Virus record (IMG/VR): IMGVR_UViG_3300002334_000053
Coordinates: 1-61,624 of that record
DNA: 61,624 bases
Origin: a virus
Strand: one strand, 5' to 3'
Both the position numbers and the translations under genes were made by a program. Of this stretch, positions 1 to 61,624 are shown piece by piece. Positions within the stretch are counted from its first letter, which is position 1; the number at the start of each line of letters is the position of its first letter. Under the pieces are notes generated by a model, which saw nothing but the letters and a program-made list of their open reading frames with translations, did not search any database and had not been told where the DNA came from.

Positions 1-2
1 GT

Positions 3-1583
3 ATCTGGACGATCCAGATTGGTGACTCTTCTGAATCATGGGCCAAGGCGCTCGGGAAGCTCGTATCACACAAGCATGCGAACGTTCAGAAGCTCGTCCT
101 AGACTTCACGCATATCCGAGCGAAGGGCGCAAGGCTCTCGCGGTACGGATGGCAATCATGCGGGGACGAGAAGATCGCCAGAGCATTCAAAGAAGTCTTT
201 ACGATTATGAATAACAAGGCTGACCAGATGCTCAGCCACCAGAACATCCACGATATAGCGAACCTGTGCGGAACAACGCTATCGAATAGACGCGCTGCTG
301 AACTGTCGTTGTTCTATTACGGTGAAGATGGTTGGGAAGACTTCGCAAACTGTAAAACAACGGTCTACAACGAAGACTTTGGGCCGGGCGAACACTGGTG
401 GCGTGATATGTCCAACAACACGCTTTGCCATAGGACGAAACCGACAAAGCACCAGATACGCAATCAATTACTGATGATGGCGAAATCAGGCGGATCGGAA
501 CCGGCGTTCCTTAATGAGAAAGAAGCACTGCGCCGAGCACCGTGGTTCAATGGGCCTAATCCGTGCGTCGAAATCCTTCTTGCAAACAAGGGCTTCTGCA
601 ATCTCGTAACGATCAACCTTGCCGCAAGCGGTCACAGGAATGGCGAATGGTTTAATAGGCTGCTGAGAACCATATACATCATGGCGAGAGCGAACTACAG
701 ACAGACGTGTGTAGACTTGCGTGATGGGATACTGCAACGGGCATGGCATGACAATAACCAGATGCTAAGGCTTTGCGGCGTATCGCTTGCGGGGATAGCT
801 CAGCGAACGGACATAACAGCCGAGCAATGGCAGGAGCTAGCACAAGCCGCGAGGTTTGGCGCTAACGAGATGGCCGACGATCTAGGACTACCGAGACCGA
901 AGAACGTGACGTGCGGTAAACCGGAAGGAACAGCCGCAAAGATCATGGGTTCGACGGTTGACGGTGAGACGTGTTCGGGTATCCATAATGCTTTAGGACG
1001 GTTTGAATTCAACAAGGTCAACTTCGGATCAGATGACCCGATACTTTCGGTTTTATTCGATGCGGGATACAAGGTAGACAAGCACCCCACAGATCCCCAC
1101 ACGGCACAGGTGACGTTCCCCGTTGACTATGGGGAAAGTGTGCCCGGTGTGGTCCACGAGAGTGCAGTAGAGCAACTAGAGCGATACAAAGGGATGATGA
1201 CCAATTGGTGTGACCAGAATATGAGTTGCACCATCTATTGGACCCCGCCCGGAATGAATCCGATAAATGGAGTGGACCAGCACTACCATCCGGGCGAGCT
1301 TGACGAGATCACCAGTTGGTTAGATGAGAACTGGGATACGATGGTAGCGGTGAGTTTCCTACCCCGTCAGAACGTGGAAGACTTGACGAAGCCCGAAAAA
1401 CAGGTGTGTCAGGAAAAAGGTTACGCATATTTGCCGATTCGTATCGTATCTGAGACCGAGTACCGGCAATATACAGAGAGGCTGAAACCGATTGATGAGA
1501 GCCTGCTATCTGGATCGACTGTACTAACTGTCGAAGCGGATGATGAACAAGGTTGCGATACGGGCGTTTGTCCTGTAAAGTGA
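3..1583 (+). CDS. nrdJ: Class II (B12-dependent) ribonucleoside-triphosphate reductase, 5'-truncated
   Basis: Reduces ribonucleotides to deoxyribonucleotides for phage DNA synthesis using adenosylcobalamin. The frame is open from base 3, so the N-terminal part lies outside the window; the Met at 207 is internal, because the upstream residues (DFTHIRAKGARL) already match the family. Counting from that Met, NPC (Cys120) is the thiyl-radical cysteine and Cys131, 11 residues on, is the disulphide partner, which is the spacing of the Lactobacillus monomeric enzyme. KPEGTAAKIMG is the conserved loop. The C-terminus ends CDTGVCPVK, the CxxxxC pair that re-reduces the active site. The family is certain; the N-terminal cysteine and allosteric region cannot be checked. 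Confidence 0.93.
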   Translation: MWTIQIGDSSESWAKALGKLVSHKHANVQKLVLDFTHIRAKGARLSRYGWQSCGDEKIARAFKEVFTIMNNKADQMLSHQNIHDIANLCGTTLSNRRAAELSLFYYGEDGWEDFANCKTTVYNEDFGPGEHWWRDMSNNTLCHRTKPTKHQIRNQLLMMAKSGGSEPAFLNEKEALRRAPWFNGPNPCVEILLANKGFCNLVTINLAASGHRNGEWFNRLLRTIYIMARANYRQTCVDLRDGILQRAWHDNNQMLRLCGVSLAGIAQRTDITAEQWQELAQAARFGANEMADDLGLPRPKNVTCGKPEGTAAKIMGSTVDGETCSGIHNALGRFEFNKVNFGSDDPILSVLFDAGYKVDKHPTDPHTAQVTFPVDYGESVPGVVHESAVEQLERYKGMMTNWCDQNMSCTIYWTPPGMNPINGVDQHYHPGELDEITSWLDENWDTMVAVSFLPRQNVEDLTKPEKQVCQEKGYAYLPIRIVSETEYRQYTERLKPIDESLLSGSTVLTVEADDEQGCDTGVCPVK

Positions 1584-1586
1584 TGT

Positions 1587-1701
1587 TATAATCATGCCCA
1601 ACTTCTGACTCGGGTTGAGTACCCATTCTCCCCGAGTCCGTCGCAACGCCGGTTAGCAGTTTTCAGATGGTCCCAGCCGTTTAACTGCTAACCGGTTTTT
1701 T
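1587..1701 (+). ncRNA. Possible short structured transcript between nrdJ and the next gene
   Basis: A perfect TATAAT lies at 1587-1592, although no good -35 is present (TTGTCC at 1568 is only 13 nt away). It is followed by a perfect 8-bp hairpin (GACTCGGG 1607-1614 with CCCGAGTC 1631-1638) and then a strong terminator. No coding frame fills the interval. It could equally be the folded 3' end of the nrdJ message. Confidence 0.4.
1649..1701 (+). terminator. Rho-independent terminator after nrdJ
   Basis: CCGGTTAGCAG (1649-1659) pairs perfectly with CTGCTAACCGG (1685-1695) and is followed by six T (1696-1701). It separates nrdJ from the small-gene cluster. Confidence 0.85.
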
Positions 1702-1739
1702 CATTGAGTGACGAACAACAGAACAAAGGAATTGAAAAG

Positions 1740-2195
1740 ATGTTTGCTACAACCAAGGACGGCAAGAAGGTAAGAAGCGGGGTTGAAGTCTATTGCCCTG
1801 TATGGGTGCTGTTGCAATGCACACCGGGCGAATTCCCCAACAAGAGAAAGCCGCTCTACTCGAAAAGAGATCGGTCTAAGAATGAACGTATGAGACCAAA
1901 GAAGTTCCATCTGATAATTGCGGCTGGCAATTGCGTTGTAGATGACAGTTGGCGCGGTAACGGGTACATCGGAGCTGGATTATCTGGCGTATCCACAAGT
2001 TCAATCGCCTCAAAGCTGAGAGTACCGATGAGTTCGTGCTATGAGGATTACTCTGTTCTGAACGATTTGGTGTGTAATCCTTCGTTCATGGGAGAGATTG
2101 GGAAGCCGCACATCGTGCTAGGCGAGATCATGGAGCCGGACCTACAACACAGTACTAAGTACCTGTTGCAGGTTGACCGGTCACAAGGGTTTTAA
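1740..2195 (+). CDS. Hypothetical protein (151 aa)
   Basis: Not recognised. The ATG at 1740 is preferred over an in-frame TTG at 1704 because the TTG directly follows a terminator and has no ribosome site, whereas AAAGGA lies 9 nt before the ATG. The product is basic in its N-terminal third (KRKPLYSKRDRSKNERMRPKK), then mixed, with no clear membrane segment or motif. A copy of the genome-wide palindrome (1916-1932) lies inside the coding sequence. It is the first gene of a run of small unknowns. Confidence 0.7.
   Translation: MFATTKDGKKVRSGVEVYCPVWVLLQCTPGEFPNKRKPLYSKRDRSKNERMRPKKFHLIIAAGNCVVDDSWRGNGYIGAGLSGVSTSSIASKLRVPMSSCYEDYSVLNDLVCNPSFMGEIGKPHIVLGEIMEPDLQHSTKYLLQVDRSQGF
1916..1932. repeat. 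Dispersed palindrome, copy 1 (in CDS)
   Basis: AATTGCGGCTGGCAATT, a variant of the 17-bp family, inside the 1740-2195 gene. Confidence 0.6.
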
Positions 2196-2216
2196 TTAAT
2201 TGAAAAGGAGCAGTTG

Positions 2217-2489
2217 ATGAGTAGTGAACTATCAGGACAGATTCAAACAACACGTGGTTTATTGAAAGATCGACCGGGTGGGTTTAACGAAACAGATAAG
2301 AAAGAGATGTTTCGCGCGTTGGATCGTTGGTTTGATCTTGCGAAAGAGATCGAAGAGAGGATTCGGGTTGCGGAGGATAAATTGAGAGACATAGAAAGTT
2401 ACAAACCGGCAGAGCGTAAGAGAGTTGGTGATGCGTGGATAGATGACGTACAAAACGTGAGTGAATCAGGAGACATTAGCAATGCTTGA
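2217..2489 (+). CDS. Hypothetical protein, predicted helical (90 aa)
   Basis: Not recognised. AAAGGAG (2204-2210) lies 6 nt before the ATG at 2217, which fixes the start. The protein is charged and probably alpha-helical: a central stretch (FDLAKEIEERIRVAEDKLRDIE) looks like a short coiled coil. Its end overlaps the next start by 8 nt, implying translational coupling. Confidence 0.75.
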   Translation: MSSELSGQIQTTRGLLKDRPGGFNETDKKEMFRALDRWFDLAKEIEERIRVAEDKLRDIESYKPAERKRVGDAWIDDVQNVSESGDISNA

Positions 2490-2865
2490 TGATGGAACAG
2501 ATGAGCCGAGAGAACTGAGAGACGTGATATTTAATCTAGGCGATCACACAACACACAAAGATAGACCGTTTACAGGGCAGCCGCATACAGATCAAGGATT
2601 GCGCGGCAAACAAGAAGTGTCCGGTATACGGTTTCGAGACGTTGCCGATTGCATTGTGCGTGCGATGATCTACGGTAACAAAGACGCAACCGATGAAATG
2701 CGTAGGCGTGCCGATGACGGTACATTGAACTACAACGATGTTTATGATTTAGATTTTTCAGGCATTGATCCGATTGCGATTGTACAGAATGCGATGTGTG
2801 AGATTGAGAAAATGATGGGTATATATCCGAATATCCCAGAACCAAAAGAAGGCGATGAAAAGTGA
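2482..2865 (+). CDS. Hypothetical protein (127 aa)
   Basis: Not recognised. An in-frame GTG at 2461 exists, but CAGGAGA at 2467-2472 is well spaced for the ATG at 2482. Acidic, with sequence like small phage proteins that describe site-specific binding to nothing known (RFRDVADCIVRAMIYGNKDATDEMR). It overlaps both neighbours and so belongs to one operon with them. Confidence 0.75.
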   Translation: MLDDGTDEPRELRDVIFNLGDHTTHKDRPFTGQPHTDQGLRGKQEVSGIRFRDVADCIVRAMIYGNKDATDEMRRRADDGTLNYNDVYDLDFSGIDPIAIVQNAMCEIEKMMGIYPNIPEPKEGDEK

Positions 2866-3335
2866 TATACGATCAATTCAGCGGAATACTTACGTTGGCT
2901 TGCATGGTGGCTTGTTTGGTGTTTGGTGTTGCTTTGATGGCGAATTGGTTTGATTGGTTTCGACCGCGAAAAGACAAGGAGGATGAAAAGAAAGACGGAT
3001 ATTTCACACCCATCATGGAACTGTACAAAGATGGTAATACGTCCATCCCCATCGGTGTACCGTTAGTATGTGTTGGCGGAGCGACAACCGAAGAACTACA
3101 AGAAGTGTTACGCCGTATGATGGATGCATCTGATTCGGACGGTATCTCAATCCCTTGCGGAGTGACAACCGAAGAGTTACAAGAAGAGTTACGCCGCATG
3201 ATGGAACTTCTCAAGTGGGTGCGTCAAGAATCTCTTGATGCCGGTGCTCGTAACGATAAAGAGTCGCATCGTGCGTGTCTTGCGATACACACAAGGGTTT
3301 CAGATACGATTAGAAAAATAGAAAGAGGCGAATGA
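2862..3335 (+). CDS. Membrane-anchored protein with a duplicated motif (157 aa)
   Basis: Unknown function. An N-terminal hydrophobic segment (about residues 9-27, ILTLACMVACLVFGVALMA) is followed by a charged K/D/E stretch, predicting one membrane anchor with a cytoplasmic tail. Residues near 75-88 and 102-115 repeat the same motif (TTEELQEVLRRMMD, then TTEELQEELRRMME), and the DNA is repeated with an 81-nt offset. The GTG start overlaps the previous TGA (GTGA). The next gene has a similar anchor-plus-helix plan, so the two may work together. Confidence 0.75.
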   Translation: MIYDQFSGILTLACMVACLVFGVALMANWFDWFRPRKDKEDEKKDGYFTPIMELYKDGNTSIPIGVPLVCVGGATTEELQEVLRRMMDASDSDGISIPCGVTTEELQEELRRMMELLKWVRQESLDAGARNDKESHRACLAIHTRVSDTIRKIERGE

Positions 3336-3730
3336 TGTTGTGGTATGCGTTAGCGATTTTGTGTCTGTGCTTGATTGTGTATCTAGGCGTAATTTTTTTG
3401 AAATGGTTGGGTGCTTTATCTAGGAACGTTTCACGTCTGATTGAAAGGGACAAAGCACACGAGGAAGCCATACGGGGATTGTTGGATGCCGGGAAAGACA
3501 ATGCGGTGATGATGGGTTTACTCAACAGTCAAACCCTAGACATCATTAAGCGATTGGAATCGGTCGAAGGAAAAGTTGATGTCCTTGAATACAAAGTCGA
3601 TTTAGGCGGCGAGTCATTTGATGATTGGGTTCAAGAGATAGGTCTACTCATGTCGAAGATAGGCGTGGTTGAATCTCGGATATCGCACATTGAGAGCGAC
3701 CTTGATTCTGACGTGTCTCCAAACGGCTAG
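3335..3730 (+). CDS. Membrane-anchored coiled-coil protein (131 aa)
   Basis: Unknown function. An N-terminal membrane segment (about residues 3-23) is followed by long heptad-like helices (VSRLIERDKAHEEAIRGLL; later IKRLESVEGKVDVLEYKVD). The layout resembles small inner-membrane phage proteins but not a known family. ATG codons occur at 3332 and 3335; GAGG ending at 3328 is spaced better for 3335, which also gives a TGATG stop-start overlap. Confidence 0.75.
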   Translation: MLWYALAILCLCLIVYLGVIFLKWLGALSRNVSRLIERDKAHEEAIRGLLDAGKDNAVMMGLLNSQTLDIIKRLESVEGKVDVLEYKVDLGGESFDDWVQEIGLLMSKIGVVESRISHIESDLDSDVSPNG

Positions 3731-3800
3731 ATCGAGACATGTAAGGGAATGGGCACCAATTCGTCAAGAAAACGTGTAGGATGCCCGATGAATGGATAAG

Positions 3801-3829
3801 TTGGCGTTCGGTGTAGATGACTCTACAAT
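3801..3829 (+). promoter_or_regulatory. Sigma70-like promoter
   Basis: TTGGCG (3801-3806), a 17-bp spacer and TACAAT (3824-3829). It lies in the 149-bp gap (3731-3879) that otherwise holds no gene, and it overlaps an in-frame upstream ATG at 3817, arguing that translation of the next gene starts later, at 3880. Confidence 0.6.
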
Positions 3830-3879
3830 ACCCATGCGGGCGAACGTATGTTTTAGTTGGCACCGAAAGGATCGAGAAA

Positions 3880-4491
3880 ATGGGACTCACACAATCTGAA
3901 ATCAGGCGCGAGAATTTATACAAGTTGTGCCTTGTAAAGATGGCAGAGAGCAACACGACGGAAGAAACTGCTTTAAATCCTAAAGTGCTTGAAGCTTTGT
4001 CTGAAGACTTTACACTTGATGAATATGTTGCGGCGCTAGAAGATTTACATCAAATGGCATCTTTCGGTATCTGGCGAGGCGTGCATTCGTGGAACCTAGA
4101 TGGTGATAACAATCTTGTTATCGTCTACAACTATTGGATTCCCAACAAAGAAAAGAAGACCGATCACATCGATACCGCGATGATCGAGGGTGTGGTTAAA
4201 AATGCTTCACAAGAATTACTTGGCGTCCTTGAAAATATGAATGTGGTTATGAAACGAATCATTGAAGAACGAGACAAGGCACGCCAACAGTTAAAAGAGA
4301 CTCATCTTGAATTGGAAGCGTCACATGTAATCGTGAATCGTTTTATAGATGGTCAGATACATGCTTGGCGTACTGTTTGCACAAGAGAGAAATCGAATAT
4401 ATCAGACCAATCAAAACTGAGAAATAAGGTGCGGCATACGCTCAATAACCCAAACCCCAACAGTTATTTGATTAGACCCCACACAAGGTAA
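3880..4491 (+). CDS. Hypothetical coiled-coil protein (203 aa)
   Basis: Not recognised. The start at 3880 is chosen over 3817 because AAAGGA is 8 nt upstream and the 3817 codon falls between the promoter -35 and -10. The N-terminal half looks globular (FTLDEYVAALEDLHQMASFGIWRGV, suggestive of a small winged-helix-like fold), and residues about 115-170 form a coiled coil (MKRIIEERDKARQQLKETHLE). A DNA-binding role is possible but not shown. Confidence 0.75.
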   Translation: MGLTQSEIRRENLYKLCLVKMAESNTTEETALNPKVLEALSEDFTLDEYVAALEDLHQMASFGIWRGVHSWNLDGDNNLVIVYNYWIPNKEKKTDHIDTAMIEGVVKNASQELLGVLENMNVVMKRIIEERDKARQQLKETHLELEASHVIVNRFIDGQIHAWRTVCTREKSNISDQSKLRNKVRHTLNNPNPNSYLIRPHTR

Positions 4492-4499
4492 AGATTTGT

Positions 4500-4787
4500 A
4501 TGACACGCAAGAAAGACCTAAGGCTGAGGCGTAGAGCCGAGAAGCGCCGATGGAAGGACCGAGGTAAGAAGGATCGACGCACACAACGCGGCTACCCTTC
4601 AACGATCGTCTTCCACGATATCGGGCCGCTCGGTACGGCTGAGGCAGAGCGTGAGTATCAGAGAGGTCGTCACGGGATAGATTGGCGGGGGTTTGTGACT
4701 ATTAGCGCGTTCAGGTCACTTGTGAGGGTCACCGGAAGATTGACCAGCAAATTGGGAAGCTTTTTCAGAAGGTACGATGACCAATGA
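4500..4787 (+). CDS. Hypothetical basic protein (95 aa)
   Basis: Not recognised. The first 30 residues are almost entirely Lys/Arg (KKDLRLRRRAEKRRWKDRGK), as in nucleic-acid-binding tails; the remainder has no known motif. It ends in an ATGA overlap with the next gene, indicating coupled translation. Confidence 0.7.
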   Translation: MTRKKDLRLRRRAEKRRWKDRGKKDRRTQRGYPSTIVFHDIGPLGTAEAEREYQRGRHGIDWRGFVTISAFRSLVRVTGRLTSKLGSFFRRYDDQ

Positions 4788-5479
4788 ACGATAAAGAATG
4801 TATGGTAGATCAAGAGTTTTTGGAATTGCTCCGAGAACGAAATGAAAAACGGTTTAAAACTGAACTTGAAGGGACTTTTGAAATGGGTAACGAAATGGGT
4901 AATCCTTGCTTGGATATTGACATTGACACAAGAGACGCGCAATATTCGCGTCGAAGTGCTCAGGTTCAATTTCCGAAGACGAAAGACGGCGTACAGGTGT
5001 TTGCTGGTGACCGCGTGGTGATGCTCCACAACGACAAGTTCTATGGTGCGACGGTGCGAGAGTCACAGGACGAATCCTTAAGCAGTCGCGGAGTACAAGC
5101 ACTTGAGGCGGTAGTGTGTTTTCACAAGGCGTACATGCCCGCGTTAGACGTTTCACAGTTCTATTCGTCAATCGGGGACGCAACACACGAGAGGAACCGT
5201 AGAAGCAATCTACGGTCCTGTGATCGTGTGTACATGACACGTGACGGGTATGACGTGCAAGAGGGCGATATCGTCTTTGTTTGCGTAAGTGTGAACTACA
5301 ACAACCGCACAATGCCGAACGGTGAGATTGATAACGGTATCCGTGCGTGTACTGTACGCCGCAATACGGAGTGCGAGGGTGGCGCGTGCGTTCAAGTGGA
5401 CAACGTGCAAATAATCGCAATCTCTCAGGTTGAGGCGGACGTTGCGAATCTGATTCTTCGATTTAAAATAGGTTCATAA
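4784..5479 (+). CDS. Hypothetical protein with a repeated beta-type domain (231 aa)
   Basis: Not recognised by family. Two segments have the same pattern: TKDGVQVFAGDRVVML near residues 66-81 and TRDGYDVQEGDIVFVC near 152-167, each followed by a variable stretch and a T-V-R element (GATVR; ACTVRR). This form (TxDGxxVxxGDxVxxx) is common in small SH3-like phage proteins, so an internal duplication of a small beta-barrel is likely. Confidence 0.75.
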   Translation: MNDKECMVDQEFLELLRERNEKRFKTELEGTFEMGNEMGNPCLDIDIDTRDAQYSRRSAQVQFPKTKDGVQVFAGDRVVMLHNDKFYGATVRESQDESLSSRGVQALEAVVCFHKAYMPALDVSQFYSSIGDATHERNRRSNLRSCDRVYMTRDGYDVQEGDIVFVCVSVNYNNRTMPNGEIDNGIRACTVRRNTECEGGACVQVDNVQIIAISQVEADVANLILRFKIGS

Positions 5480-5486
5480 TCTTCAT

Positions 5487-5503
5487 AATTGCGAGCCGCA
5501 ATT
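5487..5503. repeat. Dispersed palindrome, copy 2
   Basis: AATTGCGAGCCGCAATT in the 50-bp gap before the gene at 5530, 26 nt from its ATG. Confidence 0.9.
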
Positions 5504-5510
5504 CAAAATC

Positions 5511-5527
5511 TCAAGGTCAATATACAG
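5511..5527 (+). promoter_or_regulatory. AATATACA box, copy 1
   Basis: TCAAGGTCAATATACAG ends 2 nt before the ATG at 5530. The same box recurs at 9463, 11921, 47847 and 51306. It may be a promoter -10 that gives a near-leaderless transcript. Confidence 0.5.
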
Positions 5528-5529
5528 GT

Positions 5530-5796
5530 ATGAACGAAGAACAAACCAATCGTGATATGGAATTGAACTACAGGGAATGGCAAACCAGACGAGAGAACCG
5601 CAAGCGGGTATTTCAAAAGGTCACGGACTCGTGCAAAGGAACACAGAATGCAGTTTCTCATCTAGTCACGACGATCGGCGGAATGAGTAAATCGATACGT
5701 GATTTCTCTCTAGCCGTTGAAGGGATCGCGTTGGATCAAAAGAACTTCTACCTTCCGGTAAGGTCGGTAGTGTCTAAGATTGTCGGTCGCAGATAA
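5530..5796 (+). CDS. Hypothetical protein (88 aa)
   Basis: Not recognised. Small, Arg/Glu-rich N-terminus (YREWQTRRENRKRVFQK), then a helical stretch, no motif. The ATG comes directly after an AATATACAG box and has no obvious Shine-Dalgarno at normal distance, so its translation may depend on a leaderless message. Confidence 0.7.
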   Translation: MNEEQTNRDMELNYREWQTRRENRKRVFQKVTDSCKGTQNAVSHLVTTIGGMSKSIRDFSLAVEGIALDQKNFYLPVRSVVSKIVGRR

Positions 5797-5798
5797 CA

Positions 5799-5869
5799 GG
5801 TAGGGGTGTGAGTGGTGTACGCGGCTTTTTGTTCTGAGTCGTTCCGTGAAAGCGGGTCACATCCCTACC
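5799..5869. other. Long-range inverted repeat (possible RNA structure)
   Basis: Bases 5799-5811 (GGTAGGGGTGTGA) pair with 5857-5869 (TCACATCCCTACC): 13 pairs including one G-U, closing a 45-nt loop. It fills most of the 95-bp gap between the genes at 5530 and 5892. No coding frame is visible. It could be a processing site or a leader structure for the following gene. Confidence 0.5.
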
Positions 5870-5891
5870 TTTCAATACAAGGACGAATGAA

Positions 5892-6107
5892 TTGTTGCGT
5901 TTCAATGGGTCTATAATCGAGCGCAAGCCGTGCCCTACGTGTGACGGTAAAGGATCGGTGCCTTGCCCTACAACGTATAGCGTGCGAACACAGAACGATC
6001 TAGGGCCGTTCCCTCAAGCGAGCGACGGATACCCGATACCTTGCCCCGAATGCGATGGCAAGAAAACAGTTGTAAATGGGAATGATTCAAAGGTAGAGCA
6101 AGAATGA
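5892..6107 (+). CDS. Small zinc-ribbon protein, DnaJ-like cysteine motifs (71 aa)
   Basis: Two cysteine knuckles, CPTCDGKGSVPC near residues 14-25 and CPECDGKK near 51-58, follow the CxxCxGxG rule of the DnaJ zinc finger, so a single zinc-bound fold is likely. Such stand-alone fingers are frequent in phages, with unknown partners. No ATG is available in frame; the TTG at 5892 has AAGGACG at 5879-5885. It overlaps the next gene by 4 nt (ATGA). Confidence 0.75.
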   Translation: MLRFNGSIIERKPCPTCDGKGSVPCPTTYSVRTQNDLGPFPQASDGYPIPCPECDGKKTVVNGNDSKVEQE

Positions 6108-6421
6108 AACGCGACCAAGAGAAAGCAATCGTTCAGAAGTTCATCGTGTACCGAATCCTCTTCTGTCGCATATACGGTGAAGGGACGCATCCGAGTACGT
6201 ACAAGATTGTCGGCATGGGTCACGGCACGCTATGGGTAACGGTCAGTGCGAACCTTGCACGCGAGACGTTCCGCAAACAACTTGTATCCGATATGCTGAA
6301 GATGAACGTGACGCGAGAGATTCTAAAACAGGTGTGGCCGAAAGTGTGTTGCGGTGAAAAGAACATCGCAAAGACCGCCAAGGAATTCGTACGCGCCATC
6401 AAAGAAGTTGAGGACATGTAG
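6104..6421 (+). CDS. Hypothetical protein (105 aa)
   Basis: Not recognised. Basic and probably helical, with two adjacent cysteines in WPKVCCGEKN. It overlaps the upstream stop (ATGA) and is followed with no gap by the next gene, so it is an internal operon member. Confidence 0.75.
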   Translation: MKRDQEKAIVQKFIVYRILFCRIYGEGTHPSTYKIVGMGHGTLWVTVSANLARETFRKQLVSDMLKMNVTREILKQVWPKVCCGEKNIAKTAKEFVRAIKEVEDM

Positions 6422-6715
6422 ATGATTTATATTCAAGCGAGCCGGATTGTTATCTGTATTTCTTCTATCGCAGTCCTAGTGCTGATTGGTGCTTCTATTT
6501 TTGCCATCGCAGACGGATTTCGGGACGCGCAAAACAACAAGCACTTAGAATCAAATACTCTTGTGACTGTCGAGATTGAATCGGGTGACGTGCGCGAGTA
6601 CGAAAACCTGCGATTGAAAGTGAGTACATACCGTGAGTTCAGATATCAGAATGGTGATACAGTGTTCTTCCCGATGAATGCGACGATTACGATTACCAAA
6701 CAAGAGATTGAGTAG
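6422..6715 (+). CDS. Hypothetical single-pass membrane protein (97 aa)
   Basis: Function unknown. One strong hydrophobic segment (about residues 8-29, IVICISSIAVLVLIGASIFAI) near the N-terminus is followed by a beta-rich soluble tail. Starts one base after the preceding TAG and ends one base before the methyltransferase start. Confidence 0.75.
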   Translation: MIYIQASRIVICISSIAVLVLIGASIFAIADGFRDAQNNKHLESNTLVTVEIESGDVREYENLRLKVSTYREFRYQNGDTVFFPMNATITITKQEIE

Positions 6716-7849
6716 ATGACAAAGAACAGATGCAGGGTATTTCGCGGGGATTGCGTAAACCTTGCGTCCAGACTGCCGGACAACTACGTACACAGTATCG
6801 TGACCGATCCGCCCTACGGCATAAAGTTCATGGGGAAAGATTGGGATGGTCCGGGCGGCGTAGCTTTCCAAAAAGAGACTTGGGAAGAGTTCTTAAGGGT
6901 TCTAAAGCCCGGCGGTCACGTGCTCGCGTTCGGCGGAACAAGAATGCATCATCGGTTGATGGTTGCGATTGAAGATACCGGGTTTGAGATACGCGATTGT
7001 TTGATGTGGTTGTATGGCTCGGGCTTCCCTAAGTCTCACAACGTCAGTAAAGGGATTGACAAAGCGGCGGGGGCAACCGGAACGAGAGGTTCGCTAAAAA
7101 GAGGCGGGGATCGATTAGCGAGTCTTGAAAATGGCAAGCGAGACGGCAAAGGACGATGGGGAGATGAGGTAGGGAGGAACCCTTATACTACAATTCCCGC
7201 AACCGATGCCGCAAAACAATGGGACGGATGGGGCACCGCACTAAAGCCAGCATGGGAACCGATCGTACTCGCCCGTAAACCGTTCAATGGCACCGTTGCA
7301 AAGAACGTACAAGAGCATGGTACGGGCGCAATGAACATTGACGGGTGTAGGGTTGGGACGGATGATAGTCTTGGTGGTGGAGCCACTAAGGGGAAAACAG
7401 TTTGTTCTCATAACGGGGAGGCTTGGGATCGGCCTTGGAAACATAATGATGATGCGAGGGAATCCCACGCATCCAGAGTTAGAGACAACGTAGTAAAAGC
7501 CGAAATGCTTGGCCGCTGGCCCGCAAACCTAATACTTGATGGGGAAGCTGGTGCAATACTTGATGAATCTGTAAAAGAATCACCATCCCGGTTCTTCTAC
7601 TGCCCAAAGACGAATAAAAAAGAACGCAATCTAAATGGGTGTGACAACAGACACCCGACCGTTAAGCCGACAGAGCTTATGCGGTATCTCGTGCGACTCA
7701 TCACGCCACCGAACGGAATCGTTCTTGATCCGTTTTGCGGATCGGGTTCAACTGGCCTAGCGTGCCAACGCGAAAATATGCGCTTCATCGGTTTCGACAA
7801 AGACATAGAATCCGTGCAATGGGCACGCAAGAGAATGGGGATAGACTAA
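6716..7849 (+). CDS. DNA methyltransferase, N6-adenine/N4-cytosine, beta order
   Basis: Transfers a methyl group from S-adenosylmethionine to an exocyclic amine of DNA. The catalytic motif DPPY is at residues 31-34 and the SAM-binding motif DPFCGSGSTG at 338-347; catalytic-before-SAM order defines the beta class, and HPTVKPTELM just before motif I is typical. The middle (about 110-290), carrying the target-recognition region, is loop-rich. No restriction enzyme lies nearby, so it is an orphan methyltransferase that probably protects phage DNA or alters expression. Specificity cannot be read from sequence. Confidence 0.93.
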   Translation: MTKNRCRVFRGDCVNLASRLPDNYVHSIVTDPPYGIKFMGKDWDGPGGVAFQKETWEEFLRVLKPGGHVLAFGGTRMHHRLMVAIEDTGFEIRDCLMWLYGSGFPKSHNVSKGIDKAAGATGTRGSLKRGGDRLASLENGKRDGKGRWGDEVGRNPYTTIPATDAAKQWDGWGTALKPAWEPIVLARKPFNGTVAKNVQEHGTGAMNIDGCRVGTDDSLGGGATKGKTVCSHNGEAWDRPWKHNDDARESHASRVRDNVVKAEMLGRWPANLILDGEAGAILDESVKESPSRFFYCPKTNKKERNLNGCDNRHPTVKPTELMRYLVRLITPPNGIVLDPFCGSGSTGLACQRENMRFIGFDKDIESVQWARKRMGID

Positions 7850-7872
7850 GACATTTCGCCAATTGTCCGTTT

Positions 7873-7948
7873 GTGTATCGTCTAAGGGGTCAGGGTTGCC
7901 GCGTACTGTACCGGGCGGCATTGTCCCGGTGATTTGACCCTACGACAC
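7873..7948 (+). ncRNA. Candidate folded RNA with pseudoknot
   Basis: Nested pairing is visible: GTGT 7873-7876 with ACAC 7945-7948, CGT 7879-7881 with ACG 7942-7944, GGGTCA 7887-7892 with TGACCC 7935-7940, and ACCGGG 7910-7915 with CCCGGT 7925-7930. TGCCG 7897-7901 can also pair with CGGCA 7916-7920 in the last loop, forming a pseudoknot. A competing hairpin ACCGCAAGCGGT (7947-7958) overlaps the outer strand, as in a switch. It sits in a gene-free interval (7850-8115) before a terminator. It is not a tRNA: there is no T-arm or 7-bp acceptor. Confidence 0.45.
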
Positions 7949-7985
7949 CGCAAGCGGTTAGAGAGCCGCACAGGGCTATCGAATT

Positions 7986-8006
7986 ACCCGTCGAAAGGCG
8001 GGTTTT
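7986..8006 (+). terminator. Rho-independent terminator
   Basis: ACCCGTCGAAAGGCGGGTTTT: short GC stem followed by T. The same element recurs at 8371. It ends the methyltransferase operon just before promoter cassette 1. Confidence 0.6.
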
Positions 8007-8016
8007 CTCATGGGTT

Positions 8017-8086
8017 GAAAAAATATTCAGAAAAGACAGTGTGAAGGCTTGCGTCGGACGATAAAGACGGTAAGATAGACGTGTAA
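8017..8086 (+). promoter_or_regulatory. Promoter cassette, copy 1
   Basis: TTGCGT (8049-8054), a 16-bp spacer, then TAAGAT (8071-8076) and the conserved AGACGTGT. An A-rich block lies upstream. It drives the gene at 8116. This copy is the most diverged and lacks the AATGGG leader loop. Confidence 0.8.
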
Positions 8087-8115
8087 AGAGAGCAACAAAC
8101 AAAGGGACCAGAACA

Positions 8116-8358
8116 ATGAACAACGCAACAACGACCAAGTTTGAAACCGGCAAGACATTCACGGGACGCGCTTCCAACGATCATAATTGCGTCTGGTCCT
8201 TCACCGTCACAAGCCGCACCGAGAAGACAGTAACCGTTGAATGTGATGGGGATAGTTTCCGCCGAGGCGTGTTCGTGGATGGCGGTACTGAAAAGTTCTT
8301 CCCGTTCGGCCGACATTCTCAGTCTGTCGTTGTCAGTGCTGACAAGGTTGACGATTGA
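8116..8358 (+). CDS. Hypothetical protein, probably early-expressed (80 aa)
   Basis: Not recognised. Predicted mostly beta (TVTSRTEKTVTVECDGDSF), no cysteine pattern or membrane segment. AAAGGGACC precedes the ATG. It is the only gene between promoter cassette 1 and the next terminator, a one-gene module as used for host-takeover proteins in other phages; that role is inferred from layout only. Confidence 0.8.
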   Translation: MNNATTTKFETGKTFTGRASNDHNCVWSFTVTSRTEKTVTVECDGDSFRRGVFVDGGTEKFFPFGRHSQSVVVSADKVDD

Positions 8359-8370
8359 TCGTCATCGGTA

Positions 8371-8390
8371 ACCCGTCGAAAGGCGGGTTT
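8371..8390 (+). terminator. Rho-independent terminator
   Basis: ACCCGTCGAAAGGCGGGTTT, near-identical to the terminator at 7986, directly after the 8116-8358 gene and before promoter cassette 2. Confidence 0.6.
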
Positions 8391-8400
8391 GCCGGTTTTA

Positions 8401-8485
8401 GAAAAAAAAGATTTGAAATAGATGGCGTGATGGGTTGCGTTGACCGATGTAGACGGTAAGATAGACGTGTAGCAAATGGGTGCTA
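8401..8485 (+). promoter_or_regulatory. Promoter cassette, copy 2, with leader hairpin
   Basis: TTGCGT (8435-8440), a 16-bp spacer and TAAGAT (8457-8462). The leader starts with TAGCA (8470-8474), loop AATGGG, TGCTA (8481-8485), a hairpin whose stem covaries with copy 3. An A-rich block (8402-8409) precedes the -35. Confidence 0.85.
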
Positions 8486-8518
8486 CGAAACGAACCGCGA
8501 AACGAAAAGGGACAAACA

Positions 8519-8791
8519 ATGGCAAAACTGACGAAAAAACAAAGAAATACACTTGATCGAGCACTTTCTGCAATAACACAGGCTAGTGAATATATTTTCA
8601 GTGACGATGTTGCTGTTTGTTGTAAAAAGGAATCTCAGACAACGACTCAAGATTATATTCGGTTTGATGGTGGTGGGCCTGTTTTGGCTTGTACTCAACG
8701 TGAATATGGATCACACCTTTGCCGCTTGCGTGACGCTGAAAAATTGATTAGAGATATGATTGTTCTCGATCAGATATCAAGATTGAAATGA
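8519..8791 (+). CDS. Hypothetical protein (90 aa)
   Basis: Not recognised. The ATG at 8519 is preceded by AAAGGGAC; an in-frame ATG at 8480 falls inside the leader hairpin and is rejected. Basic N-terminus (MAKLTKKQRNTLDRAL), an adjacent Cys pair (VCCKK) and a predicted helix at the end. It is the first gene behind promoter cassette 2. Confidence 0.8.
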   Translation: MAKLTKKQRNTLDRALSAITQASEYIFSDDVAVCCKKESQTTTQDYIRFDGGGPVLACTQREYGSHLCRLRDAEKLIRDMIVLDQISRLK

Positions 8792-8831
8792 CAATCAGAC
8801 AACCGGGCGGAAACGTCCGGGCGTCCTTTAC

Positions 8832-8848
8832 AATTGCGGCGTGCAATT
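8832..8848. repeat. Dispersed palindrome, copy 3 (variant)
   Basis: AATTGCGGCGTGCAATT, 26 nt before the ATG at 8875; the centre is diverged. Confidence 0.75.
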
Positions 8849-8874
8849 ATTGACGGTGAAACGAAAGGGACAAA

Positions 8875-9378
8875 ATGAAACTTGATGTTGCAACAATGGA
8901 CTTGGACAAGATCGAAGACCGCAAAAAGATCATGGATGAGTACCTTGCTCGATTCGACAATGAAAGACCTAAAGACTGTCCGGTCACCGCTCGTCTTGTT
9001 GCGAATCTTACCGATGCCGATACGTACCCGGAAGAACCGCTTGATGCTGACGCGTGCTACATGAATCGTCTTGCTAACGTGATGGAAGCATTCCCGGTGA
9101 TTGCGAACGAACAGACCAAACATCCAATGTACTTCGCTCTCAGTCGCACAGATGCGGCTTGGATACCGTGCTACAACGCTGAGGTAAAACGGTCCAACGG
9201 GTGGGCTATTTGTGGATTCACGAATGACGATGGATCAAAAGAAAATCTTGCGCAGGCAATGTTTGAATGGGCACACGTTGATGCTGATGGCGGCGTATCT
9301 ATCCCGGTTGTTTTCGAGATGTGCCGTCGCAAACTGACAAAGAACGAGGCTCTTGCAGACGACAGTATCGAATTCTGA
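8875..9378 (+). CDS. Hypothetical protein (167 aa)
   Basis: Not recognised. Acidic N-terminal third (MDLDKIEDRKKIMDEYLARF), mixed alpha/beta remainder, no catalytic pattern. AAAGGGAC lies just before the ATG, the same ribosome site as in the two preceding genes, suggesting shared expression from promoter cassette 2. Confidence 0.8.
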   Translation: MKLDVATMDLDKIEDRKKIMDEYLARFDNERPKDCPVTARLVANLTDADTYPEEPLDADACYMNRLANVMEAFPVIANEQTKHPMYFALSRTDAAWIPCYNAEVKRSNGWAICGFTNDDGSKENLAQAMFEWAHVDADGGVSIPVVFEMCRRKLTKNEALADDSIEF

Positions 9379-9418
9379 ACACCGCACTGTGATTGGAAAC
9401 GGTCGCAGTGTGATTTAC

Positions 9419-9435
9419 AATTGCGAGCCGCAATT
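9419..9435. repeat. Dispersed palindrome, copy 4
   Basis: AATTGCGAGCCGCAATT in the gene-free interval 9379-9522, upstream of an AATATACA box. Confidence 0.9.
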
Positions 9436-9462
9436 CTGAGATTGTCACCGGATTCTTCAGAG

Positions 9463-9479
9463 TCAAGGTCAATATACAC
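9463..9479 (+). promoter_or_regulatory. AATATACA box, copy 2
   Basis: TCAAGGTCAATATACAC, almost identical to the box at 5511 and likewise downstream of a GAGCC-type palindrome. Here it is 43 nt from the next ATG, so it fits a promoter -10 better than a translation signal. Confidence 0.5.
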
Positions 9480-9522
9480 ATAGAGAAACCCGAGAGTACT
9501 AACAGCAAGGTGAGATTCTGGA

Positions 9523-9783
9523 ATGTCGAAATGCCAAAAAGTTAAAGAATCAAGCCTTGTTCAAATGAAGTCGATCCGCTTCACGAACAACAAGGGGCAT
9601 CGGTTAGACGTTGAGGTTTACGAGAACACAGATGATGTTGTGATTCGTCTTTTCATTGACGATGTAACTTCAAGGTTCGTTCTCGATTCAGGTGTAGCGC
9701 AACGAGTGATTGATTTCATAGCTGACGGATACGGATCAGAAAACAAGGATGATGATAATGGGCAAAAACAAAAAAATGGGTAG
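9523..9783 (+). CDS. Hypothetical protein (86 aa)
   Basis: Not recognised. Predicted beta-rich (IRFTNNKGHRLDVEVYENTDD), acidic C-terminus. AAGGTGAG lies 13 nt upstream of the ATG. Its 3' end overlaps the CsrA-like gene by 26 nt, so the two are translationally linked. Confidence 0.75.
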   Translation: MSKCQKVKESSLVQMKSIRFTNNKGHRLDVEVYENTDDVVIRLFIDDVTSRFVLDSGVAQRVIDFIADGYGSENKDDDNGQKQKNG

Positions 9784-9970
9784 TCTGGTACTTACGCGTA
9801 AACCAATGGAAACGATTTGCGTTGGCGACGATGTACGCGTGACGGTTATTAGGGTAAAAGGGGACCGGGTTCGTATCAAGATCGAAGCGCCGATATCGCT
9901 CTCAATTGATCGTTTGGAGATCAGAGAGAAGATTGAACAGGAAACAGAAAAGGAGAATGCAAATGAGTGA
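9758..9970 (+). CDS. csrA: CsrA-family RNA-binding regulator (phage-encoded)
   Basis: CsrA dimers bind GGA motifs in mRNA leaders, usually over the ribosome site, and repress or stabilise messages. The N-terminus has the family signature LVLTRKPMETICVGDD followed by VRVTVIRVKGDRVRIKIEAP, matching the five-strand fold closely over about 60 residues. A seven-residue extension (MGKNKKM) precedes it. Four candidate ATGs lie at 9749-9758; AAGG at 9745-9748 is properly spaced only for 9758. The C-terminal helix (REKIEQETEKENANE) is short and acidic. It may act on host messages, phage messages or both; targets are unknown. Confidence 0.9.
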   Translation: MGKNKKMGSLVLTRKPMETICVGDDVRVTVIRVKGDRVRIKIEAPISLSIDRLEIREKIEQETEKENANE

Positions 9971-10130
9971 TAGATTTGACAACATAATGAGTGTTGCATT
10001 CAAAGAAGCGTCAACCGGCATGTCCGAACTTGACGCGTATGAAGACCTTGAAGATTGGTACGAAGGTCAAAGGATGCGACTGCAAGCACTGAGAGATGGA
10101 GAAGAGAGAAAAGAACAAGAAGGCGTTTGA
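9963..10130 (+). CDS. Small acidic hypothetical protein (55 aa)
   Basis: Not recognised. The ATG at 9963 has AAGGAG at 9950-9955 and overlaps the csrA stop by 8 nt, implying coupled expression with it. Rich in Asp/Glu with a helical pattern (ELDAYEDLEDWYEGQRMRLQAL). A partner or antagonist of the CsrA-like protein is conceivable from position alone. Confidence 0.75.
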   Translation: MSDRFDNIMSVAFKEASTGMSELDAYEDLEDWYEGQRMRLQALRDGEERKEQEGV

Positions 10131-10174
10131 GCGTTTCAAACACGAGTCAATTGAAAAGAAAGAAGGATTTCAAA

Positions 10175-10498
10175 ATGAGTACAAGTATTACTTCAAAAAA
10201 AGATCAGTTTTTTAGCGCACCGACTTACACCCCGCGAAATGTGCGTGCCTTGGAGATTACCAAGGCGACTGTCAATCCGAATGGGAGTGTTGATCTTTTC
10301 TTCGACGATCATCCTTCGGTCAATATCGATCGTTCTGAATCAAGCCCGTTCATAGTTGGGGGTAGATTCGATCCGTCAACGAATCGCAATCATGTATACC
10401 AAGACGGGTATCTTGTTGTTTCTGGTTCTGGTGACGATTGCACAATTGAGCGTTTCGATAAGGACGCATTCAAAAGGATGTACGAGTTCGGGCACTAA
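10175..10498 (+). CDS. Hypothetical protein (107 aa)
   Basis: Not recognised. The start at 10175 follows GAAGGA; the longer open frame to 10055 has no ribosome site and would overlap the previous gene. Likely beta-rich (ATVNPNGSVDLFFDDHPSVNI), with a KATVNPNGSV pattern like small SH3-type proteins. Last gene before the strong promoter at 10517. Confidence 0.75.
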   Translation: MSTSITSKKDQFFSAPTYTPRNVRALEITKATVNPNGSVDLFFDDHPSVNIDRSESSPFIVGGRFDPSTNRNHVYQDGYLVVSGSGDDCTIERFDKDAFKRMYEFGH

Positions 10499-10516
10499 GC
10501 GTATTGAACAAACTGA

Positions 10517-10545
10517 TTGACACCGCGCCAAACGTGTGAGAGAAT
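10517..10545 (+). promoter_or_regulatory. Sigma70 promoter (consensus -35)
   Basis: TTGACA (10517-10522), a 17-bp spacer, GAGAAT (10540-10545), then ACACGTG, a start-site motif also seen at 30711 and in the promoter cassettes. It lies 19 bp after the previous stop. Confidence 0.7.
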
Positions 10546-10551
10546 ACACGT

Positions 10552-10747
10552 GCTTTGATTAGCCGAGAGGCTTCGACATTTCGAGTAACTCTTTTGGGAA
10601 AGGGTAGAACAATGCTTGAGCTTTAAAACATGGCAACCGAAACAAACAAAACTCTTCTCTCTTTCTCTGTGAAGTGTCTTAGTTGATACTTCATCGACGA
10701 GCGCCCGCAACCAGTAAGGTCGTCTTTAGCTGGTTGCGGGTTTTTCA
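10552..10747 (+). ncRNA. Candidate non-coding transcript of about 195 nt
   Basis: The interval runs from a consensus promoter to a strong terminator and has no reading frame longer than a few codons: MLEL (10612, with AAAGGG before it) and an 18-codon frame at 10630. A GAAGT/ACTTC hairpin precedes the terminator. It may be a small regulatory RNA or a leader with attenuator for the 10774 gene. Confidence 0.5.
10706..10747 (+). terminator. Strong rho-independent terminator
   Basis: CCCGCAACCAG (10706-10716) pairs perfectly with CTGGTTGCGGG (10732-10742), followed by five T. It stands upstream of the 10774 gene, not after a coding gene. Confidence 0.85.
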
Positions 10748-10773
10748 TTGCACCAATCACAATCGGATAAACA

Positions 10774-11862
10774 ATGAGTAAAACAAACCACGGTCAAGGA
10801 CTTATGGAAGACGTGGGAACTTCTTTCAAGTCGAGCACGTTCCCCGAATACACCGGCGTACCGAACCCGGTACCAAACTCAATCCTTCCGATATTCCAAT
10901 CGGCACAACCTGCCAACACCGGTAAGTACTTTGGCGTTCGCGTTGCTTCCCGAAGCGGTAGAAGGTCAGGTAACCCATACGGGTACAACAGGCTCGGTAT
11001 GAAGATACTCCGAGAGGGTTGGGACTGCGAGGATATGAAAGCGGTGATTCGTCACGCGACCGCGAAGGGTTTCAATGAAATGTTTGTGTGGCACATTCAG
11101 GGGTATCACAAAACAACGAATCACCGGGAAGACGGATCGATGCCCGATTGGGTTCCCGGTGCGACACCACAAGCGGTAGTAGATTCATGGCACCGTCTGA
11201 GAGAGTGGATCAAGATAAACTTTCCATCGTTCAAGCTGAGTATCTACAACGGGCCGACCGTTTCACCGAATTTCGGGACGTTGGATGATCCAAAGTTTGA
11301 GTGGTTGACGATTGCGAATCTTCAGCGCGTCATCGACAAGTACGAGGATTTGATAGACACGATGCAGCCGGATGGTTTCTGCCTCGACGCGTTCAACTGG
11401 ATTATGAGTTATCGAGACGAACCGGTTGGTAAGAACTGGAACGATACAGAGCCTTGTAATCCGGGTGACTCTGAAATCCCAAGAGAGAAGGGGTTGTATC
11501 TACGAGCACTTGGGGGTATGTGCGAACTTGCCAAGAGAAAGAACGTTTACCTGTACCAAGAACCCTTTGCTCTTCACGGCTTCCCCCAGTCGATGGTTGC
11601 GTCTATGAAGCTCATGCAATCGGTGAAGGTTGCGAACAGCCCGCAAGGCATGGACGGACGCTACACATTGGACAGTATGGCACCGCCTGAATTTGAAAGA
11701 AGTTTGGTGAAAGATGTTTCTTTGCTGTTCTACATACACGGCAAAGACTGGGAAACCGAAGAGATTCACGAAACCGTAACCAAGGGGTTTCAGCAGGGCT
11801 ACCGGATGGGTATGACCATCAATCACGCGCAACAGGCGTACGGCTTCCCGAAACTCATCTGA
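10774..11862 (+). CDS. TIM-barrel, glycoside-hydrolase-like protein (362 aa)
   Basis: Family not certain. Regularly spaced hydrophobic strands look like an alpha/beta barrel: GKYFGVRVA (about 51), FNEMFVWHI (about 100), FKLSIYNGP (about 149), GFCLDAFNW (about 201), VYLYQEPFA (about 256), VANSPQG (about 287) and VSLLFYIH (about 316). Asp in CLDAF and Glu in QEPF occupy positions used as acid residues in barrel glycosidases. It could be a virion-bound depolymerase or a cell-wall enzyme. No signal peptide. The stop codon TGA shares its last base with palindrome copy 5. Confidence 0.7.
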   Translation: MSKTNHGQGLMEDVGTSFKSSTFPEYTGVPNPVPNSILPIFQSAQPANTGKYFGVRVASRSGRRSGNPYGYNRLGMKILREGWDCEDMKAVIRHATAKGFNEMFVWHIQGYHKTTNHREDGSMPDWVPGATPQAVVDSWHRLREWIKINFPSFKLSIYNGPTVSPNFGTLDDPKFEWLTIANLQRVIDKYEDLIDTMQPDGFCLDAFNWIMSYRDEPVGKNWNDTEPCNPGDSEIPREKGLYLRALGGMCELAKRKNVYLYQEPFALHGFPQSMVASMKLMQSVKVANSPQGMDGRYTLDSMAPPEFERSLVKDVSLLFYIHGKDWETEEIHETVTKGFQQGYRMGMTINHAQQAYGFPKLI

Positions 11863-11878
11863 ATTGCGGCTCGCAATT
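11862..11878. repeat. Dispersed palindrome, copy 5
   Basis: AATTGCGGCTCGCAATT; its first A is the last base of the upstream TGA. Confidence 0.9.
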
Positions 11879-11920
11879 ATTTTGAGAATTTTCTAGATTG
11901 ATAGTCGGTTGTTTGTTCCT

Positions 11921-11937
11921 CAGTGGGAATATACAGA
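11921..11937 (+). promoter_or_regulatory. AATATACA box, copy 3
   Basis: CAGTGGGAATATACAG directly before an ATG (11938, which opens only a 7-codon frame) and 20 nt before the ATG at 11957. Confidence 0.45.
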
Positions 11938-11956
11938 TGTACGTAAACAATTTGAA

Positions 11957-12178
11957 ATGAAAGTTGAAAACATGGACCCGTCAGAAATCAGTACGTTTAT
12001 TGAATTCCTCGTGTGGTGCTTTGAATCGCTCCATCGGTTCATCGGCCTGCTATTGCTCTTTTTCCTTGCATCGCTACTGTTCTCGGTTGGGTTGTCTGAA
12101 GGTTTTGGTAAGTTTTGTTTAGTGAGAATCACCAAAAGCCAAGACACAAATAATTATCAATGGAACAAGGATGAGTAA
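11957..12178 (+). CDS. Hypothetical single-pass membrane protein (73 aa)
   Basis: Function unknown. One long hydrophobic stretch (RFIGLLLLFFLASLLFSVGL, about residues 27-46) makes a transmembrane helix likely. The frame could extend to a TTG at 11909, but that precedes the AATATACAG box, so the ATG at 11957 is preferred. It overlaps the next gene by 8 nt. Confidence 0.6.
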   Translation: MKVENMDPSEISTFIEFLVWCFESLHRFIGLLLLFFLASLLFSVGLSEGFGKFCLVRITKSQDTNNYQWNKDE

Positions 12179-13055
12179 GATTCCGCTATTTGAACCATGT
12201 ACCGCCAACCACGTTTTAGACAAAACGTCTGAACGTGGTTGGTTTTTTAATCAATTGGTTCTCATAGAAGGGACGTTCGGCGCGGGACGATGGGACTGGT
12301 GGATTGCTCGAACGATGAAAGACGGAAGGCTCGGGAATCACCAGATACCGCAAATAGAATTCATCGACTCACCACAATCTAAACCGGCCCCTAGGATCGG
12401 CTGGGACGCGTCGATGTGTGAATTGGCGTCAACACCGGGTGAGACGTTCAAGCTCGCTACAGACGTGTTTGATAGGCTCATGCGTGACGGTACGAACGTG
12501 TCTTGCATCCTCGATTGGTTCCTGTACGCGTGCGGGGACAATTCGGTAGAAAGACCCAAACATCTATCCGGTGAACATGAAGTGTTCTTGTATCAAGAGG
12601 GTATGTTGATGCTCTCGCGTATGATCGCCAATCCGACCGATTGGGGCCAACACATCGCCGGGTATATTCAGGGTGGCGGCAAACAGTTTACCGGGTGGTT
12701 CCCTACGCCCGTGTGCCTGTCTCGCTTGATGGTTGAAGCGACATTCAACGAACCAGAGAAAAACGATTACCGATTGAAAAGTGTTTGCGATCCGTGCGTA
12801 GGTACGGGTGTGATGCTGCTACACGCGTCGAACTACTCGCTTGATCTTTACGGACAAGATATCGACGTGGTAATGCTGAAGTGGTGTAGATTGAATGGGT
12901 ATCTATTCGCGCCTTGGATGGTTGCGAAGTGGCACAAGATGTTGGAAGAGTACGAGAATCGACCGGTTGAACAATCAACCGACAAATCAAATACGTTCCG
13001 TAGGCGCGGCAAAGTCTACAGAGTAAAGAGAAAGAAAAAGGTGATAGCAAGATGA
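12171..13055 (+). CDS. N6-adenine methyltransferase-like protein lacking the catalytic motif
   Basis: Residues 176-250 resemble the SAM-binding core of type I-like N6 methylases: GWFPTPVCLSRLM, then motif I DPCVGTG (207-213), then acidic GQDIDVVML. Where family members have (N/D)PP(F/Y), this protein has NGYLFAPW (242-249) and no NPP or DPP follows, so it should bind SAM but not methylate DNA. The N-terminal 170 residues match nothing known to me. The basic tail (RRRGKVYRVKRKKK) may touch DNA. It overlaps the Dam-type methyltransferase start (ATGA), suggesting joint action. Confidence 0.7.
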   Translation: MSKIPLFEPCTANHVLDKTSERGWFFNQLVLIEGTFGAGRWDWWIARTMKDGRLGNHQIPQIEFIDSPQSKPAPRIGWDASMCELASTPGETFKLATDVFDRLMRDGTNVSCILDWFLYACGDNSVERPKHLSGEHEVFLYQEGMLMLSRMIANPTDWGQHIAGYIQGGGKQFTGWFPTPVCLSRLMVEATFNEPEKNDYRLKSVCDPCVGTGVMLLHASNYSLDLYGQDIDVVMLKWCRLNGYLFAPWMVAKWHKMLEEYENRPVEQSTDKSNTFRRRGKVYRVKRKKKVIAR

Positions 13056-13834
13056 GATTGAAGCCATTTTTCTCTTACTACGGTTCAAAGTACCGGATAA
13101 CCGGGCTATACCCGAAACCGAAACATGATCGTATTATTGAACCATTTGCGGGGTCAGCTAATTACGCACTCATGTATCACGATAGAGATATATTTCTTTG
13201 CGACATTGACCCTACGATTGTTCGCATTTGGGATTATTTGATAAACGTTAGCGAAGATCGCATTTTGTCTTTACCAGACGTTTGCATAGGTGACCATTTA
13301 GATGATGTCAAGTTCGATGGTTTGGTTTGGGCAGAGAGATCGTTGATCGGGTTTTATCTAAATGGCGGCGCGGCTGTTCCTTGCCGCACACCTTCTAAAT
13401 GGATGGTTGACCTGATACAAAAAAACAAATTGACAAGTAATTATTGGGGACAATTGGCGAGAGAGAAAATTGCAAGCCAATTGAAATATATTCGTCATTG
13501 GAAAGTACGCATGTGCGGGTATTGGTCAATCGAAACTAAAGCACATGCAACGTGGTTTATTGATCCGCCTTATCAGAAAGCAGGTATTCATTACAAAGCA
13601 AGTTCTGAAACTCTCAACTATGAAAATCTTGCTATTTGGTGTAGGTCTAGAAAAGGTTTAGTTATTGTTTGTGAGAATCAAGGCGCAAAATGGTTGCCGT
13701 TTAGAGATTTTGTAATTTCTAGATCAACCACAAAGAACGGTGCAAACTATTCCAAAGAAGTAATTTGGACCAATGATACGTATTCGTTTAAACGTGATGG
13801 TAAAATATACGTCACAAAAAAGAAAAGGTGGTAG
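13052..13834 (+). CDS. Dam-type (D12 class) N6-adenine DNA methyltransferase
   Basis: Methylates adenine in a specific DNA sequence with S-adenosylmethionine. The order is alpha class: FSYYGSKY at the N-terminus, motif I PFAGSANY (residues 31-38), acidic CDIDP (50-54) and catalytic DPPY (171-174), as in Dam and T4-like enzymes. The length (260 aa) is normal. No endonuclease is adjacent. A RSTTKNGANYSKEVIWTN segment near the end resembles the C-terminal block of the D12 family. Recognition sequence unknown. Confidence 0.92.
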   Translation: MRLKPFFSYYGSKYRITGLYPKPKHDRIIEPFAGSANYALMYHDRDIFLCDIDPTIVRIWDYLINVSEDRILSLPDVCIGDHLDDVKFDGLVWAERSLIGFYLNGGAAVPCRTPSKWMVDLIQKNKLTSNYWGQLAREKIASQLKYIRHWKVRMCGYWSIETKAHATWFIDPPYQKAGIHYKASSETLNYENLAIWCRSRKGLVIVCENQGAKWLPFRDFVISRSTTKNGANYSKEVIWTNDTYSFKRDGKIYVTKKKRW

Positions 13835-13838
13835 TAAG

Positions 13839-13976
13839 ATGAAACCGTTGAACCCGGATACCGTGATCGCTCTTATGAAGAAATATTCCTTTAACAGAGG
13901 AATTGCCAAAGGCATCATTGCACAACACAAACATTGCGGTATTGAGATGATGATTGATCTTGGGGTTGAATTCTAA
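13839..13976 (+). CDS. Small hypothetical protein (45 aa)
   Basis: Not recognised. An ATG follows GGTGG by 6 nt. The sequence (PDTVIALMKKYSFNRGIAKGIIAQ) suggests a short helical DNA-binding-like domain but is too small to assign. It sits 4 bp after the Dam-type gene and 1 bp before the next start, so it is a real operon member. Confidence 0.6.
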   Translation: MKPLNPDTVIALMKKYSFNRGIAKGIIAQHKHCGIEMMIDLGVEF

Positions 13977-13977
13977 A

Positions 13978-14223
13978 ATGCCAAGGCCTACCACAAGAAC
14001 TGACGGTGACGTTACTATTGTTTTTCATGGTGGGCCTAGGTGTGGCGAGAAACAAAACTTGTCCGAGCTTGGCGTTCCGAGTGACAGAGTAATAGAAGTG
14101 CCCGGATTGTACGGGCAGAGATACGTGTATCGTGTAAACTTGCTGACGCATATTGCACGGTATTTGATAGTTCTAGAAAAAGAAGATTTCAACCCTTACA
14201 GGAGTTGCGAAGATGAGCGATGA
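13978..14223 (+). CDS. Hypothetical protein (81 aa)
   Basis: Not recognised. Likely beta-rich; the segment VTIVFHGGPRCGEKQNL followed by YVYRV is reminiscent of small phage proteins near capsid genes. The ATG at 13978 follows the previous stop directly; a longer start at 13954 would overlap it. It overlaps the next gene by 11 nt. Confidence 0.65.
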   Translation: MPRPTTRTDGDVTIVFHGGPRCGEKQNLSELGVPSDRVIEVPGLYGQRYVYRVNLLTHIARYLIVLEKEDFNPYRSCEDER

Positions 14224-14686
14224 CGAATCACAAGACAAAATTGTTGTTGACGAAGGTTGGAAAGAAAAATCGGCACGCGAAATGCGAGAGACGGAAGAGG
14301 CCGAGGCGAAGAGTGAAGTTCCTGATTTGAAAGAAGCAACGTTCAGTAATGAACTATTGAAAGCATTGGAAACCGTCCGCGACGAGTGCCATGGGTATAT
14401 TCTTGGGTTTGTTTCACCGATGTTTGATCTTGACGGTCAACCTATTCTTGATGATGCTGGGGAGCAACGATTAGGAGGTATGACCGTGAACCACGGACCC
14501 GCTCCAATGTTGCACCAGATGATGCCGAGTGTGGTACAGGCAACTGGTGAATATATAGCAAACCAACAAAGAGCGATGCAGGCGGTAAAAGCCGCAAAGG
14601 TTACAGAAGGTGTTCCGAGTAAGAGCACCGAACTTGTTGAAGCCGCTGGTGAAACAAAGAGAGTGGAAGGATGTGAATCAGAATGA
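14213..14686 (+). CDS. Hypothetical acidic protein (157 aa)
   Basis: Not recognised. The first 45 residues are highly charged and probably disordered; the centre (GYILGFVSPMFDLDGQPILDD) is more ordered, and residues 90-135 are helical. ACAGGAG precedes the ATG. Overlaps the next gene by 4 nt (ATGA). Confidence 0.75.
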   Translation: MSDDESQDKIVVDEGWKEKSAREMRETEEAEAKSEVPDLKEATFSNELLKALETVRDECHGYILGFVSPMFDLDGQPILDDAGEQRLGGMTVNHGPAPMLHQMMPSVVQATGEYIANQQRAMQAVKAAKVTEGVPSKSTELVEAAGETKRVEGCESE

Positions 14687-15309
14687 GTGATACAAAAACA
14701 ACAGTAGCGCAACGATCCGTGATTCTTAGTGCAATCACCGAAGCACCAAAGGGTCACGACGAACGTATCCGCCGAATGATGGCTGACCTGTATAAGAATT
14801 GCACCGGTCGTAAAAGGATGGATAACAATCGTACGCATTCAGCCGCCGGTTTGTGGCAAGACGGCGCGGGCGGTCTTGCGATGGTTGGGTTTGGTGAAAT
14901 TCCAAAACGCATACCCGAGGGTGCGGGTAACGCAGGAACTTCTTTCTACCTTCGCTCGTCTGTTTCAATGATCGTCAACTCGGCGGCTTCGCAGGTGAGT
15001 TCGCAAGACTGTTCGATGGTTGCTATTGGACTTGTTGAAGCTGAAGATATCCCGATGCTTAAAGCGGCTGGTATCGTAAACATCGTTTTGCACAAAGACG
15101 TATACGAACAGATTGATAAGTTGGATGGTTATTTCAAGCATGATGTTTTCAAAAGCCTTGAGATACTGATTGCGTCTTGTGCCGCTTGCGGTATTACCGT
15201 ATGGGGTGTATCTGGTAAGGTTTCGCAGGTTGTTCAACGAAACCTTTCGCAAGATCGTAACTCCAACACGCTAACGCATCGTGTGTTTAATCATGTGTGG
15301 TATCCCTAA
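14683..15309 (+). CDS. Hypothetical protein with a deaminase-like segment (208 aa)
   Basis: Weak resemblance to the cytidine/dCMP deaminase fold: a helix ending VNSAASQV, then CSMVAIGLVEAEDIPMLKAAG and IVNIVLHKD, parallels the HAE helix, the TLEPCxxC helix and the AGIxxVVY strand. The zinc ligands are missing (NSA for HAE, EAEDIPM for EPCPMC), so if related it is catalytically dead. A separate CAAC motif (SCAACG) lies near residue 166. Could also be unrelated. Confidence 0.6.
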   Translation: MSDTKTTVAQRSVILSAITEAPKGHDERIRRMMADLYKNCTGRKRMDNNRTHSAAGLWQDGAGGLAMVGFGEIPKRIPEGAGNAGTSFYLRSSVSMIVNSAASQVSSQDCSMVAIGLVEAEDIPMLKAAGIVNIVLHKDVYEQIDKLDGYFKHDVFKSLEILIASCAACGITVWGVSGKVSQVVQRNLSQDRNSNTLTHRVFNHVWYP

Positions 15310-15353
15310 AAAAGAACACCGCAAGACATTTGAATAAACACCCGCTACAATGC

Positions 15354-15383
15354 AGCCGTTAGTATCAAACACTAGCGGCTTTT
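15354..15383 (+). terminator. Probable rho-independent terminator
   Basis: AGCCGTTAGT (15354-15363) pairs with ACTAGCGGCT (15371-15380), including one G-T wobble, followed by TTT. It lies between the 14683 gene and palindrome copy 6. Confidence 0.65.
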
Positions 15384-15385
15384 GC

Positions 15386-15402
15386 AATTGCGAGCCGCAA
15401 TC
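15386..15402. repeat. Dispersed palindrome, copy 6
   Basis: AATTGCGAGCCGCAATC, 15 nt before the ATG at 15418; one mismatch at the end. Confidence 0.85.
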
Positions 15403-15417
15403 ATGGAGTATAAAAAA

Positions 15418-15729
15418 ATGGCTGCTACGAATGGCGGAACAATTGCTGTTACCGCAACGTCCCTTGCAACGGCTGACACCGTATTTTCCAGTAATCTCAA
15501 TGGCGGTAGTGGTGCGGACGGGTGTAAGGGTATTTCGTTTATCAACGACGGCACGGCTGTTGCCAACGTTTTTTGCGACGGTGTACATGAGCCCGGCGAG
15601 GATACTGAAGGATTCCCTCTTGGTACGGGTGAATCTGTCACATTTGAATCGAATCATATTCGCAGCGTTACGGCATGGGTTGCAAGCGGCAGTGCAAGTT
15701 TGAGGTTTACGGTTACCAAGATCGGTTAA
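15418..15729 (+). CDS. Small Gly/Ser/Thr-rich beta protein, virion-like (103 aa)
   Basis: Not assigned. The composition (Gly, Ser, Thr, Ala, few charges) and predicted beta strands resemble capsid decoration or tail-tip domains; SVTFESNHIRSVTAWVASGS has the pattern of a small beta-sandwich. The start at 15418 has GGAG 10 nt upstream; in-frame ATGs at 15382 and 15403 lie before or in that signal. Confidence 0.65.
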   Translation: MAATNGGTIAVTATSLATADTVFSSNLNGGSGADGCKGISFINDGTAVANVFCDGVHEPGEDTEGFPLGTGESVTFESNHIRSVTAWVASGSASLRFTVTKIG

Positions 15730-15760
15730 ACACAGTTGCTTGATTCGAGGTAAGCGGTTT

Positions 15761-16318
15761 ATGAGTAAAATTCTAAATCAGCACGAGTTGCTTAAGACTG
15801 TCGGTGCAAGTGATGTGCTCGATTACATGTGGAGCCATTCCGTTGGGGGGATGGCTTTTGTTGATCCGAAGGGCGCATTTCTTTGTGTGAACCCTACGCT
15901 CTGTAGTTGGCTCGGGTACGCGCCGAACGAGCTTGAGAATATGACCATCATGGACGTTACCGAACCGGGTGACACTAAAGCCGATATGGCCGCGATGGAT
16001 GACGTGCTCCGAGGGATACGCAACAGTTACACGATGACCAAGCGGTATAAACCGAAGAGCGGCCAACCGTTCGATGCAAAGCTTACGGTTCACGGATGGA
16101 AGGGCGACGACGGCAAAATAGTTTTGTTCTTTTTCTCGCAGGTTGAGAAACTTGATCTTGTTGAGTACCGACCTGTTGACGAATTACGCGTTGTTTACAA
16201 CTTCTTTGTAAACAACAAAAAGATCACACTGATAGCGTTCATAGCTACAGCGCTCGCGGGAGATAGTGCTATCAAGTGGTTGTTCTCAGTGATAGATATT
16301 ATTCGCGGTACGTTTTGA
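15761..16318 (+). CDS. PAS-domain membrane protein next to the holin-like gene
   Basis: Residues about 22-130 form a PAS sensor domain: HSVGGMAFVDPKGAFLCVNP, then CSWLGYAPNEL and MTIMDVTEPGD are the classic FxxxNxAxxxLxGYxxxEL and hinge elements, and a GKIVLFFFSQ strand closes it. A C-terminal hydrophobic segment (about 154-180) should anchor it in the inner membrane. There is no kinase, cyclase or response-regulator part. It is followed 32 bp later by a holin-like gene and a lipoprotein-like gene, so a sensor controlling lysis is possible. The ATG at 15761 follows GAGG. Confidence 0.8.
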   Translation: MSKILNQHELLKTVGASDVLDYMWSHSVGGMAFVDPKGAFLCVNPTLCSWLGYAPNELENMTIMDVTEPGDTKADMAAMDDVLRGIRNSYTMTKRYKPKSGQPFDAKLTVHGWKGDDGKIVLFFFSQVEKLDLVEYRPVDELRVVYNFFVNNKKITLIAFIATALAGDSAIKWLFSVIDIIRGTF

Positions 16319-16350
16319 TGTTTCTAGTTAAATAAAGAAAGGCGGTCTGC

Positions 16351-16617
16351 ATGGACCCACAAAATAAATCGAAGGTTTGGTATAAGTCGAAAACCATCAT
16401 CGGTATCATTATCGGTGCGGTGTTCGCAACACTGGCGATGGCAGGCAATCCCGTTCAGGGACTCACCGAAGATCAGCTTGTAAACCAGATCATGGATTTG
16501 GTTGAGGTTGGCGGTGTGGTTGTCGGCAATATCCTTGCCGTGTTCGGTCGTCTCACCGCGTCGAGCGTGATTGTCGGCAGTGCGAAGAAAGCGGTGAAGT
16601 CCCATGAGCCGATTTAA
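16351..16617 (+). CDS. Holin-like small membrane protein (88 aa)
   Basis: Probably makes the inner-membrane lesion that triggers lysis. Two hydrophobic segments, about 15-32 (IIGIIIGAVFATLAMAG) and about 50-66 (VVVGNILAVFGRLTA), separated by an acidic linker, and a basic C-terminus (KKAVKSHEPI), are typical of small two-pass holins. AAAGG precedes the ATG. It overlaps the following lipoprotein-like gene by 14 nt. Function is inferred from size, topology and neighbours. Confidence 0.7.
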   Translation: MDPQNKSKVWYKSKTIIGIIIGAVFATLAMAGNPVQGLTEDQLVNQIMDLVEVGGVVVGNILAVFGRLTASSVIVGSAKKAVKSHEPI

Positions 16618-17359
16618 CAACCGTGCAATCAATTTCATTGTGACGTGTGCTTTGGCCGTTCTTGTGCTTGTAACATTTGCCGCTTCGGTCTCGTGCTCCC
16701 CACTTCCGCAAGTATCAGCACAGGTGATCCAGAACAATGCCGATGCAACAATCCGACTCGCAAGCAACGATTCGGCATTGTTCGGGCTTCTCAAGAAACA
16801 AACCGAAGCTATCGCGGGCGCAAAGCGGGAGTTGATGCTAGGCCATATCGAGGCTGATATTATTCTGTCTCGATACGTTGAAGATGGTGTTGTTGATATT
16901 GCGAAGATTCAAGGTCACCTTGAGAACGCCGGAATCGTTAGGCCGTATCGAAACGAAATCATTGCACAGATTCGTAACGGATACTGGACGATTGCCGAGT
17001 CTGCTGATTGGCTTGTGCTGCATAGTAGCGTTCGGGCTCTACCTACGGGTTCAACACGCACACAAGCCTTAGACAGCACCTTAGCCCGCCTACAAGTGGT
17101 TTCAGAGCACGATGTGAACATGTCTTTGATTCTTACAGGTATCGACACGTGGGCAATGGATACGTTCGCCCTATGGCAAAGCGTGGACGCGAACAATAAA
17201 TCGTTGGTTGAGTTCGCAACCACAACGTACGAATCGAATGAATGGTTGACAGATCAGGCGGAATCGTATTGGTCGGAACTTGTGCTCGGCAGTATCGACA
17301 ACCCTGAAGTGAAGTCAGATTTGGTCAGGTTCTTCGGAGCCTTGATCCGTAACCAATAA
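16604..17359 (+). CDS. Lipoprotein-like or secreted protein, possible lysis accessory (251 aa)
   Basis: The N-terminus has a basic start, a hydrophobic run (about 10-27) and Cys31 in ASVSCSP, an imperfect lipobox, so export and lipid attachment are likely. The mature part is helical and acidic without a catalytic motif. Location after a holin-like gene would suit an outer-membrane spanin or periplasmic factor, but the length is far above usual spanins. An alternative is a structural or superinfection-exclusion protein. Confidence 0.65.
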   Translation: MSRFNNRAINFIVTCALAVLVLVTFAASVSCSPLPQVSAQVIQNNADATIRLASNDSALFGLLKKQTEAIAGAKRELMLGHIEADIILSRYVEDGVVDIAKIQGHLENAGIVRPYRNEIIAQIRNGYWTIAESADWLVLHSSVRALPTGSTRTQALDSTLARLQVVSEHDVNMSLILTGIDTWAMDTFALWQSVDANNKSLVEFATTTYESNEWLTDQAESYWSELVLGSIDNPEVKSDLVRFFGALIRNQ

Positions 17360-17374
17360 TTGCAAGCCGCAATT
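17358..17374. repeat. Dispersed palindrome, copy 7
   Basis: AATTGCAAGCCGCAATT, overlapping the TAA stop region of the 16604 gene and 33 nt before the ATG at 17408. Confidence 0.9.
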
Positions 17375-17407
17375 CAAACCCCTTTGAAATGAAGAACGGA
17401 AAAACAG

Positions 17408-17971
17408 ATGAACGATACAGCAGAAACAAACGCGCCTAGCGACACGGGCGAAACAGTTGAAGAAGAAAAGACGGCTGAAGTTGAAGCCAGTGAAGAAAGT
17501 TTGATTGCGATTGCAGCGAAAGAGAATGCCGCAGAGAATGCCGCAAAACAATGGGACATTGAGCCGCCCGTTGCAAACGTTGCCGTAACGATCTCTGATC
17601 TTCGCAACGTACCGATTACATCGGAACACATCGCTTCTAAACTTCTTTCAGGTGAAGGTCTTGACGAACCCGAGTTGCGGGTACTTGTTGCGGTGCTTAG
17701 TGACTACACGGCCGTATCAATGGCGTTCAACGATCTTGCTGAAGCCTACGGAGTCGTTGCGGGTAGAACGCATGTTGCAATGGGTATGCTATCTGACGCA
17801 CAAATGACTGTTACGAATTCGATTGAGGGCTACAATCCTATCCAAGCAAATGTTTTGCTGAGTTCCGATGAGGACCGCAAGCAACTTGGTAAGGCCGTGA
17901 AGAAGTCTTCTAGTTTGGAAGAAATGATTTCGTCAGTTCTCAGCATGGGTATGCGACTCATGGGACTCTAA
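17408..17971 (+). CDS. Hypothetical acidic protein (187 aa)
   Basis: Not recognised. Residues 1-45 are Glu/Thr/Ala-rich and likely disordered; the rest is helical (EPELRVLVAVLSDYTAVSMA; SSSLEEMISSVLSMGMRLMG). It precedes a terminator and the large sialidase-like tail protein. A tail-fibre chaperone is conceivable from position only. Confidence 0.7.
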   Translation: MNDTAETNAPSDTGETVEEEKTAEVEASEESLIAIAAKENAAENAAKQWDIEPPVANVAVTISDLRNVPITSEHIASKLLSGEGLDEPELRVLVAVLSDYTAVSMAFNDLAEAYGVVAGRTHVAMGMLSDAQMTVTNSIEGYNPIQANVLLSSDEDRKQLGKAVKKSSSLEEMISSVLSMGMRLMGL

Positions 17972-17976
17972 GAACC

Positions 17977-18011
17977 ATCCGCGTTGCACGAAAGCGTTAC
18001 GCGGATTTTTA
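17977..18011 (+). terminator. Rho-independent terminator
   Basis: ATCCGCGT (17977-17984) pairs perfectly with ACGCGGAT (17999-18006), followed by TTTTTA. An upstream TTG start for the next gene would lie inside this stem, so it is rejected. Confidence 0.85.
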
Positions 18012-18052
18012 CAGAAATTACAAACTTCCTTTCACACAAGGGAATTATTGCA

Positions 18053-21000
18053 ATGGAAATTGTAGATTACCGCGAGCAAAGCAAGCATATCGATATGTTG
18101 AGTTTTTCACGAGGTGCTTATACCCGAAAATGGGACGGTGAACATCTTTCGCCTAACGTGAAACGGTTTGCAAGAAGAAAAGCAATCTGTAGCCGCACAC
18201 CGATTACCGATTTGGTCACAGATACAATTATACAACACGGGTCGGGGTTTGATGAGATAAGAGCAAGCGGCTACGCAAGTGATATGACGCGAATGATTTC
18301 TATGAGGGTTACATCCCCGAGGAAATTGAACGATGCGGGTAATGCCGTGCAAGGAACGAACGGCGACGTTCAAATATATGTTGGTGATGTTAAAACTATA
18401 TTTGCAAAAATACAATCTGGTGAATATACGTCCCCTTCACTTGTTAACGGTTACGGTTACGCGTCTTATGACGAGGGCGAGATATACATGTACGGCGGCG
18501 TGTGGCAGGGGTACATGGGTGGTCTAGACGGTGCAGTGGCATCATTGTTTAGTGGAGCGGAACCCGTAAGAACATTCGAGGCAATACCCGAATGGCTAGA
18601 TAAGCCTGATTCTGAAAGTTACGACGGGGCCGTTTCTTTCACACCTGCGTACGGCAGTGTACGGCGCGGTTGTTTGGTCGCTCAATTCCGAGGTGCCCGG
18701 TATGTCGGGAATGTTGATGCGACAGACTCAACGCGTTGGTCGTGTGACGGTACGGGTTATTTCATGTGGCAAGAACCGGCAAACAAAGCTTCGCCTGTAG
18801 GTCACTGGACAAAGCTTCGAGACCATAACGATTGGGTAAACGTTGGACAGCCGCACGGCGACCTGTTCGGCGATGCGTCTAATTACCGATACGATCATTG
18901 TGTTGGCAGAATACGAAACTCTGAATGGTCGAGAGTTCGTTGGTCAACACTTGGCGTGCGTAATTCAGAATCCATATCGAAGGTTTTTTGTTATGCAGAT
19001 GACTATATGCACGGCGGTACGATAGATGGTGTTACTGGTAGTAAAGGTGCTGTTCAGTCGCTTTTCTCTATTGATTATGACGGCTCTACGTACACGCTAT
19101 CCTCGAAGGTTGACTTTCACGAATTGTATGACCCGGCATCTGATTCAGACGTTGAAGCTGACGACCAGAGACATGGGCACGGCTGTTACCTACATCTGGT
19201 TTGGAATGCAGCGAACACTGCTAGGTATATGGTTTTGGTCGTAGCCTCTTCGGACAATCCCTTCGACGGTCTTTCGGCTATGTACTTGCCGTACAACTAT
19301 GATCCCAACGATCCAGATGCAGGAACTTGGGAAGCTAATTTCAGTGATCCTACTGAGTGGGTTGGTGATTCTCAATCAGACTTTGCAAACAAGATTTGGC
19401 TTACAGGCGGCGAATACACCGATGCACTTGCATCAGGTGGACGGTTATTTTCCTTGACGCAAGGACCGAACGATGATGAGTTTTTGGCTACATCCGATGC
19501 AAACTTCGCACCCGTGACCGTTATTACGTGGACTAAGATTGATGAGCCGCCTACGTTTAGAGCAGCTTTTAACCAAGCTGACTTTGGACCTAGTTACTCT
19601 TTCGATCTTGTACAAGATAAGCCGGGAGACCCTACGAGCAAGATGGCATGTTTGGTTTGGCGTGGCGGACCCAACAATGGATACAGTGACTTGTCAGATG
19701 ATACGTACCGCGCAATGTTGAGTGATGACGGGGGCGACACTTGGGGAATGGGTCATTACCCGTACTTGCCCGGTAGGTGCTTGGCAATCATTCAGAACCA
19801 TATCTTGTTTTGTGGGTCTTTCGATATCAAGAAAGCCGAATGGCCGGAAATTATCAAAGGCCCGTTCTTGACGATGGCTAGAGGCGGTTTGAATATGGGT
19901 GCCTTTGATCCCCCAGCTAGTCGTGATCCAATGTCTATCGGTGAATTCGGTTCACTCACATCACCCGATGTTGAATTGGGGTTGGAAAGAGCCGATAGCG
20001 GTTCTGGTGTGAATACAAACAATGGCGGGTTCGTACACGATGGCGTCGAGCTTCCACGCGATCCGGGTGATGCTGTTTTCGCAGGGTTTATTTATACCGG
20101 CACTAGTGGCGGAGAATCTATGTTGATAAATCCGTTCTTCCACAATTCAAGCAAGTCGAATGATGGTGAACTTGTAGACGGCCAAGCTCAGATCACTTAT
20201 GTAGGTTTGGCTTTACGATCAAATTGGGAGTGGCCCACAAGACAGATCGGCTCGAATACCTTTGCCATTCGTCTTTATACAGGCGGCGGTGATAATGGTA
20301 ATGAGTTACCCGAAGATTCGGCGGTCTATGTTCCTGCTGGTTCTGCCCGAGCGTTCTCTTTTGACAGTACAGAAGAATGGACAGAATTTACCGTGACCTA
20401 TCCGGCAGGATTTAATTTTGATGACCTTGCAAACAGTATGAGTAATACAGGTTTGCGTTTCAGAATAAAGCCGAATGGTAACAATTGGGCTGCCGGTGTT
20501 TACTACACGTACGAGCAGGTGTACCAAGGTCCGCATTGGCCGATGTTCCCTACGCCACCCGGCGCAGATAATGACTCTTCCGCATTTCCTGAAACGGTTT
20601 TACTGAATTGGGTTGTGCCCGTAAATCATGTTATTTTCGGCGCGAGAGTCATCCCGATTTCATTGAACCCGAGACTTCTACCTTGGTTCATCAATACCGT
20701 TGATTCTAACATGCAAGATGCGGGCGACCCAGCAGCCGTACCGGGTTCAACCGAAGCGCCGCTTCCACAGAATTATTATGAACAAAACATGGAGCTTGTT
20801 TTCTGTGAAAACGTTATCACCCTTTGCGAGCATGGCGATACAACCAGCGATGATTTCGTAAGGCTTGAAATAATCGATCAAGCCGATTCGGATAGTGGTT
20901 CGACGATGCCGCCAGTGATTATTAGATTGAGTGGGGAAATGAACGGGGTTCCGTTCTCTTCAGATACCAATCTGTCTGACGCTGACGGCAGGCACGTGAT

Positions 21001-21346
21001 GATGACAGGCGGGGACAATATCCTGTTTGCCTTACATGTGCTAAGCTCGGGCGTCTACGCTGCCGTAGAAATTGGTGGCGTGTTCAAAGCGACGGCTGTT
21101 GTAACCGGAACAACGGCAACGATGACTTATATACAAGATGGTGCTAATTTCCAACATGTGAAATCTAAAGCAATGGAGTTAGAATATATCTTCACATCGC
21201 TTATGACAGAGGCGGAATATGGAAACGACGAAGATAGATTCGCAAGCTTCATTTCTTTGATTCGTGATATTGATGTGAACGACTCGGTTGGTATCAGCAA
21301 ATCAATAGGCGGGCGACACGGAATTACAGTTGTAGAAAGAGTTTAA
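18053..21346 (+). CDS. Large tail/receptor-binding protein with a sialidase-type Asp-box (1097 aa)
   Basis: Probably a virion adhesin or glycan-degrading tail protein. Near residue 556 the motif SDDGGDTWG is an Asp-box (SxDxGxTW), the turn that repeats in six-blade sialidase propellers; the surrounding sequence is rich in Trp, Gly and Asp with many beta strands. Only one clear Asp-box is visible, so a full enzyme is not proven. The ATG at 18053 has AAGGGA upstream. No membrane segment or signal peptide. Located apart from the main tail genes. Confidence 0.75.
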   Translation: MEIVDYREQSKHIDMLSFSRGAYTRKWDGEHLSPNVKRFARRKAICSRTPITDLVTDTIIQHGSGFDEIRASGYASDMTRMISMRVTSPRKLNDAGNAVQGTNGDVQIYVGDVKTIFAKIQSGEYTSPSLVNGYGYASYDEGEIYMYGGVWQGYMGGLDGAVASLFSGAEPVRTFEAIPEWLDKPDSESYDGAVSFTPAYGSVRRGCLVAQFRGARYVGNVDATDSTRWSCDGTGYFMWQEPANKASPVGHWTKLRDHNDWVNVGQPHGDLFGDASNYRYDHCVGRIRNSEWSRVRWSTLGVRNSESISKVFCYADDYMHGGTIDGVTGSKGAVQSLFSIDYDGSTYTLSSKVDFHELYDPASDSDVEADDQRHGHGCYLHLVWNAANTARYMVLVVASSDNPFDGLSAMYLPYNYDPNDPDAGTWEANFSDPTEWVGDSQSDFANKIWLTGGEYTDALASGGRLFSLTQGPNDDEFLATSDANFAPVTVITWTKIDEPPTFRAAFNQADFGPSYSFDLVQDKPGDPTSKMACLVWRGGPNNGYSDLSDDTYRAMLSDDGGDTWGMGHYPYLPGRCLAIIQNHILFCGSFDIKKAEWPEIIKGPFLTMARGGLNMGAFDPPASRDPMSIGEFGSLTSPDVELGLERADSGSGVNTNNGGFVHDGVELPRDPGDAVFAGFIYTGTSGGESMLINPFFHNSSKSNDGELVDGQAQITYVGLALRSNWEWPTRQIGSNTFAIRLYTGGGDNGNELPEDSAVYVPAGSARAFSFDSTEEWTEFTVTYPAGFNFDDLANSMSNTGLRFRIKPNGNNWAAGVYYTYEQVYQGPHWPMFPTPPGADNDSSAFPETVLLNWVVPVNHVIFGARVIPISLNPRLLPWFINTVDSNMQDAGDPAAVPGSTEAPLPQNYYEQNMELVFCENVITLCEHGDTTSDDFVRLEIIDQADSDSGSTMPPVIIRLSGEMNGVPFSSDTNLSDADGRHVMMTGGDNILFALHVLSSGVYAAVEIGGVFKATAVVTGTTATMTYIQDGANFQHVKSKAMELEYIFTSLMTEAEYGNDEDRFASFISLIRDIDVNDSVGISKSIGGRHGITVVERV

Positions 21347-21389
21347 TTTACTTGTACAGCGTCGAATAATTTTCGATTGGTAAAATACA

Positions 21390-21893
21390 ATGCCTCAAGA
21401 AGAAAACAGTCATCAAGGAGATTCAAATGATATGGAATCCGGTAACCGGGACAAACTCATTGATAATGATTCAGATAATGGCAATGATGAACTTGCGCCA
21501 TGTTTGCAAGAGACTAACGAAGAATACATTTCTAGCAGTATCAAGCTTGCGACCTTTGAACAGTTGTGGGATGAGTTATCTGGCCGACTATCGCACGCGG
21601 TGTTGCTCGCCGAAGCACCGGTCAGAGCCTTCCCTTGGCCTAAAGATCAGATGTTCTCTTCGATAAAGAAACGCGACAGAGGTGATGATATAGCCTTCGT
21701 TGTTTCTTTGAAGGGTTCAAAGTTTGCTTGTTACGGTTTAACAAAACTTGGTGAAGATCGTGTTTCCGGTTATATTCGTAATGAACAGTTCTCCGAGAGA
21801 TGGCAGACTGGGCCGAGTGGAAAAATTGAATATTTCTACGTTGCAAAAGACCAAGATTTAGATGATGGAGAATTTACCGATGACGATTCATAG
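21390..21893 (+). CDS. Hypothetical protein (167 aa)
   Basis: Not recognised. Acidic, likely disordered first 45 residues (many Asp/Asn), then a mixed domain with QLWDELSGRLSHAVLLAEAP and basic KKRDRGDDIAFVV. AAGATT precedes the ATG weakly. It overlaps the next gene by 14 nt. Confidence 0.7.
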   Translation: MPQEENSHQGDSNDMESGNRDKLIDNDSDNGNDELAPCLQETNEEYISSSIKLATFEQLWDELSGRLSHAVLLAEAPVRAFPWPKDQMFSSIKKRDRGDDIAFVVSLKGSKFACYGLTKLGEDRVSGYIRNEQFSERWQTGPSGKIEYFYVAKDQDLDDGEFTDDDS

Positions 21894-22350
21894 CAGCGAT
21901 TGGAACATGCCTGTTGGGACATACAGCGTCACAGACGGCGGCATAGCGATAGCAGGTCATACGTGCATGGTGAACCCGAACCGGTTCTATCAAGTCACAT
22001 GCGACACGCTCGGCGCTAGTGATATCATCAATATCGAAGTCAAGCCTAAATACCAAATGTCACTCGGTGTTTTTGTCCGTCAGATTCAGATAATGAGTTC
22101 CAAGCATTACTTCAATAGACGGCACGATCAAAATGTGCTTAGTGCTTTGCGCAATACGTTGAGCCAAACTGAAAAAGGATTTCTTTCGTCAACCGATCCG
22201 ACTATCGGCCCGATTCTTAATCTCGGGTATGACGAAACAAAGATGACAGATGAACAGGCAGATCGTTACAGGCGGGGCGTTACCAAAAGCCTTGACAGCC
22301 TTTCAACTGCCAAATCAATTGTTGACGTGACCGCAAAAGAAACAGACTGA
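21880..22350 (+). CDS. Hypothetical protein (156 aa)
   Basis: Not recognised. The start at 21880 has GGAG 9 nt upstream; ATGs at 21862 and 21865 lie before that signal. Beta-rich first half (YSVTDGGIAIAGHTCMVNPNRFYQV), helical end with RRGVTKSLDSLSTAKS. Might be a small structural accessory of the preceding tail protein. Confidence 0.7.
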   Translation: MTIHSSDWNMPVGTYSVTDGGIAIAGHTCMVNPNRFYQVTCDTLGASDIINIEVKPKYQMSLGVFVRQIQIMSSKHYFNRRHDQNVLSALRNTLSQTEKGFLSSTDPTIGPILNLGYDETKMTDEQADRYRRGVTKSLDSLSTAKSIVDVTAKETD

Positions 22351-22373
22351 GTAGAACCTTTGGAGGGTATGCA

Positions 22374-22871
22374 ATGCCTGTTAATATGCGTCCGACATTT
22401 CTAAATACAATCACCCAACTGATTGAATCTTCAAAAACAGATTCGTGGCGCATGGGATGTTTGCAGAAGACAAACCTTGAATGGGAAATTGTGTCGCTAT
22501 ACAAGGCGAACACGTATATATATTCTGTTGACAACACACCAGCTGACAAATGCCCGGACGATTTTGATGATTGGGATATGCGTTTTCGTTGGACATGGGG
22601 GTACCGTCAACTTGAATGGGATAGCGTATTGGTGTCGGTTGCAAAGTCACTCACACACGATCAACCATCGGCTCTTTTCGTTCTTGAGAAACTACGCACG
22701 CATGGTTTGTTGTTTGCAGATGGTCGTATTCATCCACTACTTGAATCTTCTTTGAGATCGCATAACGAAAAAAGCCTGTTGGCAATTGACGTTGAACGAA
22801 ATGATTTATTCATAAAGGAAATCGACCAAAGAAATAAAATCAAAGAACTGTCTAAAAGCAAAAAACCCTGA
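22374..22871 (+). CDS. Hypothetical Trp-rich protein (165 aa)
   Basis: Not recognised. The N-terminal half is unusually Trp-rich (DSWRMG, NLEWEIV, DDWDMRFRWTWGY), and the C-terminal half is helical and basic. GGAGGG is well placed before the ATG. No known motif. Confidence 0.75.
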   Translation: MPVNMRPTFLNTITQLIESSKTDSWRMGCLQKTNLEWEIVSLYKANTYIYSVDNTPADKCPDDFDDWDMRFRWTWGYRQLEWDSVLVSVAKSLTHDQPSALFVLEKLRTHGLLFADGRIHPLLESSLRSHNEKSLLAIDVERNDLFIKEIDQRNKIKELSKSKKP

Positions 22872-22884
22872 ACAGGATTTCAAA

Positions 22885-23181
22885 ATGTCTACAGTTAGAA
22901 CAATGAAAAAGACTGTTACGATTATTGATTCTGAACCGCACAATACATATACGAGAAGAGCGTATTTATTCCGTCTTGATTCAAACCGGGTTGCGATAAT
23001 GGGTGTTGAAGTTTGCGAAGGGTTAGAAGTACATCCTTCGTCTTGTGTTCTCAGAGAGAGTTTGTCACGGTCGATTCACCTGTCGCGAAATTGGTGTGAC
23101 AGAGTAAAACCATTTGATATAGATCAGAGTTTAGTTGTTTGCCTAGCAGGTGTTTTACATGATGAGTCGAAAAAGGTGTAA
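22885..23181 (+). CDS. Hypothetical protein (98 aa)
   Basis: Not recognised. Beta-type pattern (VTIIDSEPHNTYTRRAYLFRL) with three cysteines. Its 3' end overlaps the glycosyltransferase 5' region by about 23 nt. Confidence 0.7.
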   Translation: MSTVRTMKKTVTIIDSEPHNTYTRRAYLFRLDSNRVAIMGVEVCEGLEVHPSSCVLRESLSRSIHLSRNWCDRVKPFDIDQSLVVCLAGVLHDESKKV

Positions 23182-23842
23182 AGGAAATACAGCGTTGCAC
23201 ATATCTGAATTGCAAGCCGCAATTGAGGGCAAACGTGTAGCGGTTGTAGGTAACGCCAAACAGACACTTGAGGGCGAAGGCAGATTACCCATTGACGATT
23301 ACGATTACGTCATCCGGTTTAATCGTGCGATGGTGGGTACTCGCCTTGGTGCTAAAACAGATTTGCTTGTACTAGCTCAGATCGGTATTCAACAACACAT
23401 CCTTTCGACAGTGCGGCCCGAACTAATCTTGTGGACAAGACCGCAAAAGTTCCAAGAGATACCGAAGAGTCACGACTACCTGAATCACTGTGACAACGTA
23501 ATCATCTTGCCCAAAGATTTACTGTTCGGGCTTCACAGCGATTTCGGCACACTAGAGCTGAAATCTGTTGGAAATATGATGCTGCCGAAGCGCCGAGTTC
23601 CTTCGACCGGGTTTATCGGGTTGTGGTATCTGCTCGAACATTGCTCACCGGCATCGGTTGATATCTGGGGATTCGATTTTTGGGAGTCTCGGTCAACGTC
23701 TTCACCAGAGAGGGCCACACCCGGCCCGCACGATTACGGCTTGGAACGGGCGAAACTGTACGGAATGGGCGGGTTTAAATTCATTGATCCGAAACACAAC
23801 GACCCCAATCAGGGCGAGATTGTGAAAAAATATCTGAAATAG
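23159..23842 (+). CDS. GT29-like glycosyltransferase (sialyltransferase superfamily)
   Basis: The region VAVVGNAKQTLEGEG ... IDDYDYVIRFNRA matches the L-motif of family 29 sialyltransferases, PSTGFIGLWYLLEHC ... VDIWGFDFW matches the S-motif, and HDYGLERA resembles the small terminal motif with its catalytic His. It probably transfers a sugar from a CMP-donor to a glycan or protein. ATGs at 23159 and 23162 have weak ribosome sites; TTG at 23195 has AAAGGA and would remove 12 residues. The 3' end is built from promoter cassette 3: the repeat supplies KKYLK and the stop. Confidence 0.82.
   Translation: MMSRKRCKGNTALHISELQAAIEGKRVAVVGNAKQTLEGEGRLPIDDYDYVIRFNRAMVGTRLGAKTDLLVLAQIGIQQHILSTVRPELILWTRPQKFQEIPKSHDYLNHCDNVIILPKDLLFGLHSDFGTLELKSVGNMMLPKRRVPSTGFIGLWYLLEHCSPASVDIWGFDFWESRSTSSPERATPGPHDYGLERAKLYGMGGFKFIDPKHNDPNQGEIVKKYLK
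23208..23224. repeat. Dispersed palindrome, copy 8 (in 5' coding part)
   Basis: AATTGCAAGCCGCAATT, translated as LQAAI, just inside the GT29-like gene and near its alternative TTG start. Confidence 0.85.
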
Positions 23843-23906
23843 GTGGTGCAAGGGGTTGCACGAACCGATTTAGACGGTAAGATAGACGTGTGGCAAATGG
23901 GTGCCA
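23824..23906 (+). promoter_or_regulatory. Promoter cassette, copy 3, with leader hairpin
   Basis: TTGCAC (23856-23861), a 16-bp spacer and TAAGAT (23878-23883). Leader: TGGCA (23891-23895), loop AATGGG, TGCCA (23902-23906). The A-rich upstream part is also the end of the GT29-like coding sequence. Confidence 0.85.
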
Positions 23907-23926
23907 TAAACAAAGGGACTAGAAAA

Positions 23927-24136
23927 ATGAAAACTGGAAAAACTAAAGCGTGCTTCTCTTTTGACGGTTGCGGATTTCATGTTGTTTTTCTCTGTGGGAG
24001 TTCTACAACCGGGTTCCGGGGTAACTTCAAAACACTTGACGACCTTTGTTCTGATTTACGGTCTGACGGTCTTGATTTAGACTTCCCGAAATTGTCCGAT
24101 CTTTTGGGCGGGTCATCGTTCACGTGTGCGGCTTAG
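23927..24136 (+). CDS. Hypothetical protein, probably early-expressed (69 aa)
   Basis: Not recognised. The ATG at 23927 follows AAAGGGAC; the longer open frame from 23843 runs through the promoter cassette and is rejected. Cys-containing beta pattern (ACFSFDGCGFHVVFLCGSSTTGF). First gene behind promoter cassette 3. Confidence 0.78.
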   Translation: MKTGKTKACFSFDGCGFHVVFLCGSSTTGFRGNFKTLDDLCSDLRSDGLDLDFPKLSDLLGGSSFTCAA

Positions 24137-24157
24137 TTCTTCTAAAAGGATTGAAAA

Positions 24158-24253
24158 ATGAAAAGAATTACGGCAACAGCCGCGAAAAAAGGACGGTTTC
24201 GCTTTGAACGCGTCCTTGAACAAAATACCGAAAAAAACAAGGGTGCTCTATGA
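24158..24253 (+). CDS. Very small basic protein (31 aa)
   Basis: Too short for usual gene callers but convincing: AAAAGGA is 7 nt before the ATG, and its TGA overlaps the next ATG in the ATGA manner used across this genome. Product MKRITATAAKKGRFRFERVL... is basic, with no motif. Confidence 0.55.
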   Translation: MKRITATAAKKGRFRFERVLEQNTEKNKGAL

Positions 24254-24687
24254 ATTCAACGTACAACGTACAACCACACGCGCGAAAAGGCTCAAGTGCA
24301 TTTTGGTGGCGGCAATTTACAGACAGTCACAACATCGGCGTTGTGGTTTCTATTGTGTCAATTACCGGTTTTGTCAAGGGTTCTGAGGATTGTTACGCTA
24401 CCGTTGAAATCGCTAGTGTCGATCCGTATTCAACACAGGCGAAAACAGTAAATATTGAACGGGAAAGTTCTTCGTTTTCTGGCGATACATACACGGTAAC
24501 GGAAATGAAGTATCGTGCCGGTGATATTGTTGATTCGATACCTTTGAAATGTTTGTTTGAGAGCAGGCGTCACGCGTCAATGTTTGCCGTCGATTACGAG
24601 CACAAAAAATTACAAAAAGCCGCTGAATCATACGCGTCAGCGAACAGTTGGTTTAAATCGGTTGTAAAAAAAACGAGAGGTGATTGA
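24250..24687 (+). CDS. Hypothetical protein (145 aa)
   Basis: Not recognised. Predicted beta-sheet in the centre (IGVVVSIVSITGFVKGS; YATVEIASVDPYSTQ) and a basic helical end. Coupled to both neighbours by stop-start overlaps. Confidence 0.75.
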   Translation: MNSTYNVQPHARKGSSAFWWRQFTDSHNIGVVVSIVSITGFVKGSEDCYATVEIASVDPYSTQAKTVNIERESSSFSGDTYTVTEMKYRAGDIVDSIPLKCLFESRRHASMFAVDYEHKKLQKAAESYASANSWFKSVVKKTRGD

Positions 24688-25376
24688 TGGGTAAGAGAAA
24701 AAGAGTCATCGTGAAAAAGAAGAGACGCGCAACACCGAAGATTACAGAAAGGGTTGCTCGGAAGCCGGGAGTGGTACGGGCTGAATCTAAACTGCAAACC
24801 CACGCGGCGGCGATTGTTCCTACCACAATCAAACCGCGAAGCATGACCGAACGTGATGAGCGGACTATGGGTATGTACACGGTTGAAGAGATGTTAACGC
24901 GTGGAGTTTCAAACAATCCTTACACTTGGTATGACCCGGCACTCGTTGATTGGATCACTGCCATCGGGTTACCCGGTGAGGCCGGTAAGATGTTCAGAGG
25001 TTCTTTCAATGGCATGTACTCGTACCCGATGAAAAACATCTTATCGAGGGGCACAAGCGATCGTAAAGGTGTTGAACGCACAGATATGCTTGTTGAGTCC
25101 GTACTGAAAACAGCAGCGCCAAAAGTACGATGGCGAAAAGAGGCTCGTAGTATTTGTCATCGATATTGTTTGTTCGCTTGTGTGGTTCGGTCTAAGGCTT
25201 GGCGAAAAATCGGAACACCAAAGGAGTCCAAACGGTTATACGACCTTGCGGCTAAGTGGGTGAAGTTCCCGGTGAACCTTCTTGATGACTCTGCAAACGA
25301 AGGATTGGTCATCATCGAGTTCGAGTGCAATCGAATCAATATTTGTTCGGAAGGGCTAATCACGAGCAATTACTAA
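24687..25376 (+). CDS. Hypothetical protein, possibly terminase-associated (229 aa)
   Basis: Not recognised. The N-terminus is very basic (KRKRVIVKKKRRATPKITERVARK), followed by a helical, Trp-containing domain. It ends 56 bp before the large terminase, the place where many phages encode a DNA-binding small terminase; the basic tail would fit, but no helix-turn-helix is evident. The ATG at 24687 follows GAGAGG. Confidence 0.65.
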   Translation: MGKRKRVIVKKKRRATPKITERVARKPGVVRAESKLQTHAAAIVPTTIKPRSMTERDERTMGMYTVEEMLTRGVSNNPYTWYDPALVDWITAIGLPGEAGKMFRGSFNGMYSYPMKNILSRGTSDRKGVERTDMLVESVLKTAAPKVRWRKEARSICHRYCLFACVVRSKAWRKIGTPKESKRLYDLAAKWVKFPVNLLDDSANEGLVIIEFECNRINICSEGLITSNY

Positions 25377-25398
25377 TTTGCTTTGTTTGTCAATATCT

Positions 25399-25426
25399 TT
25401 GTCTATTCCGGGTGAGGTGCTAGAAT
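25399..25426 (+). promoter_or_regulatory. Sigma70-like promoter in front of terL
   Basis: TTGTCT (25399-25404), a 16-bp spacer and TAGAAT (25421-25426). The terL ATG starts 7 bp after the -10, so the transcript would be leaderless or nearly so. Confidence 0.6.
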
Positions 25427-25432
25427 GACCGG

Positions 25433-26926
25433 ATGGCAATAGCACCCGGCACATGTTTAACACGCGGCAACAATTCAGAATTCGCAAGTTTGGATGTAAG
25501 CAATTTTGGCCGAAGTATTATCGAATCGCCGAAACAAGTAGAGGTCAAGATTCGAGAGGTTGAAATTCCGGTGATGCCTTGGCAGGGTGATTTACTTGAG
25601 GCCGAAGAAGAAATCGTTGCGGCTGTTGGGGGTATCGGTAGCGGCAAGACTTACGGCGGCGCGTTGTACACCGTTGATAAGATGGCATTCGAGGCTGATA
25701 CCGGGACCATCGGCGCAGTACTCGCAAACACCTACGAGCAGTTGAGTCAAGCAACACTTCCGAAGCTTTGGGAGGTGTTCGCTACGCTCGGGATGGAATA
25801 CGGAACCGACTACGTACAGAATGAAGCGCCGCCGAGAAACTGGCGAGGGTTCAAAAGTCGATTCAAGAAACATCACAACGTTGTCAGTGTTCGATGTTGG
25901 GGCCAGTTCATTACACGGTCACTTGAGAAGTACAACGCCATTCGCGGCGTGGAACTTGGCTGGTTCTGGTGGGATGAAGCACGCGACAGTAAGGAAGAGG
26001 CGTTCAAGGTCGTTCTAGGACGCCTCAGATGCCCCAAGGCACACAAGAGAGAGGGAAGGATAACAACATCGCCCAACGGGTTCGATTGGCTCTATGAGGC
26101 GTTTGTAGAGAACGCGGAAGTATTCGGTGAAGGCAAGAGACGCATGATCCACATGCGCACGCGAGACAATATCTTTCTTGACGAAGAATTCTTTGAACTT
26201 CTTGAGAAATCATACGATCCGCTGTTTGCTAAACAGGAACTTGATGGTGAGTTTGTCGCGCTTACGGAGGGTCGCGTATACCGCAACTTCCAGCGGAAAA
26301 TACATGTTCGCAAACGCAATTACAATCCAGAGCTTGACCTGTATGTAACCGCTGACTGGAACCGTAACCCGATGTTGTGGGAAATTTGCCAGTTGATACC
26401 GGCAAACTCTTATGACAACAATGAAGACTTTGAAATCTTACACGTGATTGATGAGATTGCGGTGAACGAAGCGGATACACCTAGCGTCTGCGAAGAACTA
26501 ATAAGACGCTACCCGCCTTCGGAACACAAGGGACAAATGCGGTTTTGTGGTGACCCATCAGGACGCAACAAAGACACTCGCGGCAACTACACCGATTACA
26601 AACTTGTTCGTGAGAGCCTAGAGGCACAAGGCGCGTGGGCCGGTAGATTCGTGAGGATGTGGAAGGCCGCACAACCGCCACAAATGAAACGCGTGGCTTC
26701 TATCAATGCTATACTTCTCAACACCCGTAAACAGGTGCGTCTTTACATTGATCCGAAATGTAAAGAATTGCATCGTGACTTTGAACGATGCGTGTGGAAG
26801 CCGGGTACGAAATTGATGGACAAAGATACCGATCGATCACGTACGCACGCCTCAGACGCGCTATCGTACTTGACACTCGTAATGTTCCCGCCTTTGACTA
26901 GCGGTAGCGGAACAATCACCATATGA
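25433..26926 (+). CDS. terL: Terminase large subunit
   Basis: ATP-driven motor and nuclease that packages DNA into the prohead. Walker A is GGIGSGKT (residues 66-73), Walker B with the catalytic Glu is FWWDEA (178-183), and TSPNGFDWL (212-220) is the coupling motif. The nuclease domain starts with Asp308 in TADWNRNP and continues with CGDPSGR and HASDALSY near the end, the usual three acidic positions. The length is normal for Terminase_6-like enzymes. No Shine-Dalgarno precedes the ATG. Its TGA shares a base with palindrome copy 9. Confidence 0.95.
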   Translation: MAIAPGTCLTRGNNSEFASLDVSNFGRSIIESPKQVEVKIREVEIPVMPWQGDLLEAEEEIVAAVGGIGSGKTYGGALYTVDKMAFEADTGTIGAVLANTYEQLSQATLPKLWEVFATLGMEYGTDYVQNEAPPRNWRGFKSRFKKHHNVVSVRCWGQFITRSLEKYNAIRGVELGWFWWDEARDSKEEAFKVVLGRLRCPKAHKREGRITTSPNGFDWLYEAFVENAEVFGEGKRRMIHMRTRDNIFLDEEFFELLEKSYDPLFAKQELDGEFVALTEGRVYRNFQRKIHVRKRNYNPELDLYVTADWNRNPMLWEICQLIPANSYDNNEDFEILHVIDEIAVNEADTPSVCEELIRRYPPSEHKGQMRFCGDPSGRNKDTRGNYTDYKLVRESLEAQGAWAGRFVRMWKAAQPPQMKRVASINAILLNTRKQVRLYIDPKCKELHRDFERCVWKPGTKLMDKDTDRSRTHASDALSYLTLVMFPPLTSGSGTITI

Positions 26927-26942
26927 ATTGCAAGCCGCAATT
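26926..26942. repeat. Dispersed palindrome, copy 9
   Basis: AATTGCAAGCCGCAATT between terL and portal; first A is the last base of the terL stop, 17 nt before the portal ATG. Confidence 0.92.
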
Positions 26943-26959
26943 GAACAGGATATAGACAA

Positions 26960-28744
26960 ATGGCAAAGATCATTGCAGAGCAGCAGAACGTATCGGAAAA
27001 TAAAAGTTCCAACCCTAGTTTTGACGCATACTTTATGGAAGGGTTGCTTGACCGTAAAAGGTTGTTCAACTTTCTTGATGTTTCGTACCGAGGCGGCAAA
27101 GCGTACAAAGAAGGTTGTGATGTTTACGGGTTGCCGCTTCTTATTCCGCACGAGTTGGAACTAAGCGGTTCTGGTGATTCGCCGCAAACTTTGAACGCAA
27201 TTATTGCCAATACCGGCAATTCGGAAGATAACCGTTTCTTACGTCGTCTACGTACATCGTCGTATAAGAACTTCACCAAGCCGATTATTTCTAGGTTCGC
27301 GGCATACGTCACCCGTAACGATCCAAAGCGGTATGACACGGACGAGCTTGATCGGATCAAGATTAAACCGTTCATTGATGAAATGATTTTGGAGGGGTTG
27401 AAGCTTACAGAAGTATGGGTTGGGTACGATACCGTCCAGCTTGACGAATTTGATGAAGATGGCAGTTTGATCTCTTATACGGAGAACGATATTGCTGTTC
27501 TTGATCCAGAACATCAAGGCAGGCCATACCCTGTAATGATCGATGCTAGAAACGTTGTTGATTTTGATGAGGACGAAAACGGTGTTATTCATCGTGTTGT
27601 ATTTGAAGAGATTGAAGAATTCAAAGATTCATTCACTGCTAAAAAGTCAAAGGTTACAAACTACAAAGAGTGGACAACAACCGGTTGGAAAACTTATCGC
27701 AAGGTGAAATCAGGCGATAGTAAAAATTCGTTCAATCAAGAAAAAACTTCAACGATCACCAACACGCTAACCGGCTCATCTGTTCGAGTTGAGTTGATTA
27801 GTGAGGGTTCGCATTCATTCGAGGAAGTCCCTTTTAGACCGTTCCGGCCAAGGTTCCCTACCGAAGACCTTGCGGATTTGAACAGGCTTCTGTTCAACAT
27901 CGAATCACTTGTTGATGAAGAGTTGTTTTCATCGACGTTCACCCAGAAAGTGATTACAGGCGCGAGCGCTGACGAAGTGAAGACGGCTACAACAGGGTCA
28001 GGTAATACGCTCGTTATCGAGAACCAAGATGCAACGCTTGATGTTATTGGTTCTATCGAGGGTCAAGCTGCAAGTCTCATGGACCGGTGTAGACATATCG
28101 TCGAGGATATTTACCGTCTAACAGCTATGGATAGCGGGCAAAAGAATGTTGCTGAAGCGGCAGAGAAAAAGAAACGAGACTTGGAAGCGCTTTACACCTT
28201 GCTAATTCAGGTGGCCAAAGACGCGGAGATTGTAGAGAACGAATTGCTTATCGGCATGGGTATCATCGAAGCGGGTGATACAAATCAGCTTTCTGTTTAT
28301 GATCGCAAGTTTGATATTGCAAGTATCGCCGAAATGCTTGAAGAGCTTGAAAGTTTAGGACGTATGCCGTTCGTACCCGGATCGTTTAAACGTATGAAGG
28401 CGTTGCAGATTATGCGGAGGCTCGATACCCATAACGAGTTTAAAGACTACAAAACTTCGGAAGACATGATTGACACTACAACCGAAATGGTGGAAGCCAT
28501 TGAAGTACTGCTACGTATGGGCATAGTTACCCCGGAAGCTATCGCAACAGCGCTAGGTTTGCCGACTACGCCTGAAATCATCAAGATGATTCAAGAGAAG
28601 ATGAGCAGTCACCGCGAAGCCGATGATGTGTTTGGTGATGATGAAGCCGCGCAAGAGTTTGAGGATGATAAAAATGGCAAAGAAGATAGTGTTATCGAAG
28701 ATGAAGGGTTTGAATCTAAAGGAAATCAAAGCGAAGATAAGTGA
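26960..28744 (+). CDS. Portal protein (594 aa)
   Basis: Ring at the capsid vertex through which DNA enters and leaves and to which tail factors attach. Recognised by position after terL, size, and a portal-like middle (FLDVSYRGGKAYKEG near the N-terminus; helical LADLNRLLFNIESLVDEELF, ITGASADEVKTATTGSGNTL and AEAAEKKKRDLEALYTLLIQ). The C-terminus is acidic and probably disordered (AQEFEDDKNGKEDS). It overlaps the next gene by 71 nt. Confidence 0.85.
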   Translation: MAKIIAEQQNVSENKSSNPSFDAYFMEGLLDRKRLFNFLDVSYRGGKAYKEGCDVYGLPLLIPHELELSGSGDSPQTLNAIIANTGNSEDNRFLRRLRTSSYKNFTKPIISRFAAYVTRNDPKRYDTDELDRIKIKPFIDEMILEGLKLTEVWVGYDTVQLDEFDEDGSLISYTENDIAVLDPEHQGRPYPVMIDARNVVDFDEDENGVIHRVVFEEIEEFKDSFTAKKSKVTNYKEWTTTGWKTYRKVKSGDSKNSFNQEKTSTITNTLTGSSVRVELISEGSHSFEEVPFRPFRPRFPTEDLADLNRLLFNIESLVDEELFSSTFTQKVITGASADEVKTATTGSGNTLVIENQDATLDVIGSIEGQAASLMDRCRHIVEDIYRLTAMDSGQKNVAEAAEKKKRDLEALYTLLIQVAKDAEIVENELLIGMGIIEAGDTNQLSVYDRKFDIASIAEMLEELESLGRMPFVPGSFKRMKALQIMRRLDTHNEFKDYKTSEDMIDTTTEMVEAIEVLLRMGIVTPEAIATALGLPTTPEIIKMIQEKMSSHREADDVFGDDEAAQEFEDDKNGKEDSVIEDEGFESKGNQSEDK

Positions 28745-28985
28745 TGTGATCGGATCGAGATCGAAAGAAGACGAGCCGGAAATTCATCCGGTAGAAATAC
28801 GTGGCGACGATCCGAGAAACAACAACAACCCGTATGTAATCATGGCGAAGATGAAAAAGATCATGGACGCAAACCCGCGAGGGTTAAAGACGGGATCGCT
28901 TGAGGCGTTGAAGTTTGACCGGTTGAAAATTCGTTTAGAAAAAATACAGAATGCCGAACAAATCAAAGAAGTTGACACTTCGTGA
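28674..28985 (+). CDS. Hypothetical protein between portal and head protein (103 aa)
   Basis: Not recognised. The ATG at 28674 has GAGG 8 nt upstream, giving a 71-nt overlap with the portal gene; ATG 28701 would shorten the overlap. Basic and helical, with KIRLEKIQNAEQIKE near the end. It also overlaps the head protein gene by 35 nt. Could be a small portal or head accessory. Confidence 0.6.
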   Translation: MAKKIVLSKMKGLNLKEIKAKISDVIGSRSKEDEPEIHPVEIRGDDPRNNNNPYVIMAKMKKIMDANPRGLKTGSLEALKFDRLKIRLEKIQNAEQIKEVDTS

Positions 28986-30084
28986 AGAGATACTTGATAA
29001 CCGCGCAAGGCTCATCAAGCACGAAAAAGAAATTGTTGCTGCTGCTGATTTGTTCTTTGTTGGTCTTGAACGTGAGTGGAAAAAAGAAATCAATCGAACG
29101 ATTCGTACGGCTTCTCCGAATCGAAGTGTTTCGGCAACACAAGAGGCATTGCTAAGACGTAAAGTAATGATATTGCGAAGAGTGAACGCGATAACAGACA
29201 AAAAGGTTGCTGAAGTTCAGAAGTGGCTCGGTACGAGGGTTCAGCAGATCGGACTAAGGGAATCGGTAAGGGTTCAATCGATCCTTGACACTCAGATATC
29301 TCGCAGTCTCGTTACGACAGGGCGAACCGTACCGAATGCGGGGTTTACAAACGTCAAGTTTCAAGGGATTGGCAGGGGTTCGATACAGTCTGCTCTAGGT
29401 TCTGATCTTGTTGGGCACAAACAACTGAAGTCGTTCGAGCACATAAGCAAGACTGTAAAAGAGAAGATGAAGAAAGAGCTTGCGCAGACCATCGCAGACG
29501 GCAAAGGGCCGGACGATCTAATCAAGAAATGGACGCGGGGATCAGGATCGGCACATCGCAAGTTTAAGAACGATGTACGGGCACTTGCTAGAACTTCCCT
29601 ACATGCCGCTTCAAACGCCGCACACGAGGCCGTATACCGTCAGAACGCAGTGCTAATACCACGTGTCAGATGGGAAGCTACATTTGACAGCGTAACTTGC
29701 ATGGTGTGCGGGGGATATCACGGCACAGAGTACGCGGTCAACAACGCACCCGCGATACCCGCACATCTAAATTGTCGATGTATCTTGATTCCGATATTCG
29801 GTGACCCGTTGCTGAACAGTGATTTGAACAGCCTTGAAGCGTACGTTGATAAAGGCGTGACGAGATACCGACAAGCCGATAGATCGTTTGATAACTGGTT
29901 GCGTGTAAGGGCGACCGAAGCACAGAAGAACGACTTCTTTCAAAGTAAATTTAAACGAGCGGCATGGCAGGATAAAAAAGTAAAACTTGAACAGATGGTG
30001 ACACCTACGAACCATGTACTGACAGATGGTCAGATATCAAGATTGATTACCGATAGCAATTGGTTAAAAGCACACCCCATTTGA
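28951..30084 (+). CDS. Mu gpF-like head morphogenesis (minor head) protein
   Basis: Minor capsid component of the SPP1 gp7/Mu gpF family that acts at the portal during head assembly. The C-terminal half carries the family block RWEATFDSVTCMVCGGYHG followed by AIPAHLNCRCILIPI (Cys-x2-Cys and CRC), and ARTSLHAASNAA just before it. The N-terminal 130 residues are helical. Its stop shares a base with palindrome copy 10. Confidence 0.88.
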   Translation: MPNKSKKLTLREEILDNRARLIKHEKEIVAAADLFFVGLEREWKKEINRTIRTASPNRSVSATQEALLRRKVMILRRVNAITDKKVAEVQKWLGTRVQQIGLRESVRVQSILDTQISRSLVTTGRTVPNAGFTNVKFQGIGRGSIQSALGSDLVGHKQLKSFEHISKTVKEKMKKELAQTIADGKGPDDLIKKWTRGSGSAHRKFKNDVRALARTSLHAASNAAHEAVYRQNAVLIPRVRWEATFDSVTCMVCGGYHGTEYAVNNAPAIPAHLNCRCILIPIFGDPLLNSDLNSLEAYVDKGVTRYRQADRSFDNWLRVRATEAQKNDFFQSKFKRAAWQDKKVKLEQMVTPTNHVLTDGQISRLITDSNWLKAHPI

Positions 30085-30100
30085 ATTGCGGCTCGCAATT
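30084..30100. repeat. Dispersed palindrome, copy 10
   Basis: AATTGCGGCTCGCAATT; starts on the last base of the upstream stop, 15 nt before the ATG at 30116. Confidence 0.92.
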
Positions 30101-30115
30101 CAGGAGATAAATACA

Positions 30116-30646
30116 ATGGCTTTGAATACAGATATAGCGGGAACGGCTACCGACTCATACGTAACGCTTGCCGAATTCTCAACGATTGGTGCAACGCTCG
30201 TTGAGCTTGTGCAATACGGTATCGACCAAGCCGATCTAACGGCATTTGAGGCCGCTTCTGTTGCCACACAAGAAGAAGTTGCAAGGCTTTCAGCAAATAA
30301 CATCGATACAGCCGCATACGACGGTGTGAAATTCACGGACGCACAAATAAGAGAGTGGCCGAGAACAAGAACACGTAGACCCGATTTGCGCGAGGGGACT
30401 ATTGTACCGCGTGAGGTTCTTCTGGCACAGGTCGCAGATGGGCTGAAGGCGTTTGCATTGAAGAGTGACAACCAAGAAGCACTTGATAGTAACATCGCTT
30501 CGTTCTCGCTTGCCGAACAATCCGTTTCGTTCAACACTAAAAACGCTTTTAAGAATGCGAATATTCACAATTCGGCAAAGAACATTTTAGAGAAGGGTAA
30601 TTTGCTTCGCGGCGGTGTTTCTTCCGTGCGAATGCGTAGAGGTTGA
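30116..30646 (+). CDS. Probable head-tail connector/neck protein (176 aa)
   Basis: Not recognised with certainty. The start at 30116 has AGGAGA upstream; the longer frame from 30086 would begin inside the palindrome. The product starts with SYVTLAEFST and DQADLTAFEAAS-type helices, as in small adaptor proteins that bind the portal, and ends basic (SSVRMRRG). Position before the scaffold suggests head completion or an accessory role. Confidence 0.55.
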   Translation: MALNTDIAGTATDSYVTLAEFSTIGATLVELVQYGIDQADLTAFEAASVATQEEVARLSANNIDTAAYDGVKFTDAQIREWPRTRTRRPDLREGTIVPREVLLAQVADGLKAFALKSDNQEALDSNIASFSLAEQSVSFNTKNAFKNANIHNSAKNILEKGNLLRGGVSSVRMRRG

Positions 30647-30678
30647 ACTGATATAGGAATTGTTTTGTTGTTTATTGT

Positions 30679-30707
30679 TTGACATTCCTAAATTGCTTCC
30701 GTATTCT
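30679..30707 (+). promoter_or_regulatory. Consensus sigma70 promoter upstream of scaffold and coat
   Basis: TTGACA (30679-30684), a 17-bp spacer and TATTCT (30702-30707), followed by ACACGTGT as in the 10517 promoter. The leader to the scaffold ATG is about 175 nt and contains an 8-codon frame (MSDSKLLR, 30778) but nothing else visible. Confidence 0.75.
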
Positions 30708-30886
30708 ACACGTGTCGTCTTACTCGAAAGAGTTGGGCGATAATTCCAAAGTTGGCGGTCTTGTTATAGATCGCACTATGAGTGATTCAAAGTTGCTCAG
30801 ATGAAGAGAACGGAAGTGCATACCCGTTTTCCGCGTTGACTGCGAAAGGTCAGAAAAAAACACTCCCGACCATAGGAGGTAATCCC

Positions 30887-31789
30887 ATGTTGATTACTGC
30901 TAATTCAATCGTTCGTAATTGTGGCGTCGGTCCTACATTTGATGCGGGTTCACCTGATCCGTTTCGCCCATTTGGTGCTTGTCACTTCTCGGGCGATCGC
31001 TTTGGCGGTCCTTTGTTTGTACCGGATGCTGATGAAGGCAGTGGTTCAGAAGAAGAAACTGTTGAAGAGACTGTTGTAGAAGAAGGCGAAGAAGTCGTAG
31101 AAGCAACAATTCCAAAAAGGCAGTACGACAGTGTTATGAAGGAAACGAGACAGCGGAAGAGAACCATTGCTGAACGAGACGTTGAGATCGTAAGACTTAC
31201 AGGTCTCGTTCCGAACGAAGATGAGCTTGCGGAGTTTCGTGACTTCCAATCGAATAAAGAAAACGAAGAAGTTGAAAAGAAAAAGAGTGCGGGTCGTTTT
31301 GAAGAATTGCTTTCGACTGCGAACAAGAAGCACGCAGCAGAAATTGGTGCTCTTGACAAGACGGTTGCGGGTCTTACGGCTCGGCTTGGCGCAACAACTG
31401 TTCGTAGTGCTCTTGCGTCAGTTATCCCGCAATACACAGGCGCACCGGTTGCCGATGTGATTGCAATGATTGGTGACGGTGTTTCGTTTGATGCTGAAGA
31501 AGACGCAATCGTCTTGAAAGGCCCGGACGGTGAATGGCCGTTGAACGATAGCGGCAAAACCCAAAGCCTTGAAGAATTTGTTGAAAAGTTCATTGCAGGT
31601 AAGTCGTACCTAGTCAAAGTCGAGCCGCTTGGTGGTTCTGGCGGGAAAAACCAAAGAGTATCGGGTAAGACAGGTGCGAGATTGACAGGGGCACAGATCA
31701 ACGCTCTACCGTTGGATGAAAAAAGATCAGTGCTGAAGTCGATTCGTGAAGGCAACGAGAATGCAATCGAAGCCTTCAAGCGTAACTAA
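30887..31789 (+). CDS. Capsid scaffolding protein (300 aa)
   Basis: Directs coat assembly and is released or degraded before packaging. It lies directly upstream of the coat gene, is highly acidic in residues 40-75 (long Glu/Val run) and then forms a long coiled coil (RQRKRTIAERDVEIVRLTG; KKKSAGRFEELLSTANKKH), the common scaffold design. The ATG at 30887 follows a near-perfect AGGAGGT; the longer frame from 30782 lacks one. The basic end (ENAIEAFKRN) would bind coat subunits. Confidence 0.82.
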   Translation: MLITANSIVRNCGVGPTFDAGSPDPFRPFGACHFSGDRFGGPLFVPDADEGSGSEEETVEETVVEEGEEVVEATIPKRQYDSVMKETRQRKRTIAERDVEIVRLTGLVPNEDELAEFRDFQSNKENEEVEKKKSAGRFEELLSTANKKHAAEIGALDKTVAGLTARLGATTVRSALASVIPQYTGAPVADVIAMIGDGVSFDAEEDAIVLKGPDGEWPLNDSGKTQSLEEFVEKFIAGKSYLVKVEPLGGSGGKNQRVSGKTGARLTGAQINALPLDEKRSVLKSIREGNENAIEAFKRN

Positions 31790-31896
31790 GAAAACCTTTG
31801 AGCCGGAATAGCTTTGTAATTGTTGTGAAGCGGGTTTGAAGGGTAGTAGAAAAAATACCTTGTTGCAAAGCAGGGTTTCAATTTGGAGAATGAAAA

Positions 31897-32817
31897 ATGG
31901 CAAATACCCTTACTGCCTATACGCCCGAACTTTGGGCGGAAACCAATGTTCAGATTCTTCGTGAGAAGATCGTACTTCCGAACCTTGTTCGGCGTGACTT
32001 CTCAGCCGATCTTGCTGAGGCTGGCGATACGGTCAACACACGTAGACCTGCGAAGCTGACAACCAACAACTTCACAAGTGCCGGTCAGGTTACTACTCAG
32101 AACCTTACCGCTGCGAACATTCCGGTTACCTTGAACCAACACAAGGAAGTTACTTTCGAGGTTACCGACCGCGAAGCTTCCCGTTCGTTCAAGAACATCA
32201 TCGAAGAGTTCATGGACCCGTCTATGCTCGCAATCTCCAACGACGTTGATACGGCGATCGCTTCCGAGTACGCCAACTTCGACGTTTCCGCAACGGTTGC
32301 ATCGGCTGCCGGTTGGGATGCTGCTATTCGAGCCGCTCGCACCACGCTGAACAACCAGCTTGTTCCTGAAGATGGCCGCTCGCTCGTGCTTAGCAATGAC
32401 GACGAAGGTTCGCTTCTTGCCGATGACAAATTTGTCAAAGTCAACGAGTCCGGCGATGGCGGGCAGGCTTTGCGTAACGGTATGGTTGGTCGCCTGTACG
32501 GTTTCGATATCTTCCGTGCAACGAACATTCAATCTGTTGGTTCGCCAGTGCTTCGTAAGAACATGGCGATTCACAAGAACGCAATTGCAATGGTTATCCG
32601 TCCGATGGCTACTGCTGACAGTTCCACACCCGGCGTTAATCAGGCGATTGGTTCTGACGACGAAGCCAGTCTTGCCGTTCGTATGACTATGAGTTACCAG
32701 CACCTCTACTTGAAGACACTGGTAACCTTTGACATTCTTTACGGCATCAAAACGCTGGAAGATGTTTCGGGTATCACTCAGGTCGATTCGGCTATGGTTC
32801 TTAACGCCGGTTTCTAA
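31897..32817 (+). CDS. Major capsid (coat) protein, P22 gp5-like HK97 fold
   Basis: Builds the icosahedral shell. The N-terminus TLTAYTPELWAETNVQILREKIV with RDFSADLAEAGDTVNTRRP, and the later QHKEVTFEVTDREASRSFKNI, is characteristic of P22-type coat proteins; YGFDIFRATNI and KNAIAMVIRP are typical strands of the P-domain. The length (306 aa) is shorter than P22 gp5, so the telokin-like insertion is probably absent. TTGGAGAATG lies before the ATG; the 107-bp gap after the scaffold holds nothing else seen. Confidence 0.9.
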   Translation: MANTLTAYTPELWAETNVQILREKIVLPNLVRRDFSADLAEAGDTVNTRRPAKLTTNNFTSAGQVTTQNLTAANIPVTLNQHKEVTFEVTDREASRSFKNIIEEFMDPSMLAISNDVDTAIASEYANFDVSATVASAAGWDAAIRAARTTLNNQLVPEDGRSLVLSNDDEGSLLADDKFVKVNESGDGGQALRNGMVGRLYGFDIFRATNIQSVGSPVLRKNMAIHKNAIAMVIRPMATADSSTPGVNQAIGSDDEASLAVRMTMSYQHLYLKTLVTFDILYGIKTLEDVSGITQVDSAMVLNAGF

Positions 32818-32846
32818 ACCGATGATTTGAATCTACAAGCAACACT

Positions 32847-32870
32847 AAACCCCCTAGCGGGGGTTTTTTA
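32847..32870 (+). terminator. Rho-independent terminator after the coat gene
   Basis: AACCCCC, loop TAG, then GGGGGTT with TTTTT following: a compact strong hairpin directly downstream of the most highly expressed virion gene. Confidence 0.9.
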
Positions 32871-32896
32871 GTTTTCAAAGTTGATGTTTGGATCAC

Positions 32897-32913
32897 AATT
32901 GCGAGCCGCAATT
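32897..32913. repeat. Dispersed palindrome, copy 11
   Basis: AATTGCGAGCCGCAATT, 14 nt before the ATG at 32928 and just after the coat terminator. Confidence 0.92.
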
Positions 32914-32927
32914 CAATGAGGTTAAAA

Positions 32928-33575
32928 ATGGAACCATCAAGATACGAAGAGATTTACGAACCGGCTTATCGGGGCGGGTATCACCGCGACGGGAGTTACA
33001 CACACTCAAAGCCTCTTCTAACGCGCGTGCTTGAAATGTATCCAAACACCAAGTCAGCTATTGATTTCGGGGCGTCTAACGGTGCCGCTATCCGATGGTT
33101 GCAAAGTCGGAACGTGATAGCGACGGGGATTGAGATATCAAGCACCGCTGTTGCGATTGCCGCGAATCACAGAACAATGATTGCGAACGGTTCGATATGT
33201 GAACCAAACGACTTCAAAACGAATGTTGTTGAACTGGCATACTCGACGGATGTAATGGAGCACTTATCCGTTGAAGATATTGACAAGTGCATATCTGAAC
33301 AGGTGCGGGTTTCAAATCATCTAGTTGCGGCGAAGATTGCCACAAAGAAGGCTCGCGTACTTCAGCCGTTCCGGCATATGGGGGCCGGGTTCAATCCTCA
33401 TTTGACAGTTCAATCAATACGCTGGTGGTGGGCAAAGTATATGCAACAAGGACTTGAATTGATTTGGACGGATGGTAATGACAGTGCGATATTCCGCAAG
33501 ATCGACAGACCACAACCTTCTGAACTGATTACGAACGTTTCTGAGAGCCTAGATACATCCTTGGAGGTGTCGTAG
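32928..33575 (+). CDS. Class I SAM-dependent methyltransferase (small molecule or glycan)
   Basis: Rossmann-type methyltransferase of unknown substrate. Motif I is AIDFGASNGAAI with acidic end GIEIS, and motif IV region is AYSTDVMEHLSVEDID, where a mid-length EHL is common in sugar and small-molecule methylases rather than DNA enzymes. GAGG 7 nt before supports the ATG at 32928. It is placed inside the head-tail gene block together with the MptE-like gene, so it may modify a virion-linked or host glycan. Confidence 0.82.
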   Translation: MEPSRYEEIYEPAYRGGYHRDGSYTHSKPLLTRVLEMYPNTKSAIDFGASNGAAIRWLQSRNVIATGIEISSTAVAIAANHRTMIANGSICEPNDFKTNVVELAYSTDVMEHLSVEDIDKCISEQVRVSNHLVAAKIATKKARVLQPFRHMGAGFNPHLTVQSIRWWWAKYMQQGLELIWTDGNDSAIFRKIDRPQPSELITNVSESLDTSLEVS

Positions 33576-33579
33576 GTCT

Positions 33580-34242
33580 ATGACACACACGTACGACCAT
33601 AAAGATCAGGTTGCTCTTATAGTGGCTTCAGGGCCGTCGTCGGGAATGATTACGCAACAGTACCTTGAGAAGTTCCGAGAGCACTATAAGGAACAAGGTA
33701 CGGTCATCATCGGAACAAACAACGTGTGGAACGTTGCGAGCGGGTCGCCATTGTTTGCGGATTACGGGGTGATCCTTGACCGCGACTTCTTGGCAAAGAA
33801 CCAAGGGCCGATGAATACTTACCGTAAACTCAATCCGGCGTTCATTCCGGTGTTGGGATTCAAACCGCGCAACGATGTTTTAGGCAAGTGGCACCAAATA
33901 AACATCCTCACGGATCGAACGGCAGAGTTTGAACCGGCGTATGAATTCGGGCAGTATTTCCACGGGTTATCTTCCGGTGTTGCTGCTATACAATTCGCGC
34001 TACATTGCGGGGTTTCAAAGATACTTTTGATTGGGCATGATCTTTGTTGTCACGAAGGAAAGACACACGGAAACGGCAAGAGAAATAATATCGAGTTAGA
34101 TAAGAATTACCCGCAAGGCCGTGATATGATGATTGGGTACATGTGGGTGTACGAACAGGCAAAGAGTCTAGGTGTAGACGTTCTGAATCTTTCACCTATT
34201 TCTGAATTAAACTTTATCCCAAAACCAGTAAACGCGGAGTAG
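33580..34242 (+). CDS. MptE/DUF115-like Rossmann protein
   Basis: Related by pattern to the 6-hydroxymethylpterin pyrophosphokinase MptE-like/DUF115 group, often found in glycan and flagellin-modification loci. It begins VALIVASGPSSGM, a phosphate-loop-like motif, then TVIIGTNNVWN; the second half has LSSGVAAIQFALHCGVSKILLIGHDLC, the conserved GFDL-type block. The substrate is unknown. It follows the methyltransferase by 4 bp, so the two are expressed together. Confidence 0.72.
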   Translation: MTHTYDHKDQVALIVASGPSSGMITQQYLEKFREHYKEQGTVIIGTNNVWNVASGSPLFADYGVILDRDFLAKNQGPMNTYRKLNPAFIPVLGFKPRNDVLGKWHQINILTDRTAEFEPAYEFGQYFHGLSSGVAAIQFALHCGVSKILLIGHDLCCHEGKTHGNGKRNNIELDKNYPQGRDMMIGYMWVYEQAKSLGVDVLNLSPISELNFIPKPVNAE

Positions 34243-34248
34243 TTGGAA

Positions 34249-34848
34249 ATGGCTAAGAAAACAACAAGCAAGAGAACGATCGTTCGTCGTCCTAAGTCCA
34301 CAATTTCAGGATCAACGCCCAAGAAGAAAACAACGACTAAGAAAACGCCAGCACGCAAGCCAAAGGCTTCAAGTGTCAAGCGGAAAGTGCAAGACGTGCC
34401 CGCTCTTACCCTTGCACCTGTTATTGATATTCAAAGTAACGCTCGCGGTATCAGTTTTAACCCGGCGGCGTTCAACACCGAAGACGACGATGAAGCAACT
34501 GCTCTTGCGGCATCGGCACATGGTACAGCGTTCGTGCGGATGCTTCATCCAAAGGGCACTGTCAAAGGGGTTACCGCAACGTCTGTTATCGCACGGCTTA
34601 TGGAAGGTTGGAGGTTCTTGGTAATGGAACCGGCAACGCCTCGATATGTCGGAGTTGGTGACGTGTGCGATATGGCGGAAGAAGAAAACTTCACGCACGA
34701 TGTTCGAGATGCAAGAGTTCCCCAAACAATCGAGCAAGCCGAAATGTCGTGGGAAATCGCAATGTCTCAAGACCTGTCAGTGTTCCCTAATCACCCTGAT
34801 CTTCTTAGAGGTTTTAACGCGTCACATACTCGCAAGTCAAACCTTTAA
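34249..34848 (+). CDS. Hypothetical protein with Lys-rich tail (199 aa)
   Basis: Not recognised. The first 45 residues are Lys/Thr/Arg/Pro-rich (KKTTSKRTIVRRPKSTIS; KKTTTKKTPARKPK), resembling histone-tail or DNA-condensing peptides. The rest is a folded domain with TATSVIARLMEGWRFLVMEP. It sits among head genes; a DNA-binding internal or neck protein is possible. Confidence 0.7.
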   Translation: MAKKTTSKRTIVRRPKSTISGSTPKKKTTTKKTPARKPKASSVKRKVQDVPALTLAPVIDIQSNARGISFNPAAFNTEDDDEATALAASAHGTAFVRMLHPKGTVKGVTATSVIARLMEGWRFLVMEPATPRYVGVGDVCDMAEEENFTHDVRDARVPQTIEQAEMSWEIAMSQDLSVFPNHPDLLRGFNASHTRKSNL

Positions 34849-34868
34849 CTGGAAAGGAATTCTGAACT

Positions 34869-35297
34869 ATGTCGTTACCGATGATGACAAAAGATAGAGC
34901 TACGTTTCAACGTGTGAACGTGACAGGTGACGAATTTGTAAACGCCATAAGAAAAAACGAGTATGGAGAAATCGATACTTCCCAGATTGGCGGTCAGGAC
35001 ATACTTGATACTATTTGCACAGACTGCAAAGGGAACTGGCAACCGGGAAATCAAATCGAAGTACCTTCTAACAGCGGACCCGGACGAACAAAGCTTGACG
35101 GCGCTTTCTTTGCAGACAGTTTTCACGATGGAAAACTTGGCGACCTAGTTTATTTCAACGGTGATGCGACTGAAGTTTATCGGGTTGCACGCGTCACACC
35201 GCGAAAAGACCCGTTCAAGAGTTCAGTCACAAAGTTCACGCGCTACGATTTCGTGAAACAAGACCCGGTAGCCGTCCGAGATAACACTGAGGATTAA
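34869..35297 (+). CDS. Probable neck / head-closure protein (142 aa)
   Basis: Function inferred from position. Small beta-rich protein (LGDLVYFNGDATEVYRVARV) located between capsid and tail-completion genes where siphophages encode the head-completion factor. A CTDCKG motif is present but alone does not show metal binding. It is followed 5 bp later by the gp10-like gene. Confidence 0.55.
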   Translation: MSLPMMTKDRATFQRVNVTGDEFVNAIRKNEYGEIDTSQIGGQDILDTICTDCKGNWQPGNQIEVPSNSGPGRTKLDGAFFADSFHDGKLGDLVYFNGDATEVYRVARVTPRKDPFKSSVTKFTRYDFVKQDPVAVRDNTED

Positions 35298-35302
35298 AGC
35301 GA

Positions 35303-35872
35303 GTGCCCCCACAATCAGTATCATTTAAATTCGTTGGGGGTGATCCGCGCCGGAACGTGGTAAAGATCGAAGACGCTGTTATCTCGGGCGTGTACGACGG
35401 CGTTACGTCTATCGGTGAGTTTGTAAAGGCGAGAGCACAACAAAACGTGACGGACCTAAGCAAAGTAGACCGAGGGACATTGCGAGCGAGCATAACAAGC
35501 GAAGTTTCTTCAGATACAAAAGGTATCACGGCATCAATATTCCCAACGGTTGCTTATGGCGTGTGGGTTGAGTTCGGTCGGTTAGGTGCTCTCTCTTCAC
35601 CGGCTGGCACTGGTAAAGATTCGGCAAAGTCTGCATTTCCACCAGTGCAAGTTATCCGTGATTGGGTTCTTCGCAACCGGGTAAAACTTGCTGTTGCAAG
35701 CGGCGATATAAACAGCGTGGCATTCTTGATCGCTCGTAAAATCTTTCGGTACGGGATCGAACCAAAACCGTTCATGCGTCCCGCTTTCGATCTTGGTGCA
35801 ACACATTTTGAGCGCGTCGTAAAAGACAATGTTGATAAACAGGTTCGTTCATTCAAGAAGGTGAAAAGATGA
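35303..35872 (+). CDS. HK97 gp10-like neck/tail-completion protein
   Basis: Completes the tail-joining end of the head or the upper tail. The HK97 gp10 pattern is visible: an N-terminal helix with VKARAQQNV, DRGTLRASITSEV, then YGVWVEFGR and, near the end, IEPKPFMRPAFD. The GTG at 35303 is used (GAGG lies at the end of the previous gene). Gene order before the tail terminator agrees. Confidence 0.82.
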   Translation: MPPQSVSFKFVGGDPRRNVVKIEDAVISGVYDGVTSIGEFVKARAQQNVTDLSKVDRGTLRASITSEVSSDTKGITASIFPTVAYGVWVEFGRLGALSSPAGTGKDSAKSAFPPVQVIRDWVLRNRVKLAVASGDINSVAFLIARKIFRYGIEPKPFMRPAFDLGATHFERVVKDNVDKQVRSFKKVKR

Positions 35873-36363
35873 CACACGTACATGAGCCGATAGCGGGTAG
35901 GGTTCTCACATGGGCTTTGCGGTATCTGGATACCGAAATTGTGACCGCTGCCGGTCTTGCGAGTGTCACGTATCCAACACTTAGAAAAATCGCAACGCAA
36001 GAAATGCCAACAGCTGAAGGTGTTTACCTTTCGATTGGGAACGAAGTAAGGGTTGACGATTTTACTTCGACGTGCTCGTTTATGATAGAGGTCGTTTTGA
36101 GCGACGGGGGTAGTTCTCGCGGATACCTAGTGCGTGATTTGATTGTCAATGAATTTGATAAATATCGTCCGGGTATTGCTGGGATTGATACAGACCTACG
36201 CGTTATGTTTGGGCTTCGATTGAAATCATTGAAGCGAAGTTTACTTCAACCTTGTTCACCGTACGGTAATCAGCCAAGTGCCAACGAGCAGATTGTTGGC
36301 ACCCGGTCGATTATCGGGTACACTTTCAAAGGGTCACGCGATTCAAACCTTGTGACCCCATAA
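35869..36363 (+). CDS. Probable tail terminator protein (164 aa)
   Basis: Assigned from size and order: between the gp10-like gene and the major tail protein, where siphophages encode the protein that caps the tail tube. The sequence (CSFMIEVVLSDGGSSRGYLVRDLIV) fits an alpha/beta domain of that family, without a diagnostic motif. Overlaps the gp10-like gene by 4 nt. Confidence 0.6.
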   Translation: MTHVHEPIAGRVLTWALRYLDTEIVTAAGLASVTYPTLRKIATQEMPTAEGVYLSIGNEVRVDDFTSTCSFMIEVVLSDGGSSRGYLVRDLIVNEFDKYRPGIAGIDTDLRVMFGLRLKSLKRSLLQPCSPYGNQPSANEQIVGTRSIIGYTFKGSRDSNLVTP

Positions 36364-36427
36364 TAAAATTGTTTCGTATGTCCGCCAACATACACCCAAA
36401 CCAGTTGTTTTTATTGATGTTGCTCAG

Positions 36428-36460
36428 ACAGGTTTCTTGTGAAGCCTGTTGTTCTCTTCT
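36428..36460 (+). terminator. Hairpin in the leader of the major tail gene
   Basis: ACAGGTTTC (36428-36436), loop TTGT, GAAGCCTGT (36441-36449): a nine-pair stem with one G-T, followed by a pyrimidine run (TGTTCTCTTC). It may terminate the neck operon or act as a leader structure. The 114-bp gap holds no gene. Confidence 0.5.
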
Positions 36461-36477
36461 CTTTTTGGAGCTACACA

Positions 36478-36993
36478 ATGGCAACGCATACCATTACCGA
36501 AGCAAAGGACGGCGATAGTGTCATTCTTGGTTTGGGTCTTTTTGGAACTAAGGCGTTTGGGTCAGGCGGCAGTTTTACGGATGTTGGTTACGTCAAGGGA
36601 ATTTCTCTGACGTACACACGCGAACTTGTTGAGTTCGAGTCTGCCGGTTTGCTTGTAAAACGTCTTGCGTTCCGCGACCGTATGAGCATGGAAGTTGAGA
36701 TGGCTGAGGTTTCGATTGCGAACCTTGCTCTTATTATTCCCGGCACTTCATCGTCTACTCAGATCACCTTTGGTGGCGACAAGACAATCACGCGCCTTGC
36801 AGTTCGTTTCGAACATCTTCGAGACGACAACAAGATTATTCAAGTTGACATGTACAAGACGGTTGCGTCTGGTGAAGTCAGTCTTGAATTCGCGGAAGAG
36901 GAATTCATCACCTTCCCGACCACGTTTGAAGCAGAGCTTGATACCAGCCAAACATCGGGCGAGCAGTACGGGATCATTCAGATCGTCACGTAA
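36478..36993 (+). CDS. Major tail (tube) protein (171 aa)
   Basis: Forms the tube of the tail. The order, its own GGAG ribosome site and a terminator directly after it fit a highly expressed virion gene. The sequence is a compact beta protein (GYVKGISLTYTRELVEFESA ... RMSMEVEMAEVSIANLALI) consistent with the lambda V/HK97 tube fold. The ATG at 36478 replaces an in-frame upstream ATG (36439) that lies inside a hairpin. Confidence 0.8.
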   Translation: MATHTITEAKDGDSVILGLGLFGTKAFGSGGSFTDVGYVKGISLTYTRELVEFESAGLLVKRLAFRDRMSMEVEMAEVSIANLALIIPGTSSSTQITFGGDKTITRLAVRFEHLRDDNKIIQVDMYKTVASGEVSLEFAEEEFITFPTTFEAELDTSQTSGEQYGIIQIVT

Positions 36994-37015
36994 GCCCGTC
37001 AATGCGTAAACATGC

Positions 37016-37050
37016 GCGGGCGGGATGTTTCTTGATTGAAACATCCCGTT
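37016..37050 (+). terminator. Rho-independent terminator after the major tail gene
   Basis: CGGGATGTTTC (37021-37031), loop TTGATT, GAAACATCCCG (37038-37048), then six T. Confidence 0.92.
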
Positions 37051-37091
37051 TTTTACAACCTGTTTCTCAAAGTTGAATGCAAAGGAAATTT

Positions 37092-37652
37092 ATGACAGAC
37101 GAACAAGTAACGGAAGTGGAAGCGGTCGAAGAAGTAGACACTTCAAAAGCGGATGCGTTTAGAGAACGACTTAAGCACTTCAGGAAAGAAGGTAATTCGG
37201 TTGTACTTGCTGAAAAGAGCGTATCAGACGCAAGCGAGTGTGTACGGTTGGGCCTTGACGATATCCTTCTCGGTGAAGTAGATATTATCTTCGATGATGA
37301 AACCACGATCCGGCTAAAACCTGTCACAGTTCGCACGGTTGGCAAGATTCAAGACTACGAATACGAAACCGAGAAGCGGCTTAAGGGAATGAAAGAGGGA
37401 GCCGTTAGACCGAGTAATCTAAGTGATGTTCATCGTAGTTACATGCTTTTCATGTTCATTGCTAATCAACACCGAGGCGAAAAAGGCGACGGGCAAGAAC
37501 CGTTTACGATTGATGAGATTTTGGACTTGCTTGATATCGAGATGATGCCAACTATCTCGGCGTTGACGAATGCGGCGCTCAACCCTTTACCCGAAGGCTT
37601 CGGAAACAAAGACGAAGCCGAAACGGAAACGGAAACGACGAACGAGACTTAA
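37092..37652 (+). CDS. Tail assembly chaperone, G-like upstream product
   Basis: Helps wind the tape-measure protein during tail assembly. It lies between the major tail gene and the tape measure, ends in an acidic repeat (DEAETETETTNET) and is followed in the -1 frame by a second open stretch, the usual G/G-T arrangement. AAAGGA precedes the ATG at 37092. A heptamer CGGAAAC at 37601-37607 is in the right phase (C GGA AAC) for -1 slippage, although it is a weak slippery site. Confidence 0.82.
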   Translation: MTDEQVTEVEAVEEVDTSKADAFRERLKHFRKEGNSVVLAEKSVSDASECVRLGLDDILLGEVDIIFDDETTIRLKPVTVRTVGKIQDYEYETEKRLKGMKEGAVRPSNLSDVHRSYMLFMFIANQHRGEKGDGQEPFTIDEILDLLDIEMMPTISALTNAALNPLPEGFGNKDEAETETETTNET

Positions 37653-37960
37653 ACAAAAGTTTTTGGCCTGTAATCTTCTATCAGTTTGCGAAAACCTTTG
37701 GGTGGACGCCTGAACAAGTTGGAGATTTAACGCTAATTCAACTCACGATGTACCTTGAAGAAATTTCGTATGAAGCCGAACAGATCGAGGCGAGCAGTAA
37801 GAAGAAGAGTCGCAAGGGCGGGAAGTTCGGCAAGACTGACAAAAGCAAAAACGCACACAAGCCAAGTAAGAACTGGCAAGGTAAAGACATTTCAAATGCA
37901 AGCGAAAAAGACTTGTTTGATATGTTTGGCGGTTCCAGTGTTGGTACTGGTAAAAAATAA
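37607..37960 (+). CDS. Tail assembly chaperone, T part, reached by -1 frameshift
   Basis: The -1 frame stays open from upstream of the G stop (37652) to 37960 and encodes, well before its first Met at 37748, FWPVIFYQFAKTFGW then TPEQVGDLTLIQLTMYLEEI, a sequence typical of the T domain. A stand-alone start at 37748 would remove that conserved part, so expression as a G-T fusion is much more likely. The exact slip site is not certain (37601-37652). The end is Lys/Ser-rich. Confidence 0.78.
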   Translation, partial: QRRSRNGNGNDERDLNKSFWPVIFYQFAKTFGWTPEQVGDLTLIQLTMYLEEISYEAEQIEASSKKKSRKGGKFGKTDKSKNAHKPSKNWQGKDISNASEKDLFDMFGGSSVGTGKK

Positions 37961-37980
37961 CGAACTTGTTTCCAAACCTG

Positions 37981-37997
37981 AATTGCGAGTCGCAATT
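37981..37997. repeat. Dispersed palindrome, copy 12
   Basis: AATTGCGAGTCGCAATT, a perfect 8-bp inverted repeat around one base, 17 nt before the tape-measure ATG. Confidence 0.93.
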
Positions 37998-38014
37998 ATA
38001 GAGGGACGTTAAAA

Positions 38015-41000
38015 ATGCCATCCGAAGCAGATGCAGGCAGTGTAGTTGTTAGCTTTAGGGCGGATGTGCGTAAAGCACTTTCGTCCTTTGAAGAATATAA
38101 TCGTGGATTGCGGAAATCTACAGAGCAGACAAAGAGGTCTGTTAAATCGATTCGTGCCCAACTAGATAGTGTGAATACTAGCGGTGCCATCGGTGCCGGT
38201 GCTGCCGCTGCCGGTAATGGTCAAGGTATCGCGTCACTCGGTGCTAGTCTCGCCATAGCTCGACGTGTGGGCGGTGTAACAGACGGCATCGTCAATAACT
38301 TCCAGACACTAACCATCGTTGCCGATCAAGCATTCGAGGCGGCTGGTACTTCGGTCAATGGATATTCGAGAGCATTGACCGAAGCTGGTGAAAAGTCACG
38401 CCTTGCGTTGACCGTAATGAATCGTTCGATTGCTTTACTTCCCGCCGGTGTAAGTTCTAGCGTTCAACAATCTCGTGTTTCGTTCACCAAGTTCAACAAA
38501 GACTTCGGTGAATTGGCATCGAAGACACAAACAAACGTCACGAAAATACGCAAGAGTTTGAACACCCTGAACTTGATCGTTGCGGCTGGTGTCGGTGTGG
38601 GTGTGCTGAAACTTGGCTCAGACTTTGATAAGGCGATAACGGCGGTTCGTTCGGTTACAAAAGAAACGGTTGAAGAGTTCGAGTCTGTACGTCAGAGCGT
38701 GATTGCGATTGCGAACGATGTAGGCGTTTCCGCTGTTGATGCTGCCGTTGGTTTGAATGATATTGTGCAATCCGGGTTTGAGGGTCAAGAAGCGTTTGAC
38801 CTACTCACGGCTTCCGCTCAAACAGCACGTGCGGGCCTGATTGAAACGTCACTCGCAACGAGCGTGCTTGTGGGTACGTTGAACGCGTACCAGTTATCCG
38901 GTAGTGATGCCGCCGAAGTATCTGGTAAGCTCATCAAAGCCGTTGACGTTGGTATCTTCACGTTCCAAGAACTGGCAACGAGTATCGGCAACGTCACGCC
39001 GATTGCGTTTGCTGCCGGTGTCGAACTTGAAGAGCTTCTAGCTATCTTGTCATCGCTCACTTTGAGTGGTCTAGGATTCACCGAAGCAACCACGCAGTTG
39101 CGAGCCGCAATTGTCGCACTGCTGAAACCACAAGAACAAGCGGCTAAGAGAATCAAGGAGGTTCTTGGTGTATCCGCTGAAGCCGCAATTCGTGTCAACG
39201 GTTTCGCTGACACGTTGCAACGTCTGGTTGAATCGGCCAATGGTTCCAACGAAGCGCTTGCGAAAATCTTCCCGAACATCCGAGCGTTGCAAGGTCTTGT
39301 TTCTCTTGCCGCTACAGGGTTTAAAGACCTGAACAGCACCATTGAAGTACTTGGCAATTCTGGTGCGGCTTCACTCAAGCGTGTTCTTGAGATTCAATCC
39401 GGTTCGTTCTCTCAGCTTGCGGGTGAGATTCGTAGACAACTCGGCAACCAGTTGATTAAGGTGTTTGAGAAAAACAGAAAAACAATCGTTGGTATGACAG
39501 CAAGTGTTCTTGAGTTTACGAAAGCAAACCGTGATAGCGTGTTTGCACTCGTTGCGATTGGCGCTGCCATTGGTGTCGTGGCGGTTGGGCTGCTCGTATT
39601 GAAGGGTGCGTTGTTTGTAACTGAGGTTGCACTAGCTGGTGTAGTAAGAGTGTCGAAAACCCTTGCGGCCATTCAGAGCGGCGAGCTTGCAAAGTCGTTT
39701 GCTTCAACCGCTTTAAAGCTTCGCAATTTGGTCTTCTCTCAAACCGCGTACGCTGCAAACTCTGCCGTTCTGTTGTCTAGCACTAAGGGACTTTCAAGAG
39801 CGTTCCCTGTATTTACCAAAGCCGCGATCCAATCAACCAATGCTATCAAGGCTCTAAATATTGCGCAGATCGCATCCAATCTTTCTTTCAAGGTTGGAAC
39901 GGCAAGAGTAATTGCACACGCAACCGCACTTAAAGCCGCTGCCGTTGCCGCTGTTATTGCAACTGGTAATTTCCTTGCAATGAGTGTTGCCGCTGCCGCT
40001 GCTGTTTCACCTATTGCCGTGATTGCATTAGCGGCAGGCACCGCGTTGGTTGCGTTCAATATCGGTCGTTGGTTATCGCCTTGGAAACGAGCTAACGATG
40101 AAGCTGAAAAACAGATTGAAGCACTAGAAAAAATCAGTGATATTCAAGACGGGATACAACAAAGACTCAGTAGGCGCGGTGCTATTACTCCCGAATCTGA
40201 TACCGCTATTCGGCAAATTAAAACCATTCAAGAACTTCGTAATGAACTGGCCGATGCTCTTACGGCGTACAATGTAGGTATTGATGGTGCCGCTGCCAAG
40301 GTCACAGGGTTGCGAAACGAGCTTGCAAAAGTTGGTGAGACATTTAATAGCGATGACCTTCGCAAAGTTCTCGGTGATCGGATCGAAGGTCTTACCCAGA
40401 TTGTTATAACTGAACGCGCGAAACTTGCGGAAGCGGCTGGTGAGGCTATCGCTTCATCCGCATCTTCGCAGGTACTACTTGTAAGCGCGGGGTTTAAAGA
40501 AGGTGACATATTAAAGGCAACAAAAGCGTTGCGTGATCTTGATTTGATATTGACACAGATGGCCGAAGATTCTAATAAAAGTACTGCGAATCTCGAACAG
40601 TTCGCCGCACTGCTCGCAGAGACAGAGACAAATACGCTCGGTGCTCGTGATGCTCTTGATAGTTTCGTTGACAGTCTGAGAACTGCGAACCTTTCACCGT
40701 TCCAACAATCTTTGAAATCCGTAATGGAAGACGAACAGCAGCTTGAAAAAGAATTCGAGAATCTAGCGAGTCAACTACGCAACACGCTTGAGAATATCAT
40801 CCCGCCCGAGACAATCAATCAACTGATTCCGAAGATTGCACCGAACCCGGACATTGCACAACGTCTGTTGTTGGGTGGAACGAAAGAAGAGATTTCAAAA
40901 TTCTTGCTTGACGCAATCGTTGCGTCCCGAGACGATATCAAATCGCTCTTTGATTTCTTGCGTCTGGAAATCACAAATTCGCAGATTGATTCGATCAAGA

Positions 41001-42682
41001 ACATCCTGAAGAGTTACGACCTTTTACAAAGCGGTTTTCTTGAAGTAGAGACGGCACTAACCGATATCGTTTCTGAAGAATCCGATAAGCGTACCGAAGT
41101 CGCTATCGAGGCCAACGAGAAGTTGATATCACTTCAGATTGAACGGTTGCGGCTTGAAGGTAAAGAACTTGAGTCTTCTTTGCTACAGGTAGAACGTAGG
41201 TACAAGAACGAACAGAAACGTATTCGTGAAACCGGGAACCTTGCTAAGAGAATCCGAGCGGCTGAAGGTCAGATTATCGAAGCGCAGGCCGAAGGTGAAG
41301 CCGCAAGAGTTCAGCAACTTAGAGCCGAAATTGATGCACTTACACAATTGCAGGCAGATCAGATATCCGAACTTGATCGCTTGCGTGACGCTTCGCTTGA
41401 TAAGGAAATGAAACGCGAGAAGAATCGGATTGAAAATACCGAAGACGGACGTAAAGCCAAGAAGAAAGCACAACAAGAAGAACGGGTAGGTGAGCTTGAG
41501 TCACAACGCGTAGAACTGAAGGGGCAGATTGCAAAGGCCAAGGAAAATGGTTTACTCAGAACCGAACTTGTGTTGAAGCAAAAACTGATCGAAACAGAAC
41601 GCGAGATTGTTAACATCACAGATCAACGAATCGAAGATGAGCTTGATTTGATTGAATCTTCTGACAGGGTGCTTGAAAATCTCAGAGCACAGTTTGAAAC
41701 ACTCCGAAGAATCAACGGATCACGCGAGGAATACAACGACCTGTTGAAAGATGCAGAGCGTAAGCTGGTCGGAACCAACAGTGTGCTTGATGCCCGTGAG
41801 GCTATCCGTGGACGGCTTGAGGACGCGGATACCGTGGATGAGGCCGATAGTTTCAAGAAGGCGGCAGGGAGCGTTCTACGGTCTCGCGGTCAATCACTGC
41901 AAACCAGACGCGGAGAGCTTCAGAACGAGCTTGGGCGTACGAAAGATTCAGGACGTAGAGAAGAAATTCTTACGGAGCTTGAAGCGGTTGATAAAGAACT
42001 TCGGAACCTTGTTGAGAAGCTTCGGATTCTTGATGACGAGTACGACCGAACGATTGAAGTACTCAAGAAAGAACAGGCAGAGCGCGAGCGTCAGGTACAA
42101 GAGAAGAGCATTCGTGAGCGTGGTAAAGACGCGGGACTCACGGACGAGGAAATTGATGAAGAGGTAGACAAGAGAACCGGTAAGGACTTAAAGCCAATCT
42201 CTGATAAACAGAAAGAACGCACGGAAAGGAACCTTCGCAAGCGCGGTGATCTAGAAGACGATGAAGAGGTCATCGGTATCAAGAACGGTCGCCCGGTCAT
42301 AGGTAAGAAACTCGCACCGGAACGTGAAGAAGGTTTACAGGTGCCTGAAGTTGGGACAGACGATTTGCAACCGGGCGGAACAGACAACATTCCCGGTATC
42401 CGAGACGTTCCGATTTCACCGGGTGCTGTTCCCACAACACCGGACGCGGTTAGAGGTATTGAGAAAACAACCGATAGTCTTGAGAAAATCGGAACACAAA
42501 TCGAATCCGGGATTTCGGCGTTCCAAGACTCCCTTAATTCTTTACAGACAACGGCAGTTGATACGTTTACAATCATCAACGGCAAGCTTGAAGAACTTGC
42601 GGCAGTGACAAACGAGCACACGACGCAACTTGAAGAACAGAGATCGCGGGCCGAGTCCGTGAGGATCGAAGGGAGAAGATAA
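38015..42682 (+). CDS. Tape measure protein (1555 aa)
   Basis: Sets tail length and is delivered ahead of DNA. It is the longest gene here. The N-terminal part (SVVVSFRADVRKALSSFEEY) and GDKAITAVRSVTKET-like block, then GVSAVDAAVGLNDIVQSGFEG, DLLTASAQTARAG and ELATSIGNVTPIAFAAGVEL, match the TP901-type core. Ala/Gly-rich hydrophobic segments occur near residues 500-520 and 640-680. From about 1000 to 1500 there is long coiled coil rich in Glu/Arg/Leu. No lysozyme or peptidase motif seen. Palindrome copy 13 is inside the gene. Confidence 0.93.
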   Translation: MPSEADAGSVVVSFRADVRKALSSFEEYNRGLRKSTEQTKRSVKSIRAQLDSVNTSGAIGAGAAAAGNGQGIASLGASLAIARRVGGVTDGIVNNFQTLTIVADQAFEAAGTSVNGYSRALTEAGEKSRLALTVMNRSIALLPAGVSSSVQQSRVSFTKFNKDFGELASKTQTNVTKIRKSLNTLNLIVAAGVGVGVLKLGSDFDKAITAVRSVTKETVEEFESVRQSVIAIANDVGVSAVDAAVGLNDIVQSGFEGQEAFDLLTASAQTARAGLIETSLATSVLVGTLNAYQLSGSDAAEVSGKLIKAVDVGIFTFQELATSIGNVTPIAFAAGVELEELLAILSSLTLSGLGFTEATTQLRAAIVALLKPQEQAAKRIKEVLGVSAEAAIRVNGFADTLQRLVESANGSNEALAKIFPNIRALQGLVSLAATGFKDLNSTIEVLGNSGAASLKRVLEIQSGSFSQLAGEIRRQLGNQLIKVFEKNRKTIVGMTASVLEFTKANRDSVFALVAIGAAIGVVAVGLLVLKGALFVTEVALAGVVRVSKTLAAIQSGELAKSFASTALKLRNLVFSQTAYAANSAVLLSSTKGLSRAFPVFTKAAIQSTNAIKALNIAQIASNLSFKVGTARVIAHATALKAAAVAAVIATGNFLAMSVAAAAAVSPIAVIALAAGTALVAFNIGRWLSPWKRANDEAEKQIEALEKISDIQDGIQQRLSRRGAITPESDTAIRQIKTIQELRNELADALTAYNVGIDGAAAKVTGLRNELAKVGETFNSDDLRKVLGDRIEGLTQIVITERAKLAEAAGEAIASSASSQVLLVSAGFKEGDILKATKALRDLDLILTQMAEDSNKSTANLEQFAALLAETETNTLGARDALDSFVDSLRTANLSPFQQSLKSVMEDEQQLEKEFENLASQLRNTLENIIPPETINQLIPKIAPNPDIAQRLLLGGTKEEISKFLLDAIVASRDDIKSLFDFLRLEITNSQIDSIKNILKSYDLLQSGFLEVETALTDIVSEESDKRTEVAIEANEKLISLQIERLRLEGKELESSLLQVERRYKNEQKRIRETGNLAKRIRAAEGQIIEAQAEGEAARVQQLRAEIDALTQLQADQISELDRLRDASLDKEMKREKNRIENTEDGRKAKKKAQQEERVGELESQRVELKGQIAKAKENGLLRTELVLKQKLIETEREIVNITDQRIEDELDLIESSDRVLENLRAQFETLRRINGSREEYNDLLKDAERKLVGTNSVLDAREAIRGRLEDADTVDEADSFKKAAGSVLRSRGQSLQTRRGELQNELGRTKDSGRREEILTELEAVDKELRNLVEKLRILDDEYDRTIEVLKKEQAERERQVQEKSIRERGKDAGLTDEEIDEEVDKRTGKDLKPISDKQKERTERNLRKRGDLEDDEEVIGIKNGRPVIGKKLAPEREEGLQVPEVGTDDLQPGGTDNIPGIRDVPISPGAVPTTPDAVRGIEKTTDSLEKIGTQIESGISAFQDSLNSLQTTAVDTFTIINGKLEELAAVTNEHTTQLEEQRSRAESVRIEGRR
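39096..39112. repeat. Dispersed palindrome, copy 13 (in CDS)
   Basis: AGTTGCGAGCCGCAATT, one mismatch, translated as QLRAAI within the tape measure. Confidence 0.65.
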
Positions 42683-42683
42683 G

Positions 42684-43208
42684 ATGGCTTCGGTGGTTCC
42701 ATATCTATTGACGTTCAAAGGGAATTGGGCGGGGTCTACTGAAGTCGCACTTTCCTTTGAAAACGGTTCACACGAATCTGTTTCGGGTGGGGGTCTTCCC
42801 GCGTTTATCACTCCGCAACAAAACCCGGTTGGTGTGTACTATTGGAACATCAAAGGTTTCTTCGCGGAAACAGAGAGCCAAGTACACGACAATGCGGCAC
42901 AGACACAAGCTCTTGTTGTAAGTGAATTGGGTTTAGCTGACACAATAACGGAACATTTGGGTTTCTTCCCGCCGATTGAAAAGCGGTTAGCACGCGGTGG
43001 TGTTACGCTTTGGTCACCACATGATAACGCCGGTTCACTGAAGCTCTATCGAGGCCCAACAGGTGACTACGCGGGCGGGAACGCGGTAACCCTTTCGAGC
43101 GAATGTTGGTTGAAAAAATACAACGCGACTACAGGCGGAAGAAACGGGATTGCAACAATTGATTACCAATTTGTTTCAAGTAGAAACCCCGTCGATTACA
43201 TTGTCTGA
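42684..43208 (+). CDS. Minor tail / distal tail protein (174 aa)
   Basis: Not assigned to a family. Starts 1 bp after the tape-measure stop, in the place of a distal tail component. Beta-rich and Gly/Ser-rich (LLTFKGNWAGSTEVALSF; GVTLWSPHDNAGSLKLYRG). Its TGA shares a base with palindrome copy 14. Confidence 0.65.
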   Translation: MASVVPYLLTFKGNWAGSTEVALSFENGSHESVSGGGLPAFITPQQNPVGVYYWNIKGFFAETESQVHDNAAQTQALVVSELGLADTITEHLGFFPPIEKRLARGGVTLWSPHDNAGSLKLYRGPTGDYAGGNAVTLSSECWLKKYNATTGGRNGIATIDYQFVSSRNPVDYIV

Positions 43209-43224
43209 ATTGCGACTCGCAATT
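43208..43224. repeat. Dispersed palindrome, copy 14
   Basis: AATTGCGACTCGCAATT; perfect inverted repeat that begins on the last base of the upstream TGA, 16 nt before the ATG at 43241. Confidence 0.93.
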
Positions 43225-43240
43225 ACCCGAGGAAAACAAA

Positions 43241-46200
43241 ATGTCTACTGAGTTGAACGTTGACGGTATTGAAGTTCTCGAACTAAGTTGGCAGATGTCC
43301 CGCGCTTCTAAGTGCCGATTTACGGTAACCGGGCGAGGCGGTGATGATTCTGGAACAGGTCCGCAATTCGCGGCTAGGGATGTTGTGACGTTCAACGTTC
43401 CGAGGGGCGGCGGCGAGGTATGCTTGTTCGTGGGGGTAGTGCTGCCGTCGAGGCGTATCATTTCCGCAACGGAAGATTCGATTGAGTACGTAGCCGCTGA
43501 TATCTTGGAGTATCTAGGCAACAACCCTATCGATGTTGTGAACAAGCGGTACAATCCTATCGGCTCTTCCCCGCTGCTCGAATACCCTTCGGGTGATACG
43601 GTCACGTTTCAGTACATCCTTGAAACAGAATTCGATTCACTTATTCAAGACGGAACCATCGGCGGGTTTGATTACTCTGAATCGAACAGTCTTGAAGAAT
43701 TGATTTTGTACGACGTACAAATAACCGGTTTGACTTGGCTTGAATTGATTGATGAACTGCTCACACAAGTACCTTCGCTTGGTTACTGGTACGAACCCGA
43801 TTCGGCTGATTGGGCTTCTGGTTCTCACAAGGGCGGTACAATTCATTTCTACGACCTGTCAACGGTTCCAACATCGCCAACGGCTGATTTTGTCTTGCCG
43901 AGTACGGTCGATGACACGCTTGTAGAAAACATTCTTGAATTGGATATCAATCTTGATATCAGCCGTGCGTATGACACTGTTACGATTAATGGGTTCGGCA
44001 ATTTCTACGAAACAAGCGAACAGCTAAACACCGCATGGACCAATTTAGAGGCCGGTAATTCTCGCGGATTGTTTGCAATCTATGGAACGGTTGTAGCGGA
44101 CGAGCACGTACTAAGAGATAACCCGGACGGCGTATCAAGGCCACAGTATTACAGCAGCTTTGGATCATGGTCTACACTACCAGCGTCAATCGGAACAACT
44201 GCGCGACCGTGGTACCCGGAAGCGGAAAACTCAAACGCACAAAGAGCTTTCAGGCGGTTCTCTGTAAACGAAACTGTGAATATAAGCGCGTTCGCAGGTT
44301 TGCCGGTTGGTGCTCTTTATGGGGGCACACAGGACCAAGAAGTGTTTGACTTGAAACTGAGATCAACCCAAGAGGGTAGCAATTCGCAGTTGTACAGAGT
44401 CTCGCCTGCAATCAGCATTCAAGGGTTGTTTCATCGTTGGTACGGTGGTGAAATCGTGGGCACCATTGGCGATGATGACTACCTAGGTTCTATATCGAAT
44501 GGTGTGAAAATATTTGTCTTCAGTGACGGTATCTTTGACGACTGGGGCGAGTTTGTACCAAACACCGTACTGTACGAAAATCAGCTTCCAAATGGTCCGT
44601 TTGCACCGTTGAGAGATTACGGGCCACCGCAATCTGTATCCGAAAACTTTGTTTGGTTGTCTGTCGCGCTAGTCAACAGAACCAATTACTTTTTCACAAG
44701 CAATGTTTCAGGGAATACTTTTTATGACGATATGGTAGATCAGTTGATCTACATGTACTGGCCGATCGTAGGGTTCGAGGCTTTGGGTGATTGGAACGAC
44801 CCGCAAGTGTGGTGCAATTACACATTGAAAGCACCTTTTTATCACAGTCTTTCAAACGGGTCTTTAGGTTATGACAAGTCCCTCGTCCTTTATGATAATC
44901 GATTGCTTCGATATACAGATAAAGATGATAATGTGATTCGTGACGATCACGACTTACTCGTACAACTTACACAAATCATTTTTGATTCAGTATCACGCCC
45001 GCGAGTGTTCGGTACATGCTCAGTAGATATTGAATCGTTTGAAACTGGCGACGTGTATTCTGACTGGTTAGAAGAGGCGATGGTAACAATCGGGTCGGCT
45101 GTTCGTTTCCGACACTGGGGAGGCGGAACTGTTGGGGATAATTTCTTGCCAGAGACAAGGATTCAATCAATTAGACTTGAAAAAATTATTAGCGAAGGGT
45201 CTATCACTGTTGGGTTTGACAATGACACAACTTTTGAGAATATCGAGAAGATTACTGATCGTCTCGCGTTTAGAAGTGACCAGAATTTAGAGATAGGTCT
45301 TAATACTCAGTTCCCCGCTGTTGATAGTCCGGTTGTCGGGGATGATTGCACGGATGACGGAATCATCAATGTTATTACTACAGACGGAGACGGCGGCGGA
45401 GGTAGCGGAGGGGGAGGCGGCGGAGGTGGCGGCGGAGGCGGCGGAGGGGGAGGCGGTACTGATACCGGCGATGAAGAGTGCCCTACAATTGAATGGTTGC
45501 TTTCATTCCAGCAATACATTGCACTGAGTGAACGATGCCGCGAATTGCTTTTTCCAGATGGTGGTTTTATTGGTCCGGGCGGGTTTTATGAATCTGAAAC
45601 ACAAGAAGCTTTAGCGTCTGATTGCGGCGTAAGTCTTCCTGATTATGAAGTCGTGCCTTTCTATGATTCGTACGATATGGGTATTGCGGTGATCGCAGAA
45701 TACGAGGTTGAACACACTCTTGATTCCACAGGTATGGTTAATGAAGAGACCCCGTATTTCTTTACGGGCGGGAAGTCGGTAACCACAACCGCAAATATCA
45801 GTGAGTCTAAAAATGTTGGTCATAATTCGTTTTGCACACGCGCTGTTTTCCCCGGCCCAACAGCGCAGTCAAAAGCGATAGGTGTAAATACCGGTGATTA
45901 CGTTGGAGACAGTACAGCCGACGGGGTAGTTGCGATACGATCGAGCGTGACTCAGTACTTCGATATGAATCTAAACAAATTCGTAATTGCGGTGTTTATT
46001 CATTTTGTTGATCTCGGCTCTACGCTCCATTTTCAGAACCTTACGATGAGAATATTCGGAATCGTCGAATTGGATGGAACGGTAAACGTTGCGGACTTTG
46101 CGACCGGTGTAACAGGGTCGGTAGGCTTTGAACCGCATCCCGCTGAACCGTCTCAAAGGGAAGAAGTTCTTTCTTGGATTCGTGGTTACAAAAACATGTT

Positions 46201-46462
46201 GATTGATCCCAACTTCAACAACGAGACGAGCGATTCAACAGAACATGAATCACATGCGATAACAGCGTCCGTAAGCGTGGTATATCTTGAAGATGGGTAC
46301 GTGTTTGAGATCAGCGGCGTAAGTACTTACAAAAAAGTAACCGACGCGGATAGCCCTTACGCCATCGATCAGAGAACACACACGCAGGAGCACACTTCAA
46401 CATATAATGCAACGGTTACGGTAACCGCTATGACAACCAATCCGAATTTTGTTGCGAGTTAA
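43241..46462 (+). CDS. Tail-tip / baseplate hub-like protein with polyglycine hinge (1073 aa)
   Basis: Large structural protein after the tape measure. The N-terminal 300 residues (VDGIEVLELSWQMSRASKC; DVVTFNVPRGGGEVCLFVGVV; IEYVAADILEYLG) resemble hub proteins of the gp27/tail-tip class. Around residues 715-740 is a run of Gly with a single Ser, encoded by GGN repeats at 45397-45455, a flexible linker to a C-terminal beta-rich, Thr/Ser-rich domain (from about 745) that may contact the receptor. No lysis enzyme motif was seen. Confidence 0.75.
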   Translation: MSTELNVDGIEVLELSWQMSRASKCRFTVTGRGGDDSGTGPQFAARDVVTFNVPRGGGEVCLFVGVVLPSRRIISATEDSIEYVAADILEYLGNNPIDVVNKRYNPIGSSPLLEYPSGDTVTFQYILETEFDSLIQDGTIGGFDYSESNSLEELILYDVQITGLTWLELIDELLTQVPSLGYWYEPDSADWASGSHKGGTIHFYDLSTVPTSPTADFVLPSTVDDTLVENILELDINLDISRAYDTVTINGFGNFYETSEQLNTAWTNLEAGNSRGLFAIYGTVVADEHVLRDNPDGVSRPQYYSSFGSWSTLPASIGTTARPWYPEAENSNAQRAFRRFSVNETVNISAFAGLPVGALYGGTQDQEVFDLKLRSTQEGSNSQLYRVSPAISIQGLFHRWYGGEIVGTIGDDDYLGSISNGVKIFVFSDGIFDDWGEFVPNTVLYENQLPNGPFAPLRDYGPPQSVSENFVWLSVALVNRTNYFFTSNVSGNTFYDDMVDQLIYMYWPIVGFEALGDWNDPQVWCNYTLKAPFYHSLSNGSLGYDKSLVLYDNRLLRYTDKDDNVIRDDHDLLVQLTQIIFDSVSRPRVFGTCSVDIESFETGDVYSDWLEEAMVTIGSAVRFRHWGGGTVGDNFLPETRIQSIRLEKIISEGSITVGFDNDTTFENIEKITDRLAFRSDQNLEIGLNTQFPAVDSPVVGDDCTDDGIINVITTDGDGGGGSGGGGGGGGGGGGGGGGGTDTGDEECPTIEWLLSFQQYIALSERCRELLFPDGGFIGPGGFYESETQEALASDCGVSLPDYEVVPFYDSYDMGIAVIAEYEVEHTLDSTGMVNEETPYFFTGGKSVTTTANISESKNVGHNSFCTRAVFPGPTAQSKAIGVNTGDYVGDSTADGVVAIRSSVTQYFDMNLNKFVIAVFIHFVDLGSTLHFQNLTMRIFGIVELDGTVNVADFATGVTGSVGFEPHPAEPSQREEVLSWIRGYKNMLIDPNFNNETSDSTEHESHAITASVSVVYLEDGYVFEISGVSTYKKVTDADSPYAIDQRTHTQEHTSTYNATVTVTAMTTNPNFVAS

Positions 46463-46465
46463 AAA

Positions 46466-47764
46466 ATGATTCAGAAAAATCCTAGAACTTCAGATGTTGA
46501 CAAATGGAATAATTTGAGCGAAGACGAGCGGGTAGATATTTGTTTACCTATCTGGGAAGACCGTAATGAATGGGGATACAATATTGATAAACCCGCACAC
46601 CATACAACGGTTGCGAAAAGAAGATCGTCGTGCGACTCTTGCAATCACCAGACAGATGTTGATGGCGGCAGTTATTGCAATTTGATTGCGAGTCGTTCAG
46701 GAACGATTCAGTTTCTAGATGACGATCTTCTCAGAACACCAAAACTTGATTGCCCTGTGCGTGCAAAGGGGTTTTCAAACAACTTCAAAGATAACCCGTC
46801 TGTTTCACTCGTCATTGCTTGCTTGAATGAGGGAAGCGATCTAGAAGCAACGATTGCGACAGTACTAGCCGCCAATACAAAGCCGGATGAAATCTTGCTC
46901 GTTGACGACGGGTCAGTTGAACCTTGTAATCATCGGGTTGCGCAAATGATCGCGTATGCAAACGTTGATTTTAAGTACATCCGGCATACGAAAAGAATGG
47001 GTTCGTCAGTATCCAAGAACGTAGGGTGTGCGAAGTCTTACGGCGACGTTGTGATTGTGGTTGATTCTCATATGCGGTTCCCGTTGAACTGGTTGGATAT
47101 GATGTTGGCCGACTTGAGAGAAAACCCTACATCGATAATTGCCGCTGCATCAATCCCGATGGATTCGATATCTAAATGCCGGGTGCTCGCGGGTACGGAT
47201 TGGACGTACGATGACGACACCGCCAACTATAAACTCAGGTGGTCATTAAGCCACATCAGAGCGAACGCACCTTACCGCCAGCCGGGTTTGATGGGTGCTT
47301 GCTATGGAATGACCAGAGATACGCTAGATTGGCTTGAGGGCTATGCTCCCGGCCTCACAGGGTACGGTATCGAAGAAGAGTGGTTATCTTACCGCGCTCA
47401 TCTGCTCGGGATCGGCATACGGTTTAGTAGACAGTGCAAAGTAGAGCACAAATATAGTCGCACACCGAACCGATTGGATTGTCAAGGCACACAACCGCCT
47501 ATGTGGGAAATGTACTGGAACCGTCTGGTGCTCATGTGGGGCATAAGCGGTTTCCCGCCCGAACCAAACGCCGGTTACTTTGACAACATGCTTGATGCAC
47601 TATCGACCAATGGGGACAAAACGATGAGCGACCAACTCATTAAATGCGTTGAAGAGAACTTCTTGAATATCCGAGAAATGATGTATCGGCTCAACGCCAA
47701 GGTCAATCGAATCGATCCAGAACGACGAAAACACATCAACAAAGAACAGTTTGAAGAGGTCTGA
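46466..47764 (+). CDS. GT2 (GT-A fold) glycosyltransferase with N-terminal Cys domain
   Basis: Transfers a sugar from a nucleotide donor. The GT-A core starts near residue 112: VSLVIACLNEGSDLEATIA, then ILLVDDGS, MGSSVSKNVGCAKSYGDVV and the metal-binding VVDSHMRF (DxH, as in polypeptide GalNAc-transferases); GYGIEEEWLSYRAHLLG resembles the later catalytic region. The first 100 residues hold CDSCNHQTD, YCNL and DCPVR, a possible metal site. It starts 3 bp after the tail-tip gene, suggesting virion or host-surface glycosylation. Confidence 0.85.
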   Translation: MIQKNPRTSDVDKWNNLSEDERVDICLPIWEDRNEWGYNIDKPAHHTTVAKRRSSCDSCNHQTDVDGGSYCNLIASRSGTIQFLDDDLLRTPKLDCPVRAKGFSNNFKDNPSVSLVIACLNEGSDLEATIATVLAANTKPDEILLVDDGSVEPCNHRVAQMIAYANVDFKYIRHTKRMGSSVSKNVGCAKSYGDVVIVVDSHMRFPLNWLDMMLADLRENPTSIIAAASIPMDSISKCRVLAGTDWTYDDDTANYKLRWSLSHIRANAPYRQPGLMGACYGMTRDTLDWLEGYAPGLTGYGIEEEWLSYRAHLLGIGIRFSRQCKVEHKYSRTPNRLDCQGTQPPMWEMYWNRLVLMWGISGFPPEPNAGYFDNMLDALSTNGDKTMSDQLIKCVEENFLNIREMMYRLNAKVNRIDPERRKHINKEQFEEV

Positions 47765-47770
47765 GAGCCT

Positions 47771-47793
47771 AAAACCCCGCAAAGGGGTTTTTT
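47771..47793 (+). terminator. Rho-independent terminator after the GT2 gene
   Basis: AAAACCCCGCAAAGGGGTTTTTT: compact stem with T tract, closing the structural block. Confidence 0.9.
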
Positions 47794-47846
47794 ATTGGAA
47801 AAAATCACAAAAGGGTTCAGATTGACACGTATTTCTGACCGATGAA

Positions 47847-47861
47847 AGGGCAATATATAGT
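47847..47861 (+). promoter_or_regulatory. AATATA box, copy 4
   Basis: AGGGCAATATATAGT, the same core as at 5511 and 51306, at the start of the replication block; ATG of a 5-codon frame at 47865 follows, and the first gene begins at 47899. Confidence 0.45.
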
Positions 47862-47898
47862 GTCTATGCCAGAGATATAAAGTAAAGAAAGAACAACG

Positions 47899-48195
47899 AT
47901 GACAAAGCAAGCGGAAATAAAGATCGTGTCGAAACCAATCGATTGGAAAAAACGGGTCAAAGAAGCGAACGAAATGTTTCGACGTTCTGACAATATCCGA
48001 AAAATGGCTATGGAGAAATTCCTATCCGCGTTCCCGGTAGGTTGCGACGTGACTTGGATGCACGGACCCTACCCGCAACGCGGACAAGTCTTGGAGCATA
48101 TCGAATGTCACGGCGATTTATGGGTAAAAAACAGCAATACAGGAAAGACTGTAAAGGTTTCGGCGTACAACATGACACAGTTTATTGAGCGATGA
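47899..48195 (+). CDS. Hypothetical protein (98 aa)
   Basis: Not recognised. Basic N-terminus and a compact C-terminal part (GCDVTWMHGPYPQRGQVLEH ... LWVKNSNTGKTVKV) that resembles a small SH3-like beta-barrel. AAAGAAAG precedes the ATG. Overlaps the next gene by 4 nt. Confidence 0.75.
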   Translation: MTKQAEIKIVSKPIDWKKRVKEANEMFRRSDNIRKMAMEKFLSAFPVGCDVTWMHGPYPQRGQVLEHIECHGDLWVKNSNTGKTVKVSAYNMTQFIER

Positions 48196-48425
48196 AAAAT
48201 CCGATGAAAAACGTACTCACCAGCCCGGCCTTCTATATCATCATTTGTGCGTTCGTGTTTAGCGTTAGCGCTGCGTTTAAACTAGACGCGTGGGGAGCTA
48301 CGATCGTCGTAAAGGTTTGGGTGCCAGTAATGACGTGGTTGATTATCGCTTCGATGGCGATGTTCGTAGATGCCGATACCAAAGCGACAATTGCGACTCG
48401 CAATTCAAAAGAACGGAGACGATAA
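48192..48425 (+). CDS. Small two-pass membrane protein (77 aa)
   Basis: Two hydrophobic segments (about 12-30 and 40-58) and a short Arg-rich tail. Function unknown; superinfection exclusion or a second holin are possible from size only. Palindrome copy 15 lies inside its 3' end, encoding ATIATRN. Confidence 0.65.
   Translation: MKNPMKNVLTSPAFYIIICAFVFSVSAAFKLDAWGATIVVKVWVPVMTWLIIASMAMFVDADTKATIATRNSKERRR
48389..48405. repeat. Dispersed palindrome, copy 15
   Basis: AATTGCGACTCGCAATT inside the 3' end of the 48192 gene, 23 nt before the ATG at 48429. Confidence 0.9.
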
Positions 48426-48428
48426 ATT

Positions 48429-49160
48429 ATGGCCTACACAAACACCAAAGTAATCGACGCGATCATCGTTGGCGCTGACAAGCACCGCGAGGCCGACGAT
48501 TTTATCAAGGGCACATACGCGAAATTTGAAGAATACGGCTTCCGTGGTTGCGCGATCGGCTGCGCCATCCACGACGCGAAGCAGGCGGGGCATCTGCCCG
48601 AGTCGTTAGAAGATGGTGACCACGCGGGCTTATCAGCCGCGACCGGCATACCAGAAACGCTGCTCCGTCTTGAGGATTCAATTTACGAAGGGTTGGCAAC
48701 AAACACGTCATGGCCGGGAAGGTTCGCCCGCGCCGCACGGCATCGTGATCTAACGATGGCGTGGCCTCGATTCGCATTGTGGCTTCTATCGGATGAGACA
48801 AGCCCAATGTGGAAATCAGCGCAAGATTCAATTGTCAAACAAACGATTGATGGCGTGGTTTCGCTTTATAACGAGTGGATTGACACGGGAGAAATACCAT
48901 CAGAAGATAAGTGGGTTGCTGCGAGGGATTCTACGGATGCTGTTGCTGATGTTGCGGATGCAGATGCAGCGTGGGCAGCTGCATCGGCTGCTGCGCGGGC
49001 TGCTGCGCGGAATGCGGGGGTTGCAGCGGGGATTGCTGCGCGGAATGCATCGGCTGCTACGCGGGTTGCTGCGGGGGTTGCGCGGGTTGCTGCGTGGGTC
49101 ACAATGTCCGACAAGCTCATCGAGATCATGGAAACGTGCCCGGAAGGTGGTGAATCGTGA
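48429..49160 (+). CDS. Hypothetical protein with Ala-rich repeat region (243 aa)
   Basis: The N-terminal 150 residues look globular and repeat-free (GADKHREADDFIKGTYAKFEEY) with CAIGCAIHDAKQAG; function unknown. Residues about 170-225 are nearly all Ala with regular Arg, Val, Asn and Gly (ASAAARAAARNAGVAAGIAA), predicting a long helix, encoded by imperfect GCTGCG-type repeats. Similar Ala-rich tails occur in other phage proteins without known function. Confidence 0.75.
   Translation: MAYTNTKVIDAIIVGADKHREADDFIKGTYAKFEEYGFRGCAIGCAIHDAKQAGHLPESLEDGDHAGLSAATGIPETLLRLEDSIYEGLATNTSWPGRFARAARHRDLTMAWPRFALWLLSDETSPMWKSAQDSIVKQTIDGVVSLYNEWIDTGEIPSEDKWVAARDSTDAVADVADADAAWAAASAAARAAARNAGVAAGIAARNASAATRVAAGVARVAAWVTMSDKLIEIMETCPEGGES
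48938..49101 (+). repeat. Imperfect GC-rich microsatellite encoding the Ala-rich segment
   Basis: Degenerate repeats of the form GCTGCGCGGGTT and GCTGCGCGGAAT, in frame with the 48429 gene, markedly more GC-rich than the flanks. Length variation by slippage would remain in frame only in steps of three. Confidence 0.75.
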
Positions 49161-49206
49161 GCGTCAATATCGCCGGATTGACGACCCCAACACCGAGAGG
49201 TAACAC

Positions 49207-49527
49207 ATGAAAGCGTTGAAACTTAGCCTAGGAGCCGATGATGAATCAGTTATTTTCTATTGCCCGGCGTGCAAAACCGCCCATCGTATCACCGTTGGTT
49301 CTGGAAAATGGATTTACAACGACGATAGCGAACAGCCGACGATTCACCCGAGCATTGACGCAAGATTGATGGTTGACCGCAAACAGGTAAGGTGTCATTC
49401 GTTCGTGGTCAACGGTCAGATTCGGTTCTGCAAAGATTCATCGCACACGATGGCAGGCCAAAGAATCATGCTCCCACACATCCCGCAAGACATTGCTGAT
49501 TTCTGGAACGGGTGCGTAAAAGATTGA
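49207..49527 (+). CDS. DUF6527-like phage protein (106 aa)
   Basis: Matches a widespread phage family of unknown function: FYCPACKTAHRITV, then a Trp-containing loop, PTIHPSID, CHSFVVNGQIRFC and AGQRIMLPHIP. The cysteines and histidines could bind a metal. Such genes are often mislabelled ammonia monooxygenase. AGAGG is upstream. It overlaps the SNF2 gene by 16 nt. Confidence 0.75.
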   Translation: MKALKLSLGADDESVIFYCPACKTAHRITVGSGKWIYNDDSEQPTIHPSIDARLMVDRKQVRCHSFVVNGQIRFCKDSSHTMAGQRIMLPHIPQDIADFWNGCVKD

Positions 49528-51278
49528 AACTCGCACTTGCTAAAAATTCAAAGATCACCCGTCAAGGTATCGTTCAATTAATACCGGATCGCGGGCGGCG
49601 TGATCTAAAAATCGTTGACCGGTTTCCTTGGCCGTACCAGATGGAAGACGGCAAGATTTACATTCACGTTTCGCTTGTTCCCGTGATGATGATGGCTAGT
49701 TGGTGGGGCGGGTTTCAAGACGACAGAGCGAAGCGGTACGTACACGCGTATATCCGTGACCTGAAATCAACGTACTCCGCGCAGAAAACAAAGCGAAGGT
49801 CAAAGTACGATTGGTCGAAACATTTCCGCGATGACTGGATTTCGATACCCTACCAACTCGCGGGTATGGACTACATCTACGAACGAAACAAGCTTTGGGA
49901 TGTGGGGCAACTGCTCGGCGATGACGTGGGACTCGGTAAGACGATTCAGGCGATCGGGTGTCTTGCTAGGTGGTTTGAAGAGGGTACGATTACGTTTGAA
50001 CACCCGGTTATAATCTCTTGCACGTCCGCGCTTAAATCCCAATGGGCCGATGAGATTGCACGTTTCTGGAAACATCCCAAAGGTATAATCGTTACACAGA
50101 TCGACGGCGTAGCGAAAGAACGCAAGAAGCGGATTGAAATACCGTCACACATCTACATTCTGAACTGGGATATGTTCTCACGCGGCATGTATGACGAGAT
50201 GCTTGAGACGTTCTATACCGACAGAACGCCGAGTGTGCTTCTCATGGATGAGACGCAGAAGATTACAAACCCACACGCACGATGCACGCAACGGGCGTTG
50301 AAACTCGCGTCTTGTTCTAAGTGTTCGATATCGTTCAATGCGACACCACTAGAAAATAGCTTGCAAGATTTGTGGTCGTTGTTTTTCTCATCCGATCCGA
50401 ACATCATCGGTGGGTTCGAGAACTTCGCTAAACGATATCTTGTCTATGACGGATACGGGCGGGTGAGAAAAGCGATAAACCTGCGAGAGTTGAAAAAGCG
50501 AATCGGTATCTTGTACATCCGGCGAACGCGTAACGAGATTGAGGCTGATTTGCCGGGTGTTATTCCGATGTTGCGACGGGTCGAAATGTCAGAGCACCAG
50601 ACGAAGGCATACAGCCAAGCCGTGAACCAGTTCATCGCGTCAGGGGAAGGTGGAGCCGTTGGCTTAGGTCTTCTCGCTCGTGCGCAACGTGCGGCGTTCT
50701 GTGCGGACTTTGAGGACGGGTACAACCCGCACTCTGCGAAGATCGATGATTTAAAATCTCTTCTTGATGGCGAACTATCAGGAGAGCGAATGGTGTTGTT
50801 CACGAGGTTCCGACAGATTGCGGTACGCGCGGCTGAACTGTTAGAGCAATACAAGCCGTTGATGATTCACGGGCAGATCACGCCAAAGGTTCGCAATCTG
50901 AATCGAAGACTATTCACGCAAGAAAACAATCATCAGATTCTCATTTGTACCGAAGCGGGTGACCGAGGGTTAAATCTGCAATCTGCTGGTGTGGTTGTGA
51001 ATCTCGATCTACCTTGGAACCCTTCTAAGTTGCGTCAACGGGTGGGCCGCATTGCGCGTCACGGTCAGACAAAGAAGAACGTTCTATGTGTGAACTACGT
51101 TGCGGGTCGCTGGAAATCGAACGACCACAAGACCATTGATGATTATTTTCTAAACATCATCCAACGAAAGCGGGTTGCGTTCAACGACATGTTTGGCGAT
51201 GATGGCGTTGACGAGATCGGTGATACAAAATCAGACAAGATCGACGTATCGGCACTGAAAGATTTTTTGATAAACTGA
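49512..51278 (+). CDS. SNF2-type DNA-dependent ATPase/helicase
   Basis: Superfamily 2 motor protein of the replication/recombination block. Motif I is GDDVGLGKT (about residues 135-143), motif II LLMDETQ (DETQ instead of the usual DEAH, about 243-249), motif III region SISFNATPLEN, motif V DRGLNLQSAGVVVN and motif VI QRVGRIARHGQ (about 507-517). The phage lacks extra DNA-binding domains. Start GTG at 49512; a TTG at 49524 is an alternative. Confidence 0.9.
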   Translation: MRKRLKLALAKNSKITRQGIVQLIPDRGRRDLKIVDRFPWPYQMEDGKIYIHVSLVPVMMMASWWGGFQDDRAKRYVHAYIRDLKSTYSAQKTKRRSKYDWSKHFRDDWISIPYQLAGMDYIYERNKLWDVGQLLGDDVGLGKTIQAIGCLARWFEEGTITFEHPVIISCTSALKSQWADEIARFWKHPKGIIVTQIDGVAKERKKRIEIPSHIYILNWDMFSRGMYDEMLETFYTDRTPSVLLMDETQKITNPHARCTQRALKLASCSKCSISFNATPLENSLQDLWSLFFSSDPNIIGGFENFAKRYLVYDGYGRVRKAINLRELKKRIGILYIRRTRNEIEADLPGVIPMLRRVEMSEHQTKAYSQAVNQFIASGEGGAVGLGLLARAQRAAFCADFEDGYNPHSAKIDDLKSLLDGELSGERMVLFTRFRQIAVRAAELLEQYKPLMIHGQITPKVRNLNRRLFTQENNHQILICTEAGDRGLNLQSAGVVVNLDLPWNPSKLRQRVGRIARHGQTKKNVLCVNYVAGRWKSNDHKTIDDYFLNIIQRKRVAFNDMFGDDGVDEIGDTKSDKIDVSALKDFLIN

Positions 51279-51305
51279 TATTATTGTCACGGTAAACCGG
51301 TTCGT

Positions 51306-51322
51306 TCAAGTGGAATATATAG
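51306..51322 (+). promoter_or_regulatory. AATATA box, copy 5
   Basis: TCAAGTGGAATATATAG, then GT and the ATG at 51325: the same box-to-ATG distance as at 5527/5530. Confidence 0.5.
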
Positions 51323-51324
51323 GT

Positions 51325-52197
51325 ATGGAAACCAATATCAAAATACACGCTTTGAATCTTTGGGAGCGTGAGAACTTCCGCCCGAACAAACGCGTTGCAG
51401 AAAACTTTGTTTATCGGTTAAACTCTCATTGTTTGAGAATTGGGAAAACCGATAAGGACGCGCTGAGTTACAAAGACAACCCGGATGACGGTTTACCGGT
51501 TGATACATTCACCGTTGAATTAATGTATGACGCATTCGATTTTTATATGTCTTCGTGCGGTAAAAATCTTGATTACTCAACAGATCATTTGACACGCGGT
51601 GCTATTGCGAGGGGTGTTTCTACAATCGTTATGAGTACCCTTTCGCAACTTTCTGCTGCTAGAGGGTTTGCTAAGCCGTTTTTGGCTTTCTATACCGGTG
51701 ATGTTCATGCCGAGAAATCGGAAACCGATGATTGTGACAGTTCATATATAATTGATTGCAAAATTCGTAAATCAGAATACAGTTTAGCGTTTCCTATTAT
51801 TTCAATCGAAAGCACTCACATCGCACCGTTCGGATTTCTTTTTAAGTCCGCTTTTTACCGAGGTATGATTAAGAGAATATCTGAAGGTAAATATTACTGT
51901 TTCGGTGAAAACGATACGGCGGAACAGGCGACGTTCAAACTTATCACGGCAATTTCTAGCATGGACAATCGGATGATTCCAATGTCTGTTGCAGATTGGC
52001 CGGTTCAGCACTGGGATGATTGGACATACAACGATTCAAATATGTCTTTTTCCCACGATCACAAGGCCGCGCACAACAGAGAAGTAGTTAAGAACGTTGC
52101 ACTCAGTAACGTTATTGAAATGTTCGGCGTGTTGAGGTTGCAGAGCCGACTTGTTGAAAGTCGATTAATGATGGATGAGGTTGAAAGTCATGCATGA
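51325..52197 (+). CDS. Hypothetical protein (290 aa)
   Basis: Not recognised. Mixed alpha/beta composition with no known motif; acidic tail. The ATG at 51325 follows an AATATATAG box by 2 nt; the longer frame from 51310 would start within it. No Shine-Dalgarno at normal distance. Overlaps the exonuclease gene by 8 nt. Confidence 0.75.
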   Translation: METNIKIHALNLWERENFRPNKRVAENFVYRLNSHCLRIGKTDKDALSYKDNPDDGLPVDTFTVELMYDAFDFYMSSCGKNLDYSTDHLTRGAIARGVSTIVMSTLSQLSAARGFAKPFLAFYTGDVHAEKSETDDCDSSYIIDCKIRKSEYSLAFPIISIESTHIAPFGFLFKSAFYRGMIKRISEGKYYCFGENDTAEQATFKLITAISSMDNRMIPMSVADWPVQHWDDWTYNDSNMSFSHDHKAAHNREVVKNVALSNVIEMFGVLRLQSRLVESRLMMDEVESHA

Positions 52198-53221
52198 AAA
52201 TAATCCGTACCGTTCTTTAGCTCGGCGAGAATACCCAAAAGATTCAACGATTGTTCTCGTTGATTCTCAACACGCCGCATACCGTGCGTTCCATACGCGA
52301 GACCTGCGAACGCATGACGGTATCCCAACGTCTGTACTTCACGGTGTGCTTGAAATGCTAGGCGGCACGCTCGCACTCGCAAACACGACGCGGTTTCTTC
52401 TTTGCTGGGACGGGCAACATGGTAACGATTACCGACGTGCCATCTACTCGCAATACAAGGCTCGACATTTCCGAGATAGGAATGACGAAGAACAAGCAAG
52501 TATGATTGCAACCAGCGAGGCAATTGATGTTGCAATTGAAGGACTTGGTTCGCTCGGTATGCCGCAACTGCAATTTAACCGTATTGACGGTGATGATTTG
52601 CTCGGTGTGTGTGCGAACCGTCTAGCGAAGATTGACAGAATCAAACGGGTTCTGATTCTGTCGGATGATAAAGATTATCTGCAATTAGTCACGAACAAGA
52701 TTCATGTTTACCGTGCGGGTCAAGACGATTACGTGGACCCGGAAGTGTTCTTTGAGCAACACGGGTTCGAGCCTAGTTTGTATGTGGATTACAAAGCACT
52801 CGTTGGCGAAGGGAAGACGGGGGATAATATTCCCGGCGTTCAGGGTGTGGGCGATAAGACGGCTTGTACGTTGATTCAGAAGTACGGCGGTATCGAGAAC
52901 GTGATTAAAGCATGTGTTGCGAATAGCAAAGAGCCCGGTGCTCGGATGTTTGAGAAGAGAGTTGCACAGAGCCAACAGGCGGCGCGTGATTCTTACAAAC
53001 TCTCAAAGATATTCAGAAACGTGTTTGACATAACCAACAGTGAGGCTTTGATTGGTCCGACCGGGTTTGATGTTTTCAAGACAAAAGAGCAAATGAGAAT
53101 TGCATTGCGTCAAAAATCTATTAGCCTGAGAGATATCGTGAAGTTCCGAGGAAAGTATGAATTCGGTACATCGCTTTCGACTGACAGAATGGTTGATGTT
53201 TTCGGCTACAAAGTAATCTGA
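52190..53221 (+). CDS. 5'-3' exonuclease / FEN-type nuclease
   Basis: Flap endonuclease of the PIN-like family, probably removing primers or processing replication intermediates. Acidic residues appear in order: VLVDSQHAAYRAF, LCWDGQHGNDYR, IDGDDLLGV, LSDDKDYLQLV, and the helix-hairpin-helix region GDNIPGVQGVGDKTA. The size (343 aa) is that of stand-alone T5/T7-like enzymes. GAGG lies 10 nt before the ATG at 52190. Stop shares a base with palindrome copy 16. Confidence 0.9.
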   Translation: MHENNPYRSLARREYPKDSTIVLVDSQHAAYRAFHTRDLRTHDGIPTSVLHGVLEMLGGTLALANTTRFLLCWDGQHGNDYRRAIYSQYKARHFRDRNDEEQASMIATSEAIDVAIEGLGSLGMPQLQFNRIDGDDLLGVCANRLAKIDRIKRVLILSDDKDYLQLVTNKIHVYRAGQDDYVDPEVFFEQHGFEPSLYVDYKALVGEGKTGDNIPGVQGVGDKTACTLIQKYGGIENVIKACVANSKEPGARMFEKRVAQSQQAARDSYKLSKIFRNVFDITNSEALIGPTGFDVFKTKEQMRIALRQKSISLRDIVKFRGKYEFGTSLSTDRMVDVFGYKVI

Positions 53222-53237
53222 ATTGCGGCTCGCAATT
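53221..53237. repeat. Dispersed palindrome, copy 16
   Basis: AATTGCGGCTCGCAATT, first base is the last of the upstream TGA, 16 nt before the polymerase ATG. Confidence 0.93.
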
Positions 53238-53253
53238 CAACAATGGGTAAAAA

Positions 53254-56200
53254 ATGAAGAACTGCGATTTTACGCATTTGCATTTGCATACGGACTATTC
53301 TTTTCTTGACGGTGTTGGTACTGCTGAGGAATACGCTCACTTGGCGTCTAAGCACGGTCAGCGTGCAATAGCATGTACAGATCACGGCGGGCTTCATGGC
53401 CTTCCTGCGATGCGTAGGGCCGCTACAGCACATGGTCTGAAGTTCATACCCGGTTGCGAACTATACATCAACGATGACCGCGACAATACGAAAGAGAAAA
53501 GACGAGAAGCGAGAGCGGACAGTAAGAAAATCGACCCGGAATTTGGAGATCATCATCTAGTTGTTCTTGCCATCGATAATATTGGCTGGCACAACCTGCT
53601 AAAGATCAACGACGATTCAATCCGAAAAGGTTTCTACTACAAACCAAGAACCACAAACGATATGGTGCTTGAGCACAACGAAGGGTTGATCGCAACAACG
53701 ACTTGTTTGGGTTCCGAATTCTCCAAACTTGGCAGGGCCGGAAAACTCAAAGAGCTTCGCGTCTTAATGGGTCGGTACAAAGACGCGTTCGGCGATAGGT
53801 TCTTTGCAGAGCTTCACGTCAACAAGATTGACGAACAAAGAGAGTGGAATACCATTCTCATCGAAGAAGCTAAGAAGCTAGATATCCCGTTCATCATTGC
53901 TTGCGACACTCACTACGCGTGTTCGCACGACAAACCAAGACAGGATGAAATGATCGGACTCGCGCGGCATCAACGCCTAGACGATCCGAAATTCTGGAGC
54001 CTGACAACAGAAGAACTTTGGTTCCAAACACCGAGAGATATTCTCAGCGCCGCGAGGGAATGGGATAGCGGTATTCCAAAAGATGTTTTCATCAAAGGGT
54101 TCTTGAATACCGTTGCGATCGCAGAGAGATCGAACGTAGAAATATACGACGATACGACTCTGAAACCACCAAAGTACTTAGACGCGAACGGCAACAATAT
54201 AGACGATGCTTTCGGGCACCTGAAAACGATTGCGGTGAAAGGTCTGAAGAAACTAATGGGCGGTACTTTGCCGCAAGAATACAAAGACCGAATGATTAGA
54301 GAATTGCGGGTCATCCGTGATTTGGGAATGTCAGAGTTTTATCTGGTAACGATGGACGTTGTGCGAGAGTGTAAGAAGCGTGGAATCTTCGTGTGGACTC
54401 GCGGGTCAGGTTGCGGGTCGATTATTGCAGCCGCTATCGGTATCACTCACATTGACCCGATCCGATTCGGTTTGCTGTTTGAGAGATTCGTTGACCCGAG
54501 CCGACCAAACGCGCCGGACTTTGATTTGGATATTGACGCGTCACGGCGCGGCGAGGTTGTTGATTGGCTTTTGAATAAATACGGGGGTCCGAACGGTGAA
54601 CGTATCGCCCGTATTATTTCGCTAGGAACGTTCCGGTTGAAGTCTGCCGTACAAGAAGGTTGCTGGTGTCACGGTCACGAAAGAAAAGACCTGTACAGAA
54701 TATCCGATTTGGTTGACAAGATAGACCCGTCACACGAGAAGGCAATTGCGGCTTGCAATTCAGACGAGCGAGAGAAACTAATCGGTGACGCGTACGATGC
54801 GATTGTAAATATCGCGGGTGACCGTGAAGCAAAGTTCTTGACCGAGAACGAAACAACAATCAAGAACGCAATGGTGCTCACCGGTCGTGTGAAGAACAAA
54901 GGGTTGCACGCGGCGGGTTATGTCATCGCACCGGGTCCGATGGTTGAGTATATGCCGATTGACCGAGGCAAAGACCCGGTAACCGGTGAGCCGATCATTG
55001 TCACGGCGTGGGGCGAGGGTCAGGCATCACAGGACATTGCAGATACCGGGTTGTTGAAGCTCGACCTTCTCGCGCTCGACACAATCAGTGTCGTGTCTGA
55101 ATGTGTGAAGCTTGTATACAAGCGGCACGGTAAAAACCTATGGGAAGAAATCGACACGTGGAACATGGATTATTCCAACCCGAAAGTGATGAAAGAATTT
55201 CACACCGGGAACGGGTTCGGCCTTCATCAACTCAACACGGACTCACAACAGCTTGCCGATTTCGTAGGACGGTTGAAGCCGACAGATGTACGCGGTCTGA
55301 TTGCAGCTATCGCCATGTACCGACCGGGACCGATGCAGTTCTGCGACACGTTCATTGCGAGAAGTCACGGCAGAGAAGAAGCTGAATCGATACACCCTAT
55401 CTTTGACGAGATCACGGCAGAGACGTACGGAATTATGGTGTATCAGGAACAAATTATGTTTGTTCTCAACAAGCTCGGCGGTATCGAACTGCGCGAGGCG
55501 TACATGATAATCAAGGCGATTTCAAAGAAGAAACTGAAAGAGATTCAGAAGTCTAAACAGCAATTCGTCACACACGCAATAGATAACCACAACATGAGCG
55601 AGGAACAGGCTACCGGTATCTTTGAGCACATTGAGAAGTTTGCAGGTTACGGCTTCAACAAAGCTCACTCGGCGTCCTACGGAATACTTTCTTTCGTGAC
55701 CGCTTACCTTCGCTCGCATTACACAATCGAATTCTGGTACGCGTGGCTCAACAGAACCATCAACAAAACTTCAATCAAGAAGAAAGGGGTTCAGGGGGAA
55801 CGCAAAATCGGTTTGATGATGGGTCAGGCCGAGCTTGCCGGGCAAACATTGATTGGGCCGGTCGCGTGTATGTCACTCGACACATGGCAGATCACAAAGA
55901 GTGACAGACTCATTGCACCGTTGTCTATCCTTAAAGGTGTTGGGAACACTACAGCGACCGCCCTGCGCGATGCGTACAAAGAACATCGATTTGCTGACAT
56001 TTGGGAATTCTTGGAATGGTGCGAACAGAACAAGAAACTTGCGAACGCTGGCGCTTTGAAATCAATGGCGAAAGGTAACGCACTCAAACTGTTCAAGGTC
56101 ACCGTGCCGGAATCGCTCGCAATCGTTACAGCATACTGCGAAGCAAAGCCGACAAAAGCGAAGGGTTTGAAATGGGAACAAACAAAGCGGCAATACGACG

Positions 56201-56667
56201 ACGATGAAATTGAGTGGGACGAAGATCAATCGGTATTGCTGAAGTACGAGAAAGAGGTTTTAGGTTTTAACCATTGGTCGAATCCTTGGTCACTGTATGG
56301 ACGCGAACAAAAAGTTGTTCAGATGATGGAAGCAAGACCGGGCAAGATTGTTATTGGTGAGCCGAACTATCACGGTGTTTCAAGACCGTTCTGCATCACG
56401 AGTATCCGCAAGCACATCGATAAAAATGGCGGTGAAATGGCTTTTATCAACATGCTCGGGATAGACCATCAATCGCTAGACGGCATTTGTTTTGCCAGTA
56501 CATGGAAAGGAATATCTAAATCAGTTCTGGTTGGAAAATGTTACTTGGTTCGTGGTGAGTTTCAAGGCGGTAAGTATATGATTGGAAATGGGTCCAGACG
56601 CGGAGCGCGTTCGGGTGGTCCAATCTTCCGCGATATTGACGAAATGGGAAATGACAATGAGTACTGA
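53254..56667 (+). CDS. dnaE: DNA polymerase III alpha-type replicative polymerase (family C)
   Basis: Copies the phage genome. The PHP domain is intact in motif (THLHLHTDYSFLDG, CTDHGG, IACDTHYA). The catalytic core carries PDFDLDIDASRRGEVV near residues 421-436 with two aspartates, and the palm/fingers follow (TWNMDYSNPKVMKEF, PGPMQF, YQEQIM, GYGFNKAHSASYG). The length (1137 aa) is like bacterial DnaE. Phages seldom carry a DnaE in place of family A or B enzymes. Weak ribosome site (GGG). Confidence 0.95.
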   Translation: MKNCDFTHLHLHTDYSFLDGVGTAEEYAHLASKHGQRAIACTDHGGLHGLPAMRRAATAHGLKFIPGCELYINDDRDNTKEKRREARADSKKIDPEFGDHHLVVLAIDNIGWHNLLKINDDSIRKGFYYKPRTTNDMVLEHNEGLIATTTCLGSEFSKLGRAGKLKELRVLMGRYKDAFGDRFFAELHVNKIDEQREWNTILIEEAKKLDIPFIIACDTHYACSHDKPRQDEMIGLARHQRLDDPKFWSLTTEELWFQTPRDILSAAREWDSGIPKDVFIKGFLNTVAIAERSNVEIYDDTTLKPPKYLDANGNNIDDAFGHLKTIAVKGLKKLMGGTLPQEYKDRMIRELRVIRDLGMSEFYLVTMDVVRECKKRGIFVWTRGSGCGSIIAAAIGITHIDPIRFGLLFERFVDPSRPNAPDFDLDIDASRRGEVVDWLLNKYGGPNGERIARIISLGTFRLKSAVQEGCWCHGHERKDLYRISDLVDKIDPSHEKAIAACNSDEREKLIGDAYDAIVNIAGDREAKFLTENETTIKNAMVLTGRVKNKGLHAAGYVIAPGPMVEYMPIDRGKDPVTGEPIIVTAWGEGQASQDIADTGLLKLDLLALDTISVVSECVKLVYKRHGKNLWEEIDTWNMDYSNPKVMKEFHTGNGFGLHQLNTDSQQLADFVGRLKPTDVRGLIAAIAMYRPGPMQFCDTFIARSHGREEAESIHPIFDEITAETYGIMVYQEQIMFVLNKLGGIELREAYMIIKAISKKKLKEIQKSKQQFVTHAIDNHNMSEEQATGIFEHIEKFAGYGFNKAHSASYGILSFVTAYLRSHYTIEFWYAWLNRTINKTSIKKKGVQGERKIGLMMGQAELAGQTLIGPVACMSLDTWQITKSDRLIAPLSILKGVGNTTATALRDAYKEHRFADIWEFLEWCEQNKKLANAGALKSMAKGNALKLFKVTVPESLAIVTAYCEAKPTKAKGLKWEQTKRQYDDDEIEWDEDQSVLLKYEKEVLGFNHWSNPWSLYGREQKVVQMMEARPGKIVIGEPNYHGVSRPFCITSIRKHIDKNGGEMAFINMLGIDHQSLDGICFASTWKGISKSVLVGKCYLVRGEFQGGKYMIGNGSRRGARSGGPIFRDIDEMGNDNEY
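54744..54760. repeat. Dispersed palindrome, copy 17 (in CDS)
   Basis: AATTGCGGCTTGCAATT within dnaE, translated AIAACN; reverse complement of the AAGCC form. Confidence 0.7.
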
Positions 56668-57139
56668 AGTTGCGTTTAGATGTTCCGATGGGACTATCAG
56701 AAAAAATGATTCGGCTATGCGTTTTGAATTGAAGATTTTACATAACGCAATTCACGATAGGATTTCAATGACTTCAAACGGCAAGCATATAAAATTTGAA
56801 TGGGTTGCACCTACCGAGAGAATTATTTCAGATACAGATCAAGCTTTCCATGTTTACACAAGCGCAATTACTTATCGGCTTGGGTCATTTTCGGATAGTA
56901 TGTACAAGCAGATTGTACCGATGCTTTTTGCTGAACCTTACGACTTGCAAAAGTTCGCTAATGAACTGAAGTTATGGTTTGGAGAAACTTCACAATATGG
57001 ATCATCACACGCCCGCCTTAAACTTTGTATTGACGATTTGATGAGATGCGAAATCGAAGAGACATACGAATTAGTCATACAAAAAGTATCGAACATCATC
57101 GAACACGCGAAGCGAATGAGAAGAGCAAAAGATGAGTAA
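56657..57139 (+). CDS. Hypothetical protein (160 aa)
   Basis: Not recognised. The start at 56657 (GGGA 7 nt upstream) overlaps the dnaE stop; the longer frame from 56582 is inside dnaE and is rejected. Mixed fold, some beta (ISMTSNGKHIKFEWVAPTER) then helical, with a basic end. Confidence 0.7.
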   Translation: MSTEVAFRCSDGTIRKNDSAMRFELKILHNAIHDRISMTSNGKHIKFEWVAPTERIISDTDQAFHVYTSAITYRLGSFSDSMYKQIVPMLFAEPYDLQKFANELKLWFGETSQYGSSHARLKLCIDDLMRCEIEETYELVIQKVSNIIEHAKRMRRAKDE

Positions 57140-57728
57140 GAAGCGAAAACGAAAAAATCACGTAATGGTGAATGGTGAATGGCAAAGATCGCCAGATACG
57201 GAGCGGCGGTTGCGTCTCATGGAATACCGCGATTGTGGTGTTCCAGAAATGTACAGCGAAACACCTATGTCTTCAGTTGTTAAGGCATCTTTATTTTCAA
57301 AGATGGAAATTGCATTTCCGATAACGAAAGACCGTTCGCTTTTGTTGTGGATACATGTTGCCGAAATGCGTGACTCGCGGCAACAAACACTTGCCTATTT
57401 GATTCGTAGTTACTTGGACGCTGGCCAAACCGCAAAGATTTACAGGCTTCCAGATTTGGTAGATAAAAAGTTTGATAAAAAAGAATGGAATGCGGTCTGG
57501 TCACACGTTTTAAGTTTGGATTGTATGGTGCTTGAAATCGCCAATGATTACAATCACAAGGTAGCACCAGAGATTTTCAAAGAAGTTGTGATTTCACGCA
57601 AGCGAAGCAAAGGTTTAACGATCATCATTTCCGAAGACGACATTGCGGCGATGGTTCCAAGGTACGGCGAAACGATGTGTAACTTTTTTGGCGCTATCAA
57701 GAAAACGCGAAAGTACATCAATGGGTAA
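57132..57728 (+). CDS. Hypothetical protein of the replication block (198 aa)
   Basis: Not recognised. Basic N-terminus (KKRKRKNHVMVNGEWQRS). The middle, LSLDCMVLEIANDYN, hints at an ATPase-like core strand but there is no Walker A, so no function is assigned. Overlaps the previous gene by 8 nt and the next by 8 nt. Confidence 0.7.
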   Translation: MSKKRKRKNHVMVNGEWQRSPDTERRLRLMEYRDCGVPEMYSETPMSSVVKASLFSKMEIAFPITKDRSLLLWIHVAEMRDSRQQTLAYLIRSYLDAGQTAKIYRLPDLVDKKFDKKEWNAVWSHVLSLDCMVLEIANDYNHKVAPEIFKEVVISRKRSKGLTIIISEDDIAAMVPRYGETMCNFFGAIKKTRKYING

Positions 57729-57876
57729 CGACGCGGGCAAGGGTGACAAACAGCGACCGTGTAACCGCCGCAAATACGATGATGGGTATGATCGTATTTT
57801 CAGAAAAACAAACATAGCCGACGATAAAAGTAAAGACCGTAACCGGCTTGATAAAAAAGATGGTGATGTGAAGTGA
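57721..57876 (+). CDS. Small basic phage protein, KGDKQRP type (51 aa)
   Basis: Short, highly charged (GKGDKQRPCNRRKYDDGYDRI). This GKGDxxRP...YxxGYDxIF form is frequent in phage genomes near replication genes; function unknown. Overlaps both neighbours by 4 to 8 nt. Confidence 0.7.
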   Translation: MGNDAGKGDKQRPCNRRKYDDGYDRIFRKTNIADDKSKDRNRLDKKDGDVK

Positions 57877-59276
57877 ACGATTCAGAACAAGTATTTGTTG
57901 CCGGGTTAATTCAAAGACCCGATAGAATGGTTACGGTTTTCAGTTTCGATTTAGGATGGTTTGAATCTGTTGAATGTAAAGCCATATTTATTGCGGCTCG
58001 CAATCATTACCGCGAAGCTGCATCAAGGGGCAACATTCGATTTGCTTCCGGTACGCAAATCGTAAAAGGTTCTCACCGCGTTCTTATATCCAACTGTAAA
58101 CGTGGAACAAAGAAGTATGATTCGAGAGTAACGAAAGCTCAGGCAATCGGCGCTTTCGTTGATGAAGTAAACACCGATTGGGACTTGGTGAATGATTCCG
58201 ATTGGGACGAAGCAAGAGATGATATTGGTACGTCCTACCGCGATCGTATGGCTTACGACTCTTTGAGAGAGATCGTTGATATATATCAGAAAAAAGGCAG
58301 TAGCGAAGGTCTTTGTCAACGTGTTAACCAACTTGCCTCAGATTTGAATCCGTTGGCTACAGAAGATGCAGGCGCGTACATAAAAGACGATGCCGTTAAC
58401 GCTCTCTCCGAAGCACGTGCGGCGGCAAAAAGTAAAGAGTTTCAGGGTATCCCTACACCATACAAACAACTTAATAGGCTTATCGATTGTGGCGGCGGTC
58501 GTAAAGACCGTTTGTGGTTGGTTGCCGGTTATACCGGCTCTGGTAAATCAACGATGGCTTTGAATCTGATTCATAAAGCGATGATGCGGGGTAAAGGGGT
58601 TGCTTATCTTTGCGTTGAGCAGACCCGTAAAGAATTGCGGAATATGTTCATCGCTCGACACACCCAAGAGATTCGACCGGGTTTAGGGGTTGAACTTGCA
58701 AAGATCGTTAGCGGTAATATGAATAAAGAAGAATGGGGTGTGTTGAAAAAAACAGTTGACGATCTTGATACAAATACCGACTACGGGCATGTTCATTTTC
58801 GCCATGTGCGGAGAGGTACGAGTATCGAATCTGTTGTTGGTATGCTTGAAGTTTTGAATCGCCAACATGCGATTGATGTTGTTGTTTTGGATCATACAGA
58901 ATTGTTTGGGTCGGAACGTGGCAAAAGAGCACCAAAGGCGGAAGAGCTTTCGTATGTGGTCCAAGGAGCCAAAGACCTATCGATCACGTTCAACAATCGA
59001 AAAGGCGTGTGGGTGATCCTGTGCCATCAAATCAACCGCTCTGGTTACGATCGATCCTTAACGCGTGGTCATTATCTGTTGTCTGATTTGAGCGGAACAA
59101 GCGAAGCCGAGCGTTCTTCAGATTTGGTTATGTTCTTGTGGCGCAGTGAGGAATTAAAAGACCTTTCTGAAATCCGGGTTGGGATAGCGAAAAACAGACA
59201 AGGTGAACCGCTTGAAAAGGGTTTTGAAGTTATGGAAGATTTCGCCACATGTTCAATTTTTCCGATTGGTAATTGA
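57873..59276 (+). CDS. DnaB-like replicative helicase
   Basis: Unwinds the template ahead of the polymerase. The N-terminal part is diverged; a linker (GIPTPYKQLNRLIDCGGGRKDRL) leads into the RecA-like domain with Walker A GYTGSGKST (about residues 218-226), YLCVEQTRKEL, Walker B VVVLDHTEL (about 335-343) and CHQINRSG as sensor. A DnaB-type C-terminus (RVGIAKNRQGEP) follows. GTG start overlaps the previous stop (GTGA). Palindrome copy 18 is inside. Confidence 0.9.
   Translation: MNDSEQVFVAGLIQRPDRMVTVFSFDLGWFESVECKAIFIAARNHYREAASRGNIRFASGTQIVKGSHRVLISNCKRGTKKYDSRVTKAQAIGAFVDEVNTDWDLVNDSDWDEARDDIGTSYRDRMAYDSLREIVDIYQKKGSSEGLCQRVNQLASDLNPLATEDAGAYIKDDAVNALSEARAAAKSKEFQGIPTPYKQLNRLIDCGGGRKDRLWLVAGYTGSGKSTMALNLIHKAMMRGKGVAYLCVEQTRKELRNMFIARHTQEIRPGLGVELAKIVSGNMNKEEWGVLKKTVDDLDTNTDYGHVHFRHVRRGTSIESVVGMLEVLNRQHAIDVVVLDHTELFGSERGKRAPKAEELSYVVQGAKDLSITFNNRKGVWVILCHQINRSGYDRSLTRGHYLLSDLSGTSEAERSSDLVMFLWRSEELKDLSEIRVGIAKNRQGEPLEKGFEVMEDFATCSIFPIGN
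57989..58005. repeat. Dispersed palindrome, copy 18 (in CDS)
   Basis: TATTGCGGCTCGCAATC, arms with mismatches at both ends, inside the helicase gene. Confidence 0.5.
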
Positions 59277-60400
59277 TGGCTGACGGAAACATAAAACTTA
59301 GATCGCTAGCGGAAGACATTAAACGCACGGTGTCGGTTGACGAGATCGCCAGAACGTACGGTATCAACCTTGATACATCAAATCGAACAGAGTGCTTTTG
59401 TTGCGGATCACCGGGCGGTTTGGCGTACTACAATTCTGGCGAGAAAAACGAATCGGCGTTCTATTGTTTTTCATGCGAACAACGCGGTGACGTGATTGAT
59501 GTAGTTGCAATCATGGAAGATTTGCCAAAGTACAAAGCGATTGAATTTCTTGCGGCGCGTTTCAATGTCGTTGTAAATGATGGCCCGGCGGCTTGGGCTG
59601 AACGTCTAAAATGGGGATACGAAAACCGGGTGTGGTGTGACAGTTCCGGGCCGGTTGATGTTCCCGGTGTACTCGTTGCCGATCAGCGTGTAATAGATAA
59701 ATGGAAAAGTTTACGCAGGCAGAACCCGGAACAATTGGAACGGTACGCAGACGGGTTACAGGTTGATCCCGATATACTTCAAAGTATCGGCTTCAGGTGG
59801 GATTCTCAAAATCAATGCGGCGCGTTCCCGATGTACAACCACAACAAAGAAGTTGTAGGTATTCGCTATCGCTCGTTTGATGGTTCGATGAAGTGGTCAG
59901 AAAAGTTTTCGTGTAATGGACTGTTCTTTGATACCAGTTGCGATTTTGGCAATCGCGTTTTCTTACCTGAAGGACCAACGGATACAATCGCTCTGTTGTC
60001 AATGGGTGTTCAAGTCGTTGGCCGACCGAACAGTAACGTAGGCGGTGCGACTATTTCTAGGATGCTATCGGGCCGCGATTTGGTTGTTGTCAGTGACCGG
60101 GACGAGATCGGACGCAATGGGAAAAGGGCCGGATTGGTGGGCGCGTCCAAGTGTGCAAAAGCTGTTGAGTTTCGATCTTTGAGTGTTGCGGTAATCATTT
60201 CACCGCCCGGATATAAAGACGTGCGGGAATGGGTTGATAGCGGTGCAGGAAATTTGACCAGATTAAATGAGTTGGTGAAAAACGCACTCTATCTGAAAAA
60301 ACCGCCCATTGGTCATTTGGCACGTGCTGCTGAGGTAACGCGGTTATTCGAGAAGTTTGAAGCGAATCGGTCAAATCGCAGGTTTGAAAAAAATATTTGA
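59276..60400 (+). CDS. DNA primase (DnaG-type: zinc finger plus TOPRIM)
   Basis: Makes RNA primers for the replication fork. The N-terminal zinc finger has Cys40/Cys43 and Cys64/Cys67 (ECFCCGSPGG; FYCFSCEQRGDVID). The TOPRIM domain contains LPEGPTDTIALL near residue 231 and VVSDRDEIGRNG near 272, the Glu and Asp-x-Asp that hold the metal. The length is short, so the helicase-binding domain is small. Overlaps the helicase stop (TGATG). The last residues (RFEKNI) and TGA lie inside promoter cassette 4. Confidence 0.92.
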   Translation: MADGNIKLRSLAEDIKRTVSVDEIARTYGINLDTSNRTECFCCGSPGGLAYYNSGEKNESAFYCFSCEQRGDVIDVVAIMEDLPKYKAIEFLAARFNVVVNDGPAAWAERLKWGYENRVWCDSSGPVDVPGVLVADQRVIDKWKSLRRQNPEQLERYADGLQVDPDILQSIGFRWDSQNQCGAFPMYNHNKEVVGIRYRSFDGSMKWSEKFSCNGLFFDTSCDFGNRVFLPEGPTDTIALLSMGVQVVGRPNSNVGGATISRMLSGRDLVVVSDRDEIGRNGKRAGLVGASKCAKAVEFRSLSVAVIISPPGYKDVREWVDSGAGNLTRLNELVKNALYLKKPPIGHLARAAEVTRLFEKFEANRSNRRFEKNI

Positions 60401-60466
60401 AATAGATGGTGTGATGGGTTGCATCGCTCGATGTAGACGGTAAGATAGACGTGTAACGAATGGGCA
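60386..60466 (+). promoter_or_regulatory. Promoter cassette, copy 4
   Basis: TTGCAT (60419-60424), a 16-bp spacer and TAAGAT (60441-60446), followed by AGACGTGT. The leader carries AATGGG (60459-60464) but a different stem from copies 2 and 3. It drives the 60489 gene. Confidence 0.85.
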
Positions 60467-60488
60467 ACACAAACAAAGGGACCAAACG

Positions 60489-61442
60489 ATGAACATCACA
60501 AAAACAGATTTCGACACGTTCGCAGATGAGATTTTCGCTAACGGTGTAAAAACACTCGGTACGCTTTGCTGGTTCTCGATTTCCGATGTACGTATCGGTG
60601 CAGATGCCGTGAATAGGATGGCGAAAAACAGCGGGCTTGATTCTAATCTCAAGCGGAAACCCGCAAGTGACGCGTTCCGGGTTGCAACTACTGAATGTTT
60701 GAAGAATTCCGGCGTAGTGACTTCGCATTCTGAACGTTTGATTATTCGCTCTGTGAAGGATAACGCATCAACAATCATCAAAGCTATTGTTGTTGAAACC
60801 GTCAACGCGGCTGGCGAAACGCTCGATCATTACGTTGCGGGTCGAATTCGGTTTGATCGTGAAAAAGAACAGATCACCGAACACAATGAAGGTGTAACCG
60901 GGAGTCATTGCAAAATGGTTCACGAACTCAGCTTGCAGGTCGAATCTGACTACAAAGATTTTCGCAATCGTCTTACCGCTGGCGAGCTTCGCCGCTGGAT
61001 GATGGGGCACTTGAAAGAAATGTGTTACCTGAAACTCCTACCGGGCGGCGGCGCTTACTTTGTTCCGAGTTTCAACAACGACATTCTTAGAAACCTGAAG
61101 GAATTCGTTTCTGACCTTTCGGAAGCAACGAATACAAAACACACGTTCGGCGTTCTTCCCGTGCCCGATGTTTCCGATCAGCGTGAACTCGTTACACGTT
61201 CGTTCGTTGAGTCATTCGAAGATGAGACCAAAGAGCTTTTAGGCGATATTGCGGATATGCTTGCCAAGGGTGAAGAGATCACCGCACGGGCAGCCAAGAC
61301 ACGACTTGCACGAATCCGTGAAACGATTGGCCGTGCTGCTGAGTACCGCACACATCTGAATATCGCAAACGCTGATATTGACGAACGCCTTGTTATGTTG
61401 GAAGTTCAAGCCGTCGAAATCATGGACCGTAAAACCGCCTGA
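60489..61442 (+). CDS. DUF6744-like hypothetical protein (317 aa)
   Basis: I do not assign a function. The helical, basic-acidic mix and RRWMMGHLKEMCYLKLLPGGGAYFVP resemble a phage family of unknown function (DUF6744-like, from memory). The N-terminal part (FDTFADEIFANGVKTL) is helical. AAAGGGACC lies before the ATG. Only gene between promoter cassette 4 and the terminator at 61459. Stop shares a base with palindrome copy 19. Confidence 0.75.
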   Translation: MNITKTDFDTFADEIFANGVKTLGTLCWFSISDVRIGADAVNRMAKNSGLDSNLKRKPASDAFRVATTECLKNSGVVTSHSERLIIRSVKDNASTIIKAIVVETVNAAGETLDHYVAGRIRFDREKEQITEHNEGVTGSHCKMVHELSLQVESDYKDFRNRLTAGELRRWMMGHLKEMCYLKLLPGGGAYFVPSFNNDILRNLKEFVSDLSEATNTKHTFGVLPVPDVSDQRELVTRSFVESFEDETKELLGDIADMLAKGEEITARAAKTRLARIRETIGRAAEYRTHLNIANADIDERLVMLEVQAVEIMDRKTA

Positions 61443-61458
61443 ATTGCAAGCCGCAATT
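61442..61458. repeat. Dispersed palindrome, copy 19
   Basis: AATTGCAAGCCGCAATT, first base is the last of the TGA, next to a terminator rather than a gene start. Confidence 0.92.
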
Positions 61459-61494
61459 ACCCTCATGCCCGGTAAATCGGGTATGAGGGTTTTA
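61459..61494 (+). terminator. Rho-independent terminator
   Basis: ACCCTCATGCCCGGT pairs through ATCGGGTATGAGGGT with TTTT following. Confidence 0.85.
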
Positions 61495-61495
61495 C

Positions 61496-61573
61496 GAAAA
61501 AAATATCTGAAATAGATGATGCGACCCCTTGCACGAACCGATGTAGACAGTAAGATAGACGTGTAGCAAATGG
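61496..61573 (+). promoter_or_regulatory. Promoter cassette, copy 5, truncated by the adapter
   Basis: TTGCAC (61529-61534), a 16-bp spacer and TAAGAT (61551-61556), then AGACGTGTAGCAAATGG. The gene it drives is not in the contig. Confidence 0.85.
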
Positions 61574-61624
61574 AGATCGGAAGAGCACACGTCTGAACTC
61601 CAGTCACATCACGATCTCGTATGC
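61574..61624 (+). other. Illumina TruSeq adapter (sequencing artefact)
   Basis: From 61574 the sequence is AGATCGGAAGAGC followed by the TruSeq index-read adapter, a 6-nt index ATCACG at 61608-61613 and ATCTCGTATGC to the end. It is not genomic. Confidence 0.98.

Follow-up and report, generated by a model that had tools for sequence, protein, structure and literature searches.

We argue that the stand-alone PAS protein encoded at 15761-16318 of this phage may be a sensor held at the membrane, where it would adjust a membrane protein encoded next to it, most likely during lysis. We put the probability of this reading at about 0.4. The wider claim, that a PAS sensor cooperating with phage membrane and lysis proteins is a real design across phages, is partly supported. 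PAS genes adjoin endolysin, holin-like and coiled-coil membrane genes above chance, some proteins are fusions of PAS and membrane segments, and there is a PAS-kinase operon, all of which favour such a design. The protein has a PAS fold, it is encoded in a tight gene block, and PAS genes recur beside lysis and membrane genes in other phages.

The window is the whole 61,624-nt stretch of DNA analysed here, the linear virus record IMGVR_UViG_3300002334_000053, and its source is a tailed phage. This is certain from the terminase, portal, major capsid protein and tape measure. A profile search of the window found genes for the large terminase, portal, head morphogenesis, scaffold, major capsid and tape measure, and a DnaB-like helicase, an exonuclease and a DNA polymerase III alpha are also encoded. 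The capsid and terminase share at most about 30% identity with their counterparts in isolated phages. IMGVR_UViG_3300002334_000064 is the same phage; it is identical over the compared parts and 15.2 kb longer upstream. Two sialyltransferase-like genes (23150-23842 and 33580-34242; Pfam GT29 8.4e-8, PHROG alpha-2,3-sialyltransferase 8.3e-9) and a GT2 glycosyltransferase gene at 46466-47764 point to possible glycan modification by the phage. There are three DNA methyltransferase genes (6716-7849, 12171-13055 and 13052-13834), two of them adjacent and overlapping. The 362-aa protein at 10774-11862 reads like a TIM-barrel glycosidase and the 1120-aa protein at 17984-21346 has an Asp-box-like SDDGGDTWG motif; neither matches a curated family.

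The PAS gene is the second of four genes in a block at 15403-17359, which has a palindrome at either end:

15388..15400, + strand: palindrome copy TTGCGAGCCGCAA, just 5' of the block (core-motif matches and context)
15403..15729, + strand: 108-aa protein, first gene in the block (ORF; coding signal 0.35 bits/codon)
15761..16318, + strand: stand-alone PAS (S-box) protein, 185 aa, with a hydrophobic C-terminal tail (sequence profiles, fold, hydropathy, coding signal)
16351..16617, + strand: 88-aa membrane protein with two hydrophobic segments (phrog_29088, hydropathy; holin-like by size and topology only)
16604..17359, + strand: 251-aa protein with an N-terminal signal anchor and an imperfect lipobox at Cys31 (hydropathy, sequence)
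17360..17372, + strand: palindrome copy TTGCAAGCCGCAA, immediately 3' of the block's last stop codon

The spacing from the PAS gene to the 88-aa gene is 33 bp, and the 88-aa and 251-aa genes overlap by 14 bp. In-frame codon use is phage-like in all four genes. The 108-aa protein belongs to no curated family in the Pfam, PHROG and NCBIfam profiles. Since the palindrome copies bracket the block, it may be a single expression unit. The full 17-bp palindrome, AATTGCRAGCCGCAATT, has about 20 copies in both orientations, and its core has 28 matches in the window where 3.6 are expected. Many copies sit directly behind stop codons, 20-45 nt before the next start. Sites in the window include 5489, 9421, 11864, 15388, 17360, 26928, 32899, 43210, 53223 and 61444, and there are sites at 5875, 9419 and 12604 in locus L009. 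It resembles a regulatory element used across the phage, with positions like those of actinophage stoperators or an RNA hairpin.

The initial annotation proposed a stand-alone PAS domain here, and both curated profiles and the predicted fold bear it out. NCBIfam sensory_box (TIGR00229) matches with E=1.8e-12 (47.5 bits against a cut-off of 22.9) and Pfam PAS_9 (PF13426) with 5.4e-8 (33.5 bits against 27). The best NCBIfam profile is the PAS of the E. coli-type diguanylate cyclase PRK09776 (3.4e-20). AlphaFold gave a poor model without an alignment, and this was replaced by a run with 22 phage PAS sequences. The new model has pLDDT 80-94 across most of residues 20-110, and the PAS fold is modelled confidently for residues ~17-127. 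A Foldseek search with it returned 493 PDB matches at E<=0.001, and the 50 listed are PAS proteins. The codon signal in frame is 0.33 bits/codon, compared to 0.18-0.41 for core phage genes, and GAGG stands upstream of the start. This implies 15761-16318 is a gene rather than a chance reading frame. Pfam and NCBIfam found no second domain within the 185 residues, so the PAS plus DNA-binding arrangement of VqmA is not present.

The C-terminal anchor holds up only in part: there is a hydrophobic tail, but its hydropathy is borderline and it has charged residues inside. The 55 residues after the PAS domain end in ITLIAFIATALAGDSAIKWLFSVIDII plus a few residues and are hydrophobic at ~153-182. The best 19-residue hydropathy is 1.54, with one Asp and one Lys within, and the AlphaFold model is unreliable in this region (pLDDT <50). 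That the tail is a membrane anchor is a plausible but weak reading of its sequence. Bound haem or flavin, which the annotation had suggested looking for, does not agree with the motifs. In haem PAS domains of the FixL/DosP type, the F helix carries the proximal His that binds haem (FixL H200, DosP H77). The window PAS has Asp75, which aligns with the His column of L056 and its relatives, so it is not a haem PAS of this type. It is not a LOV flavin PAS either, as it reads ELENMTIMDVTEPGD where GxNCRFLQ with the photoactive Cys would stand. Since Asp75 replaces the His and the LOV motif is absent, haem or flavin binding of a known type is not expected.

The two downstream genes had been called holin-like and lipoprotein-like. 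The 88-aa protein is small and has two hydrophobic segments, but holin profiles fall below their cut-offs (PHROG holin 0.023, Phage_holin_1 0.07), and these best E-values do not make it a holin of a curated family. Its sole clear match is phrog_29088 (2.9e-7), whose function is unassigned. The 251-aa protein does have a strong N-terminal hydrophobic segment (KD 2.63) and Cys31, but the lipobox is imperfect. Where [LVI][ASTVI][GAS]C should end the signal sequence, Cys31 lies in ASVSC with Ser at -3. The protein is without the C-terminal TM segment expected of a u-spanin, and no family in the Pfam, PHROG and NCBIfam profiles matches it. No endolysin was recognised among the scanned proteins of the window and the 15 kb upstream, which are part of the ORFs of an incomplete genome. 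Since no endolysin family appears among these proteins, the trio in the window is a putative lysis cassette. The PAS, 88-aa and 251-aa genes have no relatives outside the same phage in phage records and viral contigs.

Since the window genes have no close relatives, it is worth considering PAS genes in other phages. A search of 2.9 million viral contigs for canonical PAS motifs yielded, among other matches, about 20 stand-alone PAS proteins of IMG/VR phages. Several lie in lysis cassettes. The gene order is PAS, membrane gene, Amidase_3 in L047; coiled-coil/TM, PAS, two-TM, Amidase_3 in L061; VanY-like peptidase, PAS, coiled-coil/TM in L054 and L060; PAS, membrane genes, Phage_lysozyme in L088; and PAS, Glyco_hydro_19 in L094. 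In L061 and L094 the PAS gene is inside the cassette, with starts overlapping on both sides. L087 has a PAS protein with an N-terminal TM segment, and its gene overlaps a 3-TM gene. A Pfam check of the neighbours confirmed Amidase_3, Amidase_2, Phage_lysozyme and Glyco_hydro_19, while the VanY/M15 matches were below cut-off in L054 and L097 and above it in L060.

Four endolysin families were searched over whole contigs, and the expectation was taken from random placement. In 9 of 14 endolysin-bearing contigs the endolysin and PAS genes are no more than 2 kb apart (2.3 expected, P 1.5e-5); this set includes two pairs of related phages and, in L094, an endolysin that was read from the neighbours. 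Once the L094 endolysin and the related duplicates are removed, the count is 6 of 11 against 1.5 expected (P 6e-4). A tblastn search of 50,697 records of isolated phages with two stand-alone phage PAS proteins gave 0 matches, so the pattern rests on metagenomic contigs.

Seven aligned FixL-like phage PAS proteins have an invariant His at the haem-ligand position of FixL and DosP. An alignment of FixL-like PAS sequences proved too diverse to serve as a locus-search query. The second sample came from a DNA pattern that includes the haem His, and it has 63 stretches, mostly encoding small stand-alone PAS proteins. Such small FixL/DosP-like PAS proteins, stand-alone and with the haem His, are widespread in viral contigs and mostly have small membrane genes beside them (L055, L056, L094, L133 and about 40 more loci). 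After de-duplication, a small TM protein is encoded on the PAS strand no more than 60 bp away at 28 of 40 FixL-type PAS loci, compared to 10.5 expected from the other genes at the same loci as read by a simple gene caller; 0 of 200,000 simulations reached 28, and 5 of the 63 stretches (L049, L050, L055, L056 and L094) are shared with the first sample, a slight overlap for this count. Many of the partners, 60-115 aa long, combine a coiled coil with a TM segment at the C-terminus. They have weak PHROG matches (phrog_1193, 937 hemolysin and 689 holin). An XhlA identity was considered for them, but the profile support is weak and no curated family is above cut-off.

In many pairs the start and stop codons of PAS and partner overlap. 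In L102 (PAS ORF on the - strand) and L143 a single protein runs from a PAS through a coiled coil to two C-terminal TM segments. The PAS comes first and the membrane part last, the same order as in the window PAS. These overlaps and fusions favour direct cooperation between PAS and membrane protein. Jumbo-phage fusions of this kind, about 250 aa with a FixL-type PAS, occur in L102, L143, L118, L122 and L148. The endolysin test was repeated on the new contigs only with three families, and an endolysin was detected in 7 of 38. It lies within 2 kb in 2 of these 7 (P 0.025) and within 4 kb in 4 (P 6e-4). Pooled and de-replicated, the endolysin gene lies no farther than 2 kb from the PAS gene in 8 of 18 endolysin contigs, against 1.7 expected (P 2e-5), where both samples are partial, being drawn from motif scans, and random placement is a crude control that is also compatible with a cargo hot spot. 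It must be noted that the window PAS is outside the FixL-like class, which supplies much of this comparative signal. A prophage candidate was sought by a genome scan; it gave four matches, mostly in MAGs, and the Roseococcus one (L158) is a multi-domain sensor protein.

Marine contigs have another arrangement. A membrane PAS histidine kinase is present at 14 loci, in an operon with the order kinase, CheY-like regulator, 182-aa TM protein, 107-aa TM protein. The kinase and regulator are named from sequence motifs. The operon is conserved in L025 (7932-10860), also in L031, L032, L036, L037 and relatives. A lipoprotein-like protein with a C-terminal TM segment, which is u-spanin-like, comes next in L025, and in L031 an Amidase_2 gene is just upstream of the operon. 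We found no paper on phage-encoded PAS histidine kinases in the open-access literature.

We propose the following scenario for the window. The PAS protein would be a cytoplasmic dimer, tethered to the inner membrane by its C-terminal tail if that tail inserts. The block that encodes it would also supply a small membrane protein with two segments and an envelope protein with a signal anchor. A small molecule or partner would bind the PAS, and through a presumed contact the neighbouring membrane protein would assemble differently, with the PAS acting in an anti-holin or pro-holin manner. Membrane opening, i.e. lysis, or another envelope change could thereby be tuned to the state of the host.

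Anti-holins such as T4 RI and RIII, also small phage proteins, make holin triggering responsive to a signal, but RI and RIII contain no PAS domain, and RI works from the periplasm. The XhlA-type hemolysin or holin proteins found in phage lysis modules resemble in architecture the coiled-coil/TM neighbours of phage PAS genes, though the 88-aa protein is not of this type. The haem PAS oxygen sensors FixL and DosP and the haem PAS of FG214 (PDB 10jx) have the S-box PAS fold in common with the window PAS. Many phage PAS proteins retain the haem His of FixL and DosP, in contrast to the window PAS. In FixL, DosP and FG214 the PAS is part of a kinase, phosphodiesterase or transcription factor, unlike the stand-alone phage PAS. 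The annotation also held that known cues for lysis timing do not use PAS. This needs qualification, since VqmA of Vibrio phage VP882 is a PAS receptor that binds DPO and triggers the lytic programme via transcription (PMC12802170, PMC8284805). Like the window PAS it is a phage PAS protein; the small molecule that it detects comes from the host, and its action ends in lysis. However, VqmA is a DNA-binding transcription factor on the lysogeny switch and does not act at the holin, whereas the window PAS has a membrane tail, holin-like neighbours and no DNA-binding domain. Host-state control of a phage cycle has been proposed as CtrA-dependent 'lytic deferment' (PMC9437464), but there a host regulator acts at phage promoters and PAS is not involved. 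A stand-alone SH3 has been added to T1-like lysis modules (PMC13164509). The likeness is a lone domain in a lysis module; SH3 is a cell-wall-binding domain and again no PAS is involved.

One can imagine a scenario where the free PAS pairs with the PAS of a host sensor kinase or diguanylate cyclase and blocks its signalling, and where the nearby membrane genes are incidental. PAS domains do dimerise, the window PAS has no output domain, and its best profile is from a diguanylate cyclase. We consider this decoy unlikely, as it gives no reason for PAS genes of unrelated phages to gather around endolysin and small membrane genes, or for PAS domains to be fused to membrane segments. Another route is an insertion hot spot flanking late or lysis genes, in which the PAS would be cargo, a moron with an unconnected role, for example in host fitness or superinfection exclusion. 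Regions flanking lysis genes commonly collect unrelated cargo genes. No lysis enzyme is recognised in this phage, and several PAS genes of the second sample are far from any detected endolysin (L112, L143). However, many PAS genes sit within the cassette itself, their starts overlapping on both sides as in L061 and L094, and what they adjoin is specifically small membrane proteins, so we think this improbable too. The PAS could also be a functionless fragment of a captured host sensor kinase, since it is a stand-alone domain whose relatives were not found. This is very unlikely given a complete PAS fold, its own start with a ribosome-binding site, a tight block and phage-like codon use.

The comparative evidence for the class favours the membrane-sensor reading over decoy, cargo and remnant. 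At the level of the window there is evidence against it: the endolysin is unrecognised, the holin identity is unproven, the tail is a borderline TM segment, and the PAS is outside the haem class. A more general scenario is one where several unrelated tailed-phage groups have a sensor-gated lysis module. In it a stand-alone and often haem-type PAS would have as its direct target a small membrane protein of coiled-coil or holin-like type, and lysis would be set by host oxygen, redox or energy. The window PAS would be a divergent non-haem member, and the marine kinase and regulator operon a two-component version. We regard this general scenario as rather doubtful.

Taken singly, PAS domains, holins and phage sensing of the host are already known. 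We found no description in the open-access literature of PAS proteins that recur in lysis or membrane modules, some of them having a haem ligand. Lysis timing is attributed to holin chemistry, and few outside cues are known. If the recurrent PAS pairing is real, lytic phages would read host physiology directly at the last step of infection. Phage oxygen or redox sensing before lysis becomes testable with defined gene pairs.
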